DNA from: Dictyobacter kobayashii | Lineage (GTDB): Bacteria > Chloroflexota > Ktedonobacteria > Ktedonobacterales > Ktedonobacteraceae | Direction: 5' to 3' | DNA: 64,000 bases | Assembly (NCBI RefSeq): GCF_003967555.1 | Contig: NZ_BIFS01000002.1 | Coordinates: forward strand, 682,001 to 746,000 | Shown: in pieces, positions 1-64,000 of the stretch | How positions within the stretch are numbered: position 1 is the stretch's first letter | Layout of the letters: the number at the start of each line of letters is the position of its first letter | Position numbers and translations under genes: made by a program | The notes under the pieces: generated by a model | The model's database searches: none | What the model saw: only the letters and a program-made list of their open reading frames with translations | Told to the model about the DNA's origin: nothing

Positions 1-732
1 CAGGGTCGTCGCGCCGATACAACGCAACTCGCCACGGGCCAGCGCCGGCTTGATCATATCCGCGGCACCAACGGAGCCTTCAGCGGCACCGGTACCAACT
101 ACGGTATGCAACTCATCAATAAAGACGATCACTTCGGGGGCTGTACGCAACTCTTCCAGAATAGATTTGATGCGCTGCTCAAATTGTCCTCGGAAAGATG
201 CACCGGCAATCATACCACCCATGTTCAATGAGATGACACGTTTGCCGCGCAGGTTAGCGGGCACATCTCCGCTGACAATCTTACGGGCCAGGCCTTCGAC
301 GATCGCCGTCTTACCGACGCCCGGCTCACCAATCAAGACCGGATTATTCTTCTGCCGGCGTCCCAGGATGGTGATCATGCGGCGTAACTCACGCTCGCGG
401 CCAGCGGCAGGATCTAATTTGCCCTCGGCAGCCTCGGCGGTCAGGTCACGACCATATTTATCTAACGTAGGGGTTTTACTCTGGGTCTCCTGGCGCTCAG
501 CGGTTGCAGTACTGGCACGGGCAGCAGAGGCAGAGGAATTTGTATTGCTATTGGCGGTAAAACCAAAGGGAGCACCAGAAGCCTCTGGGCCATCAAAACC
601 CTCAGCCTGTTCCATTACTCTCATCAGTTCGTCAACACAGGACTGACAAAAGAAATGAGACTCACGGCGCCCCTCCACCATTTGATCAACGCGGACCTGG
701 GCAGGATTTTTCTGGCAGCGTTCACATTTCAT
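1..732 (-). CDS. ClpB/ClpC-type AAA+ chaperone ATPase, N-terminal part (runs off the left edge)
   Basis: Reading leftwards from ATG at 730-732, 244 codons are visible and the gene continues beyond base 1. It begins with a zinc-ribbon-like segment, [15 protein letters not shown] then CQSC, followed by a Ser/Ala/Thr-rich linker and the first AAA+ module: LDKYGRDLT, the Walker A motif GEPGVGKTA, the pore-loop region [10 protein letters not shown] and the Walker B motif [10 protein letters not shown]. These are hallmarks of Hsp100/Clp ATPases, which unfold proteins in the cytoplasm for rescue or ClpP degradation. The usual Clp N-terminal repeat domain is absent and replaced by the Cys-rich segment, as in the ClpE-like class; the C-terminal half is not visible, so ClpB, ClpC and ClpE cannot be separated. 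A ribosome site TAGGAG lies about 11 bases upstream. Three CIRCE operators lie upstream, so HrcA control is likely. Confidence 0.93.
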
Positions 733-838
733 TATATGTATGCTCCTAACTTTATCATTTATATGTAGCAGGGAAACTGCCTCTTGCAGGATCCCTTTTA
801 GGAATTTTTCGATCTTCCCTTAGCAGTGCGGGAAAGCA

Positions 839-865
839 TTAGCACTCTCAAATCTTCACTGCTAA
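839..865. promoter_or_regulatory. CIRCE operator 1 (HrcA site)
   Basis: TTAGCACTC, nine bases, then CACTGCTAA. The known CIRCE consensus is TTAGCACTC-N9-GAGTGCTAA, so the left arm is perfect and the right arm has two mismatches. It lies 107 bases upstream of the Clp start codon. An extra half-site TTAGCAGTG lies at 820-828. Confidence 0.85.
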
Positions 866-908
866 TTCACTTATATTAACGATCGCTCGGGTTCTTTTAT
901 TCCCGACT

Positions 909-935
909 TTAGCATTCTTTTGACGAGATTGCTAA
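909..935. promoter_or_regulatory. CIRCE operator 2 (HrcA site)
   Basis: TTAGCATTC, nine bases, then GATTGCTAA: one mismatch to the CIRCE consensus in each arm, at symmetric positions, so the site stays a good inverted repeat. Its centre is 70 bases from the centre of operator 1. Confidence 0.8.
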
Positions 936-977
936 GTGCTTATAAAAACACATTCCTGAATCCAATTATTCCCATAT

Positions 978-1004
978 TTAGCAGTTCTAATTCTCGAGTG
1001 CTAA
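978..1004. promoter_or_regulatory. CIRCE operator 3 (HrcA site)
   Basis: TTAGCAGTT, nine bases, then a perfect right arm GAGTGCTAA. The left arm has two mismatches. Its centre is 69 bases from that of operator 2, so the three operators form an evenly spaced row in front of the Clp gene. Confidence 0.8.
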
Positions 1005-1094
1005 TCCGGTAATCATAAACGAAGGTTTTTGTAAGTCCTCAAACAAATATGCTGCGGGGCGGCTACTATATTTCACAAATTTCAGGGAAAGGCT

Positions 1095-1724
1095 TTATAA
1101 GGTTATATTCTTTGTGCCTTCACAAAGAAAGGTGAGCGCATCGGGGGTAATAACTTTGCCATAGAGATCATATTGACTGACCAGGCGCTTGTTCACATGC
1201 ACATCCAGTTGTACCGCCTCGTAGGCATGATCTCCTTTGCAGACATAACCCTCGCGTGTAAAGAGGCGCCGCGCGCGTTCATTATTATGCTGAAGCCAGG
1301 CCACGATGCGCATCGGCTCACCACCTGCATGCTGCTGTGTCCAAGCCTGAGCATAGCGCAGCAACCAGGTGCCGATACCGCGACCGGTGTACGCGGGATG
1401 CACACCCGACACATGATGAATCCTTACACATTGGCTTGTGTGCTCGGCATCGGCAAAAACTTTTTTCACATCAATGTAGCCAACGATCACATCATCGGGC
1501 GTCACAACGACCTGCGTATCATGCGCCAGGTCCAGGCTATGCCAGAATGCCTGGATAGCCACAATAGCATGTTCAGAGCTAGCATCAAGCGTAGCGAGCG
1601 GCTCAAGCTGCTGAGAATCTTCAGCATACGCGATGGCGGCCAGTAAACCCACCACATTCTCAGCATCTTCCAGCAGAACCGGGCGCACGATAAAATCATG
1701 AAGTAGTGCAATGTTCATCTGCAT
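1095..1724 (-). CDS. GNAT family N-acetyltransferase
   Basis: 209 residues. The segment VHPAYTGRGIGTWLL is the acetyl-CoA pyrophosphate-binding motif of GNAT enzymes (Q/R-x-x-G-x-G), and the following NNERARRLFTREGYV matches the usual motif B helix and strand. The family moves an acetyl group from acetyl-CoA to an amine; the substrate cannot be told from sequence. The first 60 residues are a less typical extension. Two ATG codons lie six bases apart (1724 and 1718); AGGA and AAGG stretches serve either, so the start is uncertain by two residues. It reads toward the CIRCE region, 90 bases away, and is probably not co-transcribed with the Clp gene. Confidence 0.85.
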   Translation of the reverse strand: MQMNIALLHDFIVRPVLLEDAENVVGLLAAIAYAEDSQQLEPLATLDASSEHAIVAIQAFWHSLDLAHDTQVVVTPDDVIVGYIDVKKVFADAEHTSQCVRIHHVSGVHPAYTGRGIGTWLLRYAQAWTQQHAGGEPMRIVAWLQHNNERARRLFTREGYVCKGDHAYEAVQLDVHVNKRLVSQYDLYGKVITPDALTFLCEGTKNITL

Positions 1725-1784
1725 CCTTACGTCCTTTCGTTTACTACTTATATAATTGTAAAGACGTCAGCTCAATCAAAGCAG

Positions 1785-2660
1785 ATGCATGTTATTAGTA
1801 AAGATTGGATAAATTCTATGTCAGAACAGCCATACACCCACAATTATGCTACTAAAAGCATTCCAGACGTACTCTATACACGTGCGGAAGGTATACCACT
1901 CTATCTAAATATCATTCAGCCTGATCCACTGCCCGCTGAGCTCATGCCAGTGGTTGTATATATCCACGGGGGTGGCTGGGAGGGCGGAGATCATACTGGA
2001 ACAGAAAATGCATTTCTAGCGGCCCAGGGCTTCTTCACCGTCAATGTACAGTACCGTTTAAGTGGTCAGGCTATTTTTCCTGCCCAGTTGCAGGATGTAA
2101 AGGCCGCTATTCGCTGGCTGAGAGCCAATGCTGCCCAATATCATATCGATCCCGAACGGATCGGTGTCTGGGGACACTCGGCCGGTGGCCACCTGGCCTC
2201 CTTTATAGGAACATCCGCCTACGCGCGCAAATTAGAGGGCATCGATAGCGAGTTTTCCTATCCCAGCAATGTGCAGGCAGTGGTTGACCTGAGCGGCCCG
2301 AGTAATCTGCTAACAATGGGTGGCACACATAACGATCCTGGCTCACCGGAGGCCCGTTTGATTGGCGCACCGCTACAAGAAAACAAAGAACTGGCCCGAC
2401 GAGCCAATCCTATTAGCTATATTCAGCCGGGAAAGCTGCCTCCATTTCTCATTATACATGGCACAAAGGATGATATCGTTCCATTCAATCAAGCACAAGA
2501 GCTCTATACGGCCCTCACTCAGGCACAGGCAGAGGTTACGCTGCATCCGATCGAGGGCGAAAATCACATGTACTCCAACCTGCCAGACAGCTGGCAAACC
2601 ATCTACCGGCTCACACTCAATTTCTTTAACAAACACCTGAAAGCGGAACACATACGCTAA
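1785..2660 (+). CDS. Alpha/beta hydrolase, BD-FAE/carboxylesterase type
   Basis: 291 residues. It has the oxyanion motif HGGGW, the nucleophile elbow GHSAGGH (catalytic Ser), an Asp in HGTKDDIVPF and a final His in EGENHMY: a complete catalytic triad in the normal order for the esterase/lipase group that includes bifunctional feruloyl esterases and the acetyl-esterase family. It probably hydrolyses small carboxyl esters in the cytoplasm; no signal peptide is seen. The start is uncertain: ATG at 1785 or ATG at 1818 (MSEQPYTHNY), neither with a strong ribosome site. It is divergent from the acetyltransferase, sharing a 60-base promoter region. Confidence 0.88.
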   Translation: MHVISKDWINSMSEQPYTHNYATKSIPDVLYTRAEGIPLYLNIIQPDPLPAELMPVVVYIHGGGWEGGDHTGTENAFLAAQGFFTVNVQYRLSGQAIFPAQLQDVKAAIRWLRANAAQYHIDPERIGVWGHSAGGHLASFIGTSAYARKLEGIDSEFSYPSNVQAVVDLSGPSNLLTMGGTHNDPGSPEARLIGAPLQENKELARRANPISYIQPGKLPPFLIIHGTKDDIVPFNQAQELYTALTQAQAEVTLHPIEGENHMYSNLPDSWQTIYRLTLNFFNKHLKAEHIR

Positions 2661-2859
2661 CCAGATCACAATATACTGCAACGGATGAGTATGCATGTAC
2701 GTGTATAAGGAAACATGGTATATAGTATTGATAGGACGGTCTTCGCATTGCGTTCTTCCTTCCCGCTGTAGCTTTATAGCGTTGGAGATAGCCGTGACGA
2801 TGGTGCTGACGATTGTCTTTGATCATCATCCATATTTTCTTGATAGAAAGGAATATGCA

Positions 2860-3120
2860 ATGAGCACACGCGATTTAGGAAAGCATGTGGTGGAGTTGCA
2901 TGACCAGGGGATGCTTGCCATCACCGGTGAAGGATGTCGCCTGACCCTCTCGCCTCATGAGGCAATTGATTTTCTCAGCTGGCTGAATCAGCACCGAAAA
3001 ACTATCGAAGCAGCAGCCAGGGCCCATGCTACGGAAGAGGTACCTGAAATACTGCGCGAAGAGACCAGCGCTCCAGATACAGATCCGGATGAGAGAGAAA
3101 ATCCAGTTGATGAGCCCTGA
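2860..3120 (+). CDS. Small hypothetical protein (86 aa)
   Basis: The ATG at 2860 is chosen because GAAAGGA (2846-2852) lies 7 bases before it; the longer frame upstream has no such site. The protein reads MSTRDLGKHVVELHDQGM and has a mixed N-terminal half followed by a Glu/Asp/Pro-rich acidic tail (last 30 residues). No catalytic or binding motif is recognised. The N-terminal half, with alternating short strands and a helix (LSPHEAIDFLSWLNQH), looks folded, so this is probably a real gene of unknown role. Confidence 0.6.
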   Translation: MSTRDLGKHVVELHDQGMLAITGEGCRLTLSPHEAIDFLSWLNQHRKTIEAAARAHATEEVPEILREETSAPDTDPDERENPVDEP

Positions 3121-3284
3121 TCGGACTCTTTCTTCCTGCAAATAGTGTCAGAATAAGCTACAATGGTACAGAGAACAATTGTAGGGAAAAGTTCACAAGC
3201 TTTCTCAATCCCATCAGTAAGTTAATGACAGAAGAAATGCAAAGGAACTTTTCCTCCCAGTCTATCGATCAAAGGAGATGCGGC

Positions 3285-4133
3285 ATGACGCCCATAGACA
3301 AATCTATCAGTCCCCTTCGTTTCTCTGTCTCTACCTGGAGCTTACATCGCACTTTGGGAGACTACTCGGTCTACGGTCCCGACGCTGAAAAATCCATCTT
3401 GGAGTCAGTAGGTAAAAACGGACAACTTTCGCTGCTAGAGCTGCCAGCACGTCTGGCAGCTTTTGGTATTTCAACCCTGGAGATCTGTCACTTTCATCTA
3501 CCCAGTCTGGATGCAGGCTACCTTAGCGAACTACGAGCCACGCTGGAACATGAAAAGATTGAGCTCTTCTCGCTCCTGGTAGATGCAGGTGATATCACCC
3601 ATCCCCAACATGCCGAGCGCGACCTGGCCTGGATCCGCTCCTGGCTTGGAGTAGCGGGACAGCTGGGAGCCAAAAGATCGCGTGTGATCGCTGGCAAGTC
3701 AGAGCCTACAGCCGAGAATTTACAGACCAGTGTGCATGGATTGCGCCAGCTGGCAGATACGGCCGAAGGTCAGGGCGTTCGCTTGATGACGGAAAACTGG
3801 TTCGGCCTGCTTTCCCAGCCAACCGCCATCCACACGGTATTTGAGCAGTTAGAGGGACGCCTCGGACTCTGCTTTGACTTCGGCAACTGGTCTGGCCCGA
3901 CCAAGTATGAGGACCTGACCTCCATTGCCCCTTATGCTGAGTCTTGCCACACCAAAGCCCATTTCTCAACCAACGATGAACTGGACAGCGACGACTATAT
4001 TCGCTGCCTGGACATCACCCGCGCAGCCGGCTTTTCGGGTCCCTACACACTCATTTATGATGGACCCAATCCCGACGAATGGAATGGCCTGAGCCGAGAA
4101 CGCCAGATCGTAGCGCCATATATACATCCATAA
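3285..4133 (+). CDS. Sugar phosphate isomerase/epimerase-like TIM-barrel protein
   Basis: 282 residues from ATG 3285, chosen because AAAGGAG (3271-3277) sits 7 bases upstream; the frame is open back to 3225 without a ribosome site. It belongs to the xylose-isomerase-like / AP endonuclease 2 superfamily: strand-end acidic and His residues that bind the divalent metal are seen in TENWFG, CFDFGNW and CHTKAHF. These proteins interconvert or cleave sugars and sugar acids. Its substrate is unknown. A second member of the superfamily lies at 5378-6370 on the other strand, with two dehydrogenases, which suggests a shared sugar or polyol pathway. It is followed by a palindromic element at 4160. Confidence 0.85.
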   Translation: MTPIDKSISPLRFSVSTWSLHRTLGDYSVYGPDAEKSILESVGKNGQLSLLELPARLAAFGISTLEICHFHLPSLDAGYLSELRATLEHEKIELFSLLVDAGDITHPQHAERDLAWIRSWLGVAGQLGAKRSRVIAGKSEPTAENLQTSVHGLRQLADTAEGQGVRLMTENWFGLLSQPTAIHTVFEQLEGRLGLCFDFGNWSGPTKYEDLTSIAPYAESCHTKAHFSTNDELDSDDYIRCLDITRAAGFSGPYTLIYDGPNPDEWNGLSRERQIVAPYIHP

Positions 4134-4159
4134 ACACAAATAAGCTTCATTGAATAACC

Positions 4160-4432
4160 AGGCAGCAAGAGAAAAGAATGGTATAGGTTCGGCCCTCTGC
4201 GGCCGATTGCCGCCCTCCGCAGAGCCGGCGGCCCCGTATCCCAGCGCTGGGGTGCCTCATGGCATGGATTCTTTCCTTCACGCGGTGCCCAAAAGCATGG
4301 TCCGTACTTGGGCACCGCGTGGGCCGAGGTGTCAGAGATAAGCAACCGCGTGGTGAGGATACCGGGCCGCCCTACCGGGGCGGCAATCGGCCGCTGAGGG
4401 CCGAACCTATGCGCATCGCCTTTCTTGCTGCC
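4160..4432. repeat. Nested palindromic element (MITE-like), about 273 bp
   Basis: The outer ends are AGGCAGCAAGA (4160-4170) and its reverse complement TCTTGCTGCCT (4422-4432). Moving inward, a long arm from about 4183 to 4215 (ATAGGTTCGGCC, then GCGGCCGATTGCCGCCC) is matched by 4377-4410 on the other side, and an inner pair CACGCGGTGCCCA / TGGGCACCGCGTG surrounds the centre. The whole stretch could fold on itself. It carries no convincing gene, and no target duplication was found at its edges. A miniature transposable element or a repetitive palindromic unit fits best. Confidence 0.65.
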
Positions 4433-4537
4433 TGTTCGTGCAGAGAGGGTAAAAGGGGACAGGCTCCAATCCCATGGTTCTGAGCTCAAATGCTTCGTAT
4501 CTCAACGGTATTGGGACAAGCCCCGCACGTACAACGA

Positions 4538-5323
4538 TCAGGAGAACCAGCAGACGATGGTTTCGCCGGTCAAAATGTCTGATTGGGAACCGGCCAGGAA
4601 TAAGACGATTTTGGCCATGTCTTCTGGCTGCGCGATACGTTGTAGTCTGGATAGTCCTTCTTCGCTGCCAACGCTGCGTGTGGCCAGGAAGCGCCCGGTG
4701 TAAGTGGGTGCCGGCGAGAGGCAGTTGACGTTAACGCCAAATGGGCGCAATTCCTCAGCCAGGCAACGGGTGTAGTGAGAGATACCCGCCTTAGCCGCGG
4801 CATAAATAATTCCGCTACGGGCCGCTACATGTCCGGCGGCCGAGCCGACATTGATAATCTTGCCGCTGCCACGCTCACGCATATGGACCCCAACATACTT
4901 GCAGGTAAACATCGCCGTCAATAAGTTGCGCTCAACTACCGAACGAATATCTGCTGGATCAATATCCAGGGCATCATTGGGCTCTGGACGCGGCGTGTGG
5001 GCGCCGATATCACCACCCGCGTTATTGACCAGGATATCAATCTGGCCCAGTTTTTCCAGTGCCTGGGCCACAAAACCTTCTACCTGCCCGGCATCCGTCA
5101 GGTCCGCGGTAAAGAAGGCCGACCTGCGCCCCAGGGCCTGGATCTCCTCGACCACGGCCTGGCCAGAAGGCGCCTCGCCAAACTCGGAGGCGGCCTGAGT
5201 AGTAACGTCGTGGATAATCACGTCCGCACCCGCACGTGCCAGGTGGAGAGCATAATGGCGACCCAGCCCACGACTGGAACCGGTAACCAGGGCGACTTTT
5301 CCTGTGAGATCTTCTGCAGCCAT
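4538..5323 (-). CDS. Short-chain dehydrogenase/reductase (SDR)
   Basis: 261 residues, the normal length for a classical SDR. The NAD(P)-binding motif TGSSRGLG is at residues 15-22, NNAG follows, the catalytic Ser is in VGSAAGH and the Tyr-Lys pair in YAAAKAG. Such enzymes oxidise a sugar or alcohol hydroxyl, or reduce the matching ketone, using NAD(P). It is the last gene of a leftward cluster SDR (6403) - isomerase (5378) - SDR (4538), with gaps of 32 and 54 bases, so the three are probably one operon. The substrate is not evident. Confidence 0.92.
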   Translation of the reverse strand: MAAEDLTGKVALVTGSSRGLGRHYALHLARAGADVIIHDVTTQAASEFGEAPSGQAVVEEIQALGRRSAFFTADLTDAGQVEGFVAQALEKLGQIDILVNNAGGDIGAHTPRPEPNDALDIDPADIRSVVERNLLTAMFTCKYVGVHMRERGSGKIINVGSAAGHVAARSGIIYAAAKAGISHYTRCLAEELRPFGVNVNCLSPAPTYTGRFLATRSVGSEEGLSRLQRIAQPEDMAKIVLFLAGSQSDILTGETIVCWFS

Positions 5324-5377
5324 GCGTTAAACCTCTTTCATGCTATCAACAATGACATCATTTTCAATCCCACTTCA

Positions 5378-6370
5378 TCAAGCATGCCCATCCAGCTGTT
5401 TTTCAGCTATACGAAATACACCTTGCAGATAGGCCAGGCTTGAGATCAACTGGCGCTGTTCGTAGGCCACCACGGCATCCACTGATTCGCCGCGCTCAAA
5501 TGGGGTCCTCCACTCACCTGCTGGCCGGGCATGGTCCTGTACGAAGCGCCAGACATGGGCAAATTGTGAGGCGGAGCGCGGTGGATATTCAAGCCAGTAA
5601 TCATCGGCCAGCGCGCGCACATGCCTCCCCTCCAGGGCACCCAGCTCGACTACCTTCGTGATCTCACGCCCGGTCTGGTCCAGAATCTCCAGCATGGCTG
5701 GAAAATCAATCACGCCCTGCCCCAGCGGACAGCGAACCAGGCGATAGCCTTCTTCGCTCAGGTAGATCCAATAGTCTTTGAGATGCACATGTTTAACATA
5801 TGGAGCGATCCGCCGCGTAAAGTCTATCGGCTCCTCAGCGGTGGCCAGGGGATTACCGGTATCAAAGGTAATGCCAAATTGTGGAGAATCAATGGTGGTG
5901 CATAGCCAGAGCAGCTCCTCTGAAGCAATATCCTGGTGGTTCTCTACGGCCAGATTGATGCCCAGGCGTTCAGCTACAACGGTTGCCTTCCGCAAGCCTG
6001 CCAGGGCCTGCTGCAAATAATCTTGCCAATGCCCCACCATTTCACGACGGTCACCTCCCAGTCGGGCACCTCCCACCAGGGTGCGCACAGTGCCGGCGCC
6101 TAAGCGTGCCCCCAGTTCGAGTACCTGACCGAGATGCTCAGGGTCAAAGCCATAAGTGTCGAGGGTAATAAAGAGTTGGCGCTCCTGGGCATATTGTTTG
6201 AGCGCCTCAATATCGGCACCATCCAGAAAGACAAAGGGCAATTCAACACCCTGCAGGTCCAGGGCGATAGCCTGATCCATCAGTTGCTGTGGGCGCAACG
6301 TCGGACGCCCGGCAGCGGGATGCACCCCCATACTAAATGTCGTGCCATAAACGGAAAGTCCAACACGCAT
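5378..6370 (-). CDS. Sugar phosphate isomerase/epimerase-like TIM-barrel protein
   Basis: 330 residues. Metal-site strands are visible in order: VELPF, VENHQD, TFDTGNP, KHVHLKDYW and KVVELGALEG, which supply the Glu-Asp-His-Glu set of the xylose-isomerase-like superfamily. Known members epimerise ketoses or act on inositol and uronic-acid intermediates. The last 80 residues, rich in aromatic and charged residues, form an extra C-terminal helical part not found in the shortest members. It is the middle gene of the SDR-isomerase-SDR cluster, which suggests that the three work on one sugar or polyol. Confidence 0.88.
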   Translation of the reverse strand: MRVGLSVYGTTFSMGVHPAAGRPTLRPQQLMDQAIALDLQGVELPFVFLDGADIEALKQYAQERQLFITLDTYGFDPEHLGQVLELGARLGAGTVRTLVGGARLGGDRREMVGHWQDYLQQALAGLRKATVVAERLGINLAVENHQDIASEELLWLCTTIDSPQFGITFDTGNPLATAEEPIDFTRRIAPYVKHVHLKDYWIYLSEEGYRLVRCPLGQGVIDFPAMLEILDQTGREITKVVELGALEGRHVRALADDYWLEYPPRSASQFAHVWRFVQDHARPAGEWRTPFERGESVDAVVAYEQRQLISSLAYLQGVFRIAEKQLDGHA

Positions 6371-6402
6371 ACCAACCTCGCTTTCATCGTACCTGAAAGA
6401 GC

Positions 6403-7169
<767 letters not shown>

Positions 7170-7517
7170 TGAACGACTTTCTCCTTTCATATCACCACCT
7201 GCAAAGACTATTGCGCCTGAAGCACAATTTTTCAGTGCTTCAGCCAGAAAAGCCAGGGCAGCTGGATATATCCATGCTTAGCGTATCGACACAAATTCAA
7301 TTGCAGGCAAGGGAAATAGTACACAGTCTATCTCAGAAACAATGGAGGATTTATCATCACAGAAGGGAAGCACCATCTTGTTGAATCAATTTCCTCATCG
7401 AAATATATTCAGTACTGTTAAGTCTAATAAGTGGAATTTCCGGTGTCAAGGAAAAAATGTCTATACTTATGTATAAATAGGCAGGGATGTTAGCCAGTAG
7501 AATGCTTGCGCAGCAAC
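7170..7517. other. Intergenic region upstream of the SDR operon
   Basis: AT-rich, with no convincing gene. It must hold the leftward promoter of the SDR-isomerase-SDR operon; no clear operator was picked out. Confidence 0.5.
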
Positions 7518-7556
7518 AAAAAAAGGGAGCCACTGGAGATTTCTCCAGCGACTCCC
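7518..7556 (-). terminator. Rho-independent terminator of the MFS gene
   Basis: Read leftward, GGGAGTCGCTGGAG, a four-base loop and CTCCAGTGGCTCCC form a near-perfect 14-bp stem, followed at once by seven T. It lies 50 bases past the stop codon of the exporter gene at 7608. Confidence 0.9.
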
Positions 7557-7607
7557 TTCCAATAAGACAGCACGAACACACGTGAAGGAAGCGAGAAAGT
7601 GAGGTGT

Positions 7608-9374
7608 CTACTGCTCTCCTGCCAGCTCCGCGACGGCCTCAACCTCGGGAGCAACCACTTCAAGATGTTCGATCTGGCCGGGATTAACCATTGCGCGCTG
7701 CGCACGGATCAGTGAGACACAGCCAGCAACCAGACACATGGCGGCCGCGATATAGAAGGCAATATGCAAACCATCCACAAAGGGGCCAGAAATCAGATTC
7801 GGGAAGAAGCTCTTACCCAATAGTTTGGCCTGGCTGGCCTGGGGTAGACTATTGAGGACTGCCGGTGGCAACATGGTTTTCATTGGATTGAAACCCAGGA
7901 AGGCTGCAAAGAGGGCCGCGACAGGTGGCAGGTGCGCGACACCGGTCGCTACATTGGCAGGTAAGCCCGCTTGCGACAGACCATTGAACAGGGCGCTGGG
8001 CAGTGAGGCCGCCAGGCCAGCCGTTACAATGCTGAAGAACATACCCATACTGATAACAGTTGCAGCATTCTGGAAAGTGCTACGCATACCAGATCCAGCA
8101 CCACGGGCGGAAGCCGGTACACTATTCATAATATCGGTTGTATTCGGCGAGGCGAACATGCCCTGTCCGACACCCATTACAAACAGGATGACGGCAAAGC
8201 CGGGATATGCGAAGTTTGTTGGCAATAAGGTAAGCAAGACAAAACCGATAGCCTGCAGGAACATACCTACCGCAGAGAAGATGCGAGCACCAAAGCGATC
8301 AGAGAGCCAGCCGCTCAGCGGTCCCATGATCACAAAACCAATCATCAGCGGCAACATGTAGATGCCAGCCCACAGTGGGGTGTCCTCAAAGTTGTAGCCG
8401 TGCAGTGGCAGCCAGATACCCTGTAACCAGATGATCAGGATAAACTGTAGACCACCACGGGCCAGTCCGGATAGAAGACCGCTGATATTGCCGGTAGTAA
8501 AAGCACGAATTTTGAACAGTGATAACTGGAACATCGGATCAGCAACATGCATCTCGATCCAGATAAAGGCGGCCAGCAGCACAACACCGATCACCAGGGC
8601 AGCAATCACCATTGGATTACCCCAGCCCATAGCAGAGGTGCCATATGGCTCGATACCGTAGGTCATACCGATTAGCAGAATAGTGAGACCCAGGAAGAAG
8701 GTGACATTTCCTAACCAGTCGATGCCCTGCTTCTTCGAGCTGATCGCCGAGGTTTCGCGCAGCTTCAAATAGGCCCAGATAGTACCAAGGATACCAAAAG
8801 GCACGCTAACCAGGAAGACATAGCGCCAGCTGATCACGGAGAGCACACCACCCACGATCAAACCGAGGATCGAGCCCAGGATCGCTACCATCTGGTTAAT
8901 ACCCAGGGCCATGCCTCGTTGATGGGCGGGAAAGGCATCCGTCAAAATAGCGGTACTGTTAGCCATCAAGAAGCCAGCGCCCACACCCTGTACGAGGCGG
9001 AATAAAATCATCAAGATGATTGCGCTATCGCCAGAACCAGGGGTCAGGAATAAGAGAATACTACCAAGCGTAAAAATGGCGAAGCCGAGATTATACAGTT
9101 TGACGCGCCCATAAATGTCACCAATACGACCAAAGGTTACAACCAGGGTGGCAGTGATAATCATATACCCCATCAGCATCCACAGTAGATAATTGGTTTC
9201 ACCGGGAGCCAGAGGATTGACGCCAACACCTGTAAAGATAGCAGGCAATGAAATCAGAACGATACTAGAGTTGATGGTGGCCATCAACATACCAAGCGTT
9301 GTATTGGACAACGCAATCCATTTGTAGTTAGGACCAATAGGACGAGCAGACCTTGGGACCATTGTTTGAGACAT
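7608..9374 (-). CDS. MFS exporter, DHA2 (EmrB/QacA) family, 14 TM
   Basis: 588 residues with about 14 hydrophobic segments. Motif A is seen after TM2 ([13 protein letters not shown]), the segment [15 protein letters not shown] and motif C-like [12 protein letters not shown] follow; this order is that of drug:H+ antiporter family 2, which exports drugs, dyes or small acids through the inner membrane by proton exchange. The ATG has AAAAGGAT a few bases upstream. The terminator at 7518 closes the unit. An IS element now separates it from the rightward LysR gene at 11488. Without the IS, the two would be neighbours in the divergent arrangement typical of a LysR regulator and its target, so that regulator may control it. 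Confidence 0.93.
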
Positions 9375-9636
9375 ATTTTATCCTTTTTACTCCATACCAC
9401 GCTGTATGTATCACCCACACCACACCGTGTCTCCTCCACATTTTTCATTCAGACAGGGGATAATAGCTAATTAACTTTTTTTGGTTTGTGCGCTTAACGC
9501 GGGATTAAGAAGGGAGTAATAAAAACGTGCGTTTTTGTTACTCTTTAAAGCATACCCTTGAATATTGATAATTTCCAATATATAATTTTCTATATATTCA
9601 TTCGTTTTAGGCTATGAGAGGGAAATGGGGGGCTCT

Positions 9637-11366
9637 TATGATTCATCCCAAACTTTTGAAAAAGCTCCTAAAACCGGGGGTGCAGGGTCCTCCCTGCCGG
9701 GGTGGCGGGGACACCCCGCACCCCGGCCTGACTTTTTATCACATTTTTAGTCGTTGAATCGTGGAAGCAGAAAAACCACGGTTCTTGGTGCACATGCCAT
9801 TGGAACGACCAAGAACGAAAAGAAAGGAGAAGGTGATGTTGTCTCCAGCAATCTTGTTGTCGTCTCAGCAGTGGGCTCAAGCCACCTTTGGCTCGGTCCA
9901 ACTGGGCGATCCACGTCGTGTGCAGCGTGCCGTCGATCTTGCGTTCCACCTTGCGCAGCATCCACAAGCGTCTCTGCCCGGTGTGTTGAGCCCGGCGGGC
10001 TTGGAAGCGGCCTATCGATTTGTGCATTCGTCGCATACCTCGTATGAACATCTGGTTGCTCCCCACCTGCAACACACACGGCAAGCATGCCACCAGCAGG
10101 CACAGGTCTTGTTGATTCAGGATACCACAGAGATGGATTACCAGGCTCATCCTACGACGCGTGGACTGGGGCCCATTGGCAACGGAACGCATCACGGCTT
10201 TCTGTTGCAAAGCGTCCTGGCTGTTGTACCTCAGCACGATCAGTTGTTGGGATTGGCTCATCAAGAACCCTTTTTGCGCCAGCCAGCCCCTGAGAAAGAG
10301 AGCAAGCAACAACGCTGGAAACGCGAACGGGAATCGGAGGTATGGGAGCGCAGTGTGCGCATCCTGGGCTCGCCTCCTGCTGGCAGTCAATGGATTCATA
10401 TGGGCGACCGCTACAGTGACATCTTTGCGTTCATGCGCCAATGTCGAGAGCAGGGGTGTGATTTTCTCGTCCGGGCCTATGAAGATCGCTGTATTGATCT
10501 GTTGGTGGAACAAGGAGAGACACCGGTGCCCCCACGATCGCATCATCATCGTAGCCCCACGCTGCATTTGCTGGAGGTGGTCAAGCAGATGCCCATTCGG
10601 TCGAGCATGTGGCTGGAACTCAAGAGTAGCCAGAAACACCCGGCCCGCAAGGCCCTTTTGGCCGTGAGTTGGCAGCCCGTGCGTCTGTTGCCTCCCCGCA
10701 CACGGGAAGCCAACCAGTGGCGTCCGCTGGTGATCTGGGTCATCCGTGTGTGGGAACCTGATCCCCAGAAGGGGTTGAAGCCTTGGACTGGATCTTGTTG
10801 ACCTCGGTCCCCACCCACACGGCAACTCAAGCCCAAGAGCGGGTCGAGTGGTATCGCAGGCGTTGGATTGTTGAGGACTATCACCAAGGTCTCAAGACGG
10901 GATGCCATATGGAAGAACGAGAGATTCGGGATTACGAGGGGTTGCGAACGTTGCTGGGCATCATTGCCCCCATTGCCGTGCGCTTGTTGCAATTGCGTGT
11001 GCTTTCGCGTCAATGTCCTGACGAGCTGGCACGGGCAGTGATACCCACTGATATTGTCCTGGTGGTGGCTCATTTGAGTGGGCATCCAGCAAAAACCATG
11101 ACGGTGCAGCAATGCTGGCATGGCATTGCACGTCATGGTGGCTACTTGGGTCGCAAAGGCGATGGCCCACCTGGATGGAAAACCTTGTGGTTGGGGTGGA
11201 TGTATATCCAGAACGTGTTGCAGGGAATGCAACTCGCTTCCCTCCTTTCGAATCAACTAGATTTGTGTCAGACCCCGGCAGGAGGGCTAGCCGCCCTCCT
11301 GCACCTCCCGCATTAGGAGCGCAAAACCCGTTTTTCGGATTTTTGAAAAATCCGGGATGACTCATA
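9637..11366 (+). mobile_element. IS4/IS50-like insertion sequence, about 1.73 kb
   Basis: The ends are imperfect inverted repeats: TATGATTCATCCC at the left and, as reverse complement of the right end, TATGAGTCATCCCGG; similarity continues inward through TTTT-AAAA and a GC-rich stretch. Inside is one transposase gene. No matching duplication of flanking bases is seen (ggggctct left, gcaggatt right), so the copy is old or has recombined. A 135-bp copy carrying only the two ends lies at 50120-50254. Confidence 0.85.
9836..11316 (+). pseudogene. IS4-family transposase with a single frameshift
   Basis: The start is ATG 9836, with AAAGGAG just upstream. The DDE residues are in QDTTEMDY and MGDRYSDIF, and the IS4 signature Y-(2)-R-(3)-E-(6)-K is in WYRRRWIVEDYHQGLK. 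The N-terminal part (WAQATFGSVQLGDPRR) is the usual DNA-binding domain of this group. The two halves are in different frames, meeting at a four-G run (10771-10774): one added G would turn the end into GVEALDWILLTS and restore about 493 residues. Either the copy is dead, the base is a sequencing error, or the ribosome slips by -1 at AAG-GGG. Catalytic residues all survive. Confidence 0.85.
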
Positions 11367-11487
11367 GCAGGATTACGAGGACTGGCATGCCCCCAACATG
11401 CCTGCCATCACACTCCATCAGGGGCTGCCGCCCGGCACCCCGCTTTCCTCCGGAAGGACGGAGAGAAAAAATGGGGAAGGAGGAGAG

Positions 11488-12438
11488 GTGGATTTATTAC
11501 AATTACGCTACTTTCAGACGGTAGCACGGCATGAGCATATGACGCGTGCGGCAGAGGAGCTAACGATCGCACAGCCTTCGCTAAGTAAAATGATTGCGCA
11601 CTTAGAGAAAGAGCTGGGTGTACCACTTTTTGATCGCCACGGTCGCCAGATACGCTTGAATAAATTTGGCAAGATATTTCTACAGCAGGTTGAGCGCGCT
11701 TTTTTCGAGCTAGATGAAGGGAAACGGCAACTGCAAGATATGGCCGGACTCGAACATGGCTCAATCGCTATCGGCACGGCCAACGTCAATCTGCTGGCAG
11801 AGATCCTGAGCGTCTTCTGCGCCCAGTATCCGGATATCAGCTTTCGCCTCTTTCAACAGCCCAATCTGGCCATGATCGATCAATTGGAACGTGGCGAAAT
11901 CGACCTCTGCCTCGCCTCGCCACCTATCACACAGCCTGGCATCCACTGGATCTCACTGATGACCGAAGAGATTTTTCTGATCGTGCCTGGCAACCATCGC
12001 CTGGCCGCACGCAGCAGCATAAAGCTGAGCGAGGTAGCTAACGATGCCTTTGTCAGCGTCAAGCCTGGCTATGGATTGCGCGACATCACCGATCAATATT
12101 GCCAGCAGGCTGGCTTTACGCCAAAAATCATCTTTGAAGGGGATGAGCCAGCCGCCATTCGTGGACTGGTCAGGGCCGGACTGGGCATGACCTTTAGCTC
12201 AGCGGTAAGCTGGCAGACCATTATCCAGCAACCAGACCCATCATTCAGTATACTACGCATTGAGGAACCGATCTGTCAGCGCACAATCGGGCTGGCCTGG
12301 TCCGAAGAACGCTATCTCTCGCTGGCTGTGCGCCAGTTCCGCCAATTCGTCATTGACTACTTTGCCCATAATGGCGAAACACTGGGCAATCTGCCACCAT
12401 CGATGCAGACAGAGACGCCAGCAGGAACAGAAGACTAG
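11488..12438 (+). CDS. LysR-family transcriptional regulator
   Basis: 316 residues from GTG 11488, chosen because GGAAGGAGG ends a few bases upstream and because the protein then begins, as the family does, with the winged helix: LRYFQTVARHEHMTRAAEEL, then AQPSLSKMIAHLEKELG and LFDRHGRQIRLN. The effector-binding domain (residues about 90-300) has the expected periplasmic-binding-protein fold pattern, starting GSIAIGTANVN. LysR proteins bind upstream of target genes and respond to a small molecule. Its nearest divergent gene, before the IS4 insertion, was the DHA2 exporter. The IS right end is only 121 bases upstream, so its own promoter and operator region may be altered. Confidence 0.93.
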   Translation: MDLLQLRYFQTVARHEHMTRAAEELTIAQPSLSKMIAHLEKELGVPLFDRHGRQIRLNKFGKIFLQQVERAFFELDEGKRQLQDMAGLEHGSIAIGTANVNLLAEILSVFCAQYPDISFRLFQQPNLAMIDQLERGEIDLCLASPPITQPGIHWISLMTEEIFLIVPGNHRLAARSSIKLSEVANDAFVSVKPGYGLRDITDQYCQQAGFTPKIIFEGDEPAAIRGLVRAGLGMTFSSAVSWQTIIQQPDPSFSILRIEEPICQRTIGLAWSEERYLSLAVRQFRQFVIDYFAHNGETLGNLPPSMQTETPAGTED

Positions 12439-13226
12439 CGTTCCGCTGTAACCTCCCTGGCCTCATTCAAGATGGAGAGTAACAACCCATCCAGCTCTTT
12501 CCAGGAGCTCTTAGGCTGCTGCTGCTTAAAAGAAGGATCGCGCCAGCGATCCAGATGCTCAACAATAAATGCATTCAGCATCGGATCGGCATCGCCCATA
12601 CCCATCTCCTCACCAGCCTGCTTCAGTACAAGCAACTGCTCAATACGCACGCGCACCTCTTGAGGAAACTGGACAGCGGCCATCGTTTGGATGAAACTGG
12701 TAGGAGCCAGCTTACTATGTTGCTGCAAATACAATAATGCAATGATTGGACGCAACACATAGAGATATTTCTTGAGCGAGACACTATCTTTCTGCTCAAT
12801 ATAGGCATGATAGTTGCGATAGGCCATATTACTATAATGATAAAAAATCGATGTTTGAGAATACAAGCGTCGCGCAATGTCGCGCAACGCCTCCACATAA
12901 ATAGAGCTCTCCTGGTACACAATCGGTGAGAAGAGCCATTCTAGCAAAGGTGGATTCGAATTGCGCAAGAGGCGCAAGGCTTTAAAGATATCCCAGCCAT
13001 TGATATCCAGATCATCCACAATCGGCAACTCAATAACATCGCGCGGCATATCAAGCCGCAGATAATCATTCTGGGGTCGCACATAGAGAAAACGCACGTC
13101 ATAATCACTATTCTGACTGGCAATTCCCCAGGCCCGACTCCCCGACTCACAGGCATAAATAATACGCACCTGCTCTTCCTGAGCAATCGTGGCCAGTGCC
13201 TCCTGTATGCGCGCGGACATATCCAT
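12435..13226 (-). CDS. Predicted nucleotidyltransferase, YcgL-like (PF10127 type)
   Basis: The motif GSRAWGIASQNSDYDVRFLY gives the Gly-Ser and the two Asp residues of the polymerase-beta nucleotidyltransferase active site, in the form typical of the YcgL/RlaP-like family. Downstream, an all-helical domain (residues about 100-250) includes HYSNMAYRNYH and KKYLYVLRPIIAL, which are also family features. The role is unsettled; nucleotide transfer to RNA or protein is assumed. ATG 13226 is preferred since GGGAAGGG lies upstream; the frame extends to 13286. The stop codon overlaps the end of the LysR gene by four bases, tail to tail. Confidence 0.87.
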   Translation of the reverse strand: MDMSARIQEALATIAQEEQVRIIYACESGSRAWGIASQNSDYDVRFLYVRPQNDYLRLDMPRDVIELPIVDDLDINGWDIFKALRLLRNSNPPLLEWLFSPIVYQESSIYVEALRDIARRLYSQTSIFYHYSNMAYRNYHAYIEQKDSVSLKKYLYVLRPIIALLYLQQHSKLAPTSFIQTMAAVQFPQEVRVRIEQLLVLKQAGEEMGMGDADPMLNAFIVEHLDRWRDPSFKQQQPKSSWKELDGLLLSILNEAREVTAER

Positions 13227-13330
13227 ACGCTGATTATCCCTTCCCTGGTTGTCATAAAATACAAAATATTTTATCCAAATATTCAATTATCTATACTCTT
13301 CATTATAATGCCCCCAGCGCAAACGAACAA

Positions 13331-13503
13331 TAAACCAAAATGTACGTGCGGGGCTTGCCCCGCTTCTACCCTACCTGCTCGAAAAATCAACAATAATAAT
13401 GCTATGCACCGGATCAGACAGTGGCTTTTAATTCTTATTGTTGCTTTATCATGCGGAAAGGTTAAAAGCGGGGGCAAGCCCCCACACGTACATGTTTTGC
13501 TTT
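13331..13503. repeat. Inverted-repeat element with GC-rich hairpins
   Basis: The left arm has TGTACGTGCGGGGCTTGCCC then CGCTTCTACC (13341-13370); the right arm GGTTAAAAGCGGGGGCAAGC then CCCCACACGTACA (13460-13492) is its reverse complement with a few changes. Each arm also contains its own small palindrome (GGGGCTTGCCCC). The 90 bases between are AT-rich. A miniature mobile element is likely. An open frame of 90 codons crosses it and is not considered a gene. Confidence 0.6.
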
Positions 13504-13572
13504 TCTTTAATATTTTGCTTTTTCTTCTAATGGGAATGATCTTTCTGATTGCATTTGCGATCAGAGATGCGA

Positions 13573-14724
13573 TTACGTGAGTGAAATTGAGAATTGATCG
13601 AGCAGGGAGGCGGGCGCGCTCCAGGATTCTTGTGGCCGTGGGACGGTATAGTATTCGCCCGCAATGCTATCTGGCGTGATGCTCATTTTCAGGTATCCGT
13701 GCCGGTCGTCACAGAACATGTTCAGGCTGACATCGCTGCGATCGGGGAGGGGAAAGGGTAGGTCGATCGGGGTAGGCGGATTTTTAATGGAGTCGAGCAT
13801 ATGGTGCAGGTTCCAGTAGCCTCCTCCTCCTACGACCAGATAAGTGATCAGCTTGTTATTGTACTGGCGACTAAAACGCTGATAGTTATGCACATGCGCC
13901 GTCAACACCAACTGTGGTATGCGACCAGTGGCTTGCATGGCATCATCCAGGATACCTTCCATATACTGGCTCCCGGAGTGATGCTTATCGGCCGAGAAGA
14001 TGGGATGATGCATGGCCACAATCAAAGCTTTATCGGTAGGGGCTTGCGTCAATTCATTATGGAACCAGTTAATCTGGGTCGCATCCAGCGCGCCACCTTC
14101 AGGCACATTGGTATAGAGGCCAATAAACGTAGCAAAAGGCGTATTCAAGGTCCAGTAGACATTCGGCTGTGTCATCGTGTCACGTGGCGCATCGCCTGAA
14201 GAAGGGGCAATCTGGGCCTCACGCGCACAAAAATTGGTGACAAAGGCCTGCAGGGATGGGACCGACGTATCGATCAAATCGCCATCATGATTACCAGGAA
14301 TAGCAAAAATGGGCGCGGAATAATGGGCGTTTGGCTCGTAAAATTGTGAATAATACTGATCCTCTTCCCCATAATAATAGACGACGTCGCCGAGATGGTA
14401 AAAGAAGGCAGGGCGCTCAAGTGGATCAGCAACCTGGAAATCATTCTCCATATGATCAATCACCAGTTGCTGATCCGCCGGACTTTTCACACCGCCAGTA
14501 TCACCAGCAGTATGGAAGACCATTTTCCTGGCGGCAATCATGTCTTGAACGGCCTGTGCAGGCAGAATCTCTTCTAGATTCACATGATAAGGGGGCTTTC
14601 CAGTAGGTTGGGGCAGCGAACGAAACGGCTGGTTTGGAAATTTACCATGGAGACGATTGATCTGATAACCCTGAGCATCGGGCGCATCCGCGCTAAAGCG
14701 GCGGAGCCGCACATTATCTGTCAT
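13573..14724 (-). CDS. Calcineurin-like metallophosphoesterase
   Basis: 383 residues. The five metal-site blocks appear in order: TAGDTGG, YHLGDVVYYYGE, IPGNHDGD, AMHHPIFSADKHHSG and TAHVHNYQRF. This matches the two-metal centre of the calcineurin/purple-acid-phosphatase superfamily, whose members hydrolyse phosphomonoesters or diesters. No signal peptide is seen, so it is probably cytoplasmic. The first 60 residues are an extension ahead of the catalytic fold. GGGAGAG lies about 7 bases before the ATG. It stands alone between the repeat at 13331 and a long non-coding stretch. Confidence 0.92.
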   Translation of the reverse strand: MTDNVRLRRFSADAPDAQGYQINRLHGKFPNQPFRSLPQPTGKPPYHVNLEEILPAQAVQDMIAARKMVFHTAGDTGGVKSPADQQLVIDHMENDFQVADPLERPAFFYHLGDVVYYYGEEDQYYSQFYEPNAHYSAPIFAIPGNHDGDLIDTSVPSLQAFVTNFCAREAQIAPSSGDAPRDTMTQPNVYWTLNTPFATFIGLYTNVPEGGALDATQINWFHNELTQAPTDKALIVAMHHPIFSADKHHSGSQYMEGILDDAMQATGRIPQLVLTAHVHNYQRFSRQYNNKLITYLVVGGGGYWNLHHMLDSIKNPPTPIDLPFPLPDRSDVSLNMFCDDRHGYLKMSITPDSIAGEYYTVPRPQESWSAPASLLDQFSISLT

Positions 14725-15872
14725 AAAGACTCTCCCTTCCCATCATCCCTATCTATTACCGGCTTAAACAACTTATACAGACAGCATAAACTTAATCCCT
14801 TAATATACAATATAGTTCTTTATTACTAAAAAATCAATTAAATACATTTCGACCTATAATCATAGTCGCCAGGAGATAAGAGGGGGTGCCTGAATGCCAG
14901 ATCCAATAGGCCAAAAATACTAGTAGCGCCGTCGATTACCTTCATTTTTCCAATCGATATGGTATAATCGCAGGAGAATTTGTCACATTCAAGGTCAGTC
15001 CGAACTGTACGCTTCGCACTCTCGAAATGTTAGACGGACATAGACGATTTTTACTACGACCTTTCACGTTCTCAAACAGGGCTTTTTTCAAGCTAATTGA
15101 GCAGCCTGCCAGGCGCTCGATTTCCGCACACAAGAGCTCTAAGAACTTGACAGAATGGCACGATGCCCGCTCCTCTACATAGGACTAATGCTCCATCCTG
15201 CAGGATAGTGAGCAGTGGGTATGTATTGCATACATTGGAGAGGGCTACTACCAGATAGATATATTGTAGTGGTACATTTTCCAGTGGCTATTCTTTGTTA
15301 CATTGCATAGGGGTAGTCCGTAGTAAAGATAAGACGAGCGCAGGAAAATTTGAGGCCGCCGGGGACATAATTTTTTTCGTAGTAATCAGGAATGCCCTGT
15401 TTAAGCAGGTTCCCCTGAAGGCTACCCCCAGGCCCAAATTCAAATAGAGGTATGAAATGGGAAGATAAAAGCACAGAAATGTGTTATCATAGATAGAAAT
15501 AAAGAGATAACACCGCTGTATGTGCGTGAAGTAGGCAAGATGTTGAAAACACACTCCTAGATTTCTCCGACAACGCTCGTTCACTTATACGATACGCTTA
15601 CTGTAATTGCCAATGAAGTCAGACGAGTCAAGCTGCTCAAAGCCAGCCGTATTTATCAGGCTGGCCTTACAATCAGATAGGCTGCCAATCAGCTAGTCGT
15701 TCCGACGACGTTTCTGGTTGCTTATTTAAAGCATGCTTTTAAGTTTTTTCCAATGTCGGTCGTCTATCATTACTAATACCTGTGCTAGAGAGTGCAGACC
15801 AGTCCATCTGGCTTGAATATCACATCTACATGTATTTATACGCAGTACTTATTCTATATAATGGAGATTCCT
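14725..15872. other. 1.1-kb stretch without a recognisable gene
   Basis: No intact gene is seen. The second half, read rightward from about 15340 to 15770, gives broken protein-like phrases between stops (for example REVGKMLKTHS and VKLLKASRIYQAGLTIR), which may be the remains of a decayed, possibly transposase-like gene. The last part must hold the promoter of the sigma-factor gene. Nothing else stands out. Confidence 0.45.
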
Positions 15873-16997
15873 ATGGCGACTATGCTTAAAGAACAACATA
15901 AAGAGGGGACCACACCATCGCTGCCATTTGAGGTTGATGACATGCAGATGGTTCCCGATTTCGAGGCAATGAGTGATATTCATGATGCTGAAATAGATAG
16001 AGAAGTTTTCCTGGAAGAAGAGGACGAAGAGGATGAAGATCTCGAAGAAGATGTTCAACTCGATACTCATCTAAAGGGACATAGCTTACTGGTTGCTGGT
16101 ACCAGCGAAGTTGACGACTCGGTTGCAATGTACCTGCGTGAGATTGGTCGTGCACCCCTGCTGACAGCTGAAGAAGAGGTACGTCTGGCCCAGGCTATTG
16201 AGCGTGGTAAAATTGAGCGCCTGCGTGCAGAGCGCTTACAAATCATGCCAGATCGCATGATCATGGAGAGGGCAAATGAAGCCCACCGCCACCTCATCGA
16301 GGCTAATCTGCGCCTGGTCGTAAGCGTCGCTAAAAAGTACACTGGCCGCGGTATGTCATTGCAGGATCTGATCCAGGAAGGCAATACCGGTCTGATCGGT
16401 GCGGTCGATAAATTCGACTATACGAAGGGCTATAAGTTCAGCACCTATGCAACCTGGTGGATTCGCCAGGCTGTGAGCCGTTCGATTGCCAATCAGGCCC
16501 GTACCATTCGCCTCCCAGTGCACCTGGCGGAAACGATCAATCGCATGGGCCGCGTCAGCCGCTCGTTAGTGCAGGAGCTGGGCCGTGAGCCATCCCCACA
16601 GGAGATCGCGGACCGCATGGGCATCTCAACCGAGAAGGTGCTTGAGATTATCCATGTGAACCAGCGCCCCGTTAGCCTGGAGACCCCGATTGGCGAGGAT
16701 AGCGATCGTAGCCTGGGCGACTATGTCGAGGATGAGACAACCGCAACACCGACTGAGGGGGCTGATCGTCAACTGCTTAAAGAGCAGATCAATAAAGTTC
16801 TCTTAAATCTGTCAGAGCGTGAGCGCAAGATCATTCAGATCCGCTTCGGGTTTGTAGATGGTCAGAGCCATTCCCTGGAAGAAGTTGGGAAAACATTCAA
16901 TGTAACGCGTGAGCGGATTCGTCAGATTGAGGCGAAGGCGCTGCGCAAACTGCGCCAGTTGAGCATGACCCATCATTTACAGGATTACCTTGACTAA
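15873..16997 (+). CDS. Sigma-70 family RNA polymerase sigma factor (RpoD/SigA-like)
   Basis: 374 residues from ATG 15873, chosen because GGAG (15863-15866) is 6 bases upstream. An acidic N-terminal stretch (residues 40-70, many Glu and Asp) replaces a full region 1.1. Region 1.2 is [18 protein letters not shown]; region 2 contains [26 protein letters not shown] and [20 protein letters not shown]; region 3 begins [13 protein letters not shown]; region 4 contains [20 protein letters not shown]. All regions of a primary or primary-like sigma factor are present, so it directs polymerase to ordinary -35/-10 promoters. Chloroflexota often carry several such paralogues, so it may be an alternative group 2 factor. 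A strong terminator follows. Confidence 0.95.
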
Positions 16998-17043
16998 GAG
17001 TTGTAATCGTCATTAAAAGATGGGGTACTGCGACAATAAAAAA

Positions 17044-17087
17044 GTGTGGGAACGCTAACTTCAGAGTGAGCGTTCCCACACTTTTTT
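17044..17087 (+). terminator. Strong terminator after the sigma-factor gene
   Basis: GTGTGGGAACGCT (17044-17056) pairs perfectly with AGCGTTCCCACAC (17069-17081), followed by six T. It is also preceded by A residues and so could work in both directions. Confidence 0.93.
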
Positions 17088-17164
17088 AGTATGTGTCTTA
17101 CTGCCATCATCCTGGGAAGCGTGCCGCTCTTACGCGGACGTGCGCTGGCGCGCCCGGGCTTTTT

Positions 17165-17216
17165 TTCTTGTGTGGTGCAAAAAGTGTGCTTGCGTACTTT
17201 TTGCACCACACAAGAA
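17165..17216. repeat. Dispersed AT-flanked hairpin, copy A
   Basis: A perfect 21-bp stem: TTCTTGTGTGGTGCAAAAAGT (17165-17185, given here as 20+1 bases) pairs with 17196-17216 across a 10-base loop. A GC-rich box, CGTGCGCTGGCGCGCCCG, lies just before it. The same pairing of box and hairpin recurs at 35273, 39379 and 57730, and one arm alone near 43010. Confidence 0.75.
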
Positions 17217-17276
17217 TACTCCTTGAGCGCCACAGGCGCTCAAACGCAGGTATAAATATCAGGGCTATTTAATGTC

Positions 17277-17340
17277 CGTCCAGAGAATGTACATCTTTCA
17301 GGTGTGGAGTGGGCGGCCGCAACCACCCACTCCACGCCCC
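17277..17340 (-). repeat. Truncated copy of the GTGGAG/CTCCAC palindromic repeat
   Basis: GTGGAGTGGGCGG, a short middle and a reverse-complement arm ending CCCACTCCAC form the palindrome, and the bases before it (CATCTTTCAGGTGTGGAG) are the reverse complement of the tail of the copy at 50256-50320. It abuts the ABC transporter wreck. Confidence 0.6.
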
Positions 17341-17356
17341 CAACCCGGCGCCGCGA

Positions 17357-18125
17357 ACCTTTGCCACGATTATTCTTCCCAGTATCTTACCCGGTGTTAT
17401 CAGCGCGGCATTGCTGACCTTCTCGACGGCAATGGGAGAGTTCACGCTGGCCAACCTTTTTAATATCGCCTCCTTCCCGATCTATCTAAATGTGACAGGG
17501 CAGAGTGATCCCCATAAGGCAGCCTCTTTAACCATTCTAAGCTTTTTCCTCACGCTATTCTGTGTGCTGGCAATGCTGCTTTCTGTACGAAGAGGCCCTC
17601 TCGATCTCAGATCGCATCACAGTGATGTCTAAAGGCCAAATTGAGCAGTTGGATAATCCAGAGCAGATCTATCGCAAGCCTCAGACCGTCTTTACAGCCA
17701 CTTTTGTGGGTGTCAGTAATCGCTTCGAGGGAACTGTTATCTCGGCAAGTCAGGGAAAATGCCAGGTTAAGCAACAGGACTTCTATGTTGCTGCGCAGCC
17801 GGAAGATTTTCAGGATGGAGATGCAATCTTAATCCTGGTTCGCCCAGAGCAGATCGCGATCCATGATCAGGATGAGCCCGAGTTAGCAGGGCCGCTGGCA
17901 ACGCACAATCATATACCTGGTATTATTCAATTGCGCACATTTCTTGGTCCATTTACACGCTTCATGGTGAAGACAGCGAACGATGAGCTGGTTACGGTTG
18001 ATGTTTCAAATCAACAGGCGCGGGATCTGTTTGTAGCACAATCTATCGTGATGACATTTTCGCCCGATAATTGCTATGTCTTGCCTCTGCAAGATAAAAA
18101 GCAAAAATATATTCAGAGCATCTGA
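17357..18125 (+). pseudogene. Fused remnant of an ABC transporter permease and ATPase
   Basis: From about 17357 one frame gives the C-terminal part of an ABC permease (PSILPGVISAALLTFSTAMG, then three hydrophobic segments up to LFCVLAMLL). At about 17580 coding shifts to another frame that gives the C-terminal third of an ABC ATPase: EEALSISDRITVMSKGQIEQ, the D-loop-distal helix, then a TOBE domain (residues of VRPEQIAI type) up to the stop at 18125. Walker A, signature and Walker B are missing, as is the N-terminal half of the permease. A deletion that fused two adjacent genes of a polyamine/iron/phosphonate-type importer explains this best. Not functional. Confidence 0.8.
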
Positions 18126-18289
18126 ATATATTTTTTTCATGAGCTCTCTTTTTCCCACCTACAGCGGGAGGAGGGGGAGGAAATGGGCGGGGACGCCCCG
18201 CCCCCGGTAGAAGGGCTCGCCGCCCTCCTGCACCGCCCGTTTGATCTCGAGCCTCCTGCTCCTCGCGCTGACGGCTGAAGGGAGATGAG

Positions 18290-18348
18290 ATATATAGATA
18301 GCATATTTTTCAGGGGCGTTGCCCCTGAAAAATATGCTATCTATATAT
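18290..18348. repeat. Perfect 28-bp inverted repeat
   Basis: 18290-18317 (ATATATAGATAGCATATTTT then TCAGGGGC) pairs perfectly with 18321-18348 across the loop GTT. It lies between the ABC remnant and hypF and has no T-run that would make it a classical terminator. The preceding GC-rich stretch (18165-18235) resembles the ends of the IS4-type element. Confidence 0.75.
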
Positions 18349-18518
18349 GTAAAGGGATTGGAGAGAGTCAAGGGATTGAAGAGAATATTTGTAGTGATGG
18401 GGGGCGGTTTTTGTAGGTTTATACTGGTGTTACAAATCGGGGGGGTGTAGCGTGGAGAAAGTACACTAATGGGGCAAAGGGCTGTTGGACATAGAGGATA
18501 TAGAATAGGAGCGTGAGG

Positions 18519-20831
18519 ATGGAGCAAGAACGATGGCGCGTACTTGTGCAGGGAATCGTGCAGGGAGTAGGCTTTCGTCCGTTTGTGTATGGATTAGCAC
18601 GGCGCTGGCAATTGGGGGGCTTTGTCCTCAATAATAGTCAGGGCGTGGTTATCGAGCTTGAGGGAGCACTCGCCGCGCTGGAAGCATTTCAACAAGCCTT
18701 GCTGACTGAACTTCCTCCGCTGGCTCAGATCGATGAGGTGCAGGTCACGCAGATGGATATACAGGGTGAGAATGCCTTTGTGATTGTTGAGAGCCAGCGC
18801 CAGGCCGAAAGGCGTACTTTGATCTCGCCAGATACCGCTATCTGTGCCGATTGCTTGCATGAACTCTTTGAGCCTCTTGATCGCCGCTTCCATTATCCTT
18901 TCATCAATTGTACTAATTGTGGTCCTCGCTTCACAATTATCCAGGATGTTCCCTATGATCGCGCCAATACGACTATGCGTGGCTTTCAAATGTGTGAGCA
19001 GTGCCAGCGTGAGTATAGTGATCCGCTGGATCGCCGTTTCCATGCCCAGCCAGATGCCTGCGCCCGCTGTGGGCCCGGCGTCTATCTGCAGATGCGACCA
19101 GCTACTGAGTTGGTGGCAGCTAGTGGTACAGAGATTGAGCGGACCGCCGCCTATCTGGCTCAGGGTGCGGTGATGGCGATTAAAGGATTGGGCGGCTACC
19201 ACCTGGCCTGCGATGCCATGAACGATCAGGCTGTCCAGCAGCTACGTATCCGCAAGCAACGTGAGGCCAGGCCATTCGCCTTGATGGTTGCTAATATGGA
19301 TAGCGCGCGCCAACTCTGCCAGATTAATGATGAAGAAGCTGTTTTGTTGCAATCGCATCGACGCCCAATTGTGTTGCTCAAAAAGAGGGAACAGCAAATT
19401 GTAGCTCCCGCCGTAGCCCCGGGACATCAAACGCTGGGATTAATGCTGCCATATACACCGCTCCATTATCTGCTCCTGGCTGCCTGCCAGCAATATTTTG
19501 CACCTGAGCTGCCAGTCATACTGGTAATGACCAGCGGCAATGTGAGCGATGAGCCAATCGCTTATCGCGATGAGGATGCCAGCACACGCCTGGCTGCTAT
19601 CAGTGATGGGATACTGGCACATAATCGTGAGATCTTTATGCGTTGCGATGACTCGGTACTTAAAGTGACAGCTAGCGGACCACAGTTCTTACGCCGCTCT
19701 CGTGGCTATGTACCAGAACCACTGATGTTGCCCTGGCCTGTCCTCATGCCTATTCTGGCCTGTGGCGCGCACCTCAAGAATACATTCTGTCTGGCCAAAG
19801 AAAAACAGGCATTTATCAGTCATCATATCGGGGATCTGGAAAATCTGGAGACACTACTCTCCTTCAGGGAAGGGATTGAGCATTTTAAACGCCTCTTTGA
19901 TATCGAACCGGCAGTTGTCGTACACGACCTGCATCCTGATTACCTGGCAACCCGCTATGCGTTAGAACTTGATCTGCCCAGGATAGGCGTGCAACATCAT
20001 CATGCACATATAGCCAGCGCGATGATTGAACATGCTTTGACTGAACCTGTAATTGGGATTGCCGCCGATGGCTCTGGCTATGGTACAGATGGCGCGATCT
20101 GGGGCGGCGAAATCCTGCAGGCAGATCTATGTAGTTTTGAGCGTTGCTTTCACCTCGCCTATATGCCTTTACCAGGCGGCGAGCAAGCGATAAAACAGCC
20201 ATGGCGTATGGCCGCAGCCTATCTTTATGCCGCTTATGGCAGTGACTTTCAGGGATTACATATCCCATTCAGCCAGCAATTGCCCCGGCAGACCTGGAAG
20301 ACACTGGCTCAGATGATTGAGCGGCGCTTGAATTGCCCGGCCACATCCAGCCTGGGGCGTCTCTTCGACGCGGTTGCGGCTTTACTGGGCATTCGTTCAC
20401 AGGTGCAATATGAAGGACAGGCTGCGATAGAACTCGAGCAACTGGCGCTGACATGTAAAGATCCACAGCAGAGCTATCCTTATAATATCTCAACTCTCAC
20501 GGCAGAATTGGAGGTACTTCCTACCATCCAGGCTATTGTCAGAGATATAGAGCAGCATGTTCAACCAGCCACCATCGCCCGCCGTTTCCATAGCACAATT
20601 ATTCAATTGTTAGTAGATGCCTGTAAAGAGGTGCGCAAGAGAGATAGCATACATAAAGTGGTTCTAGGAGGAGGAGTTTTTCAGAATCAATTACTACTAG
20701 AAGAGCTGGTCACTGTTCTGGACCAGAATGCCTTTGAAATCTATCTCAACAAGAAGGTTCCTGTCAACGATGGAGGGCTGAGTCTGGGGCAATTGGCGAT
20801 CGCGGCGGCGCAATTAAAAAAGATAAGCTGA
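18519..20831 (+). CDS. hypF: HypF carbamoyltransferase, [NiFe]-hydrogenase maturation
   Basis: 770 residues, full length for HypF. Domains in order: acylphosphatase (VQGVGFRPFVYGLA, near residue 15), two zinc fingers of the Cx2C-x18-Cx2C kind (CADCLHELFEPLD and CEQCQREYSDPLD), a YrdC-like domain (KGLGGYHLACDA, then TSGNVSDEP) and a Kae1-like C-terminal domain (QHHHAHIASAM, DGSGYGTDGAIWGGE, GGGVFQN). HypF makes the thiocarbamate on HypE that becomes the cyanide ligand of hydrogenase. ATG 18519 is used since AGGAG (18507-18511) is 7 bases upstream; a GTG six bases earlier is too close. No other hyp or hydrogenase gene is in the window, so the partner genes must lie elsewhere or be absent. Confidence 0.96.
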   Translation: MEQERWRVLVQGIVQGVGFRPFVYGLARRWQLGGFVLNNSQGVVIELEGALAALEAFQQALLTELPPLAQIDEVQVTQMDIQGENAFVIVESQRQAERRTLISPDTAICADCLHELFEPLDRRFHYPFINCTNCGPRFTIIQDVPYDRANTTMRGFQMCEQCQREYSDPLDRRFHAQPDACARCGPGVYLQMRPATELVAASGTEIERTAAYLAQGAVMAIKGLGGYHLACDAMNDQAVQQLRIRKQREARPFALMVANMDSARQLCQINDEEAVLLQSHRRPIVLLKKREQQIVAPAVAPGHQTLGLMLPYTPLHYLLLAACQQYFAPELPVILVMTSGNVSDEPIAYRDEDASTRLAAISDGILAHNREIFMRCDDSVLKVTASGPQFLRRSRGYVPEPLMLPWPVLMPILACGAHLKNTFCLAKEKQAFISHHIGDLENLETLLSFREGIEHFKRLFDIEPAVVVHDLHPDYLATRYALELDLPRIGVQHHHAHIASAMIEHALTEPVIGIAADGSGYGTDGAIWGGEILQADLCSFERCFHLAYMPLPGGEQAIKQPWRMAAAYLYAAYGSDFQGLHIPFSQQLPRQTWKTLAQMIERRLNCPATSSLGRLFDAVAALLGIRSQVQYEGQAAIELEQLALTCKDPQQSYPYNISTLTAELEVLPTIQAIVRDIEQHVQPATIARRFHSTIIQLLVDACKEVRKRDSIHKVVLGGGVFQNQLLLEELVTVLDQNAFEIYLNKKVPVNDGGLSLGQLAIAAAQLKKIS

Positions 20832-20957
20832 CATAAATACTAAAACACAATATACAAGCACGCCACCACTCCGGAAGCAGGAAAAACAATCTGCCTGCTA
20901 GGCCATAGAGTGATGGCGCTCGTGGTTGTGCCATTTATCACATGGCTGCGCCACAAA

Positions 20958-21284
20958 TTAATGGTGATGTCCGCCGTGACCGCCGTGACCACCGTGACCA
21001 CCGTGACCACCGTGACGATGACCAAAGCGGCCCCTACCAAAGCGGCGATGACCCCAACCACGACCCCAACCCCAACCACCATAACCCCAACCACCATAAC
21101 CGAAGCCATAGCCATAACCGCCACACCCACCATAACCGCCATAACCGCCATAACCGCCCCAACCACCATTGACCTCATCTAACTGTTGGTCGGTCAATTC
21201 CTCGGCATCCACTTTCGCTAAAAGTTCGGGATACGACTGTTCACTCAGGACATCTACGCGTTGATCTGTTTTGCGATTAAACAT
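20958..21284 (-). CDS. Gly/His-rich peptide with double-glycine-type leader, paralogue 1
   Basis: 108 residues. The leader, MFNRKTDQRVDVLSEQSYPE then LLAKVDAEELTDQQLDEVNGG, has the acidic helix ending in VNGG that marks substrates of C39 peptidase/ABC exporters. The core is mostly Gly with Tyr and Trp (GGYGGYGGYGGCGGYG), one Cys, then a basic stretch (HRRFGRGRFGHRH) and a tail of repeated HGG ending HHH. ATG 21284 is chosen because AAAGGA lies 8 bases upstream and because the third paralogue has no earlier ATG. The His tail suggests binding of Ni, Cu or Zn; the leader suggests export or RiPP-like maturation. No modifying enzyme is adjacent. A simple structural Gly-rich protein is the main alternative. 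Confidence 0.82.
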   Translation of the reverse strand: MFNRKTDQRVDVLSEQSYPELLAKVDAEELTDQQLDEVNGGWGGYGGYGGYGGCGGYGYGFGYGGWGYGGWGWGRGWGHRRFGRGRFGHRHGGHGGHGGHGGHGGHHH

Positions 21285-21336
21285 CACGTTCATCCTTTCG
21301 TAAAGTATCAGGAAGTCCTACCGGGAAAAACTCCAG

Positions 21337-21384
21337 GTGGCCATGTGCCACTTCATATGTACCCTATGCTGATTTATATGTCAA
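21337..21384 (-). promoter_or_regulatory. Promoter and 5'UTR hairpin of Gly/His-rich gene 1
   Basis: Read leftward: -35 TTGACA (21379-21384), 17-base spacer, -10 TACATA (21356-21361), then a small hairpin GTGGCACATGGCCAC (21337-21351) in the leader RNA. Spacer length and nearly all bases are the same in front of paralogues 2 and 3, which supports the call. Confidence 0.75.
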
Positions 21385-21690
21385 GTCTACTATAATTTTT
21401 AGATCATCAAAATTTAATAATAAATTAATCTATTATCACCTGAACATATAAACCTAATAGAGATAAGCGGGAGAATAGACGCAAAAAAACAAGTATTTTT
21501 TATATAAAAAGTTATTTTGGAAGGATAGCAGGCCTTTTTAGCAGGGTAAATTGAGGGAAGGAATCGATTAGGAAAAATGGCCAAAAATAAAATTCTTTAT
21601 AAAGAAATTTCTTTATAAATCAACTTATGGGGACTGGTATATTTTCTCGCTCGTCGGAAAACACAGCTAAAAATTTTTTTGAGGGCAACA

Positions 21691-21760
21691 ACGACACTCC
21701 AGGTAACTTGTACCTGGAGTGTCGTATGTATGGTCATAAGCTTTAATTCATGACCATACA
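21691..21760 (-). terminator. Paired hairpins after Gly/His-rich gene 2
   Basis: Just past the stop codon, TGTATGGTCAT pairs with ATGACCATACA (21727-21760), and next ACGACACTCCAGGTA pairs perfectly with TACCTGGAGTGTCGT (21691-21725), followed by TGTTG. The same two-hairpin layout, with different bases, follows gene 3. They may end transcription or protect the 3' end. Confidence 0.7.
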
Positions 21761-21765
21761 ACTGA

Positions 21766-22116
21766 TTAATGGTGATGTCCACCGTGTCCGCCATGGCCGC
21801 CGTGATGATGTCCGCCATGTCCACCGTGATGATGTCCACCCCGACCGCGACCACCACGGCCCCAGCCACCACGACCCCAACCACCGTAACCACCCCAACC
21901 ACCCCAACCACCCCAACCACCGTATCCACCACCACAGCCGCCATAGCCAAAACCATTACCCCAACCACCGTATCCACCACCCCAACCACCACAGGTGCCA
22001 TTGACATCCTGCAACTGCTGGTCGGACAATTCCTCGGCATCAATGTTGACTAAAAATTCTGGATACGACTGCTCACTCAGGATATCCACGCTCTGGTCTT
22101 TTTTGCTGTTAAACAT
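21766..22116 (-). CDS. Gly/His-rich peptide with double-glycine-type leader, paralogue 2
   Basis: 116 residues. The leader MFNSKKDQSVDILSEQSYPE, FLVNIDAEELSDQQLQDVNG is nearly that of paralogue 3. The cleavage position reads G-T instead of G-G, followed by CGGWGGGYGGWGNGF. The core has two Cys, many Trp and Tyr, an Arg-Gly stretch (RGGWGRGGRGRGG) and a His-rich tail (HHHGGHGGHHHGG, ending HHH). Start chosen as for paralogue 1: AAAGGA eight bases upstream. Leader, promoter and untranslated parts are more alike between the paralogues than the core, which varies in length and repeat order. This is what is expected of a family with a conserved recognition sequence and a free core. Confidence 0.82.
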   Translation of the reverse strand: MFNSKKDQSVDILSEQSYPEFLVNIDAEELSDQQLQDVNGTCGGWGGGYGGWGNGFGYGGCGGGYGGWGGWGGWGGYGGWGRGGWGRGGRGRGGHHHGGHGGHHHGGHGGHGGHHH

Positions 22117-22167
22117 CACGTTCATCCTTTCATAAAGTATCAGGAAGTCCCACTGGAAATTTTCCAG

Positions 22168-22215
22168 TTGGCCATGTGCCACTTCATATGTACCCTATGC
22201 TGATTTATATGTCAA
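22168..22215 (-). promoter_or_regulatory. Promoter and 5'UTR hairpin of Gly/His-rich gene 2
   Basis: -35 TTGACA (22210-22215), 17-base spacer, -10 TACATA (22187-22192) and the hairpin around TGGCACATGGCCA. A second small hairpin CTGGAAAATTTCCAG follows (about 22153-22167), also kept in gene 3. Confidence 0.75.
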
Positions 22216-22451
22216 GTCTACTATAATTGATGTATTCACTAAATTTAATAATTAATTAATCTATCGTTGCCAGAGCATGTCGATCTAATAGCGAAACACA
22301 GAAGTCTATCGCTCGTATAACGAAAAATTCCAGTATGAAACGCTATTCAATGAGGAAATTGAACTCTTTTGAACAGTCAAAATGGAGAATGAAAATGAGA
22401 AAAGAAGTCGACCAAAAATAAAGTTCCTCCTGAAAGAACTTCATTTTGTGT

Positions 22452-22643
22452 CTATTGGTGTAGGCTAGATTGCTTCATACCCGCTACCAGAGAGTAGCCA
22501 TAGTATGCTGGAAACAACATTTGAAAATACCGCTTGATGACGGCTAACTGCGGCACCATGACGTATCGGTTAACATGGATCAGTTTCCAGGTGACCGCGC
22601 TCAGTAAAATAAATGGGATGAGGAGCAAAAAAAATATGAGCAC
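22452..22643 (-). CDS. Possible small membrane protein between the Gly/His-rich genes
   Basis: 63 codons from GTG 22643: MLIFFLLLIPFILLSAVTWK, a hydrophobic helix, then a basic amphipathic part (RYVMVPQLAVIKRYFQML) and SLVAGMKQSSLHQ. There is no clear ribosome site and the GTG start is a guess. It could be a small exporter or immunity-type protein for the peptides, a piece of a larger lost membrane protein, or chance. Its place between two paralogous genes on the same strand is the only support. Confidence 0.3.
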   Translation of the reverse strand: MLIFFLLLIPFILLSAVTWKLIHVNRYVMVPQLAVIKRYFQMLFPAYYGYSLVAGMKQSSLHQ

Positions 22644-22742
22644 GTGAGCAAGCTTATTGTTTATATTAATTGTTTATATTAACTGTACACTGAAGGGATG
22701 AATGATGAATGTTCCGCAAGCTCAGGGTGAGTTATGATGGTT

Positions 22743-22827
22743 GTTACTCAGGGCGCAGCTGCATGGAAGTAGCTGCGCCCTGAGTAACATAGGTACGTGT
22801 GGTCATGCATTTTGCTGCATGACCACA
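22743..22827 (-). terminator. Paired hairpins after Gly/His-rich gene 3
   Basis: TGTGGTCATGCA pairs with TGCATGACCACA (22798-22827), and then GTTACTCAGGGCGCAGCT (22743-22760) pairs perfectly with AGCTGCGCCCTGAGTAAC (22771-22788). There is no long T-run. The layout copies that after gene 2. Confidence 0.7.
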
Positions 22828-22834
22828 CAACCGA

Positions 22835-23215
22835 CTAATGGTGGTGATGTCCGCCGCCGTGACCGCCGTGATGATGCCCGCCGTGATGGTGTCCACCGCC
22901 GCCGCCGTTATTGTTATTATTACCACCATTACCCCAACCACCGTATCCACCCCAGCCACCCCAGCCACCCCAGCCACCAAAGTTACCCAGACCCCAGCCG
23001 CCGAAGCCATATCCGCCGCCGCAACCGCCACAGCCACCAAAACCACCACCCCAACCACCGAAACCGAAGCCATATCCGCCGCCGCCGCCCCAGGCGCCAT
23101 TAACTTTCTGCAGCTGCTGATCAGACAATTCCTCGGCATCAATGTTGACTAAAAATTCTGGATATGACTGCTCACTCAGGATATCCATGCTCTGCTCATT
23201 TTTGCTGTTAAACAT
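22835..23215 (-). CDS. Gly/His-rich peptide with double-glycine-type leader, paralogue 3
   Basis: 126 residues. The ATG at 23215 is the only one available: AAAGGA lies eight bases upstream, and the codons before it give no Met, which settles the start of all three paralogues. The leader is MFNSKNEQSMDILSEQSYPE, FLVNIDAEELSDQQLQKVNG, ending G-A. The core has GGCGGCGGG (two Cys), repeats of GGWGGWGGW, an Asn run (NNNNN) and a tail HHHGGHHHGGHGGGHHHH. The Gly-rich body with aromatic residues recalls microcin-like or cell-surface Gly-rich proteins, while the His tail recalls nickel-storage proteins. CopC-CopD is the next gene downstream of its promoter, on the same strand, ending 251 bases before this start. 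Confidence 0.82.
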   Translation of the reverse strand: MFNSKNEQSMDILSEQSYPEFLVNIDAEELSDQQLQKVNGAWGGGGGYGFGFGGWGGGFGGCGGCGGGYGFGGWGLGNFGGWGGWGGWGGYGGWGNGGNNNNNGGGGGHHHGGHHHGGHGGGHHHH

Positions 23216-23265
23216 CGAATTCGTCCTTTCGTAAAGTATCAGGATCTCTCACTGGATTTTTCCAG

Positions 23266-23313
23266 GTGGCCATGTGCCACTTCATATGTACCCTATGGTG
23301 ATTTATATGTCAA
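23266..23313 (-). promoter_or_regulatory. Promoter and 5'UTR hairpin of Gly/His-rich gene 3
   Basis: -35 TTGACA (23308-23313), 17-base spacer, -10 TACATA (23285-23290) and hairpin GTGGCACATGGCCAC (23266-23280). Upstream lies the AT-rich block ATTAACTAATTATTAAAC, similar in all three copies and a possible UP element. Confidence 0.75.
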
Positions 23314-23465
23314 GTCCATAATAATCTACGAATTCACTAAGTTTAATAATTAGTTAATCTTTCGTGGCTATTGCATATTAAATCAATAGCAATATATAGG
23401 ATTCGCAATCTTAAATGATGAGGAATCCTGCACGAAAAAGCCAAGCAATGATAATGTAGACCTTT

Positions 23466-24770
23466 TTAACGGGTTAATAAGGGAGGAGAAAGAGAAAGAA
23501 GAATTCCTGCTAGAATTAGAATTCCTATTAAGGCAACTTCTTCTAATATCCACCAGTATATAATAGGTTGTTTTCTTGCACGCCTGAATAAGGCCAAAAT
23601 GAACAAAATCGCGAGAAAAATGATGAGCTTTATTAATAGAACTCTTCCATAATTAGTAGTGATGAGATTAGAAATACTGGTAAACTGCAGCCAGCTAATA
23701 ATCACCCCTGAAATAAAGAGTTCAGCCACCGCAGTAGTCGCCAGGTAACCAAAACGTGTTAGCAGCACACTCTTTTGTGCAAGCAGTCTCTGGTGCCTCC
23801 AGAGGCCAGTCAAACTGCTCAGCCCTCCAATCCAGAGGCCCATTGAGATAAGGTGAACCATATGAGCCAGCAGGCTAATCCAGGGAGCACGGGAGCCCGT
23901 GGCATGACTACTGAAACTGTCGATTAATGCCAGTAAAATACCCACCAGGCAGGCCAATCGAACCCCTTTTTTCGCTCCTTGCTGTATAGCTCCCACCAGA
24001 ATCCATAGTACAAGTGCGGCCCCCAGGCGCAAAGATAGCAGCCAACCAAAATTAGTCGCCAGCAGGCCACCAATAATATCAAAGCTCAGCCCTTGACTGG
24101 CCGTTAGCCCCATACTCTGCGCCAGCAGTGCCAGCGGCTCAGCCAATACCAGCAGGGCGATACCATACTTTGCCAGGCGTAAAAGGTAATCTTGAATCTC
24201 TTCTACCGTTGACAGTTGTAGTGGATAGACAATCAGCCAGAGGAAAGCCAGAACCCCAAATCCAAGTGCATAGCCCAGGAAGTGCAGTAGCTGTGCTACA
24301 GCTTGCAGGACAGTATATATGAATGGCAGCTGCTCCTGTCCGGTGCTATTAGCCCAGGGACCTCCAGGCTGACCGACACTAAATATATACTTACCGCTTA
24401 CTGGCTGGGTATCCTGCGAAAGCACCTGCCAGCTGACAAGATAGCTACCTTTCGAGCGCGCATCAATCCCCATTTCCAACTGATTGCCAGAGATCTTTAC
24501 CGCCCCATGTATAATTTGCTGACCTGAAGGGGTCATCACAGTAATCGTCTGGACAATTGGTTGGACCGGCTCAGAAAACACTAACAGTAGTCGTGACGGT
24601 GGAAGAGCCTGTACACTGTTGGCAGCAGGATCCGCACGTAACAGGCTAGCATGCAAACTTCTAGCCTGGGCGGGTGTAGGATATAGTAACAGGAGGCCAA
24701 TAAGCACACTCCACATAATCCATAGACCCGACCAGTAATACTGTGACCGCCGAAGACGTGATATGGGCAT
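23466..24770 (-). CDS. CopC-CopD fusion, copper resistance/uptake membrane protein
   Basis: 434 residues. A signal-type segment (residues 16-36, ending AQA) leads to a CopC domain: HASLLRADPAANSV at residue 40, LLLVFSEPVQP, and SWQVLSQDTQPVSG, the equivalent of the SxDGHPxxG block. In this block the usual copper-ligand His is a Gln, so the Cu(II) site is probably weakened. From about residue 150 to the end there are some eight membrane segments of the CopD type, with HFLGYALGFGV and HMVHLISMGLWIGGL carrying His residues as in that family. Such fusions bring copper into, or move it across, the membrane. Its position beside three His-rich exported-type peptides suggests a metal theme. The broken MFS gene begins 9 bases upstream. 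Confidence 0.9.
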   Translation of the reverse strand: MPISRLRRSQYYWSGLWIMWSVLIGLLLLYPTPAQARSLHASLLRADPAANSVQALPPSRLLLVFSEPVQPIVQTITVMTPSGQQIIHGAVKISGNQLEMGIDARSKGSYLVSWQVLSQDTQPVSGKYIFSVGQPGGPWANSTGQEQLPFIYTVLQAVAQLLHFLGYALGFGVLAFLWLIVYPLQLSTVEEIQDYLLRLAKYGIALLVLAEPLALLAQSMGLTASQGLSFDIIGGLLATNFGWLLSLRLGAALVLWILVGAIQQGAKKGVRLACLVGILLALIDSFSSHATGSRAPWISLLAHMVHLISMGLWIGGLSSLTGLWRHQRLLAQKSVLLTRFGYLATTAVAELFISGVIISWLQFTSISNLITTNYGRVLLIKLIIFLAILFILALFRRARKQPIIYWWILEEVALIGILILAGILLSLSPPLLTR

Positions 24771-24778
24771 AACGGCCT

Positions 24779-26130
24779 CTAAATGCTTTCAGCCAGCGGA
24801 ACATCCATAGCGGATGGCACATCACTTACCAATGGCTGCTGCAGACGTGGCTTCCGGCCAATACGAATAACCATACCTGAAGCACAAAGGCAAAGCAAGC
24901 CAGCCGAAATAAAGCTGACCTGATAAGATCCCAACCAGGTGCGCAGCAGGCCAGCCATAAAAGCGGCTGTCGCGGCCCCCAGTTGGTGCGAGGCGAAGAT
25001 CCAGCCATAAATTACACCTGCATTGCGTACACCAAATAGCTCAGTGGTCAAACGTGCCGTTGGTGGCACGGTCGCGACCCAATCCAGCCCATAGAAAACA
25101 ATAAATACAGCTAGCGAGAGATAAGAGGAACTCAGTGCATATGGCAGAGCAATAGTGAGCAGCCACGCAATCCATAATACCAGCAGAGCACCAGCGAATC
25201 CCATCGATCAGTCAAATAGAGACAGCCAGCGATTATCCATGCGATCAGAAGCCAACCAGAAATTGTAGTGCCGATCAGGTCAAAAATACCGATTAAAGCT
25301 AGCATACTGGCAGCAGTCACTTCAGCAATGCCGTGGTCCATTGAAGCGGGAATCAAGTGGGTACCAATCAAACCATTGGTGGTGGCGCCACAGATAAAGA
25401 AACTTCCAGCCAGTAACCAGAAGTCAGGTACTCGTAAACCACGTCCTAACCCTCTGAGAGCACTAATAAATGGATTATCGGTGCTACTCGCCCCTGCTCC
25501 CTCCTCCTCAACCTCAGCTCCATAAGGGAGTAAGCCAATATCTCGTGGTCGCTCACGCATAAAGATGGCCACCAGCGGTACGACCAGCAGGGCCGCGCCA
25601 GCGGTGGTTAAAGCGGCAGAGCGCCAACCATAATTGACCGCTAAAGCCGCCAAAGCGGGCAAAAATACCAGTTGTCCGGCCGCATTGCTGGCGGAGAACA
25701 AACCTATTACCAGGCCTCTACGCTTCACAAACCAGCGATTCGCCACCATAGTACCCAATACCGAGGCAATGGCGCCGGTAGCAAGCCCAACCAGGAGTCC
25801 CCACAAGAGATCCAGTTGCCAGGGTTGATGCATAAAAATTGTCAGCCCGGCCGAGAGCGCAATCAGAAGTAAGGCCAGCACCATCACACGCCGAATACCA
25901 AAGCGCTCCATAATCGCCGCCACAAATGGTCCACTCAAGCCATAGAACACCAGATTGATAGAGACTGCCAGCGAAATTGTGGCCGCGCTCCAGCCAAACT
26001 CGTGTTCGAGCGGCACCAGCAATACGCTGGGAGTCGAGCGCATACCAGCGGCCGCCAGAAGCGCCAGAAAAACAACCACCGCGATAATCCAACTATAATG
26101 CAAACGTGATCGTTTCGATGGGAGATGCAT
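24779..26130 (-). pseudogene. MFS transporter broken by frame disruptions
   Basis: ATG 26130 (MHLPSKRSRLHYSW) has AAAGGAAAG just upstream. The first 300 residues are a normal MFS N-terminal half and loop (RLHYSWIIAVVVFLALLAAA, then PLEHEFGWS), of the monocarboxylate/oxalate-formate antiporter style. The frame stops at 25132; the rest (LPYALSSSYLSL, VFYGLDWVATVPP) is in another frame to 24779. One base added near 25152 would join them. In addition, 25190-25240 reads oddly: the expected loop TDRMDNRW appears out of frame and the segment before WYYGLRG is about 35 bases too long. At least two lesions, so probably truly dead. The TetR gene 26204 upstream likely controlled it. Confidence 0.75.
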
Positions 26131-26203
26131 GCTCTTTCCTTTTCCAATTGCTATGTGCATACTCATATCAAGAAGGTCAATTTAACAGGTCAATCTATTC
26201 TCT

Positions 26204-26785
26204 CTAGCCGCTTGTGGAACAATGGGCAACTATCAGTAAACGGGCCGCGTCTTTCACTGAGCAAACGGGTCCATCAGAACCAAAGATAGGAGTTGATGCA
26301 AAGACACCCTCCATCAGTAGCAGTAATTGATCAGCCAGTACAGCAGGCTGGGAAGCCGAGGTTTGCTGACAAATGGAGAGCAAGCGCCGCCGCACTTCAT
26401 ACTTGGTCGAATGTGGCAATAGATGTCCAGGATGGGTAACAGCGGGAAATTCTGTTGAGGCATTGATAAATGCACAGCCACGATAGCCCTGCACGCTAAC
26501 TTTCTCAACTAGAGCCTCAAAAAGGGCCAGCAATTGCTCCTGCGGCGCCCCTGCATAGGGTTGAACCGCAGCATCAAACCAGGCCAGAAAAGCTATCTGG
26601 CGCCGCTCTAGATAAGCCTCAATCAAAGCATCTTTCGAGTGGAAATGATAATAGAAAGTGGCTTTTGCCACCGAGGAACGCTCGATAATGGTGTCGATAC
26701 CAACTGAGCGAATACCCTCCTGGTAAAACAATTCAGAGGCTACATCTAAAATTCGAACACGTGCCGAACGCGCTGATGCTTCCAT
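26204..26785 (-). CDS. TetR-family transcriptional regulator
   Basis: 193 residues from ATG 26785, chosen for GGGGAGGG upstream; the frame runs on to 26866. The N-terminal helix-turn-helix is typical: RVRILDVASELFYQEG, SVGIDTIIERSSVAKATFYYHFHSKDAL split over two helices. The ligand domain (residues 75-190) contains YRGCAFINASTEFP, a phrase found in the subgroup that represses drug exporters. A 20-bp palindrome lies 38 bases before the start. The broken MFS gene follows 73 bases downstream on the same strand, so the pair was probably a repressor-exporter unit that is now without its exporter. Confidence 0.92.
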   Translation of the reverse strand: MEASARSARVRILDVASELFYQEGIRSVGIDTIIERSSVAKATFYYHFHSKDALIEAYLERRQIAFLAWFDAAVQPYAGAPQEQLLALFEALVEKVSVQGYRGCAFINASTEFPAVTHPGHLLPHSTKYEVRRRLLSICQQTSASQPAVLADQLLLLMEGVFASTPIFGSDGPVCSVKDAARLLIVAHCSTSG

Positions 26786-26822
26786 TACAATCCCTCCCCA
26801 TTTGATGAACAACTTCTCTCTA

Positions 26823-26842
26823 TATAGACAGACCTGTCTGTA
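26823..26842. promoter_or_regulatory. Probable TetR operator
   Basis: TATAGACAGACCTGTCTGTA: the arms AGACAG and CTGTCT are separated by two bases, with two further matching outer pairs. It lies between the promoter region and the TetR start codon and so probably serves autorepression. Confidence 0.65.
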
Positions 26843-26920
26843 TGATAACACAAAACTAAAGTACAAACCAGGGCAAAACCTTGTAGAGAGAGATGAAATT
26901 GATTTTTAGCCAGGGGAGGA

Positions 26921-28878
26921 TTAGTGATCCTGTACATCCCAGACAAAAAGGTTGCCGCTGATATCTGTGGATACAATGCGATCAATAGCAGCATTGGGAA
27001 CCCAGGAGATGGCATCAACTGGTGTTTTGTGGCGCATATAGGTACAGACTAGCTGGCCATCTTTATTATCTCCTGACACGTTCCACACCTGGACTTCACC
27101 ATTCTTGTCAGTGGAGGCCAGATACTTGCCATCGGGCGACCAGGCGATCGCGCCATCCCAGTTGCTATTAGAGACGCTTCTGGTATTGTATGTGCCATCA
27201 ATCAAGGTTCCACGATCATGCACATGCACCACACCATCGGCGAGCGTATAGGCCAGGCGCATGTCGTCCGGCGACCAGGAAAGGCCGACCACGCGTTGCG
27301 GTAGACTCAGGTATGGAGTGGGCTCCTGGGTCAGGCTGGACCGGCCGGTGCGCATATCCCACATCTCGATCTTCCAGATCTGCTGGCCATCTCGATCGAC
27401 TGAAGCACAGATCGAGGCCAGCGTATTTCCTCTAGTAGGCCAGGCAATGGCAGTAATTGTGCCCTGTTGCGCCGTATAGCTGCTCAAGAAGTGTCCTGTG
27501 GTTGTATCCCAGATCGAGATGGTGGTTACAGCACTCGTTTCATTGAGGGCCAGGGCAATGTAATGACCATTTGGAGAGAAAGTAGCCACGGGAATCTGCG
27601 AACTGGTGGGGACTGAAAAAATGGTTTGTCGATTATCTTTTCGTATTATTACCGCCCCATTTTGTAGCTCAGCGGTATAAAACGAATAGCCTACCCATGC
27701 CAGATCCAGGACTCTGGCTGGTGTGTTATACATGGCCATGGATTGCTTGATAACGGCATTAGCAACTTGAATAGTCCCATTCCCATCCACCCAGGCAAAT
27801 TGGGTGTTATTCAACCAGGTAACGCCGGAACTCTTGCCTCCAATGTCATGATAATGGGCATATTCAACGATATGATTGATCTCGGCTGGAGCCTGTAAAG
27901 GCGGCTGTAACATAAATGCCACGCCACCTAATAACATTACAATCAACATAACAATGCTAGCATGCCTGGCTGTAGCAGCCAATTTTGTCAGGCTGGCTAG
28001 CAAATGCGAGTGGGCAGGATAAGCTGGCGCTGGTACTATATCTGTACGAGGAGTGGTCGAGGGTATGGCAGGCAATTGTTTTTCATAGATTGAGGGTTTA
28101 TTAGTTACGTCAGAAGAGGAAGCATTATCGGGCGAGGAACATTGTTGGCGCTGCCAATGCTGGAGGGCAACATCAGCCAGGCCACGTAATACCTTTTCAG
28201 CTGCTTGCCGCACATTCGTATCTTTATCCGCCATGGCTTGCTGCAACAGTGAACGCGGAGCCAGCTCATTCATTTTACCCAGGGCCAGTACCGCTGCCTC
28301 GCGCACCATCCAGGAACGGTCTTGTGAGGCAGAGGTTAACGCATCCAGGGGGCGTGCGTTCCCAGTTTGCCTAGCACAGTCACGGCAGCAGCACGCACCG
28401 TTTCATCCTGATCCCCCAGCGCATAGATCAGCGCATCAAGCGGCACACGATGAATATGGTTGCCCAGTGCCATCACGACACAGGAGCGCACATGCCAATC
28501 GGGATCATAAAGCGCGACTAATAAGGGCTCTAAGGGGATTTCCGTATCTGTGGTACCAAGCACACGAGCGGCCGTAGCCCGCACCGCTTTATGTTCATCT
28601 TGCAAAGCGGCCAGCAAGAGCTCCCGAGGTGCCTGCAGGGGCAGACGTCCAAGCTGTTTTAAGGCGCCAACACGGACAACCCAGTCAGAATGCTGCAAAT
28701 CTAGTAGCAATTGTTCATGTGAAAGCGGAAATGTTGTAGAGTTTTTACCCAGACCGAAGTAGGTTAAAGGAGGAAGCGACGACTCAGGCTCACCACTATT
28801 ACTCGTCCCATGCAACCATTGTCCAGCAGCGTTTTCATGCTCTGGACGCCCAGGGTGATCGCTCTCATGTTTCTCCAT
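26921..28878 (-). pseudogene. HEAT-repeat / membrane / WD40 protein, one-base frameshift
   Basis: The first 180 codons (28878-28336) give repeated HEAT-type helices: RVGALKQLGRLPLQAP, RATAARVLGTTDTEIP, RSCVVMALGNHIHRVP, RAAAVTVLGKLGTHAP. With one more base in the five-G run 28348-28352 (plus strand) the frame flows into LDALTSASQDRSWMVREAAV and another HEAT repeat, then a low-complexity linker, one membrane helix (IVMLIVMLLGGVAFML) and a C-terminal beta-propeller with WD40 phrases (WSPDDMRLAYTL, WSPDGKYLASTD). Total about 650 residues. It starts 7 bases after the ECF sigma gene and thus probably acts with it, as a membrane sensor or anti-sigma-like partner. The frameshift may be a sequencing error. 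Confidence 0.78.
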
Positions 28879-28885
28879 CTTGGCT

Positions 28886-29476
28886 TTACCCTACCATATT
28901 CACCTGCATCTGCAATATCTTTCTTAGCTGCTGAATACCACGGCGTACATATACTTTTACCGTACCAAGTGGCTGATTAAGAACTTCCGCCACTTCCTGA
29001 AGACTGAGCTCTTCAAAATAATAGAGACTCACAACAGCCTGATAATGACGAGGTAAGGATGCGACCAGGGCTTCTAACTCCTGGCGCCGCTCCAACTGCT
29101 CAAATACCTCTTCCGGATTGACGCCATTCTCTTCCTCAGTCTCAGGCCATTCGTGCTCTTGTCTCTCCTCCAGGGCTACAGATAATCCTTGCTGCTCAGG
29201 CGAACGACTAACAAAATTATAATAAAGGTTCCAGGTAATCTTATAGAGCCACGCACGTGCTTTGAGATCTTGTCTTTGCTGCACAGAATATCGCTCTAAT
29301 GCCACATAAGCTCGAATAAATACCTCTTGCACGATATCTTCAGCATCTAGAGAGTTCCCGAGCCGCGTCGTCACAAATGCCTTCAATTGATGCCAATAGA
29401 GCGCTACCAGGCGTTCGTAATACGCATCAACATTGTCAGCAAACTGGACAAGGCTCTTATCACCGCTCACATCCAT
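28886..29476 (-). CDS. ECF-type RNA polymerase sigma factor
   Basis: 196 residues. Region 2 runs from LVALYWHQLKAFVTTRLG to DAEDIVQEVFIRAY, with ARAWLYKITWNLYYNF as region 2.4; an acidic linker with many Glu follows; region 4 is VASLPRHYQAVVSLYYFEEL, LQEVAEVLNQPLGTVKVYVR. No region 1.1 or 3, as expected for ECF factors, which switch on small stress or envelope regulons. It is transcribed leftward in one unit with the HEAT-membrane-WD40 gene 7 bases downstream. No classical zinc anti-sigma domain was found nearby. Confidence 0.93.
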   Translation of the reverse strand: MDVSGDKSLVQFADNVDAYYERLVALYWHQLKAFVTTRLGNSLDAEDIVQEVFIRAYVALERYSVQQRQDLKARAWLYKITWNLYYNFVSRSPEQQGLSVALEERQEHEWPETEEENGVNPEEVFEQLERRQELEALVASLPRHYQAVVSLYYFEELSLQEVAEVLNQPLGTVKVYVRRGIQQLRKILQMQVNMVG

Positions 29477-29616
29477 AACACTCCAGCGTGTTTCTACTTC
29501 TCATAGGAGAAAACACAATAAAATGATTTCTGGTTACACCGCTTACTTTACAAATGATATATTTCCATCTCCCAATGCGATAAACACCGGGCGCGTAAAA
29601 ATATATTTGTACCATA

Positions 29617-29735
29617 AAAAGCAACCGGGAACGCCGCTTGCTCGCGGCTAGCTCTGCCGCCGCTATTCAACCCTCGTAACGTATCCGCAGCCATGCGGCT
29701 GCCTTCACCAGATTGAATAGTATCACAACGGCAGA
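29617..29735. repeat. Dispersed repeat shared with 59046-59221, with internal inverted arms
   Basis: AAAAAGCAACCGGGAACGCC, then GGCTAGCTCTGCCGCCGCTA, then TTCAAC matches, with changes, AAAAAGCAATCGTAAACGCC, GGCTAGCTCCGCTGCTACGG and TTCAAC near 59050. Here CTCTGCCG-CTATTCAA and TTGAATAG-CGGCAGAG face each other about 50 bases apart. The nature is unknown; a decayed miniature element is possible. Confidence 0.5.
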
Positions 29736-29808
29736 GTCTCTATATTATGATACGCCGAAAAGAGCTTTCATGGCTTCGATATGTGACTTATTGTGGATAA
29801 AGATTATG

Positions 29809-30843
29809 TTAAATTTCTCCATTTGGAAGAATCTGGGTTTTAACTCCCTCACCGCGTCTCACTTTTTCAAGGGCGGCTGGAAAATCTTCCAGGGGAAGGG
29901 CCTGGGTCAACATAGCTTTAGTATCAATGGCCCCGCTACTGATCAGGTCTACAGCAGCACCATAGGAGAAGAGAACGGCCATCGAGCCCAGAACGGTAAT
30001 TTCATCGTTGTAGATACGGAAAGGTGAAAGGGAGATGCGGGCTTCCTGCGGAGCCACGCCAAAGACCATGAATTTGCCTCCCCGGCGTACGGCACTAAAG
30101 GCCGCTTCCATGGCTTGAGAGACGCCAGTAGCGTCGATGACACAGTCAAAACCCAGTGGCTCATCTTTAAGCACCTGCGCGATATCTGTCTGGGTACGAT
30201 ATGCTCCTAACTGCTCTGCTCGCTTTAAGCGCTGACTATTAGTATCGATGGCCACCACCTGGGATGCGCCGCCGCGTAGCAAGAGTTGCAGTAAGAGGAG
30301 TCCCATTGTGCCAGCGCCAACAATCAGACACTTATCTCCCAGGCGTGGATTAAGACGGTGAATGCCATGGACAGCGCAAGAGACAGGTTCGATTAAGGCG
30401 GCTTCACGATATGATATCGTATCGGGCAAGACATAAGCATTGGCGGCTGGAACTTTGACATATTCGGCAAATGCCCCATCCACTGTATCACCAATGGCAG
30501 CCCAGTTCAGGCAGAGATTGCCATGGCCCGCCCGGCAAAAATCGCATTTGCCACAAAACAGCGAGGGATCGACCGCTACACGGATTCCAGGTCTGAACTT
30601 AGCCGCTTCAGGATCTTTCCCTTGTTGGATATTGGCGCCTACCGCTATGACCTCGCCAGCGAATTCATGGCCAGGCACAATCGGGTAAGGAGTAGGAGGA
30701 AAGGAGCCTTCGGCGATATGCAGATCAGTACCACAGATGCCACAGGCCCCTACTCGAACGAGCAGATCATCCACCCCAGGAGTTGGATCTGATTTATCGC
30801 TGACCCGTATAGTTCCAGGTCGCTCAATAATAGCCGCACGCAT
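29809..30843 (-). CDS. Zinc-dependent alcohol/polyol dehydrogenase (MDR family)
   Basis: 344 residues. The catalytic zinc ligands are in GACGICGTDLHIAEG and PGHEFAGEV; the structural zinc site is CGKCDFCRAGHGNLC with its four Cys; the nucleotide-binding motif is VGAGTMGLLLLQ, with an Asp in VVAIDTN that favours NAD over NADP. The family includes sorbitol, threonine and related dehydrogenases; 2,3-diol or sugar alcohol oxidation is likely, the exact substrate is not known. AAAGGAG lies about 9 bases before the ATG. An IS66 element is inserted only 15 bases further upstream, cutting the gene off from its natural promoter while leaving its ribosome site. Confidence 0.93.
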   Translation of the reverse strand: MRAAIIERPGTIRVSDKSDPTPGVDDLLVRVGACGICGTDLHIAEGSFPPTPYPIVPGHEFAGEVIAVGANIQQGKDPEAAKFRPGIRVAVDPSLFCGKCDFCRAGHGNLCLNWAAIGDTVDGAFAEYVKVPAANAYVLPDTISYREAALIEPVSCAVHGIHRLNPRLGDKCLIVGAGTMGLLLLQLLLRGGASQVVAIDTNSQRLKRAEQLGAYRTQTDIAQVLKDEPLGFDCVIDATGVSQAMEAAFSAVRRGGKFMVFGVAPQEARISLSPFRIYNDEITVLGSMAVLFSYGAAVDLISSGAIDTKAMLTQALPLEDFPAALEKVRRGEGVKTQILPNGEI

Positions 30844-30865
30844 AGTAACATCTCCTTTTTTAAAC

Positions 30866-32409
30866 GTAACTACTCAGTACCTTGAGAAAAGCTGGACAAA
30901 GCTGATAAACTAAGAGCATGACAGAAGAAGAAGTGAGAAATCTTCAGAAAGCCTACCGAGAGCTCAAAGAGCAAGCAGAGGCATTCAAAGAGCAAGCAGA
31001 GCAGAAAGATCGCAGGATCGAAGAGCTCGAAGGATTGCTCATAGGTGCCTTGTTGCGCATTGAAGAGCTTGAACGGCGATTGGGAAAAGATAGTCATAAT
31101 AGTAGTAAACCTCCTTCCAGTGATGGATTGGGTCGCAAACCTGGCAAACAGCGGCGCAAAAGCGGCAAGACTTCCGGTGGACAAGCCGGTCACCACGGTC
31201 ATACCCTGATGCAAGCATTGACTCCTGATAGCGTCGTGCTTCATCGTCCAACGCACTGTGAAGCATGTCAGTACCCTCTTGAGCAGGAGGCAGCTATCAC
31301 CAACGAACGCCGTCAAGTCCACGATCTGCCCACGTGGCGTTTGCTGGTCGAGGAGCATTGCCGACAAGCAATCTGCTGCCCCTATTGCCAGCATGTGACG
31401 CAGGCGTCTTTTCCGGCAGGCGTCGATGCTGCTGTCCAGTATGGCCCGCAGGTCCAAGCCTTGGCGGTCTATCTTTCCCACTTTCAACTGGTGCCACTGC
31501 AACGCACCTGTGAAGCTCTTGCTGATCTGTGCGGGTGTCAGTTGTCCGAAGGCACGCTGGTCCGTTGGATTGCTCAGGCAGCCAAGACCCTTGAGTCGAG
31601 CATCGAGCGGATCAAAACCTTACTGCTGGCCAGCCCCTTGCAACATGCTGACGAAACGGGGATGCGTGTCAAAGGCATCTTGCATTGGATGCATCTCAAT
31701 GCGACTCCCTGGCTCACCCTGTACTCCTGGCATCGCAAACGAGGGCATCAGGCTCTGGAGCAGATTGGGATCTGGCCACACTATCAGGGCCGCTCCATGC
31801 ATGATCGCTGGTCCAGCTATGATCGCTACCTCTGTACCCATAGCCTCTGCGGAGCCCACCTGCTACGCGACTGCCTGTATGTCGCCGAACAGGAGAAGCA
31901 GCCTTGGGGACAAGCCATGTTCGATCTGTTGCTGGCGATGAAGCAAGCCGCTGATCGCTGGCGCCTCCAAGGAGCGAGCGCCGTCCCCACCCCCGAACGG
32001 GAGCAGTGGCTTGCCCAGTATTTTGCCATTCTGGCCGCTGGCTTTGCCACGCATGCCGCTCAAGCCCCTCCCCCAGGAAGTCTGCAGCCCAAACGACAAG
32101 GACGCAAAAAACAGGAAGCCTCCAAGAATCTGCTCGATGCGCTCTTAAAGCGAGCTGATCAAGTGTTGGGTTTTCTGGAGGACCTGTCTGTGCCTTTTAC
32201 CAACAATCTCGCCGAACGAGATTTACGCATGGTGAAAGTGCAGCAAAAGATTTCCGGAACCTTCCGCAGTGACGATGGAGCTACGGCTTTTTGCATCATT
32301 CGCAGCTATCTTTCAACCATGCGCAAGCAGGGGCGCTCAATGCTTGCTGCCATTGCTGCGGTTTTTGCTGGTTCTCCTTTCCCCATTGCATGGGCTACTG
32401 AGTAGTTAC
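30866..32409 (+). mobile_element. IS66-family insertion sequence (1544 bp) with intact target duplication
   Basis: The two ends are perfect 14-base inverted repeats, GTAACTACTCAGTA (30866-30879) and TACTGAGTAGTTAC (32396-32409). The 8-base target copy TTTTAAAC stands at 30858-30865 and again at 32410-32417. Eight bases is the known target size of IS66. It has one transposase gene and no tnpA/tnpB helper genes, as in the ISBst12-like subgroup. Perfect ends and duplication point to a recent insertion. Confidence 0.96.
30918..32405 (+). CDS. IS66-family transposase (TnpC)
   Basis: 495 residues. It starts with a Glu/Lys/Gln-rich coiled coil (leucine-zipper-like, residues 1-55), then the IS66 signature SSKPPSSDGLGRKPGKQRRK, a zinc-binding segment with CEAC and CPYC pairs, and the DDE core: HADETGMRV, SMHDRWSSYDRY and NNLAERDLRMVK. 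The last 40 residues carry the usual IS66 C-terminal motif (TFRSDDGATAFCIIRSYLST). All catalytic residues are present and the frame is whole, so the enzyme is probably active. The stop codon lies within the right inverted repeat. Confidence 0.96.
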   Translation: MTEEEVRNLQKAYRELKEQAEAFKEQAEQKDRRIEELEGLLIGALLRIEELERRLGKDSHNSSKPPSSDGLGRKPGKQRRKSGKTSGGQAGHHGHTLMQALTPDSVVLHRPTHCEACQYPLEQEAAITNERRQVHDLPTWRLLVEEHCRQAICCPYCQHVTQASFPAGVDAAVQYGPQVQALAVYLSHFQLVPLQRTCEALADLCGCQLSEGTLVRWIAQAAKTLESSIERIKTLLLASPLQHADETGMRVKGILHWMHLNATPWLTLYSWHRKRGHQALEQIGIWPHYQGRSMHDRWSSYDRYLCTHSLCGAHLLRDCLYVAEQEKQPWGQAMFDLLLAMKQAADRWRLQGASAVPTPEREQWLAQYFAILAAGFATHAAQAPPPGSLQPKRQGRKKQEASKNLLDALLKRADQVLGFLEDLSVPFTNNLAERDLRMVKVQQKISGTFRSDDGATAFCIIRSYLSTMRKQGRSMLAAIAAVFAGSPFPIAWATE

Positions 32410-32489
32410 TTTTAAACATACACATAACGCGTGAATTTCAAGGTTATGTATATTTTATACGTCTCTCAAGAGACTACCCGCTGACCTTG

Positions 32490-32760
32490 TCAAACGTCAA
32501 GTTCCGTATATCGACTCCCCGCCTTAAGGGCAGAACATTCCCAGGACAGCAAAATCAAGCGAGCAAGCAATTGAGGTCAATAAGATGAAAGGAGATGTAG
32601 GGGGTATGTCGCCCGGCAAGGAGGCGTTAGATTACGGAGCCGGGCGCTACGGATACAGGGTCGCTCTGAGGTGGACCACAAGCAAGCACAGAGGCCCGCA
32701 GCTAAGATACCTCATCGGGCAGTGGTGGAACATACGGCGGGGTCCCCCAATAAACTAGTT
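32490..32760 (+). ncRNA. Candidate structured RNA, possibly a stand-alone omega-RNA (HEARO-like)
   Basis: No gene is seen, yet the stretch is GC-rich against an AT-rich surrounding and holds nested pairings. CGCCCGGC and GCCGGGCG form a hairpin; GTAT before it and ATAC after it extend the stem. GACTCCCCGCC near 32511 can pair over about 220 bases with GGCGGGG-TC near 32740, closing the whole fold. GTGG-A-CCAC gives a further small hairpin. From memory, phrases such as CTTAAGGGCAGAACATTCCC resemble the HEARO/omega-RNA of IscB systems, which are known to be plentiful, often without an iscB gene, in Ktedonobacter. No iscB frame follows here. Identity rests on pattern and memory alone, and the strand and ends are approximate. 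Confidence 0.4.
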
Positions 32761-33376
32761 TGCCACCAATCCTCATCAGCAAAATACCTAGTTTTCTTGC
32801 ACCCAATCGGCCAGACCGTTTCCATGAGAAATACTTTGGGTGACGTGTATGAATACGTCGTTCCTCGGATTCTTTCATGAGCAAACGGAGATACATTATT
32901 GAGATCATCTGGTTATTATATGGAAACATACAGACTGGTCACTCCTCGTTACCGACACAACTGTACTATTGTACGGTTGTCCTATCACATCACAAGCAAA
33001 ACGTTTCCAATTCAACAAAGTACATTACCATGAACGTTTACAGAGAGAGTTTTTCTTTATTTCAGCAGCACGAATCAGCGATCATACATGTTTCAAAATT
33101 TGAACGCTTTCCCAGTAAAAAGAGTCACACTGCTTGAAATGAGGATGCTTAAAAATGTGAAATAGGGTCACTCACCCCATTTTTTGCTAAACCATGAGCA
33201 CGCCATAATTGGCATAATAACTATTTAAACACAGCTATTCGATATATTCAATTAATTATACTTATTTAATAGTTCGATCCACCATTTACAATTCAAGCAA
33301 TTTAGGTATAATAAAAGTAGGATAAAGTCTTATATACCTGGAGTAAGTCAGTATTGAAAACAGAAACAGGAGAAAA
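32761..33376. other. AT-rich gap before the 33377 gene
   Basis: Short open frames cross it but none has a ribosome site or a recognisable protein. The last 80 bases presumably hold the promoter of the next gene. Nothing else was seen. Confidence 0.4.
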
Positions 33377-34153
33377 ATGATGTCACTATCCACCGATCGT
33401 ATCCTCACCCGTAATACCATAGCGACAGGATTTGATTTTCAGGCAGACCTGGCCACACAGACCAGCCATTTTTCTATCTACTATGCGACCTCTTTAAGTG
33501 CCAGTGATGGCAATAAATATGCCCAGTATGTTGCCCAGCAATGTGAAAAGGATTACACACAACTACAATCTTTTTTTGCTAACGTAACTATTCCAGATAA
33601 CTCTTTGCCCTTTAATATTCTGGTTGGCCCGAATATTCCAGGCGCCTATCACCATGGTTGTTCAGATACAGATCTATACTGTGATGCAGTCGATGATCCT
33701 GAAGAGCTTAATATGTTGGTCGTAGCCGAGGAAGTCGAAGTTTTCGAAGCAGTGCAGGGTAAGGGTTGGGATTGTGGGGCCACTAATGGAGAGGCACTAT
33801 CACGTGCCCTGGCCGAGGAATTGCATACAACCCAGAACGCAGGCTTTCTGATTGCTCCGGCCTGGATCAATAGTCGACGGCGCGACTATATTAGCACCAA
33901 TGAAAGTACCGATCAAGATACCTTTGCCAATGCCTGTGGCCTGCTCTTCTTAAACTGGCTGCATACAAAACTCGCGTATAGTTGGACAGATATTGTGCAG
34001 CAAGGCGCTCCCACCCTGGGCCAGACATATGCAGCCCTGACCGGTAAGCCCGCTTCTCAGGCCTTCACAGATTTTCTGGCGGCTATCAATCAGCTGTTTC
34101 CCGCAGGTACTACCGCGGACGTAACTACGAATAATCCGTTCCGCCAGGCGTAA
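33377..34153 (+). CDS. Hypothetical protein with a zincin-like HEL segment
   Basis: 258 residues; AGGAG lies upstream of two adjacent ATG codons (33377, 33380). No signal peptide is seen. The middle part, NMLVVAEEVEVFEAVQGKGW, DCGATNGEALSRALAEELHT, resembles bacterial and fungal proteins in which a Glu-rich helix near a C-x-G-x-S-x-G-E phrase is thought to be a remnant or variant of a metallopeptidase site, but a full HExxH is absent. The C-terminal 60 residues (GQTYAALTGKPASQAFTDFL) are helical. I do not recognise a characterised family. It stands alone, with a weak inverted repeat (ACAGGATCTG/CAGATCCTGT) after it. Confidence 0.6.
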   Translation: MMSLSTDRILTRNTIATGFDFQADLATQTSHFSIYYATSLSASDGNKYAQYVAQQCEKDYTQLQSFFANVTIPDNSLPFNILVGPNIPGAYHHGCSDTDLYCDAVDDPEELNMLVVAEEVEVFEAVQGKGWDCGATNGEALSRALAEELHTTQNAGFLIAPAWINSRRRDYISTNESTDQDTFANACGLLFLNWLHTKLAYSWTDIVQQGAPTLGQTYAALTGKPASQAFTDFLAAINQLFPAGTTADVTTNNPFRQA

Positions 34154-34269
34154 AATAAAAACTAGCTCCAACGCACAGGATCTGCTGACGATGCCGCTCT
34201 CTCATCCCATCATCACCAGATCCTGTCCTTTACCAGCAGATAGATAAACTCTGAGAGTCAAAGGTCATC

Positions 34270-35093
34270 TTAACTCTTTGTAGTAGTGTGCCTTTTAATA
34301 ACGCGCTCGTTGGCGGCCAGAATTTTAGTCTGCTCTTCAACCTCGGCCACAACCTGATAGCCACCATAGAGATACGGCTGGATAAAAAAGTCCTGCGCCA
34401 ATAGATGATGAATACCGTAGTGGGGATGGCGATGATGGATATCGCAGAGCACCATGATATTATCTTCCGAGTCAATAAACTCTTCCAGTGTCTGGTGATC
34501 CTTGATTTGAGGAAATGTGACCCGCAATTTCTTCGGATCGCAGGCATTGAGCAGGCTACGCTCAATCGGATAGTGGTGGGTCTCAATAGCGCTGGCCTTG
34601 AAGGGGTTCTCCTTTGCATCTTTTAAAGTCGATTTACGCACCCCACAGATAGCGCAGGGGTATCTAATTTATTGACCAGCCGATTGTGCGTCTGTACATA
34701 GATTGGAGTATCTTCCCGTGGAGGATGCGGTGGTGTCATCTCAATCTCAGCCACTCCAAAGACGGTCGCATGCACGTGCGTTAGTGTCTCCGTCGTTTCG
34801 CCATCCACCTGCTGCACCTTCTTGACTTTGATATCCGTGGTGACCTGTTTCTGGCTGGCGGCACTATGAGCCCCTTTATGGGTCGCGACCTCAACATTTT
34901 TGACGACATCTTCCCGCACATGTGTCTCCTTAGCGCCATGGGCGGATCGTTGAATTTTATCGACCTCAATCTCTTCCTGCACATGTTCATAGATGTGCGA
35001 TTTCGCATGGTGGGCGGCCTGCGGGGTCAAACTCAAATGTTTCAATCCTGGAGTAGCTTTAAGCAATTTATTAAAGCGTAATGGTCCAAACAT
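34270..35093 (-). pseudogene. HNH-type zinc endonuclease-like protein, one-base frameshift
   Basis: ATG 35093 has AGGGAGAAA upstream. The first part (residues 1-145) is basic and helical, with many Lys/Glu/His/Val repeats (EEIEVDKIQRSAHGAKETHV), of unknown nature. With one base added in the four-G run 34657-34660 (plus strand), the frame continues TPCAICGVRKSTLKDAKENP, ETHHYPIERSLLNACDP, LCDIHHRHPHYGIHH: a Cys pair, a His-His strand and a last C-x2-HH, the layout of an HNH endonuclease zinc fold. Without the added base it ends SVGCVNRL. The intact product would have about 274 residues. Such domains cut DNA or RNA, or may be structural. The frameshift matches four other G/C-run losses in this window. 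Confidence 0.72.
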
Positions 35094-35193
35094 GCTTTTT
35101 CTCCCTACAACAAATAAATACCGATTAAATAAGTGTGTGGAATTCTTAGCGTTCATTCAATGAGGAGCTTTGTTTCAATCATAAAATTCATTG

Positions 35194-35243
35194 AGCAAAC
35201 TGTCAATACAGAACAGAGCGCTGTTCTGTATTGACAGTTTGCT
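35194..35243. repeat. Perfect 23-bp hairpin
   Basis: AGCAAACTGTCAATACAGAA then CAG (35194-35216) pairs fully with 35221-35243 across a four-base loop. It lies just upstream of the leftward HNH gene, and a second long hairpin begins 30 bases to the right. Confidence 0.8.
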
Positions 35244-35272
35244 TGTATACGTGCGCAGTCGCGCCCGTACGG

Positions 35273-35331
35273 TTTTTATTATATGTTGTGGGAAATGTGC
35301 TTTGCACATTTCCCACAACATATAATAAAAA
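35273..35331. repeat. Dispersed AT-flanked hairpin, copy B
   Basis: A 28-bp perfect stem, 35273-35300 with 35304-35331, around the loop TTT; the arm reads TTTTTATTATATGTTGTGGG then AAATGTGC. The GC box CGTGCGCAGTCGCGCCCG comes just before it, as in copy A at 17165. Confidence 0.8.
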
Positions 35332-35374
35332 AACAAAATTAAAAGAAATATAGCATAAAAGGACACAGGAACAA

Positions 35375-35489
35375 TCTGAGTGTCATCTCAGCGGCCAGCG
35401 GGACTCTCTGAGTGTCATCTCAGCGGCCAGCGAGGCTCTCTGAGTATCTTCTCCGGGGCTAGCGGGGCGCTTGGCGCCCCGCTAGCCCC
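35375..35489. repeat. 32-bp tandem repeat (2.5 units) ending in a 16-bp GC hairpin
   Basis: Units begin at 35375, 35407 and 35439, each TCTGAGTGTCATCTCAGCGG then CCAGCG. The third unit diverges into GGGGCTAGCGGGGCGC (35455-35470), which pairs perfectly with 35474-35489 across TTG. The run of A and T after it (35491-35504) is A-first, so it is not a typical terminator. Confidence 0.75.
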
Positions 35490-35645
35490 AGAAAAAAAAT
35501 TTTTGCGCGCCAGAGGCGCGCCAGTCCAATTATTCCCTTATATGGCATAATAAGAAATGGCTGGCTTTTACCATCATTTGAAAATGCCACTCAAGTGCGG
35601 CAATAGCGCCCATAAAATTGAATTTAAATATATAAAACCGAGGAT

Positions 35646-36587
35646 ATGATGCAACAAAATTTATCATCAACACCAACACCAACGCCTAAAATACCTGCGC
35701 AGATAGAAGCAACCCCGACTCAACTACAGCCATCGTCTACCTTTATGAAAGGCATACCGCCACAGGTTTTCGCGCTACTGGCCATGTTCTGTACTCAGAT
35801 GGGCGCAGCCGTAGGTAAAAGTCTCTTCCAGAGCATTGGGACGGTGGGGACAACTTTTTTACGTCTGGGCTTTGCCGCTTTGCTGCTGCTGCTCTTCTGG
35901 CGTCCCAATATCCGTCAGATCACGCGTAAACAATTGGGACTGATGATTATTTTTGGGATTGCGATTGCCTGTATGAATTCAGCTTTTTATATAGCAATTA
36001 ATCGTATTCCTCTGGGCATTGCTGTGACACTTGAATTTGTAGGTCCGCTGGGCGTCGCATTATTGCAGTCGCGCCGCTTGAAAGATCTGATCTGGGCAGC
36101 CCTGGCCGCGACTGGTATTATTTTGCTGGCCCCACTGGGGACAACCAATATAGATCTGCTCGGCGTTATTTTTGCCTTGATTGCGGGCATCTTCTGGGGT
36201 GTCTATATCATCTTCAACGTGCAGGTTGGTCGTGCTTTTGTGGGTGGGCAAGGATTGGCGCTATCCATGCTGGTCTCAGCCTGCGTGATTGCGCCTTTCG
36301 GCATCATCACAGGGGGACCAGCAGTCTTTACGCCACATATTTTATTGATCGGCCTGGCCGTCTCCGCCCTTTCAACTATCATCCCATTTTCACTAGAGAT
36401 GGAGGCCTTGCGACGCCTACCCTCCCGTGTCTTTGGGATATTCATGAGCATAGAACCAGTCCTGGCCGCAATGATCGGCTTTATCTTCCTGAGAGAGCTC
36501 ATCACTGTCCGCGATATCATTGCCATGTTTTTGATTATCACGGCCTCAATCGCCACCTCCCTGGAAGCTAAATCGGTGCATCAATAA
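35646..36587 (+). CDS. EamA/DMT-superfamily transporter, RhtA-like
   Basis: 313 residues with a 40-residue Pro/Thr-rich N-terminus and ten hydrophobic segments, i.e. two five-helix EamA repeats. FVGPLGVALLQSRR closes the first repeat and FSLEMEALRRLPSRVFGIFM with SIEPVLAAMIGFIFL lies in the second; both are characteristic of RhtA, the threonine/homoserine exporter of E. coli. It probably exports an amino acid or similar metabolite from the cytoplasm. GAGG lies just before a double ATG (35646, 35649). It converges on the P450 gene, ends 10 bases apart. Confidence 0.9.
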   Translation: MMQQNLSSTPTPTPKIPAQIEATPTQLQPSSTFMKGIPPQVFALLAMFCTQMGAAVGKSLFQSIGTVGTTFLRLGFAALLLLLFWRPNIRQITRKQLGLMIIFGIAIACMNSAFYIAINRIPLGIAVTLEFVGPLGVALLQSRRLKDLIWAALAATGIILLAPLGTTNIDLLGVIFALIAGIFWGVYIIFNVQVGRAFVGGQGLALSMLVSACVIAPFGIITGGPAVFTPHILLIGLAVSALSTIIPFSLEMEALRRLPSRVFGIFMSIEPVLAAMIGFIFLRELITVRDIIAMFLIITASIATSLEAKSVHQ

Positions 36588-36597
36588 CCATCGATTC

Positions 36598-38079
36598 TTA
36601 CAACCTGAAAAAACTCAGCCAGTCCAACAACGCGGTGCGGCAGCCACGGCGCTCATCGAGGGCCTGGGTCGGCGATACAATCACACGGCGCTCCAGGGTC
36701 GACCTGTCATCTTTAGCAGGCACCGGCATCAATCGAGCTTTAAGACTATGCTTTGGACGTAGCGTGATTACTGGATTAAAGCCCGGCTGATAGTTGGCCG
36801 GAACCTCTGGATTAAAGCGTTGCATCACCGTCGCCAGGATCAAGCGGGCTTCTAATTGTGCCAGTGGCATGCCGATGCAGGTACGCGGCCCACCACCAAA
36901 GGGGAAATACGCACCAGACGGCACTTGCTGTCCATGTTCAGGGTCCCAGCGCTCAGGGCGAAAGACCAGCGGATCGCCCCAGATCTCTGGCAGGCGATGC
37001 ATGACCCACTGGCTCAACATCACACGTGTGCCAGCCTGGAAATGTACGCCATCCAGCTCAAAATCCTCGGCGGCAAAACGCCCTTGTATCCAGGCGGGAG
37101 GATAGAGGCGCATTGATTCATTTAAGACCCAATCGGTATAAGTGAGTTTGGAGACATCTTCGAGGGTGAGGGGACGCCCACCTAAGACTGTACGCAGCTC
37201 TTCCTGCAATTTTTCGCGTACATGTGGATGTTGAGAGAGCAGATAGAAACTCCAGCCCAGGGCAATGGCAGTCGTCTCATGGCCAGCTGCGATAAAAGTC
37301 AAAATGTGATCATGGATCTGCTTATCGGTCAGGAGCTGGCCCGGTGTACTACCATCTTCAGTCGTGAGTAGCATAGATAGGACATCATTGCGCTCTACTG
37401 CTTCGCTACGTCGCTGGGCGATCAACGTATAGATCGACATATTCATCTTGCGCATGGCGGCCAGCCGCTTGCCATAAGCCGTCACAGGATTATCGATGCG
37501 TAGATTAAAGAGGGTATCCAGGATACCGGCCTGACTGCCAATCATTTCATCGAAGGTCTTACCCAGGGCATCGAGTTGAGAGGCGAAATCGATATCAAAC
37601 AAACATTTGCCAATAATGCGCAGGGTCAATTCCTGCATGCTCTGGGTCAGATCAACTGTGTCTCCGATATGCCACCCGGATAAAGCATCGTCTGTATATT
37701 GCAAGATTACATCGGCATAGCTCTCCACACGTTTCTTGTGAAAGGCTGGCTGCACAGCCCGGCGTTGCTGCCGGTGCTTCTCGCCATCAATTGTTAACAG
37801 GCCCTCGCTCGCCGTAGTCTCATCGGGCTGAGAAATTTCGCGCGAAGTGAAAGCGCGTGGATGTTCAATCAACACATAGCGAACGTATTCCGGTTTAAAG
37901 AGGAACACCAATGGCATACGTCCCAGATAAACAGTGGTCATATCTCCATAGGTACGTTGTAACTGCTGAAGGTAGCCCAGTGGATCCTGGCGAAAGGCCA
38001 GCAAATTACCAATCACAGGCCATGGTCGCGGACCCGCAGGAAGCGTTGGTGTTACTTTATCTTGAGCAACTGTTGTCAT
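36598..38079 (-). CDS. Cytochrome P450
   Basis: 493 residues from ATG 38079 (MTTVAQDKVTPTLPAGPRPW); the frame runs 54 codons further without support, and an AGAGAG-like site lies before 38079. The Pro-rich hinge is LPAGPRPWPVIGN; the oxygen-activating helix I is FIAAGHETTAIALGW; the ExxR motif is NESMRLYPPAW; the haem loop is FPFGGGPRTCIGMPLAQLEA with the Cys ligand. Length and the PPxWxxGR segment suggest a soluble CYP102/CYP4-like fatty-acid or terpene hydroxylase. No ferredoxin or reductase gene is adjacent, so electrons must come from elsewhere. It is a single-gene unit reading leftward. Confidence 0.95.
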   Translation of the reverse strand: MTTVAQDKVTPTLPAGPRPWPVIGNLLAFRQDPLGYLQQLQRTYGDMTTVYLGRMPLVFLFKPEYVRYVLIEHPRAFTSREISQPDETTASEGLLTIDGEKHRQQRRAVQPAFHKKRVESYADVILQYTDDALSGWHIGDTVDLTQSMQELTLRIIGKCLFDIDFASQLDALGKTFDEMIGSQAGILDTLFNLRIDNPVTAYGKRLAAMRKMNMSIYTLIAQRRSEAVERNDVLSMLLTTEDGSTPGQLLTDKQIHDHILTFIAAGHETTAIALGWSFYLLSQHPHVREKLQEELRTVLGGRPLTLEDVSKLTYTDWVLNESMRLYPPAWIQGRFAAEDFELDGVHFQAGTRVMLSQWVMHRLPEIWGDPLVFRPERWDPEHGQQVPSGAYFPFGGGPRTCIGMPLAQLEARLILATVMQRFNPEVPANYQPGFNPVITLRPKHSLKARLMPVPAKDDRSTLERRVIVSPTQALDERRGCRTALLDWLSFFRL

Positions 38080-38370
38080 GGCAATCTCTCTATTCCAACT
38101 CTCAATGCACACGCTCAACTTACTATCCACTATCATAGAACATCCACGGTTAAATAAACAACCAATGCGCCAATGTATATATCTGCAACCAGAAACATGA
38201 TCAATATTGTTGCATTCGATGGCTTGTATCTCGCTTTGCAAAATTGCAAGTCAAAAAAAAGTCTTGCGGTACGTCTATTATATAGCTTTACTCGTTAACC
38301 TTATTAAAAATCGGTGCATCTTTTGTTTAACTAGCAAGCGGTTAACAAGTGGAATGCAGGGAGAGAAGCC

Positions 38371-39351
38371 ATGACAGACCATATCATCTTTATCCATGGC
38401 GTCAATACCCGTGAGACAGGGATTGAGCCAACATACGCCGATCCGCTCATTCGACAGTTGTATCGGCACAATGAAACGCTGGAGACTCCATTAGACCTTA
38501 ATATGATTCCGCTCTATTGGGGAGATGTCAATAAAGGAGATGAGGCAGCCCTGCTAAACATTTATGAACAATCGCCCCTCTGGAAAAAGATGAATTTTAC
38601 TGGCCTGCGTGGAAATCAACTCTTACAATTTACTGGCGATGCTGTCCTCTATATTAGCCGCTTCGCAGGCATTAAGGTGGTCGAAAGATTGCGCCTGCAA
38701 GCTCTGGCAGGCTTTAAACAAAATGGTAGAACAGGTCCGCAGCCAGGCGATCGCATCCACCTGGTTACCCATAGTATGGGAACAGTGATTCTGTTCGATG
38801 CGCTCTTCAGTGCCCGCTGGGACCCCGAAAAAACATCTGACTACCAGGGCGTTGAGGAGATTCGTGAGACAATCTTTGGCTTAACGGCTCAAGCCAGGCA
38901 GGGATTACTGCTCTGCAGCATCCACACGATGGGCTCACCCATCAGTTTGTTCAGTCTGATGATGGTCAAAAATGGCAATGGCATTATGAATACGATGCCC
39001 AACACCCACGACATCACCCCCAGGCTGCAACAACTACTCACAAATCTGCATAACATCTTGCAAAGAAAATTGCCGTGGCGCAACTACATTCATCCTGGCG
39101 ATCCCGTTGCGTATCCATTAGAGGATCTGCTCTATGCCATGATCGATGAACAACAGGTGATTCTAGATATCAAAGATATTCTGACGCAGGAGCCAGGCCT
39201 GCTGGACCCATTGCTCAATACCCAGAATCTAGGAGAAATCGCCGAGATTGCGCTCTTTGGTGGAAAAGCACATAGTAGCTATTGGAGTAATGAACTGGTC
39301 GCCAGCGAAATCTTTGAGACGGTCCGCAATGCCAACAAAGTAACTTCCTAG
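38371..39351 (+). CDS. Alpha/beta-hydrolase, lipase-like
   Basis: 326 residues with GGGAGAG before the ATG. HIIFIHGVNTR is the oxyanion-hole strand and VTHSMGTVILFDAL the nucleophile elbow, with Ser in H-S-M-G. A catalytic Asp may be in NYIHPGDPVAYPLEDLL, and a final His in GGKAHSSYW near the C-terminus (ELVASEIF follows). The pattern resembles proteins that act on lipids or membranes and which are often annotated only as hypothetical. No signal peptide or membrane helix. It stands alone, followed by the hairpin at 39379. Confidence 0.75.
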   Translation: MTDHIIFIHGVNTRETGIEPTYADPLIRQLYRHNETLETPLDLNMIPLYWGDVNKGDEAALLNIYEQSPLWKKMNFTGLRGNQLLQFTGDAVLYISRFAGIKVVERLRLQALAGFKQNGRTGPQPGDRIHLVTHSMGTVILFDALFSARWDPEKTSDYQGVEEIRETIFGLTAQARQGLLLCSIHTMGSPISLFSLMMVKNGNGIMNTMPNTHDITPRLQQLLTNLHNILQRKLPWRNYIHPGDPVAYPLEDLLYAMIDEQQVILDIKDILTQEPGLLDPLLNTQNLGEIAEIALFGGKAHSSYWSNELVASEIFETVRNANKVTS

Positions 39352-39378
39352 CACGAAAGCTTTTCAGTGGAACTCTTA

Positions 39379-39437
39379 TTTTTATTATGTGGTGTAGAAA
39401 ATGTGCGATACACATTTTCTACACCACATAATAAAAA
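39379..39437. repeat. Dispersed AT-flanked hairpin, copy C
   Basis: A 27-bp perfect stem (39379-39405 with 39411-39437) around CGATA; the arm reads TTTTTATTATGTGGTGTAGA then AAATGTG. It is followed by GAAGCGCCTGCTTGCGCCCC, a variant of the GC box seen at the other copies. It lies between two converging genes and could also end transcription from either side. Confidence 0.8.
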
Positions 39438-39514
39438 GTGTGGAAGCGCCTGCTTGCGCCCCTAAAGGAGTGATTATGGAAGCTGACACGCGCCTGGGAG
39501 CTACCAGGATGGCA

Positions 39515-42181
39515 TCAGAAAAGCTTGATCACCCCTTTGCTCCCATCAAGCTCGATCACTTGCTCATCTTGAATGAGGTGCATTGCTCCTGGAACATTTA
39601 CTACCGCAGGAATGCCGTATTCACGAGCGATAATGGCCCCATGCGAGAGCTGGCCTCCGATCTCCAGGACGATGCCGCCAACCAGGGGAAAGATCGGGGT
39701 CCAGCCTGGATCCGTTGCTGCAGTCACGAGAATAGAGCCAGCTTCCAGGCTCATAGCTTCCTGGATTGTCTGCACAATACGCGCACGACCACGGATGGTC
39801 CCACTACTGGCTGGCGTGCCTTTGAGCAAAGTAAGATGCTCTTCCTTTTCGGCGATGGGCAATCCATCTGCTCCCACCGCCTCAGGCGCAACTACGGTGA
39901 ACCAGAAGTCATAGGCAAGGCGGCGCTGCTCTACACGCGTCTGCCAATCAACCGGGAGTGTTGTCATAGAGGGGGTCGCAACGATGTCTTCAATCTCGAC
40001 TAGCGTCAGGAAGAAGATGTCATCTACCTGCCTCAACCAGCCGCGTTCAACCCAGCGCCGCCCGAGCTCAGAATAGACCTTGCGGGTAGGAAAAATAAAT
40101 TTCGCCATAGTGTAGCGGCTATTGTCACGCACGGTCACAGCGCGCTGAGCTTGTTTCAGCAGGAAGCGAAAGACAGCACGGCGGATTGGGTCTACTTTTG
40201 CCTCAATGATGGTCACGGCCGTAGCACGACGCTGCTGCTGGCGAGCCTCGACAATGAGTGGATCGACGTGCTCTCCTGCGCGCAGGTAATTGGCGATCAG
40301 TTCGATGATCTGCTCTGGTGCCTCTGCCCAGCGTGGATTGCGCAGCTCCAGTTCGTTGGGGCAACGATGCCCATGACGCGCCAGAAATACCTCAAGTTGC
40401 TCAATGAGCAAGCGTCCTTTCTCCTGTGAACGCAAGAGGGCCAGTGCCGTGATTGGATCATGCGTGAGCACGATATCTTGTACCCCGCTCTCTTGAGCCA
40501 GCCGAGCCATCTGCCAGAGTGCTGGACCCACTTCAGCACTATAGACACCAGTGAGACCAGTGACCAGGTCTTGCGCCAGATCTTTGCCGGTCCACCAATG
40601 TACGATGCGTTCGAGCAGTCCATAGCTTATCACAGCACTAAAACTAAAACGAATGTTGTTTGCCCACGCATAGGCACCCCGTTTACTCCAGGTGGGGAGT
40701 CCCTCATGCCAGAGCGAAGCGTCATCAAGCTGGCTGAGATCGAGGAGCAAGAATTCGCTGACCCATTGATCGATATGCGCGAAAAATTGCTGGGGAGTAT
40801 GCAGTGGCGTTTTTGCTTTTTTCGGCGCCTTGAAACGGGAGGCGACGAGCGAGAGGAGTTTGCGTAGCAGGCGTAAGGGACGGAAGGAGTTCTTAAGCAC
40901 AACGGTGCCACGCGGCCGGCTTCCCCACATCTTATGTAGCCAGGAAGCCGGTAAACCCATCTCTTCAGTAAGGTTGCGAACCATAGCCCCCTCGTTAAAA
41001 TACAGGCGGCCGTAGAAGCGACGGACCAACTGCGGTTGGGATTGATCCGAGGAAGCATTGTCGAGGCCGAAGAGCACGGAAAATTGCGTCTCAGTCAACG
41101 GTGTGATCGGATAGGGGAGATTCTCGCCCACATTGGTCCGTGTCCACACATCATATGGCTGCGGCGGCTGATCCTGTTCGCGGTTCCACGTATCTTCGCC
41201 CGGCGCGATCAGCATCCCTGAACTCTCTGGCACCGCCTGCTCGGTTGCAAGCGTGGTGATCGGGCGTGCCTGGACAATAAAGACCTGCCCATCTGCCAGG
41301 GCCCATTCGATATCTTGCGGTGCACCAAACTGCTCCTCTATCCGCGCACCAAGGTGCACTAACTGCGCTACCTGATCATCTGTCAACACAAATTGCGGCT
41401 GCCTCATGGTGCCCACGCCACGGTCGCCCATGCTAGTAGTAGTAGTAGTAACGGGCGCGTTGCCAACCTCTCGTCGTATAACGCGCCCACTGGTCTTCTC
41501 TGCAATGATCATGTCGGGCGTAATCTGTCCTGATACAAGTGCTTCACCGACACCCCATGTGGCATTGATTACTACCTCATCAGGCGCTCCACTGACTGGA
41601 TTAATCGTAAAAAGTACGCCAGAGGAATATGCCGGCACCATTTGTTGGACAACCACGGCCATACTGGCCATGCGCGGTGCAATACCTGAATGAGTACGGT
41701 AACTGAGTGCACGCGGTGTCCAGAGCGAAGACCAGCACTGCCGTACTGCGGTGAGGATATCTTCGAGCGTTTGAATATTGAGGTAGCTTTCGTGCAAGCC
41801 AGCAAAGGACGCTGTTGGTAGATCTTCGGTTGTGGCGGAGGAACGGACGGCGACGGCGCCTGCAGCAAGTTGTAGATAGGCATCTGAGATCGCCTCGACG
41901 ATGGCTTCTGGGATGGGACGTTGCGCAAAAAGCGTGCGAATAGCCTGTGAGACGCGCTCACACGAAGCAAGATCATCTGACGACACCTGTTGGACCAACC
42001 GTTCAACATCTTCCAGGAGACCGTCCGTTTTCAGAAACTGCTGGTAGGCACTCGTGAGGAGAACAAAGCCTGGCGGAACGGGAAAATGTGCATAGATGAG
42101 TGCACCCAGATTAGCCCCTTTGCCCCCCACAGTGGGCAACTGCTGTTGATTTGCATCCATCAATGTGCAGATAAATTCCAT
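39515..42181 (-). CDS. Rifampicin phosphotransferase-like / PEP-synthase-related enzyme
   Basis: 888 residues. Residues 1-310 are the ATP-binding domain of the pyruvate-phosphate-dikinase group: VGGKGANLGALI, PPGFVLLTSAYQQFL, AVRSSATTEDLPTASFAGLHE split over two strands, and DIEWALADGQVFIVQARPIT at its end. The middle 450 residues are not those of PEP synthase. The swivelling phosphohistidine domain is at the very C-terminus, GGQLSHGAIIAREYGIPAV (His about 847), and no PEP/pyruvate barrel follows. That order is known from rifampicin phosphotransferases, which inactivate rifamycins with ATP. True substrate is unproven. A TetR gene lies 102 bases upstream on the same strand, fitting drug-induced control. 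Confidence 0.82.
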   Translation of the reverse strand: MEFICTLMDANQQQLPTVGGKGANLGALIYAHFPVPPGFVLLTSAYQQFLKTDGLLEDVERLVQQVSSDDLASCERVSQAIRTLFAQRPIPEAIVEAISDAYLQLAAGAVAVRSSATTEDLPTASFAGLHESYLNIQTLEDILTAVRQCWSSLWTPRALSYRTHSGIAPRMASMAVVVQQMVPAYSSGVLFTINPVSGAPDEVVINATWGVGEALVSGQITPDMIIAEKTSGRVIRREVGNAPVTTTTTSMGDRGVGTMRQPQFVLTDDQVAQLVHLGARIEEQFGAPQDIEWALADGQVFIVQARPITTLATEQAVPESSGMLIAPGEDTWNREQDQPPQPYDVWTRTNVGENLPYPITPLTETQFSVLFGLDNASSDQSQPQLVRRFYGRLYFNEGAMVRNLTEEMGLPASWLHKMWGSRPRGTVVLKNSFRPLRLLRKLLSLVASRFKAPKKAKTPLHTPQQFFAHIDQWVSEFLLLDLSQLDDASLWHEGLPTWSKRGAYAWANNIRFSFSAVISYGLLERIVHWWTGKDLAQDLVTGLTGVYSAEVGPALWQMARLAQESGVQDIVLTHDPITALALLRSQEKGRLLIEQLEVFLARHGHRCPNELELRNPRWAEAPEQIIELIANYLRAGEHVDPLIVEARQQQRRATAVTIIEAKVDPIRRAVFRFLLKQAQRAVTVRDNSRYTMAKFIFPTRKVYSELGRRWVERGWLRQVDDIFFLTLVEIEDIVATPSMTTLPVDWQTRVEQRRLAYDFWFTVVAPEAVGADGLPIAEKEEHLTLLKGTPASSGTIRGRARIVQTIQEAMSLEAGSILVTAATDPGWTPIFPLVGGIVLEIGGQLSHGAIIAREYGIPAVVNVPGAMHLIQDEQVIELDGSKGVIKLF

Positions 42182-42283
42182 TGGTGACCATCTTTCCTCG
42201 CATGTTTCACTTTTTGCAGAGAAACATATACTTCTCAGTGTGCCCCTTTTGAGGAGCCAGTAGAAGAGCCATTTCTGGTTGTC

Positions 42284-42886
42284 TTAGTCCTCTGTCTGAG
42301 AGGAACTGCTCGTCAGGGTACGGATAGCCCACGCGACCGTCTCAGCTGCCTCCTCTCCTGAAAGGTTGAGGTAGTCTTTGAATGCACGCACGATCGCTGT
42401 GGTGGTGAGAATAAACACACTATTGCGCAGGTATATCTGCTCTGTCTCGTCAAAACGATCTGCCACAGGTCGCAGTGCCTCTTCGATAAGTTCCAGCCTC
42501 CGTGGGAGCGCTTGCTGGCGCATCTCATAGCTCAACTCACTCATGGCGGCAGCCCGTAGCATCTCGTCAGTTCCCTCATAGCTGATAAACAGATCTTTGA
42601 CCAGAGCAATCAGCTCTCCGGGACTCCGGGGAGGCTGTGAAGGCGGCATTATGCCAGATTTCTGCACAATATAGCTGCCAAGTGACTCGATGAGTTCGCG
42701 CTTAGTGCGAAAATAGCGATAGATAGTCGGCACGGAAACGCCCGCTACCCGTGCGACGGCTGGAATGGAAAGATCTGCCAATCCTCCTTGTGCCATGGTC
42801 TGAATAAGACCTTCAAGAATCTGTTCACGAGTACGTTTTGTCTGCTCTTGACGAAGGGGGCTCTGATAATCACGTCTTTTATTCAT
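42284..42886 (-). CDS. TetR-family regulator, probably leaderless and autoregulated
   Basis: 200 residues from ATG 42886 (MNKRRDYQSPLRQEQTKRTR). An in-frame ATG at 42898 exists but it lies inside the promoter. Helix-turn-helix: ILEGLIQTMAQGGLADLSIP, AVARVAGVSVPTIYRYF. The ligand domain is of the TetR_C type with many Leu/Arg. The -10 box ends only about 7 bases before ATG 42886, so the transcript would have no leader. Two overlapping palindromes cover the promoter and start. It probably represses itself and the phosphotransferase-like gene downstream. Confidence 0.9.
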   Translation of the reverse strand: MNKRRDYQSPLRQEQTKRTREQILEGLIQTMAQGGLADLSIPAVARVAGVSVPTIYRYFRTKRELIESLGSYIVQKSGIMPPSQPPRSPGELIALVKDLFISYEGTDEMLRAAAMSELSYEMRQQALPRRLELIEEALRPVADRFDETEQIYLRNSVFILTTTAIVRAFKDYLNLSGEEAAETVAWAIRTLTSSSSQTED

Positions 42887-42923
42887 GATATGAAGCATAT
42901 CATGAATATATGATTCATGTCAA
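42881..42923 (-). promoter_or_regulatory. TetR promoter overlapped by two palindromic operators
   Basis: Leftward: -35 TTGACA (42918-42923), 18-base spacer, -10 TATGCT (42894-42899). ATTCATGATATG-AAG-CATATCATGAAT (42881-42907) is a perfect 12-bp palindrome over the -10 and start; CATGAAT-ATATG-ATTCATG (42901-42919) is a second one over the spacer. They share the CATGAAT half. Confidence 0.8.
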
Positions 42924-43027
42924 CAATATAAAAAACAGTGTGTCTTATCTCCATTAGCATGGGAAGCTCCTCGTCCCCTTGCGGACGGGCGCAGGCGCGC
43001 CCTCACTTTTTTTATCTTATGTGGTAC

Positions 43028-43091
43028 AAAAAACAGGCTGTTATCATCTTCTAGCCGCCTGTAGCGAAGCTATGCGAGATAACAGCCTGTT
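43028..43091 (-). terminator. Terminator of the trehalose-phosphate synthase gene
   Basis: Leftward: AACAGGCTGTTATC and GATAACAGCCTGTT pair perfectly over 14 bp with a 32-base loop that itself contains a small hairpin, followed by TTTTTTG. Beyond the T-run lies one arm of the dispersed hairpin family (CTTATGTGGTAC, about 43014-43027) with its GC box GCGCAGGCGCGCCC. Confidence 0.85.
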
Positions 43092-43112
43092 CCTTTTGAG
43101 TGTGGATAAAAA

Positions 43113-44633
43113 CTAGCGCGTTTTTAGCAAATCATTAATGTCATCGATCTGTTGGGTCATCCAGGTGCGCAAATCGTTGGTCTCAACTTCGTGACGAGCT
43201 CGCTCAGCCAGTTGTTTGCGCTCTGCTTCAGGCAACATCAAAGCTTTATAAATTGCATCGGCCGTTTCATTGCGACCGGCTGGTGAAATGGCGATCGATG
43301 CATTTTCGAGCTGCTGGAAAGCGCCGCTGGTACGAGAAAGGATCAGCACGCCATCAGTAGTATTGACGGCCGCTCCTTCTTTAGCCACCAGATTCATACC
43401 GTCGATCAAGGAGTTTACCAGCAAGACATCATAGAATTGCAGGGCTGCCAGGGCTGTGGTCCGGTCATTCTGGACAAAGGTATGGATCGGCTGCCAGTCC
43501 TTGCGTCCATATTTCTTATTAATATCTTCAACCACCTTCATCGTTTCATCCTGATACTTGCGATACAGGGGTAGCGATTGACGTGAAGGGATCAGAAATG
43601 CCAGGAAAGTTGTCTGCCCGTGTAGCTCTGGATGCTGCTCTAGCAGTGTCTCATAAGCCAGGAAACCCTGAACAATATTCTTGGTTGGCTCAATCCGATC
43701 GACGCGCATGAGCGTATATTTGTTCAGCAAGGGCTTAATTTTTTCAGCGGCCCGTTTACCTGCGTTGCTATGCACCAGGCGACGCTCATCGGCCACCGAG
43801 ATAGAGATAGGATAATCGCGCACAAAGGTCTGATGCCCATCCAGAATGACATAGCGCTGATCCAGGTCCACCTGGGCATCTTCAAAAAAGGCACGCACCC
43901 CATCCAGGAAATTATGAGCATCCCCACGGGTCTGAAAACCAAGGATATCATTGCCCAATAGGCCCCGGTGAATATCTTTTGTCATCTCGGTCGGCAATGA
44001 AGAGGCCCAGTAACGATGTTCAGGCCATGGAATGTGGATAAACTGTTGCATGGCGACCGAGGGATGTTGCGCCCGAATCATCCCGGAAACCAGATAAAGA
44101 TGGTAGTCATGCAACATAACCAACGCTTTTGAGTCTTTGCTGGCGATCTCTGCATTGACCGCATCAGCGATGGCTTTATTGACTTCATAGTAGCCATTAT
44201 TCCAGAAATCTTGCATCTTGTCGAAAGCAAAAACATCCTCAGCCTGTTCGAGTAAATAATGCTGGGTAAACCAGAGGACACGATTGCTCATCATATCGTA
44301 ATGCTTACGATACATAGATTTTGGAACAGTAACATAGCGTAAACGCACATCTATATCACGGATCGGAGAAGGCATCACACCCTCTTCCGCCGTTTTCAAT
44401 GCTTCACGATCGCCTTCCGTCATGGCTAAAGCGACCCAGGTAGAATTGACCTGGCTGACCGTACTCGTCAGTGCCGTGACAACGCCACCAGAACCACGAC
44501 GCGATTTGATCTGACCCTCTTTAGTCTTATAATACTCAACAGGGCCACGATTTGTAGCAATAATAAGACGGTCAGCGTCTATAGATAATTGACCTGACGG
44601 CGTCTGAGATTTTTTTCTGATTGCTGTAGACAT
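43113..44633 (-). CDS. otsA: Trehalose-6-phosphate synthase, GT20 family
   Basis: 506 residues. LIIATNRGPVEY, the loop GSGGVVTALTSTV that binds the sugar phosphate, LHDYHLYLVSGMIRA, FIHIPWPEHRYW and the C-terminal SLIDGMNLVAKEGAAVN are all hallmarks of OtsA/TPS. The enzyme joins glucose from UDP- or GDP-glucose to glucose-6-phosphate, giving trehalose-6-phosphate for stress protection. No OtsB phosphatase domain or gene is present here. GGTGGGG lies before the ATG. It is a single-gene leftward unit with its own terminator. Related GT20 enzymes of other specificity (validoxylamine-type) exist, but the standard residues favour TPS. Confidence 0.92.
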   Translation of the reverse strand: MSTAIRKKSQTPSGQLSIDADRLIIATNRGPVEYYKTKEGQIKSRRGSGGVVTALTSTVSQVNSTWVALAMTEGDREALKTAEEGVMPSPIRDIDVRLRYVTVPKSMYRKHYDMMSNRVLWFTQHYLLEQAEDVFAFDKMQDFWNNGYYEVNKAIADAVNAEIASKDSKALVMLHDYHLYLVSGMIRAQHPSVAMQQFIHIPWPEHRYWASSLPTEMTKDIHRGLLGNDILGFQTRGDAHNFLDGVRAFFEDAQVDLDQRYVILDGHQTFVRDYPISISVADERRLVHSNAGKRAAEKIKPLLNKYTLMRVDRIEPTKNIVQGFLAYETLLEQHPELHGQTTFLAFLIPSRQSLPLYRKYQDETMKVVEDINKKYGRKDWQPIHTFVQNDRTTALAALQFYDVLLVNSLIDGMNLVAKEGAAVNTTDGVLILSRTSGAFQQLENASIAISPAGRNETADAIYKALMLPEAERKQLAERARHEVETNDLRTWMTQQIDDINDLLKTR

Positions 44634-45053
44634 ACAATCCCCACCTTCTTCAGTACTACCAAATTCTTCTACTTATTTTACACGGCCCACAAACACAAAC
44701 CGAGACAGAAAAGCCGTCTGAACAACCATGCAAAGAAAGACCGCTTGACCATTTCTGACCATTTTATAGAACAACGGTACTATCTAACAACTGAGATTCA
44801 TGCTTTGCGCTTCAATAAAAAAATCAAGTAAATACAGGCTTGTAAAAACTACTTACCAATATAATGTTATGCGAAAAGGACGGCTCATTGACCCGGATAT
44901 ATAATCTAAAAGATTCTCAGATATAATACATAAAGATTTCATCTTACTTATGTGTCAAAGAGGCGGTAATTTAATACTCTTAGCTGGCTAAAATCCGCAC
45001 AACCGCACCTATGCAGGTATCAGCTAGCAACACTATGTTCAAGGGAAATCGAT
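44634..45053. other. AT-rich divergent intergenic region
   Basis: Lies between the leftward otsA and the rightward antiporter and must hold both promoters. No gene, strong hairpin or operator was recognised. Confidence 0.4.
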
Positions 45054-46643
45054 ATGCCACTTGATAAAATAGTCCTGATTACATTAATATTGTTAATCTC
45101 TATGGTCATCCTGGCAGCCATCGGGTCGCGCCTACGGCTCCCCTATGCTATTTTGTTGGTGTTAGGAGGAGGCTTGATTGGCTTGATACCCGCTCTTCCA
45201 CATATTGAGTTACAATCTGAGCTGATTCTAGTTATCTTTCTGCCACCACTGATCTATACTGCAGCCTGGTTTACTTCCTGGCGCGATTTTCGCAATCAGC
45301 TAGATTTTATCCTCTTACTGGCCATTGGACTGGTGCTGGCCACATTACTGGCGGTAGCTTTTGTTGCGCACACCTTTATTCCCGGCTTACCATGGGCAGT
45401 GGCTTTTGTGCTGGGTGCTGTCGTTTCGCCTACGGATACCGTTGCCGCCAGTTCAATTATTCAAGGGCAGGGACTAATCAGACGTATTGCGGCCGTAATT
45501 GAAGGCGAGAGCCTGGTCAATGACGCAACCGGACTGGTGGCCTATCGCTTTGCGATAGCGGCCGCAGTTAGTGGCACGTTTTCACTGACGGCAGCCGGCC
45601 TGCAATTTGTGATAGTCAGCATTGGTGGGATCTTGATGGGCCTGATTCTGGCGCTAGGTATTACCTGGCTGCATCGACAGATTGAGGATACCACCACCCA
45701 GATCATCATTACCATCATCACACCGTTCGCTGCCTATCTGATCGCTGAGGCACTGGGCTTATCAGGCGTACTGGCTACCGTCGCGGCCGGACTCTATTTA
45801 GGTCGCCAATCAGCAACCTTCTTCTCTTCCGAAACCCGCTTACAAGGCAATTCATTCTGGAATGTGCTGGTCTTTATCTCAAATAGCTTCATCTTTTTAT
45901 TAATCGGCCTACAATTGCCAAATCGAATAGCAAACCTGGGGAGCCGTTCTATACCCACCATACTTGGTCACATTCTTATGATCAGTCTGACCGTGATTGG
46001 TGTACGGCTAGCCTGGACCTTCGCCTGTATCAACCTCTTACGGATTCTCCCACGCGCAATCCCACATCTACGTCCAGGCGTAAGCTGGCGCTATGCCCTG
46101 GTCATTAGCTGGGCAGGTATGCGCGGCGGTGTCTCTCTGGCTGCCGCACTGGCCATCCCAACTACCGTCGCCAACGGCACAAGCTTTCCTAAACGCGACC
46201 TGCTCATCTTCATCACTTTTGGCGTCATCCTCTTTACCCTTCTAGTGCAGGGATTGACCCTGGGCCCTCTGATACGCTGGTTAAAGGTGGACCACGACCC
46301 TACCATCAAACGGGAAACCCAGGCAGCGTTAATCGCATCGACTCAGGTAGCGCTCAAAAAATTAGATGAACTGAAAAATGATGAGCCGAGTATACAAAAG
46401 TACATTGATCGCCTTCGCTCATACTATGAACGTAAACTGGCCTTGATTGAACAAAACGATGAAGAAGTAGACCTTCAGAAGCTTCAGCGACTACATGAGC
46501 TTTTTGGGCACGTCCAAAAAGACATACATAATGAAGAAAGAAATGTATTAATTGCAATGCGGAATAAGGGTGAGATCAATGATGAGGTATTTCATAAAAT
46601 CGAACAAAACTTAGATATAGAAGAACAACGCTTCTATAGATAA
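45054..46643 (+). CDS. CPA1-family Na+/H+ antiporter (NhaP/NHE type)
   Basis: 529 residues. About 12 hydrophobic segments, starting MPLDKIVLITLILLISMV. The conserved FLPPLIYTAAW, GAVVSPTDTVAAS and EGESLVNDATGLVAYR (ion-binding Asn-Asp pair) are standard CPA1 motifs, as is WAGMRGGVSLAAALAIP near residue 350. It exchanges Na+ or another cation for protons at the inner membrane. The C-terminal 110 residues (VALKKLDELKNDEPSIQKYI and on) form a soluble, charged, coiled-coil-like tail that could sense pH or bind a partner, as in bacterial YjcE-like members. Single gene, no ribosome site stronger than AAGGG before ATG. Confidence 0.95.
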   Translation: MPLDKIVLITLILLISMVILAAIGSRLRLPYAILLVLGGGLIGLIPALPHIELQSELILVIFLPPLIYTAAWFTSWRDFRNQLDFILLLAIGLVLATLLAVAFVAHTFIPGLPWAVAFVLGAVVSPTDTVAASSIIQGQGLIRRIAAVIEGESLVNDATGLVAYRFAIAAAVSGTFSLTAAGLQFVIVSIGGILMGLILALGITWLHRQIEDTTTQIIITIITPFAAYLIAEALGLSGVLATVAAGLYLGRQSATFFSSETRLQGNSFWNVLVFISNSFIFLLIGLQLPNRIANLGSRSIPTILGHILMISLTVIGVRLAWTFACINLLRILPRAIPHLRPGVSWRYALVISWAGMRGGVSLAAALAIPTTVANGTSFPKRDLLIFITFGVILFTLLVQGLTLGPLIRWLKVDHDPTIKRETQAALIASTQVALKKLDELKNDEPSIQKYIDRLRSYYERKLALIEQNDEEVDLQKLQRLHELFGHVQKDIHNEERNVLIAMRNKGEINDEVFHKIEQNLDIEEQRFYR

Positions 46644-47343
46644 TACCATTTAACTCTTTTAGCGTATATATTTTTCTATATAAAAAAGAGACCCGTTTTA
46701 CCAGTTTCAAGTAAATCTATATCAGGCAGAAAGGATAGGAACAAACGAGTCTCTGATCTATTATACATATACAGAAAATCTTTGCGCACGAAAAACACAC
46801 AAAAGATTATTCTCCCTTGCCACATAGCCCATCAAAAAATCTCCAAAGGTGTATTTATTTATGTCAATATACCGTTATATGAGAAGTTGAAGCAATAGAC
46901 CAGGAATTCTTTCTGATCCTGTTACCTGAGTCACTGGATGAAGCAGCATGGGATAGCGTAGGCTCAAACTGAACGAAAAAATTTAGAGCAGGGACGTTCT
47001 TTCGCCGAGTCAAATAGAACAAATTGCTTTACTGTCTATTTTTGCGGTTATCCTGGGGGTGCCTCTGATGGAGAAGCATTCCAAAAAGGGGTAATGCTAC
47101 CCCCCGTTAGCCCCGTCCTGGAATGGTCCCCTATCCGAGCGAGCAGAGTCGAAACTGGTGAACAATCCGCGCAACGAGGGAGTGGCTATTCTGGCCTGAC
47201 AGGCAGAGTGAGAGACATCACAGCCATCTTGTGCCCTACCTCATTTACAGAGGACTCCCTCCTGGCCTATACTTGTTCTATGCCGGTTAAGCACGGCCAT
47301 ATAATGGACCGCAATATGCCAGCATAGAAATGGAGTTCCTTTT
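46644..47343. other. 700-bp gap between antiporter and membrane protein genes
   Basis: After the antiporter, GAGACCCGTTT (46688-46698) and AAACGAGTCTC (46743-46753) form an 11-bp stem with one mismatch and a long loop, possibly a weak terminator. The rest has no recognisable gene; a 77-codon open frame at 47094 has no ribosome site and odd composition. Confidence 0.4.
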
Positions 47344-47970
47344 ATGCCACACGATTCATCGCCCAGTTCTGCAAAGAAACCCCACTGGTCCAATGACTAC
47401 AACAACGCCTGGGTCCACTGGGAATATACTCCCGAGGAATGGGCGCTTTTTGATCGCGTCGACTGGCGGTCCGCGCAACTGCGCTACTGGCTGCCCAATA
47501 TGATCGTACCAGTGGCCCTCTTTCTCCTGAGCGCCCTCCTCTTCCAGACCGGTGTATTCCAGGTCGGTGTACTGGGCGCTGTGAGTTTTATTCTAATCGT
47601 AGTGATGGGAGTCCTATTTATGGTGCGGGTATACGATTACGGTGAGGCCCGCAAACGCCACAAGGCGCGCCACCACCAGACACAACTACGGATAACGCTG
47701 GCCAGAAAAGGCGTCTGGGAGGCAGGTACGTTCTTTGAACTCTCTGGCCTGCAGACAGTACGCCTGACATCCCAGCCCACCGTTCTATGCTTTCGTTGCC
47801 GGCACAAAACGTATGACCGCACGAATAACACCACATACAATTATAGTACGATCAATGTGCCCGTGCCCCATGGCCGGGAAAATGAAGCAGCGCAACTGGT
47901 AGAGCGCTTCAATGAGGTAATAAGAGAGACAAAGCAGTATAAAGGGTATAATCCGCCTGAGCCAGAGTAA
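47344..47970 (+). CDS. Hypothetical membrane protein (208 aa)
   Basis: GGAG lies 8 bases before the ATG. A hydrophilic, Trp-rich N-terminus (WVHWEYTPEEWALFDRVDW) is followed by two membrane helices (residues about 50-68 and 75-96), then a soluble C-terminal domain of about 105 residues with mixed strands (VLCFRCRHKTYDRTNNTTYN) and a final helix VERFNEVIRETKQY. The layout resembles YcxB-like/photosystem-assembly small proteins, with two TM helices and a PH-like soluble part. I do not recognise a named family. A good terminator lies 150 bases downstream. Confidence 0.7.
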   Translation: MPHDSSPSSAKKPHWSNDYNNAWVHWEYTPEEWALFDRVDWRSAQLRYWLPNMIVPVALFLLSALLFQTGVFQVGVLGAVSFILIVVMGVLFMVRVYDYGEARKRHKARHHQTQLRITLARKGVWEAGTFFELSGLQTVRLTSQPTVLCFRCRHKTYDRTNNTTYNYSTINVPVPHGRENEAAQLVERFNEVIRETKQYKGYNPPEPE

Positions 47971-48118
47971 CGAAATCCTGGATGGGTGGTAAAAGGGCGA
48001 GATCGGAGCGCTCAGGCTTGTGGTCAACATCGTCACGCGCGGGAATACGCTCCCAGAAACGGTTGTTCAGGGTCATCACTGCCCTCTTCGGCAACCCTCT
48101 TCCTCTGAAGAACTGTTC

Positions 48119-48151
48119 TAGCTACGGCAAAAACTTGCCGTAGCCTTTTTT
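48119..48151 (+). terminator. Rho-independent terminator
   Basis: GCTACGGCAA (48121-48130), loop AAAC, TTGCCGTAGC (48135-48144), then CTTTTTT. It follows the 47344 gene and is between it and the converging 48231 gene. Confidence 0.88.
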
Positions 48152-48230
48152 GGCCAATTGCCTATTCCGACTTTTTGTTCCTCCCTACGAAAACCCCATT
48201 ATACAAATAAAAAGCTGAGCAGATGATTCG

Positions 48231-48728
48231 TCATTCTTCTTGTCTATAGGAAACATCTTCACCCAGGTAGACAACACGCCGGCGCCTTGGTACCTCGGGG
48301 ACTGGCTGTACAGGCACTACCTCGGCAATAGCGACCTCGCTATAAAATTTTTGTACTTTGAGTGCAAAAATCGTGACACAACAAAAGAGCACACAGCCCC
48401 AGCCTGCCTCCCAGTAGTCACTGATGGTATTCAAGACTTTCACCGTGGGATCTTGCGAAGGAACATGGGAAGAAGCGCTCCCGATAAAGGGAAAGAGGAC
48501 AACTAGCAGACCAATGAAGGGTAGTAAACAGAGGATCATCTGGCCTTTCCGGCGCCAGGAAACATTACTGTGCCAGCTCTCTACAAAAAAAACGATAATA
48601 AATAAGACCACCTCGATGGCTACGATATAGCGCATCATGTACAGCAAATTATTCAGCTGCAACATATACACTACACAGATCGAGCAAACTAAAATAAGCA
48701 GGGCTAAAAAATTATCCCTTTTGAACAT
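48231..48728 (-). CDS. Hypothetical four-helix membrane protein (165 aa)
   Basis: ATG 48728 (MFKRDNFLALLILVCSICVV) is chosen as GGAAGG lies 9 bases upstream; the frame extends 12 codons more. Four hydrophobic helices are visible (about residues 7-24, 30-50, 60-82 and 108-128). The last 35 residues are soluble, Pro/Val/Arg-rich (PVQPVPEVPRRRRVVYLGED). No family recognised. It converges on the 47344 gene, with a terminator between. Confidence 0.65.
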   Translation of the reverse strand: MFKRDNFLALLILVCSICVVYMLQLNNLLYMMRYIVAIEVVLFIIVFFVESWHSNVSWRRKGQMILCLLPFIGLLVVLFPFIGSASSHVPSQDPTVKVLNTISDYWEAGWGCVLFCCVTIFALKVQKFYSEVAIAEVVPVQPVPEVPRRRRVVYLGEDVSYRQEE

Positions 48729-49010
48729 CCTACCAGACCTTCCGCTATTGGCCTTGTTACACATGACTTTTGAGTATTATACATCCTTGCTACCTGTTTT
48801 GTCTCGTCTATCCCTTCGCACTACAAAAATTTTGCTTTGAGCAAATGCCATACCTGCCGCTATAATCACTTATCTGGTGCTTTCTATATGAAATTGCCAA
48901 CTAATAATGGCGTTGTGCTTGAGTATGGCGAAACAGGTCTGTAGCGTGAAAGGGAGAGGTTGTATTGTATTTTACGCAAATACAACACAACCTCTCTATA
49001 TTGAGCGCGG

Positions 49011-49466
49011 CTATTCTGTCTCGGTAGCCTCTGAGATATCCCATAGTTGCTGGAGACGTTGTAGCTTCAGGTCTCGACTGGTACGTGGCGGCAACTCTGG
49101 CAAGTTCAAAACCAGGTCAAAGTTGTCATCACCAGCGATCCGGTTGAAGCGTTCAAAATCACATCCCAGGCAGCGATGGACCAGCACATACTCACCATTT
49201 GGCCGCTGGAAATAGCCAATCGGTGCCATCTTTGAACCACATACATTCAAGCGATCACCCTTGCTCTCGTCTACATGACGCGAGTAGAGGCAGAATGGAC
49301 AGTGGTTTCTATGGTGTCCGCCATACGGCAAAGGACCGATAAAGCGGCGGCAATGCCTGCATTTGAATACGTCGTTGGTGGAACGATTATGTCGATGCTG
49401 GCGCGTGGGTTTATGGGCGGAGTACTCGTGATAGTCATTATTAATATGTCTGCGTGTTGTGCGCAA
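49011..49466 (-). CDS. RNHCP-domain zinc protein
   Basis: 151 residues. The central part, FKCRHCRRFIGPLPYGGHHR, NHCPFCLYSRHVDE, then GDRLNVCGSKMAPIGYF and LVHRCLGCDFERFNRIAGDD, is the RNHCP domain, named for its Arg-Asn-His-Cys-Pro motif, with six or more Cys that would hold zinc. The function of this widespread bacterial domain is not known. The first 32 residues are basic, with many Arg/His, and the C-terminus holds a short acidic helix. The ATG has only GAAAAG before it, so the start could be later. Stand-alone gene. Confidence 0.88.
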   Translation of the reverse strand: MRTTRRHINNDYHEYSAHKPTRQHRHNRSTNDVFKCRHCRRFIGPLPYGGHHRNHCPFCLYSRHVDESKGDRLNVCGSKMAPIGYFQRPNGEYVLVHRCLGCDFERFNRIAGDDNFDLVLNLPELPPRTSRDLKLQRLQQLWDISEATETE

Positions 49467-50062
49467 TGGTTGTCCTCATCTTTTCTGTAAACCAAAAGTG
49501 GGTATTTTTTTAATCGCCATGGCGCCCCTGCTGCCCGTCGTGCAGTCTGTACGGTGGCGCAAAAAACCAAAGAGAGGACAAGACGTATTGTTGACATATT
49601 AGTACTCATGAATGACTTCCCTTCCAGTGCCTGAAGGCAATAAAAAAAGAGTAGAGATGCAGTGCACACTAAATCTGGGCATAAGGATGCCTGGGAAAAT
49701 GCATATGCATAAGCATAAAAAAGCGTGCACAGAAAGTCGAGAAAAAGTGGAGAGGTTTGTGGGAGGTTAGCTAGCGCAATATACAAGGGTTCTGGACTGC
49801 TTAATGTGAAGATCAGCCACAAAAAACTGTACGCTAAAAAGAGTGGTATGGCTAGTTGTTTAGCCGCATACCAGCATTCACGGAACCACGGCCAATAACA
49901 TGCCGCCCATGAATAAAAACTGTACCATCAAGTACAGTGCTTAGCGCTCACCCGCCACAAACATAATTGAGAGGACTTGCATAAAATCCCTTTCTAGAAA
50001 GTAAGATTGCTTAATCAGTATACTGAACCAATATTTAAAAGTCAAGCATATTGATAATAAGA
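49467..50062. other. 600-bp gap without a clear gene
   Basis: Open frames here overlap or extend upstream of the RNHCP gene without ribosome sites or familiar protein. Nothing else recognised. Confidence 0.4.
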
Positions 50063-50368
50063 CAGGGCTCTTTAATGTTCCTCTTTGGCGCCTGTGGCCC
50101 CGGGTTGGAAGGGTGGAGTTATGAGTCATCCCTAACTTTTGAAAAAGTTCCCAAAACTGGGGGGTGCAGGGTCTTCCCTGCACCTCCTGCACCTCCCGCA
50201 TTGGGAGCGCGAAACCCATTTTTCGGATTTTTGAAAAATCCGGGATGACTCATAGGTGGAGTGTGTGTGATGGGCGGTTGCAACCGCCCATCACACACAC
50301 TCCACACCTGAAAGCATGGACATCTTATTGCTTGCTGGTGATCGCTGGACGAACATGAAAAAACCCTG
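50063..50368. repeat. GTGGAG/CTCCAC palindromic repeat, copy split by a miniature element
   Basis: Left part: AGGGCTCTTTAATGTTCCTC, then TTTGGCGCCTG and GGTTGGAAGGGTGGAGT; right part: a perfect 50-base palindrome (50256-50305; arm GTGGAGTGTGTGTGATGGGC then GGTTG), then CCTGAAAGCATGGACATC and GAACATGAAAAAACCCTGG. The two parts are separated by the 135-bp element at 50120. Other copies: 52558, 60837 and, in part, 17277. If the insert is removed the sequence reads as the copy at 52558 does. Confidence 0.8.
50120..50254. mobile_element. IS4-derived miniature element (MITE), 135 bp, with 8-bp target duplication
   Basis: It starts TATGAGTCATCCCTAACTTT and ends ATCCGGGATGACTCATA; both ends match those of the 1.73-kb IS at 9637-11366, including the inner TGCAGGGTC and GGATTTTTGAAAAATCC parts, but the transposase gene is gone. 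The 8-base direct repeat GGTGGAGT stands at 50112-50119 and at 50255-50262. The element therefore moved as a unit, presumably by the transposase of the full IS. Confidence 0.93.
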
Positions 50369-50496
50369 GCAGAGATGGACTGAAAAATTACGCTGTTGGA
50401 GATTATCGGGTATACTCATGCATATATATAATATCTTGAATGTCGGGTTAGCAATTATTTATTCGTTCATTGACCACAAACTAGAAGCGAGTAGCA

Positions 50497-51258
50497 ATGG
50501 ATAGTGACTATTTTGAAAAACGTATGCGGGAACTAGAATATTTTCATTCCCTGCGCTGTCTACCAGGTACCTGGATCGTGCTCCGGCTCGATGGCCGAGG
50601 CTTTACGAAGTTTACGGCACGAGCAAAATTCGAACGTCCTTTTGATGGCAGGTTTCAAGAATATATGCGCACTGCCGCGCAAAGCCTGCTCGAAGAGTTA
50701 CAAGGCCTGTACGTTTTTACAGAAAGCGATGAGATTTCTATTGTTTTTCCGCCCCAGTGGGATCTCTTTGACCGCGAGGTGGAGAAGCTGATCTCTATTT
50801 CGGCCAGCATTGCCAGTGTGGCTTTCGCCCTTGCCAGTCAGCTGGCCGTTCAATTCGATAGCCGCATCTGGCTGAGTGCGAGCCAGGAGCAAGTTATCGA
50901 CTATTTTCGCTGGCGTCAGACCGATACGACCCGCTGCGCCTTGAATGGCTGGTGCCACTGGACCTTGCTCAAAGAGGGTCTTCAACCCAATCAGGCTACA
51001 GCACAGCTCACAGGCAAGACACTGACATATAAACAGGCTTTACTACAAGAGCGCGGCATCGAGTTTGACACCCTACCCTACTGGCAACGCTACGGCACAG
51101 GATTCTATTGGGAAACCTACGAGAAAACCGGCTACAATCCTCATCTGCAACGCCATGAGACGACGCAACGCCGCCGCATGCGCATGCAAGATGAATTGCC
51201 TATCGGCGAAGCCTATGGTGAATTTATTGCCGCGCTCCTGGCCAAAAGCCTCGTTTGA
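50497..51258 (+). CDS. tRNA-His guanylyltransferase (Thg1)-like 3'-5' polymerase
   Basis: 253 residues. Motifs of the Thg1 superfamily: IVLRLDGRGFTKFT (Asp32, with the following Gly-Arg-Gly) and YVFTESDEISIVF (Asp78, Glu79); these align with the three metal-binding acids of human Thg1 (Asp29, Asp76, Glu77). NGWCHWTLLKEG, a conserved phrase of the family's HINNLYN-like region in variant form, and KTLTYKQALLQERGIEFDT follow. Thg1 adds G to the 5' end of tRNA-His; bacterial Thg1-like proteins instead repair truncated tRNA 5' ends by reverse polymerisation. In bacteria the family is uncommon. GAAGCGAG before the ATG is a weak ribosome site. No tRNA gene is adjacent. Confidence 0.9.
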   Translation: MDSDYFEKRMRELEYFHSLRCLPGTWIVLRLDGRGFTKFTARAKFERPFDGRFQEYMRTAAQSLLEELQGLYVFTESDEISIVFPPQWDLFDREVEKLISISASIASVAFALASQLAVQFDSRIWLSASQEQVIDYFRWRQTDTTRCALNGWCHWTLLKEGLQPNQATAQLTGKTLTYKQALLQERGIEFDTLPYWQRYGTGFYWETYEKTGYNPHLQRHETTQRRRMRMQDELPIGEAYGEFIAALLAKSLV

Positions 51259-51266
51259 GATAAAAG

Positions 51267-52469
51267 CTATGGCCGGGCGGCGGTGCCATCCCAGGTGCGG
51301 GCCAGTGTCCATTCGGGCGGGCCATCTGAGCAGGGATAACGGGCTGCTTGCTGCTCATCGATGTCGATGCCCAGGCCTGGCTTCTGGTTGGCATAGAGAT
51401 AGCCTCCACGCAGCTCTGGACAACCTGGGAAAACTTCACGCTCCTGTTCACTAAAGGCATGGCCTTCCTGGATACCGAAGTTATGGCTGCTGAGATCCAG
51501 GTGTAGATTAGCGGCGTGCCCAACTGGAGAGGTATCGCCCGGGCCATGCCAGGCGGTACGAATACCAAAGGCTTCGCAGAGCGTAGCCAGTTTCTTCGCT
51601 GGCGTCAGTCCCCCGATCTGGCTGATGTGCACGCGGATAAAGTCAATCCAGCGATTAGTAATCAATGGGAGCCATTCATGAGGATTATTAAATAATTCGC
51701 CCATGGCAATCGGGGTAGCACACTGCTGACGCAGCATAGCAAAATAGTCGTTCTGCTCTGGCGGAAAAGGGTCTTCCAGAAAGAAGAGCTGGTAGGGTTC
51801 AAGCTTCTTAGCCAGTCGGATCGCTTCGATGGGTGGGAGCCGCTCATGAACGTCGTGCAACAGCTCGATCGCATACCCCAGGTGATTGCGCAGATAGTCA
51901 AATAGGCGTGGCACACTGCGCGCATACGCCTCGGGATCATAATAGGCACCTGGTAGCGTCTGTTCAGGCGGAACTTTCAAGGCGGCCCGACCACCATAGC
52001 CTCCCCATTGGCAGCGAATATGTTGATAACCCTGCTCCATATAAGCCTGAACGTGCTCCAATACCTCGGCCTCATCACGTCCATCAGCATGGCGGTAGAC
52101 GGCGGCCGCTTCACGGCATTTGCCACCCAGCAGATCATACACAGGCATAGCAGCCAGCTTGCCCTTGATATCCCACAGGGCCATATCCACGCCCGAAATA
52201 GCATTATTGAGAGTCGGACCATTACGCCAATAGGAGTTCTGATACATGGTCTGCCAGAGATCTTCTATACGCATGACCTCTTTACCCAGCAAAAAAGGTT
52301 TGAGGTAATCCTCGACCGCCGAACGCACCGTCAATGGGCGTTGGGTAAAGGTGGCACAACCAACGCCATAGAGTTCCGGCTCGCTCGTTTCCACTTTGAC
52401 GATAACCAGACGACTGGTGTCTGGCATGGTGAGGATGACACGAACATCCCTGATAGTGATGTTTGACAT
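51267..52469 (-). CDS. Enolase-superfamily sugar-acid dehydratase, mannonate dehydratase (ManD/RspA) type
   Basis: 400 residues. NNAISGVDMALWDIKGKLA and PVYDLLGGKCREAAAVYRHA are signature phrases of the RspA/ManD subgroup. Metal ligands and acids are seen in LLHDVHERL (Asp, and catalytic His two residues later), FFLEDPFPPEQ (Glu), AMGELFNNPHEW (Glu), RVHISQIGG and TAWHGPGDTSPVG (His), then GIQE. The enzyme removes water from a sugar acid such as D-mannonate or D-gluconate, giving the 2-keto-3-deoxy acid in the cytoplasm. Members of this group range from fast to nearly inactive, so the true rate and substrate are uncertain. It converges on the Thg1-like gene, 8 bases apart. Confidence 0.92.
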   Translation of the reverse strand: MSNITIRDVRVILTMPDTSRLVIVKVETSEPELYGVGCATFTQRPLTVRSAVEDYLKPFLLGKEVMRIEDLWQTMYQNSYWRNGPTLNNAISGVDMALWDIKGKLAAMPVYDLLGGKCREAAAVYRHADGRDEAEVLEHVQAYMEQGYQHIRCQWGGYGGRAALKVPPEQTLPGAYYDPEAYARSVPRLFDYLRNHLGYAIELLHDVHERLPPIEAIRLAKKLEPYQLFFLEDPFPPEQNDYFAMLRQQCATPIAMGELFNNPHEWLPLITNRWIDFIRVHISQIGGLTPAKKLATLCEAFGIRTAWHGPGDTSPVGHAANLHLDLSSHNFGIQEGHAFSEQEREVFPGCPELRGGYLYANQKPGLGIDIDEQQAARYPCSDGPPEWTLARTWDGTAARP

Positions 52470-52557
52470 GATGCCTCTTTTCTAGCCAGTGGCGTACTCT
52501 TTGCATAAGCTTAACATCTTTGCGCGCGCTTTATCAACCATGGTCTGATAAAAGCCA

Positions 52558-52675
52558 GGACTTTTTCATATTCCTCTTTGGCGCCTGCAGCGCCGGGTTG
52601 GGAGGGTAGAGTGTGTGTGATGGGCGGCCGCAGCCGCCCATCACACACTCCACAGATGAACATGAAAAAGCCCTG
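52558..52675. repeat. GTGGAG/CTCCAC palindromic repeat, intact copy
   Basis: GGACTTTTTCATATTCCTC, TTTGGCGCCTGCAGCGCCGGG, then GAGTGTGTGTGATGGGCGGC with CGCA and its reverse-complement arm to about 52652, then GAACATGAAAAAGCCCT. The outer bases (AGGACTTTTTCAT / ATGAAAAAGCCCT) also mirror each other, which marks the borders of the unit. Confidence 0.8.
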
Positions 52676-52693
52676 CTGGATAAAAGCAAAGCA

Positions 52694-52728
52694 CAAAAAA
52701 ACCGACCACTCTGAGATAGAGTGGTCGG
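52694..52728 (-). terminator. Terminator of the solute-binding protein gene
   Basis: Leftward: CCGACCACTCT, five-base loop, AGAGTGGTCGG (perfect 11-bp stem, 52702-52728), then seven T. It lies 25 bases past the stop codon of the 52753 gene. Confidence 0.93.
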
Positions 52729-52752
52729 GATCAGTTGGACAGAAGCTAAAGG

Positions 52753-54387
52753 CTATTTGGTCAGATAGATATCAGACCAGTCGCCAAAGTAGAGTCCATT
52801 GCTGTTCATGGTCAAGCCGTGGATTTTGTCTGGAATGATCGCTGCCGCGGACTGGTGATCGAGAGGCAACCAGCCAACATTATCGATAGCGATACGCTCA
52901 GCTTTGGCATACAGGGCCAGGCGTGCATCTCCAGAGGTTTGCTCGGCCTGGGCAACGGTTTTGTCGAACTCGGGATTGCTCCAGTTACCATTATTATTGG
53001 CCGAGGTCGAGAGCAGGCTCAGGTCTAACCATTCATAGGGGTCTGGGAAATAGACACCCCATTGGGTAAAGCCAAATTGTACCGTACGCTTGGTGGTCTC
53101 AGCATTATAGGTCGTTAATTCCATCCCGTTCAGCTTTACTTTAACACCCAGATTATCCTGCCACATCTGCTGTAAAGCTTCAGCCAGTTCAGGCGTGACC
53201 TGGGACGATGGATAGGAAAACGAGATCGGTGGCACCTTGCTAACATCGGGATAAGCACTCTTTAACAAAGCCCTGGCTTTGGTTGGATCAAAGGGAATAC
53301 CCGGATAATTGGGCTGGGCACCAGGCATACCAGGAGGAATGATCGTACTGGCAGGCGTAACGGTATCATGGAAGATCGCCTTCGCCAATGCTTGCTTATC
53401 AATGGCGGCCGCAAAAGCCTGGCGCACAGCTGTTTTATTAAAAGGAGCAATCTCATTGTTAAAGAAGAGCAGATCGCTCTCCAGAATTGGCTTACGCACA
53501 AAACCAGACATGCTCTGCGCCTGCAACTGATCGGTGGAGTTCAAACCCCAGACAAAATCATATTGACCGGCCTGATAGGCTTTGAAGGCGGTTGACACAT
53601 CTCTGACAAAGGACATCTGGACCTCTTTGAGCTGCGTCTTTTTACCATAGTAATGAGGATTGGGCACAAAATCCATCTGGACGCCATGCTGCCAGGATTT
53701 TATCATGAATGGCCCACTACCAATGCCACTGCCAGCCACGTGATTAACCCAATCTGTCTGCCCATATTGCTCGATTACCTTCTGATTCAAGGGCTGGAAC
53801 AGAGAGACCGTCAATAATTGCAGGAAGTAAGAAGTAGGTCGCACCAGCGTAACCTGCAAGGTATGGGCATCCAGAGCTTTGACGCCAGTCAGGGTTTTGG
53901 ACTTACCAGTAATTACATCGTTAGCGCCCTGAATAGACTCCTCTAAAACCGGGGCGGTAGGAGACTTTACTTCTGGCAAGAGGGCACGTGTCCAGGTATA
54001 GACATATGATTGCGCGGTAATCGGGGTACCATCTGAAAAAGTAATATCGTTGCGCAGATGGAAAGTATAAACTTTATTATCTTTCGACACATCCCAGGAG
54101 GTAGCTTGATCAGGTTGTGCCTTCAAATCTTTATCAGGTCTTACCAGTCCACTGAAAATCATACTGATGGCCTGGTTAGAATTTGCGTCGGGACCACTGG
54201 CTGGATCTAGTTTGCCAATATCAGCTGTCCCCACATTTGGGAAACGTAAAACCTGATTGGCGCCAGGGGTTGTATTCCCTTGGCTGGGTGAGCTGGTCGC
54301 TCCACCGCAGGCGCTGAGCACCACAACGAGCGCTGTCAACAAGAAAAGGGAGAGTGAACGCGGATATTTGCTCCGCCATGCAGACAT
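52753..54387 (-). CDS. ABC transporter solute-binding lipoprotein, family 5 (OppA/DppA-like)
   Basis: 544 residues from ATG 54387 (MSAWRSKYPRSLSLFLLT), which gives a proper lipoprotein signal peptide ending VVVLSACGG; the longer frame to 54468 would bury it. The family 5 signature ISMIFSGLVRPDKDLKAQPD, then TFHLRNDITFSDGTPITAQS, is near residue 100. Such proteins sit outside the cytoplasmic membrane on a lipid anchor and deliver peptides, nickel or other solutes to an ABC permease. No opp/dpp permease or ATPase gene is adjacent; the nearby metNI genes are of another family. A terminator follows closely, so it is a single-gene unit. Confidence 0.93.
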   Translation of the reverse strand: MSAWRSKYPRSLSLFLLTALVVVLSACGGATSSPSQGNTTPGANQVLRFPNVGTADIGKLDPASGPDANSNQAISMIFSGLVRPDKDLKAQPDQATSWDVSKDNKVYTFHLRNDITFSDGTPITAQSYVYTWTRALLPEVKSPTAPVLEESIQGANDVITGKSKTLTGVKALDAHTLQVTLVRPTSYFLQLLTVSLFQPLNQKVIEQYGQTDWVNHVAGSGIGSGPFMIKSWQHGVQMDFVPNPHYYGKKTQLKEVQMSFVRDVSTAFKAYQAGQYDFVWGLNSTDQLQAQSMSGFVRKPILESDLLFFNNEIAPFNKTAVRQAFAAAIDKQALAKAIFHDTVTPASTIIPPGMPGAQPNYPGIPFDPTKARALLKSAYPDVSKVPPISFSYPSSQVTPELAEALQQMWQDNLGVKVKLNGMELTTYNAETTKRTVQFGFTQWGVYFPDPYEWLDLSLLSTSANNNGNWSNPEFDKTVAQAEQTSGDARLALYAKAERIAIDNVGWLPLDHQSAAAIIPDKIHGLTMNSNGLYFGDWSDIYLTK

Positions 54388-54591
54388 AAATAGGTACTCA
54401 CTTTCTTCTACACGTACACCAGACACTGTAACTATGAACTGCCAATTATAGCACAGCTTGATAGGCAATTCAGGTTACCACTAATAATAGTTATCTATAA
54501 AGTTTACGTATGCTTCAGAGATTTAGATGTTGTAAGGTATAAAACTATTTTCTTTGCTTATTTATTCCTTTTGCATTTATAATTTTGTGTG

Positions 54592-55004
54592 GGCGTCCGC
54601 TGGCGCGTCCGAATTTATGAATGAGTGGGGCCGGGGCGCGCCGCGCCCCGGCCCCACTCATTCATAAATTCGGACGCGCTGCAAAGCCAATTATGCTTTT
54701 TGGTATTGCGTAGCACATACGGCGCACCTCGGCCCCACTCATTCATAAATTCGGACGCGCTGCAAAGCCAATTATGCTTTTTGGTATTGCGTAGCACATA
54801 CGGCGCGCCCCGGCCCCACTCATTCATAAATTCGGACGCGCCAGCGGACGCCAATTATGCTTTTTGGTATTGCGTAGCACATACGGCGCGCCTCGGCCCC
54901 ACTCATTCATAAATTCGGACGCGCTGCAAAGCCAGTTATGCTTTTTGGTATTGCGCAGCACATACGGCGCGCCCCGGCCCCACTCATTCATAACATTTCG
55001 GGCA
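54592..55004. repeat. 81-bp tandem repeat array headed by a 36-bp inverted repeat
   Basis: GGCCCCACTCATTCATAAAT begins units at 54650, 54731, 54812, 54895 and 54976 (spacing 81, 81, 83, 81). Each unit contains AATTATGCTTTTTGGTATTG and GCACATACGGCGC. The first unit is mirrored by a perfect 36-bp arm at 54605-54640 facing 54642-54677. The third unit carries GCCAGCGGACGCC in place of GCTGCAAAGCC; the same GGCGTCCGCTGGC is found, inverted, at the left edge (54593), so the left arm is an inverted copy of that variant. Open frames in the array only reflect the 27-codon period. Confidence 0.88.
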
Positions 55005-55014
55005 TGCTGCTTAT

Positions 55015-55683
55015 TTATGCGTGTCGGGTCAGTCGCTGAGCCAGTGTGTTGCCCAGCCATTGAATAAGTTGGACCAGCACAATCAATAATACCACGGTCA
55101 CGACCATCACCGGCGTCTCGAAGCGCTGGTAGCCATAGCGGATAGCCAGGTCGCCCAGACCACCAGCACCTACCGCGCCCGCGATAGCTGAATAACCGAT
55201 CAGGCTGATAATCGTGATGGCAATGCCCAGAATCAACGAGGGCAGGGACTCGGGAATTAATACTTTAAGGATGATCTGCCAGGCATTACATCCCATGGCT
55301 TTGGCGGCCTCAACCACGCCGCTATCAACTTCACGCAGTGAGGTCTCCGCCACGCGTCCAAAGAATGGGATGGCCGCCACCGTCAGGGGCACAATAGCCG
55401 CCGAGGTACCAATAGTGGTGCCCACTAGCAAGCGTGTAAAAGGGGTAATGGCAACCAGCAGAATAATGAAGGGCAGCGACCGACCAATATTGACAATAAA
55501 TCCCAGGATCTGATGCAGCCAGGTCTGTTGGAGCAAACCATTACGGTCCGTAATCACCAACAAAATACCTAGCGGCAAGCCGATCAGAATAGTAAAAATG
55601 GTAGAGATAACCACCATCCATAGCGTGTCCTGCGTGGCTTGCAGAAGATCCGGCAGCAGATACGACCAGTAATTCCAATCCAT
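55015..55683 (-). CDS. metI: Methionine ABC transporter permease MetI
   Basis: 222 residues with five membrane helices. The coupling-helix EAA motif is VEAAKAMGCNAWQIILKVLI, and GYSAIAGAVGAGGLGDLAIR is a MetI signature near residue 170. It forms the membrane channel for D- or L-methionine uptake with MetN and MetQ. Its ATG overlaps the stop of metN by one base (TGATG, 55681-55685), so translation is coupled. The tandem-repeat array begins 11 bases beyond its stop codon. Confidence 0.94.
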   Translation of the reverse strand: MDWNYWSYLLPDLLQATQDTLWMVVISTIFTILIGLPLGILLVITDRNGLLQQTWLHQILGFIVNIGRSLPFIILLVAITPFTRLLVGTTIGTSAAIVPLTVAAIPFFGRVAETSLREVDSGVVEAAKAMGCNAWQIILKVLIPESLPSLILGIAITIISLIGYSAIAGAVGAGGLGDLAIRYGYQRFETPVMVVTVVLLIVLVQLIQWLGNTLAQRLTRHA

Positions 55684-56663
55684 CAGTTATTCACCTCCAC
55701 TCGCAAGCCAAGACTCCTCAAATAGTCCACTGCCTGTTCAAATTGCTCACCCACAAATTCGGCCTGCAACTGTCCCACCCGCTGCTCACCAAATTTCTCA
55801 ATATTGCCGCTCAAGATATTGACGTTTAAATCAAAACGCCGAATCAAATTCGAGAGTACCGGTTCATCCGCGCTATTGCCAGCAAATGAGATGGTAACCA
55901 CACGGGCACCTGGCTGGGCCGCATAGCTCTGGGGGCGAGGGAAAAGACTCTGGGCCAGGCGAGACTCGGGACGCGCCGCCAGGTCCCCGACGCGACCCTG
56001 CTCAACCAGTTTTCCGGCCTCTAAAATGGCGACCTGGTGGCAGATCTGTTTGACCACCCCCATTTCGTGGGTAATCAGCAGGATGGTTAGCCCCATACGC
56101 CGGTTTAGATCCTGCAACAGCTCAAGAATGGAATGGGTTGTCTGCGGATCAAGGGCCGAAGTGGCCTCATCTGATAACAAGACCTCTGGTTGACCGGCCA
56201 GAGCACGGGCGATGCCTACACGTTGTTTCTGCCCACCAGAAAGTTGCGCGGGATAAGCGTTGGCACGTTGCTCCAGGCCAACCAGGGCCAGCAATTCTTT
56301 TACTCGCTGCTGGCACGCTGTCCGACTATAACCCATTACCTCAAGTGGAAAGGCTATATTATCGGCAATCGTGCGTGAACTTAGTAGATTAAAATGCTGG
56401 AAAATCATGCCGATATGCTGCCGCGCCTGGCGGAGGGCACTTCCACCCAGGGTAGTCATTTCCTGCCCATTGACAAAAATAGAGCCCGAGCTGGGCCGCT
56501 CTAACAGATTCACGCAGCGAATCAACGTGCTCTTGCCAGCACCACTCTGGCCCAGCACACCAAAAATCTCGCCTTTTGGGACCTCTAAACTGACTTTATC
56601 CAGCGCAACAATCGCTTTTTCGCCCTGGCCATACACTTTACTCAAATCACTAATTGTTATCAT
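55683..56663 (-). CDS. metN: Methionine ABC transporter ATPase MetN
   Basis: 326 residues from ATG 56663 (MITISDLSKVYGQG), chosen for the GGGGG stretch 8 bases upstream. Walker A is GQSGAGKSTL, the Q-loop MIFQHFNLL, the ABC signature LSGGQKQRVGIARAL, Walker B VLLSDEATSALD, and the switch His is in LLITHEMG. The last 90 residues, from RVVTISFAGNSADEPVLSNL to the end, form the NIL (C2) domain, which binds methionine and slows transport when it is abundant. Middle gene of metQ-metN-metI, as transcribed leftward. Confidence 0.95.
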   Translation of the reverse strand: MITISDLSKVYGQGEKAIVALDKVSLEVPKGEIFGVLGQSGAGKSTLIRCVNLLERPSSGSIFVNGQEMTTLGGSALRQARQHIGMIFQHFNLLSSRTIADNIAFPLEVMGYSRTACQQRVKELLALVGLEQRANAYPAQLSGGQKQRVGIARALAGQPEVLLSDEATSALDPQTTHSILELLQDLNRRMGLTILLITHEMGVVKQICHQVAILEAGKLVEQGRVGDLAARPESRLAQSLFPRPQSYAAQPGARVVTISFAGNSADEPVLSNLIRRFDLNVNILSGNIEKFGEQRVGQLQAEFVGEQFEQAVDYLRSLGLRVEVNN

Positions 56664-56744
56664 CACATTTCCCCCTGGCAAATGTTACCAAAAACCTCCA
56701 TCGTTATTCATCACGTTCTGAATGCCACGATGGAGGCTAAGAAT

Positions 56745-56774
56745 CAGCCTGCCTTTGCATGCAAAGGCAGGCTG
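56745..56774. repeat. 30-base perfect palindrome between metQ and metN
   Basis: CAGCCTGCCTTTGCA followed at once by its reverse complement. It starts 18 bases past the metQ stop. It has no T-run and so probably is a processing or stabilising hairpin that sets metQ level above metNI. Confidence 0.75.
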
Positions 56775-56791
56775 GAGATCAGCATCGCTAT

Positions 56792-57625
56792 CTAGAAAGC
56801 AGGGATTACCGATCCTTTGTATTTATCCTGAATGAATTTTTTGACCTCGGGAGAATTGAGCAATTTGGCCAGTTTGGTGACACCAGGATCATTCTCGTGA
56901 CCCTTCATGACAGCCAGCACATTGGCGTAGGGATTGCCCTGCCCCTTTTCCAGTGCCAGTGCATCTCTAGAGGGGGTCAAGCCTACAGTCAAAGCATAGT
57001 TGCCGTTAATCACGGAGAGCGTGGTATCGTCCAGCGAGCGTGGTAACTGAGCGGCTTCCAACTCTTTGATCTGCAAATTTTTGGGATTGCTGGCAATGTC
57101 ATGTACAGTTGCGCCAACACCAGCGCCACTTCTGAGCGTGATCAATCCATGATCAGCCAGCAACTGCAGGGCACGACCACCATTTGTGACATCATTAGGG
57201 ATTGCCACGACCGCGCCATTCGGAACCTCGTTGAGAGATTTTACTTTATGCGCGTAAATGCCAAGTGGCTCGATATGCACTTTAGCCACCGCGACCATAT
57301 TCATGCCATGCTGCTGGTTGAAATCTTCCATATAAGGGACATGCTGGAAGAAGTTAGCATCGATCTGGCCATCTCTCAAGGCCAGGTTAGGCTGTACATA
57401 ATCAGTAAACTCAACAACCTGGATTTTCAGGCCTGCTTTAGCCGCCAGGTTATCACTGATATAGCGGAGAATTTCAGCATGGGGCGTAGGGGATGCACCA
57501 ACTTTGATGGTCGTCACCCCATTGGATGAAGTGCTGCTCCCCTGGTTGGCACTTCCACCACAGGCAGCCAACACAGTGGCTAGCAAGGCACATAGGATGA
57601 CAAAATTAAGCTTCAACGAACGCAT
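56792..57625 (-). CDS. metQ: Methionine-binding lipoprotein MetQ (NlpA family)
   Basis: 277 residues. Lipoprotein signal peptide MRSLKLNFVILCALLATVLA ending in ACGG. The NlpA-family phrases IKVGASPTPHAEILRYI, VVEFTDYVQPNLALRDGQID, ANFFQHVPYM and VAIPNDVTNGGRALQLLADH are all in place. The protein sits on the outer face of the membrane and hands methionine to MetNI. First gene of the leftward metQNI operon; GAAGGGAA lies before the ATG. No SAM-I riboswitch pattern was seen in the 270 bases upstream, so control is not by the common SAM element. Confidence 0.94.
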   Translation of the reverse strand: MRSLKLNFVILCALLATVLAACGGSANQGSSTSSNGVTTIKVGASPTPHAEILRYISDNLAAKAGLKIQVVEFTDYVQPNLALRDGQIDANFFQHVPYMEDFNQQHGMNMVAVAKVHIEPLGIYAHKVKSLNEVPNGAVVAIPNDVTNGGRALQLLADHGLITLRSGAGVGATVHDIASNPKNLQIKELEAAQLPRSLDDTTLSVINGNYALTVGLTPSRDALALEKGQGNPYANVLAVMKGHENDPGVTKLAKLLNSPEVKKFIQDKYKGSVIPAF

Positions 57626-57729
57626 TTAACAGGTTCCCTTCTGAGACAAAAAGATCTTAAGAATATGTCTGACCCTCATGATCGCCCCGCTCTTCATGCC
57701 TGATTTTGCACGCATTCGGAGCGCAAAAA

Positions 57730-57788
57730 GTTTTCTTATATGGTGCGAAAATTGCGTTGTACACAATTTTCGCACCATATAAGAAAAC
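57730..57788. repeat. Dispersed AT-flanked hairpin, copy E
   Basis: A 25-bp perfect stem (57730-57754 with 57764-57788) around a nine-base loop; the arm reads GTTTTCTTATATGGTGCGAA then AATTG. Flanking boxes CATTCGGAGCGC and GTGCGGGTGCGCCAG. It lies upstream of metQ and past the end of the histidine kinase gene. Confidence 0.8.
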
Positions 57789-57902
57789 ATGTGCGGGTGC
57801 GCCAGATGTATTGCTTATAAATAAAATCTCTAAATACAACAATATGATAAGCGCCTATATATTAATCATAACAATCTTGATAAATTTTGTCAACTACTTA
57901 AT

Positions 57903-59042
57903 TTATCGAGAAAGTTGTACAAAAAATGTGGTACCAGTATCTAGAGAGGTTTCTACCCAGATACGACCATGATGCTGCTCAATGATTTCTTTACAGATAG
58001 CCAGGCCGAGGCCCCAGCCCGGCTGGGTCGCTTCAGCCTCTGGAGTACGGTAAAAAGGTTCAAAGATATGCTGACGAACATCCTCTAATAGAGGAAGACC
58101 ATCGTTCTGTACCTTCAGGAGCACTTCGCGATTCTTTTGCTCAATGGTCACATTAATAGCTGTATCAGTAACTGAATACTTTATAGCGTTACTAATGAGG
58201 TTGGTGGCCACCTGAGACAGCCGCTTTTTATCCGCATAGAGCTCAATATGTTCTTCACACTCATGGAAAACAATAATACGGTTGGAGACTGCATGCTGCT
58301 CGCCAACGACTTCCAGGCAGATTTCAACGATATCACAAGTTTCAAAATGGAGTGGTAAGTTGCCAGCATAGAGACTATTGAGATCCAAAAGATCATCCAG
58401 CAACATTTGCATATCCTCGGCTCGGGCCGCTATTTTTTCAAAATGCGCTTGCATGATAGGCAATGGAACCTCATAATCAGACTCCCGTAATCTACGCAAA
58501 GCCAGCTGCGCTTGACCGCGTACCGTTGTCAGTGGTGTTCTTAGCTCATGGGTAGCGCGCGTTATAAAATGATCCTTTAGGGAGACTGCCTGCTCAAGCT
58601 GATGATTAACATGCATTAACTTTCGTTGCATGACGATCGATCGGCCAATCAAGGCGATTACAATCAGGTCAGAAAGCACAAAAGGCCCACCGATCGCCGT
58701 ATCACGAACAATGTCAGTTGTAAAAATACCAGGCATAATATAAAACTGGGTCGCCAGCAACCCTAATATCAGCGAGAACAAACCCGGTCCGACTCCCCAT
58801 GTTAAAGCAACAACAATAGAGATCAGTCCTAGAGGAGCAATAGCAAAGTATGGCGCGCGCTCCATAAAAGTATCGACATATTTTAAGATAACCATCGAAA
58901 CTATAAGTATACAACTGGCGAGATAGCCAAAGAGGGACGTATACACGAAGGCAAATGCTCCTCGTGGAGATGATCGTGTAGCGGGCCTCCGGAATAAACT
59001 CTGCATTAATTTAAAACCCTTTGATCCCTGGAATTGTCCCAT
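57903..59042 (-). CDS. Membrane sensor histidine kinase, orphan
   Basis: 379 residues (start may be ATG 59006). Four membrane helices in residues 30-145, with the phrase FAIAPLGLISIVVALTWGVG, resemble the DUF4118 module of KdpD-like kinases. Then a coiled stretch, the H-box RATHELRTPLTTVRGQAQL with the phosphorylated His, the N-box QVATNLISNAIKYS, the F-box FEPFYR and the G2-box GWGLGLAICKEI. The G1-box, normally DxGxG, reads VQNDGLPL, so its Asp and second Gly are altered; nucleotide binding may be weaker. No response regulator gene is next to it. It would sense a membrane or cytoplasmic signal and phosphorylate an unknown partner. Confidence 0.9.
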   Translation of the reverse strand: MGQFQGSKGFKLMQSLFRRPATRSSPRGAFAFVYTSLFGYLASCILIVSMVILKYVDTFMERAPYFAIAPLGLISIVVALTWGVGPGLFSLILGLLATQFYIMPGIFTTDIVRDTAIGGPFVLSDLIVIALIGRSIVMQRKLMHVNHQLEQAVSLKDHFITRATHELRTPLTTVRGQAQLALRRLRESDYEVPLPIMQAHFEKIAARAEDMQMLLDDLLDLNSLYAGNLPLHFETCDIVEICLEVVGEQHAVSNRIIVFHECEEHIELYADKKRLSQVATNLISNAIKYSVTDTAINVTIEQKNREVLLKVQNDGLPLLEDVRQHIFEPFYRTPEAEATQPGWGLGLAICKEIIEQHHGRIWVETSLDTGTTFFVQLSR

Positions 59043-59045
59043 ACC

Positions 59046-59221
59046 ATTTAAAAAGCAATCGTAAACGCCGCTCGATTGTGGCTAGCTCCGCTGCTACGGG
59101 CTCAGCCATTCAACTTAATCAGTTGCAAGCAAACGGGGGTGCCTCTCAGGCAGCTGCGCTCATACGATTGAACGGCATACCACTAATAGCTTTGATGGAT
59201 TGTAAAATGAAGCTTCGAACC
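59046..59221. repeat. Dispersed repeat shared with 29617-29735
   Basis: AAAAAGCAATCGTAAACGCC, then GGCTAGCTCCGCTGCTACGG and CATTCAAC, is a changed copy of 29617 onward; the far parts GATTGAA and GCTTTGATGGATTG also recur there. Nothing coding was seen. Confidence 0.45.
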
Positions 59222-59611
59222 TGAAAAATCATATATCTATAGACCGTATATACTAGAAACGTCCGCAAGCAGTGCGAAGAGTCACCCGTTAAAACCAGCC
59301 TTGCGAAAAATTAGCATATTAAAGCGCTACAATGGCACTGCTAGCAGTGCGCAGGACACGCAAACCAAAGTGTATATTAGCGATAGAGACGCGCTCAGCA
59401 TGATTGTGAGCAAATTGGTAGGGCAATGGGCAGCCGGGTTCGGGCGGCAGAGGATCAAAGCCATAGGTTGTAATGCCAAGAGGGCAAGAAAGCGGGAATC
59501 CCTGATGGCAGGAAAAAGATAAGGGGCAACCAGCGAACCTGGATCATGAACGGCGATGGCTGCCCGCCACTTCTCATTGGTCAGATAGATGACGAACAGC
59601 CGATGATTGAA
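59222..59611. other. 390-bp gap, possible remnant of a lost gene
   Basis: Read leftward, one frame gives GITTYGFDPLPPEPGCPLPY and QFAHNHAERVSIANIHFGLR before a stop at about 59330, which looks like the C-terminus of a real protein, but no start or ribosome site is found and the frame is not open further. Remnant or chance. Confidence 0.3.
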
Positions 59612-60328
59612 TTAGCTGATCTGCTCGCCTCGGCTCACCTGAGACTGATTTACAATATGGGGGAAACCGTCTTTACAATCGACGATATATCTGGCGGCTG
59701 CACCATCTGTATAGGCTGTTCCAGCCACGGTATGATAGCCTCGCGATGCCTGTCTGCGACCAGGAATAACTTTGCCAGGAGGAATACTATAAAGAATTTC
59801 GCCGGTGAATTCACGCTCACGCTCTTTAAGGGTCACCACCTCGCCTGGACGATACTCACCTTCACTGGGCGGGCCAAAAAGCTTAACAAACTGCTGCTTA
59901 TCTTCCCGATCAAACACATAGGGTTCGTAGACGCGCTGTCCGTTTTTAATTGTTTCAGCGATGGGGATACGCTCATCGGTTTCCAGCGTAATAATCCACA
60001 GGCTCAAAAATTCCTCTGGCTTGGACACATCCACCGGACTCCACATCAAGACTTTGACGCCTGAATGGGCATGCGCACTCTTGAGGGCTGCCTGGGCCAA
60101 TAGCTGGATCTGCACACGGCGCAAAATATAATCACGCTCAATCTGACTGAACTCTATAAGGCGAGCAATATCAATACCATTAACGTTTACAATTGCCTGC
60201 ATTCCATATTGTTCCCAGTCGATAGGACCCAGCTTGAAATTGAGTTCATCACAGATAGCAGCTATCTGCTTAATTTTCTGACTGGCCTCTTGTTGTTCCT
60301 CAACCATGTTTCGACGTGAATAGGTCAT
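59612..60328 (-). CDS. Hypothetical protein (238 aa)
   Basis: ATG 60328 (MTYSRRNMVEEQQEASQKIK) is chosen because GAGAGGAGC ends 8 bases upstream; the frame is open 30 codons more. No membrane helix, signal peptide or known motif. Helix-rich N-terminus (residues 8-85, LLAQAALKSAHAHSG), then alternating strands (VLMWSPVDVSKPEEFLSLWI, ITLETDERIP) and a Gly/Arg-rich end (PPGKVIPGRRQASRGYHTVA). The balanced composition and good ribosome site make it a probable real gene of unknown role. It stands alone. Confidence 0.6.
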   Translation of the reverse strand: MTYSRRNMVEEQQEASQKIKQIAAICDELNFKLGPIDWEQYGMQAIVNVNGIDIARLIEFSQIERDYILRRVQIQLLAQAALKSAHAHSGVKVLMWSPVDVSKPEEFLSLWIITLETDERIPIAETIKNGQRVYEPYVFDREDKQQFVKLFGPPSEGEYRPGEVVTLKEREREFTGEILYSIPPGKVIPGRRQASRGYHTVAGTAYTDGAAARYIVDCKDGFPHIVNQSQVSRGEQIS

Positions 60329-60836
60329 GATATATAAGCTCCTCTCAAGCAGCATGGTACATCTGCTTGCTGGCTGGTGAAACATTCCGTGCTGAACATA
60401 AGAGGAATGTGTCATCAATTGGGCAAACTACTTAACTATATAAGCTCGGTTCCCTGGAAGGTTGCCTGATCTTCCGAAGCAAACTCTGCAGTAAAAACGG
60501 TATTAAAACGGCAGAGTTAGTCGCAATTGAGTGGCGTTGACAATTGCGTTTAATGGCCCGCTGGAAATTTTTTTGATGTGGATAACCGCTACAACAAATT
60601 CCACTTCTATAAGTTCCTATCAGAAATGTCGTAGTTTCTCAGGATATGAACGAGTCATACATGTAGGCCTAGAAATTCTGCGCAAATCCTGAGAGGAAAA
60701 ATATTGGTGTATATTTTTTCACTTACTATTAAGTCACATTTTATGGAGCACTGTCAACATTCGATGACTTTAAGAAGTTTGGCACACAAATCAATATGGC
60801 AAAATAAGACTTTTAAAGAGTCCTGATTTACCATCC
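60329..60836. other. 500-bp gap
   Basis: AT-rich, no gene, strong hairpin or operator recognised except the promoter-like region expected before the 59612 gene. Confidence 0.4.
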
Positions 60837-61060
60837 AGGGCTCTTTGATGTTTCTCTCTGGCGCCTGCGGCGCCGGGCTGGGAGTGTGGAGTGTGTGTGT
60901 GGGCGGCTGCGGCCGCCCACACACACACTCCACACAGGAAAGATAGTGTCTTTCTTCCCTTGCTCGTCATCTCCATGTTTGCAGGTGGGTGGGCGGTTGC
61001 GGTCGCCCATCACACACTCCACACAGGAAAGAATGGATATTGTATCGCTTGCTCGTGATC
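60837..61060. repeat. GTGGAG/CTCCAC palindromic repeat, copy with two palindromes
   Basis: CAGGGCTCTTTGATGTTTCT, then GGCGCCTGCGGCGCCGGGC, GTGGAGTGTGTGTGTGGGC and its mirror ending CACACTCCAC, then ACAGGAAAGA; after 70 bases a second, partial palindrome GGTGGGTGGGCGGTTGCGGT with CGCCCATCACACACTCCAC and again ACAGGAAAGA. The tail GCTTGCTCGTGATCTCTGGA matches the tail of the 50063 copy. It looks like two copies joined. Confidence 0.75.
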
Positions 61061-61211
61061 TCTGGATTGACAATATAGAGCATAAAATTTATAATACGCC
61101 ATACATGCTGATAGGCCATGGAGCTATGTGGTAGCATGCATTATTGCATAAACCGCAATAATAGCTATCATTATTATTAAAGTCCATGGAGAGAAGGGGA
61201 GGGTGGAAGGG

Positions 61212-61982
61212 ATGGAACAACCACTTGTATCATGTATCATGCCGACAAAAAACCGACGCGGCTTTGTCGAGCAGGCTTTAGGCTATTTTGAAAAACAAGA
61301 TTATCCCAATAAAGAGCTCATTATTGTAGATGATGGTGAGGACCTGGTGGTAGACCTTGTAGCCCAACGTCCTTATGTGCGCTATTTCGCCCCTCAATAT
61401 ATCCATAGTGTGGGCGCCAAACGTAATTTCGCCTGTGAGGCTGCCCGGGGAGAACTGATTTGCCACTGGGATGACGATGACTGGTATTCTCCAACCCGGC
61501 TCTCTTACCAGGTCGCTCCTTTGCTCACTAACACAGCGGATATTACAGGTCTCCATTTACATACCGTGCTGGACATACAAAAAATGCAGGGCTGGCAATG
61601 TGCTGACGCCAGTACATCAGCCATGGGAGTTGAGGGCATGCACTATGGCACTATGCTATATCGCAAACAGCTGTGGAGCAACTGCGCCCGCTTTCAAGAT
61701 AGCCCTAAAGGCGACGATGGCTCGGGATTTGTAAGGCGGCTGATAAATCTTGGTGCCCGCGTCTGCACCCTCCCTTGCGCTAATCACCAGATCTATGTAC
61801 GACACGGTAAGAATATTTGGAAATATCAGCCAGGTACCAGTATCAGTAACGAAAAGTGGTATCGGGTGAATGTAGAACAATGTATGTCGCGCGAGGAGAT
61901 CAGCTTCTACCAGCAGGTACATCTACAACTCTTACAGAAGAGCATATCTTATCCCCCCGGCGTTCTCTTAAAGAACGCATAG
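61212..61982 (+). CDS. Glycosyltransferase family 2
   Basis: 256 residues from ATG 61212 with GGGGAGG upstream. GT-A fold features: VSCIMPTKNRRGFVEQALGY, then ELIIVDDGEDLVVDL (nucleotide-binding strand), VGAKRNFACEAARGELICHW and the metal-binding DDDDW (W-D-D-D-D-W at about residue 92). FVRRLINLGARVCTLPCANH follows in the acceptor part. It adds a sugar from a nucleotide-sugar to an unknown acceptor, in the cytoplasm at the membrane. No membrane helix. No other polysaccharide gene adjacent. Confidence 0.9.
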   Translation: MEQPLVSCIMPTKNRRGFVEQALGYFEKQDYPNKELIIVDDGEDLVVDLVAQRPYVRYFAPQYIHSVGAKRNFACEAARGELICHWDDDDWYSPTRLSYQVAPLLTNTADITGLHLHTVLDIQKMQGWQCADASTSAMGVEGMHYGTMLYRKQLWSNCARFQDSPKGDDGSGFVRRLINLGARVCTLPCANHQIYVRHGKNIWKYQPGTSISNEKWYRVNVEQCMSREEISFYQQVHLQLLQKSISYPPGVLLKNA

Positions 61983-62025
61983 GGAATCATATTACCAGAA
62001 AATTTATATCATTGGCATTTTCATT

Positions 62026-62079
62026 GAGGCACCAGGACAAACATAGAGGTGCCAGGACAACATAATATAAGTGCCAGAC
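62026..62079. repeat. Short direct repeats like the end of an IS21-type element
   Basis: GAGGCACCAGGACA (62026), GAGGTGCCAGGACA (62045) and AAGTGCCAGACA (62068) are spaced 19 and about 22 bases. Read leftward they give TGTCTGGCACTT, TGTCCTGGCACCTC, TGTCCTGGTGCCTC. IS21-family ends have such multiple short repeats; no istA or istB gene is near, so this would be a solo end. Uncertain. Confidence 0.35.
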
Positions 62080-62367
62080 AGGCTAATGTAGCCGGACAGT
62101 TAACTGCAGAAAAAATGGTAGAGCATGGATTTTGTTAGATAATATAGGAATTAATGCACAATAATTCGGCCAGACATGACTTTTGCGACTATAACAGTTA
62201 TACTCTCCACAGAAACAATGGCAACAACCAGATATCCCTTACAGCCTTACGCAAGGATGACCGGGAATTGCGGTCATCCAGAACGCCGGCTATAAATGTA
62301 ATGAAACGCGCCGGTGTTAACAAAAGACAGTCTATGGACATTGTTCCTGATGGAGATATAAAAGTAC

Positions 62368-63032
62368 ATGAATAATCCACCAATCAATAAAATTATCGGG
62401 CCACATCGCGGTCAACCAGTGCTCATGGCAGGCGAGCAACTGGAACAGGCACGGGCGGCAATGATCATGATGCATGGTCGAGGTGCGTCAGCCCGCGATA
62501 TTCTGGGTCTATCAAATGAGTTGCAGCAGCCGGGCTTTGTCTATATTGCCCCCAGGCAGCAGGAAGTACCTGGTATCCAACCAGCTTCCTGGCCCCACTT
62601 AACAGCAATGAGCCCGAGCTCTCATCGGCGCTATCGGTCATTGCGCAATTGCTCGATAGTCTGGCAGAGGCAGGGATCGCGCCTGAACGCACTATCCTGC
62701 TAGGTTTTTCGCAGGGCGCCTGTCTTTCACTGGAATTCGCAGCCCGCAACGCACGCCGTTATGGTGGTATTGCGGCGCTGAGTGGCGGCTTGATCGGACC
62801 AAACACCATCGTACGTGACTATCCCGGCTCGCTCTCTGGCACACCCGCCATCCTCGGCTGTAGCGATAAAGACCCCCATATCCCCAGGGAACGGGTCGAT
62901 CTATCCGCGGACGTCCTGCAACGCATGGGTGCAACCGTAACCAAACGCATCTACCCGCAGATGGGTCACACCGTAAATGATGATGAAATTGAGCTCGTCA
63001 ATGCCATGATGAAAGCCCTCGTTAGCGCATAA
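62368..63032 (+). pseudogene. Phospholipase/carboxylesterase (PF02230 type), one-base frameshift
   Basis: ATG 62368. AAMIMMHGRGASARDILGLS is the N-terminal strand and oxyanion loop. At the five-C run 62549-62553 the frame breaks: with one more C it reads IAPQAAGSTWYPTSFLAPL, and continues to LLGFSQGACLSLEFA (nucleophile Ser), GCSDKDPHIP (Asp) and YPQMGHTVNDDE (His) up to 63032, a complete 221-residue esterase. As sequenced, the frame ends at 62703 and the rest has no start. The catalytic triad is whole, which argues for a sequencing error or a very recent mutation. Such enzymes hydrolyse short acyl esters or lysophospholipids. Confidence 0.82.
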
Positions 63033-63370
63033 ACTCGTTTAAAAGGCCCTGGAGATACAGCTCAACTATCTTATCTCCAGGAACCTTACACCCGCAACCT
63101 CTCCACTTTTTTATTCATCCCCACCGGGGTATGGTGCATTTTGACACACAGAGCGACAACAATTGGCAGAAACGATCCTTCTTTCTCTTTTTTCTCATTC
63201 CCTTAGCTTCTAGCGATCCCATTGTTTTGTGCAGCAGTAACCAGGCAATTTTGGTGCCATAGAATCAGCAACCATTATCGTTCATTAGGTAGCACAGATC
63301 TAACGTCATCCTTTTATTCAAAGAAGCGCATTTTTCTCGACTCCAACTCACATGTTTGAAGGAGAAGACC
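63033..63370. other. Gap between esterase and zinc-ribbon gene
   Basis: CTGGAGATA and TATCTCCAG (about 63051-63080) form a 9-bp stem just after the esterase, without a T-run. The remainder should hold the promoter of the next gene. No gene seen. Confidence 0.45.
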
Positions 63371-64000
63371 ATGCCAGAGCCACAAAAGTTTTTATGCCGC
63401 TATTGCGGAACACCATTATTACCAGGGCAACGTTTTTGCTCAAATTGCGGACAAACAGCGGAAGGAAATATCAATCAGGCCACCGAACGCTCAGTCGATG
63501 CTGAAGACACAGTCCTGCCCGGTTCGATGGCAAACGATCGCCAGCAGACGCCCCCGCCGCCCCCTCCTGGCACCTTTGAAAGTGGACCACGACCAGGCAG
63601 TTATCCAGATATTCCCATCTATCAACCCCAACAAGGCTATCGTCCAGACGTACCCCCTATGGCTCAAGTACCGGTGCCGGCATATGCAACTCCCACTAAA
63701 GACTCATCGCGCGGCGTTTTAAGACAGGTAGGCTGTGGCTTCCTGGTCGTGATCCTGCTGGTTCTGGCCCTATGTGGAGGCGTTGGCTACTTTGTTTATC
63801 ACCAGGTTGCCAGCTCGGTGAACCAGGCAACAACTCAGGCGAGCACCACCACCCAGAGCAGCAACAATAACAATAGCAATAACAATACCCCTAACGCCCC
63901 TAAACCAGTTGTCACCACCCTGAATATCCAACCTGTAACCTACTCCAGCGTAAAGATGACCATACAAAATGTCCAGCAGGCAGCTAGCTTTGCAGATGAT
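63371..64000 (+). CDS. Zinc-ribbon membrane protein, partial (runs off the right edge)
   Basis: 210 codons are visible from ATG 63371, with GGAGAAG seven bases upstream. The N-terminus is a zinc ribbon, FLCRYCGTPLLPGQRFCSNC, with two Cx2C pairs. A Pro/Gln-rich linker with a run of seven Pro follows (residues 60-110), then one membrane helix (VGCGFLVVILLVLALCGGVG, about residues 120-142) and a Ser/Thr/Asn-rich spacer with Asn runs. The final visible part (VTTLNIQPVTYSSVKMTIQN) begins an extracytoplasmic domain. This ribbon-linker-helix layout is frequent in Ktedonobacteria and similar Gram-positive-like groups; the function is unknown and the C-terminus is outside the window. Confidence 0.88.
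   Translation, partial: MPEPQKFLCRYCGTPLLPGQRFCSNCGQTAEGNINQATERSVDAEDTVLPGSMANDRQQTPPPPPPGTFESGPRPGSYPDIPIYQPQQGYRPDVPPMAQVPVPAYATPTKDSSRGVLRQVGCGFLVVILLVLALCGGVGYFVYHQVASSVNQATTQASTTTQSSNNNNSNNNTPNAPKPVVTTLNIQPVTYSSVKMTIQNVQQAASFADD

Follow-up and report, generated by a model that had tools for sequence, protein, structure and literature searches.

Genes and features of the locus

The window, that is, the whole 64,000-nt stretch analyzed here, comes from the soil bacterium Dictyobacter kobayashii (NZ_BIFS01000002.1, 682,001-746,000; positions below are window positions). Three small genes on its minus strand, P1, P2, and P3, are assigned as GG-leader precursor peptide genes by their ORFs, leader alignment, a double-glycine (GG) profile, and composition. 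P1 (20958..21293) encodes 111 aa from MNV or 108 from MFN; its leader ends in ...EELTDQQLDEVNGG, and a Gly/Tyr/Trp core with a single Cys leads to the tail HRHGGHGGHGGHGGHGGHHH. P2 (21766..22125; 119 aa from MNV, 116 from MFN) contains two Cys, a leader ending in ...EELSDQQLQDVNGT with a noncanonical Thr at -1, and the tail HHHGGHGGHHHGGHGGHGGHHH. P3 (22835..23215; 126 aa) likewise has two Cys, with the leader end ...EELSDQQLQKVNGA and the tail HHHGGHHHGGHGGGHHHH. By composition count, the three cores hold 53-58% Gly and 16-22% Trp/Tyr/Phe, together with 10-12 His and 1-2 Cys each, and are devoid of Asp, Glu, and Lys, as well as of Ser and Thr apart from the cleavage-site Thr of P2. Aliphatic residues are almost nil and no hydrophobic helix is present, while all three tails consist of HGG repeats, (HGG)n, and His runs. 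P1-P3 match no Pfam or NCBIfam family above cut-off, an Rfam scan of the whole window returned no match, and we found no description of the peptide family in the literature searched. The original prediction had described three tandem paralogs with a common leader, a Gly/Trp/Tyr core, and an HGG/His tail, which the ORFs and leader alignment confirm; its naming of the neighboring CopC-CopD gene (23466-24770) and hypF (18513-20831) is also correct.

Each gene is preceded by a conserved promoter-like block on the same strand. That of P1 (TTGACA ... TACATATGAAGTGGCA; 21346..21384) was located by exact pattern match and alignment of nine upstream regions, and those of P2 (22177..22215) and P3 (23275..23313) by pattern match and upstream alignment. 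Two strong tandem hairpins, also on the minus strand, follow P2 (21691..21760; -45.3 kcal/mol, z -8.2) and P3 (22742..22832; -67.6 kcal/mol, z -12.3), and a weaker pair follows P1 (20858..20956, limits approximate; -47.7 kcal/mol, z -3.8). Those behind P2 may be a transcript end or an mRNA stabilizer. Since near-identical promoters precede all three genes and strong double hairpins follow two of them, the sequence suggests that P1-P3 are transcribed separately. As RNA structures, the 5' UTRs fold no better than shuffled sequences (z -1.4, -1.1, and +0.8). The block was also considered as a regulon marker and rejected, as an exact pattern search found no copy in the genome outside the P1-P3 locus. 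The original prediction mentioned neither the shared promoter and 5' UTR nor the double 3' hairpins, and likewise lacked the relatives and the exporters elsewhere in the genome.

A leader of the double-glycine type

The three leaders are acidic and 40 aa long, with 26 alignment columns invariant in all three, and end in VNG-G/T/A. Published contacts with C39 peptidase domains involve hydrophobic leader residues at -4, -7, and -12 (and -15). In an alignment of nine homologous leaders, the contact residues V-4, L-7, L-12, and G-2 are invariant, and position -15 is Ala, Thr, or Val. At the -2/-1 site, P1 (GG) and P3 (GA) fit the GG/GA/GS pattern; GT takes its place in P2 and in two of the D. aurantiacus copies, which counts against the GG reading. 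A GG profile was trained only on 27 precursors adjacent to exporters, all from outside the window; run on the 703 window ORFs, it ranked P3 (24.1 bits), P1 (23.6), and P2 (21.6) as the top three, the next ORF scoring 4.2. These scores are on a par with those of leaders adjoining exporters. When the leader model was run against the whole genome, the three best matches off the locus all adjoined C39 exporters. On sequence grounds, the leader is of the GG/C39 type, as originally proposed, and the invariant contact positions and profile ranking bear this out. The further claim that the peptides are exported is supported as probable by the leader sequence, secretion itself being a prediction. We are confident in predicting that P1-P3 are secreted GG peptides; that they are such peptides and are exported in trans is likely.

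Distribution of the leader family

The leader family is confined to Dictyobacter, where four of the five genomes examined possess it. Three other species carry this leader together with the promoter, D. aurantiacus in four copies and D. vulcani and D. arantiisoli in one each, and the similarity of P1-P3 is therefore not due to chance. Two of the four D. aurantiacus copies lack the HGG tail and carry HRRFF/HRRW tails instead. Beyond the genus, a search of 400 Chloroflexota genomes gave only marginal leader matches (E 0.008-0.02). Most of these were short stretches within long frames, and we rejected the matches as relatives and take them as chance. A degenerate-pattern leader scan of contigs confirmed nothing, and relatives came only from whole-genome searches. 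In brp13, the whole-genome leader search found no match, although the orphan exporter described below is present, and a search with the flanking genes found none either; an HHHGG search there recovered the peptide of locus L052 and a single 102-aa Gly/His protein that has no GG leader. HGGHGGH was also matched elsewhere in the order (G011, G012, G014, G018, and G027); the matches with an open frame are unrelated proteins, the remainder have no such frame, and five G011 matches in one contig were left out.

Exporters in Dictyobacter and its sister genus

How would these peptides leave the cell? At none of the Dictyobacter loci, that of the window included, does an exporter lie beside the peptide genes, and adjacency of the exporter gene is known to be dispensable for GG peptides. 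The original prediction placed maturation in trans, which agrees with the absence of C39 matches from the window and the presence of nine in the genome. It depended on such exporters and on relatives with a conserved leader, and both exist. An orphan HlyD-C39 pair (L022; G000:C2:2120794-2123697) has no precursor adjoining it, and its clade is present in all five Dictyobacter-group genomes, with a precursor adjoining in none. In Tengunoibacter, the exporter L076 is flanked by two GG peptides with the same HHHGGHGG tails, and phylogeny places it as sister (100/98) to the Dictyobacter orphan clade. This neighborhood and phylogeny narrowly favor the orphan HlyD-C39 pair as the candidate exporter of P1-P3 in trans; it is through the sister genus that an orphan exporter of the L022 type is provisionally paired with orphan peptides. 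The case of brp13, where the exporter occurs with no leader match, counts against the proposal. Peptides of the same style are also encoded next to C39 exporters, both at L021 of this genome and in other Ktedonobacteria. The Ktedonobacteria have a larger class of GG-leader peptides that combine Gly/aromatic/His/Cys cores with a position next to HlyD-C39 exporters, and the leader family forms part of it.

Could P1-P3 instead be intracellular structural or RNA-binding proteins with an accidental resemblance in the leader? Intracellular low-complexity proteins rich in Gly, Arg, and aromatics exist, and the lack of an adjacent exporter would suit such a role. The exporter-grade leader scores, the invariant C39 contact positions, and the same-tailed peptides flanking the Tengunoibacter exporter all argue against it, and we regard it as very improbable.

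Equally improbable is that P1-P3 are modified RiPPs whose Trp, Tyr, and His residues are crosslinked in trans by a radical SAM enzyme. Their cores are rich in aromatics between glycines, and the genome does encode a GrrM-type enzyme (410.8 bits, cut-off 310). However, this enzyme is encoded 1.5 Mb from P1-P3, immediately after a repeat protein resembling its own partner, and was rejected as the maturase; GrrA-type and other precursor families give no match to P1-P3 above cut-off, and no recognized modifying enzyme accompanies the L059, L066, or L076 exporters. Lanthionines are excluded because the cores lack Ser and Thr, and a copper-RiPP reading was rejected because MNIO (PF05114) is absent from the genome. 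The RiPP-type modification that the original prediction had entertained is thus unlikely, and export of unmodified GG peptides remains our preferred reading.

Neighboring genes and the supposed metal link

The original prediction also drew a metal role from the CopC-CopD and hypF neighbors, and one could suppose that P1-P3 are secreted or surface buffers or scavengers of Cu, Ni, or Zn tied to these two genes. Both adjoin the peptide locus in the window and in D. vulcani, and the abundance of His in HGG repeats and runs would suit metal buffering. Yet the D. aurantiacus locus lacks CopC-CopD and that of D. arantiisoli lacks both genes; neither neighbor being conserved across Dictyobacter loci, the link is unsupported. 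Nor do metal genes lie near the HGG-tailed Tengunoibacter peptides, and the lack of copper-RiPP MNIO enzymes also speaks against a buffer. We consider it decidedly unlikely. The one remaining argument for the predicted metal binding is the HGG/His tails themselves, and as two D. aurantiacus copies have no HGG tail, metal binding is not a constant feature of the family. These tails are of low complexity and could have two independent origins.

Proposed mechanism and function

We propose that P1-P3, each on its own transcript, encode precursors of Gly/aromatic/His peptides that are secreted. Residues V-4, L-7, and L-12 would dock the leader in the C39 domain, and cleavage after the GG/GA (or GT) site, with the orphan HlyD-C39 pair as the putative exporter, would release an unmodified peptide of 68-86 residues. 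Outside the cell, the aromatic-Gly core may mediate self-association, the HGG/His tail may bind Zn, Cu, or Ni, and the product could act as a metal-responsive surface or matrix peptide. By composition and analogy, metal-binding, self-assembling products are a tentative possibility, somewhat short of even probability.

Systems that combine GG leaders with C39 exporters are commonly taken to deliver bacteriocins or pheromones. Could P1-P3, then, be bacteriocins or antifungal peptides sent through a C39 exporter against competitors, perhaps Zn-bound as shepherins are? This is the usual bacteriocin route (PMC3140520), Zn-bound shepherin I is antifungal, the several copies, whose cores drift, are in keeping with an arms race, and cousins encoded beside exporters score 17.3 and 17.5 bits against the bacteriocin_sig model, above its cut-off of 15.7. 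P1 itself reaches only 12.9 bits against that model (TIGR01847), whereas P2 and P3 do not match it. The near-lack of aliphatics and of any hydrophobic helix also counts against a bacteriocin, as do the apparently single transcription of the genes and the failure to recognize an immunity-like gene or partner between hypF and CopC-CopD. On balance, we think this use unlikely.

The recurrence of reduced-alphabet aromatic/Gly/His cargo in several Ktedonobacteria genera calls for a different role of the export route. Rather speculatively, the C39-HlyD exporters of Ktedonobacteria may deliver low-complexity Gly/aromatic/His/Cys peptides that make up a whole class of extracellular material. If so, the HGG tails would form cross-links in response to metal, giving a bacterial analog of animal proteins hardened by metal, and the material would serve mycelial surfaces, spores, or aggregates and not the killing of competitors. 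Metal binding and assembly, if they hold for the mature peptides, would make these a small, genetically encoded material that responds to metal and comes with its own secretion tag.

Comparison with known systems

Copper-binding MNIO RiPPs such as bufferins and methanobactin are small peptides proposed to bind metal. P1-P3 differ in having few Cys and a GG leader instead of a Sec signal, and in residing in a genome without MNIO. The GrrA/GrrM radical SAM peptides (TIGR04261) similarly have Gly-rich precursors with aromatics, and a GrrM-type enzyme is encoded here, although not adjacent to P1-P3.

A further comparison is with the type 2 lanthipeptides of Ktedonobacteria, which have mersacidin-like leaders, LanM, and C39 (PMC6497799). 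They occur in the same order and share GG leaders and C39-HlyD exporters (e.g., L019, L024, L055, and L064), and some of the loci also hold Gly/Tyr/His cores; the P1-P3 leader, however, is not mersacidin-like and the cores offer no Ser/Thr. A likeness in composition exists with shepherin I, a plant Gly/His antimicrobial peptide in which Zn binding gives fibrils and antifungal activity (PMC10698721). Its (GGH)n repeat nearly equals the P1 tail, but it is an unrelated plant peptide with neither a GG leader nor an aromatic core, and the likeness is compositional, not evidence of descent.

The cyanobacterial bacteriocin clusters pair GG-leader precursors with C39-HlyD cassettes (PMC3140520; CTB family bacteriocin, NF038167). 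P1-P3 differ from them in lacking an adjoining exporter and in their HGG-tailed Gly/Trp/Tyr/His cores without Ser/Thr, and a Tengunoibacter cousin matches NF038167 only weakly (17.8 bits, cut-off 32). What the two systems have in common is the leader motif ELxxx(E/Q)LxxVxG(G/A), a C39 ABC exporter paired with HlyD, and cores that are often Gly-rich and variable.

The three peptides and their leader

P1 (20958-21293), P2 (21766-22125) and P3 (22835-23215) are tandem paralogues on the minus strand. Their predicted lengths of 108, 116 and 126 residues are correct when counted from the MFN start; P1 and P2 also have an in-frame ATG further upstream, which would add three residues. In the leader alignment, 26 columns are invariant across the 40-residue leaders of pI 4.1. 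The cores (pI 7.4-10.1) are 53-58% Gly and 16-22% Trp/Tyr/Phe, with 10-12 His and 1-2 Cys; Asp, Glu and Lys are absent, as are Ser and Thr except for a Thr at the P2 cleavage site.

Is the leader of the double-glycine (GG) type read by C39 peptidase exporters? Counted back from the cleavage site, L-12, L-7, V-4 and G-2 are invariant in nine leaders, and the published contacts of the C39 domain are Val-4, Leu-7 and Leu-12 (PMC6363468) or positions -4, -7, -12 and -15 (PMC7018657). An independent GG profile, built from 27 exporter-adjacent precursors with the window sequences excluded, was run on every one of the 703 ORFs in the window that reach 30 aa or more. P3 (24.1 bits), P1 (23.6 bits) and P2 (21.6 bits) ranked first to third; the next window ORF scored 4.2 bits and the best shuffled ORF 6.3 bits. 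The invariant contacts at -4, -7 and -12 and this ranking bear out the GG-type leader of the original prediction. Further upstream within the leaders, an invariant Y-24 P-23 ... L-20 block could act as an exporter selector, by analogy with RtgAB, in which a motif at -22 to -18 selects the exporter (PMC7018657).

Transcription signals

A block, TTGACATATAAATCAnnnTnGGGTACATATGAAGTGGCA, lies upstream of each of the three genes and has no other copy in the genome with up to three mismatches allowed. It fits a TTGACA -35 element followed by 17 bases and TACATA, a second hexamer that lacks the terminal T, for which reason the consensus scanner passed over the block. Since the spacer and the bases after TACATA are conserved as well, the sequence suggests an operator overlapping this promoter-like block. 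Two strong hairpins in a row stand at the 3' ends of P2 (-45 kcal/mol, z -8.2) and P3 (-68 kcal/mol, z -12.3), with a weaker version of the pair at P1. Judged by such signals, P1, P2 and P3 seem to be separate transcription units, one each.

Relatives and the conserved unit

The search with a leader model covered the order (47 genomes) and the phylum (400 genomes). Clear matches came from the same genus only: four in D. aurantiacus and one each in D. vulcani and D. arantiisoli, with no match in Ktedonobacteria bacterium brp13. The Dictyobacter peptide loci are partly syntenic. Of the four genomes with the peptides, only D. arantiisoli lacks hypF beside them, and CopC-CopD is at the locus in the window and D. 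vulcani only. The D. arantiisoli copy and P2 share 86% identity over the promoter/UTR and 47% over the leader coding sequence. As the promoter is kept while hypF and CopC-CopD vary, we infer that the peptides and their promoter form the conserved unit. Both neighbours had been named correctly; the metal link drawn from these copper and nickel genes looks incidental, neither being constant at the locus.

The D. vulcani copy is frameshifted ahead of the tail in the assembly, and its alternative frame would give a Cys-rich stretch ending in an eight-His run and Cys. CopC-CopD of the same contig is likewise frameshifted, so an assembly error is possible. Genes split into overlapping frames also occur in the window: an MFS transporter (24779-26166), a HEAT-WD40 protein (26921-28878) and perhaps an ABC permease region (17309-18125). 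The first is unsplit in D. vulcani (locus L035, 439 aa), the second at loci L034 and L035. Three of eight C39 genes of the D. kobayashii genome (L020, L021, L024) are split too, and the splits reflect either assembly indel errors or gene decay. An IS66-family transposase gene (30918-32405) lies near the peptide locus.

C39 exporters and their probable cargo

Nine C39 matches were found in the D. kobayashii genome, eight of them strong; all of the strong matches are C39 ABC exporters with an adjoining HlyD-like gene. Exporters at L019 and L024 adjoin their own lanthipeptide-type GG precursors and that at L020 an unrelated GG peptide, MFKFGKKN...; beside the L021 exporter is a GG peptide, ELNETELQNINGG|WGGHHYHHHHHRYYRYGYGYYYDDCGYGCGGCGSCGSCGGGCW, in the style of P1-P3. 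Gly/aromatic/His/Cys GG peptides also lie beside exporters in D. aurantiacus (L055, L059), D. vulcani (L053), D. arantiisoli (L056), brp13 (L052, L066), Ktedonobacter racemifer (L090), Thermosporothrix (L075), Tengunoibacter (L076) and a Ktedonobacteraceae MAG (L070, with eight consecutive His). Among the loci analysed, such peptides are present at 12 of 43 Ktedonobacteria C39 loci versus 0 of 54 others, a contrast biased by the training of the profile on Ktedonobacteria; a motif scan without training agreed with it.

At L070 (204-774), two GG-leader peptides with cores almost purely of His, Tyr and Cys (CHHHHHHHHCYRPCYDYYYYYDCYYYYDYCW) adjoin a C39 exporter. Next to a C39 exporter of Thermosporothrix hazakensis (L075, 7446-8708) are four mersacidin-type leaders, some followed by Gly/Trp cores, e.g. 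GGPWWGGGPWWGGG. In brp13, a 102-aa Gly/His/Trp-rich protein (L182, 1254-1562; MGHHHGGGGFGGGGHHHHHGGNGFGGG...) carries a hydrophobic segment at its C-terminal end and lacks a GG leader; it is perhaps another way of displaying similar sequence.

Which exporter serves P1-P3? The HlyD-C39 operon of Tengunoibacter tsumagoiensis (L076, 4242-7160) has a GG peptide with the tail HHHGGHGGHHHGGHGG on either side; among GG-leader peptides of the 47 order genomes, HGGHGGH occurs only in these two flanking genes, P1 and P2. The exporter tree pairs the L076 protein (100/98) with a sister clade from Dictyobacter that holds one exporter from each of the five genus genomes (L022, L060, L061, L065, L067), and no GG precursor was found beside any of the five. 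Because of the L076 tails and this sister clade without precursors, the economical reading, which we slightly favour from sequence, is that P1-P3 would be the cargo of the orphan exporter encoded elsewhere in the genome (G000:C2:2120794-2123697). The L021 exporter, whose gene is among those split, is a second candidate; no member of its clade turned up in either D. vulcani or D. arantiisoli, though both carry the peptide.

Modification

Lanthionines require Ser or Thr, and lanthionine modification was rejected for cores without them. A copper-RiPP reading was also rejected, the MNIO family being absent from the D. kobayashii genome. A GrrM-type radical SAM gene (TIGR04261, 410.8 bits; L210, 8912-11147, equal to G000:C2:2247911-2250146) lies 1.5 Mb from P1-P3, immediately behind its own 276-aa Asp/Arg/Asn-repeat ORF, which is not the usual kind of partner in that family. 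No modifying enzyme was recognised among the tested neighbours of the L059, L066 and L076 exporters. A PknB-type Ser/Thr kinase gene adjoins the C39 exporter in all four Gly/His GG-peptide loci (L021, L059, L066, L076). Most likely, the P1-P3 product is unmodified, perhaps disulfide-linked.

Function and comparison with known peptides

The literature searched held no description of peptides of this type, and the parts consulted of two Ktedonobacteria surveys (PMC6497799, PMC13289182) deal with clusters for lanthipeptides and other products rather than with this class. The GG-leader/C39 route is already known; the cargo class and the orphan arrangement appear new.

A secreted structural or metal-binding peptide would fit P1-P3 better than a class II bacteriocin, because the alphabet is reduced, the promoters are separate, a constant leader is joined in multiple copies to a drifting core, and no immunity gene was recognised. 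Two D. aurantiacus copies carry HRRFF/HRRW in place of the HGG tail, so metal binding is not the sole conserved property. An antimicrobial role is the less likely reading; what speaks for it is that the tails nearly match the repeat of shepherin I, whose binding of Zn sets off fibril formation and antifungal activity (PMC10698721).
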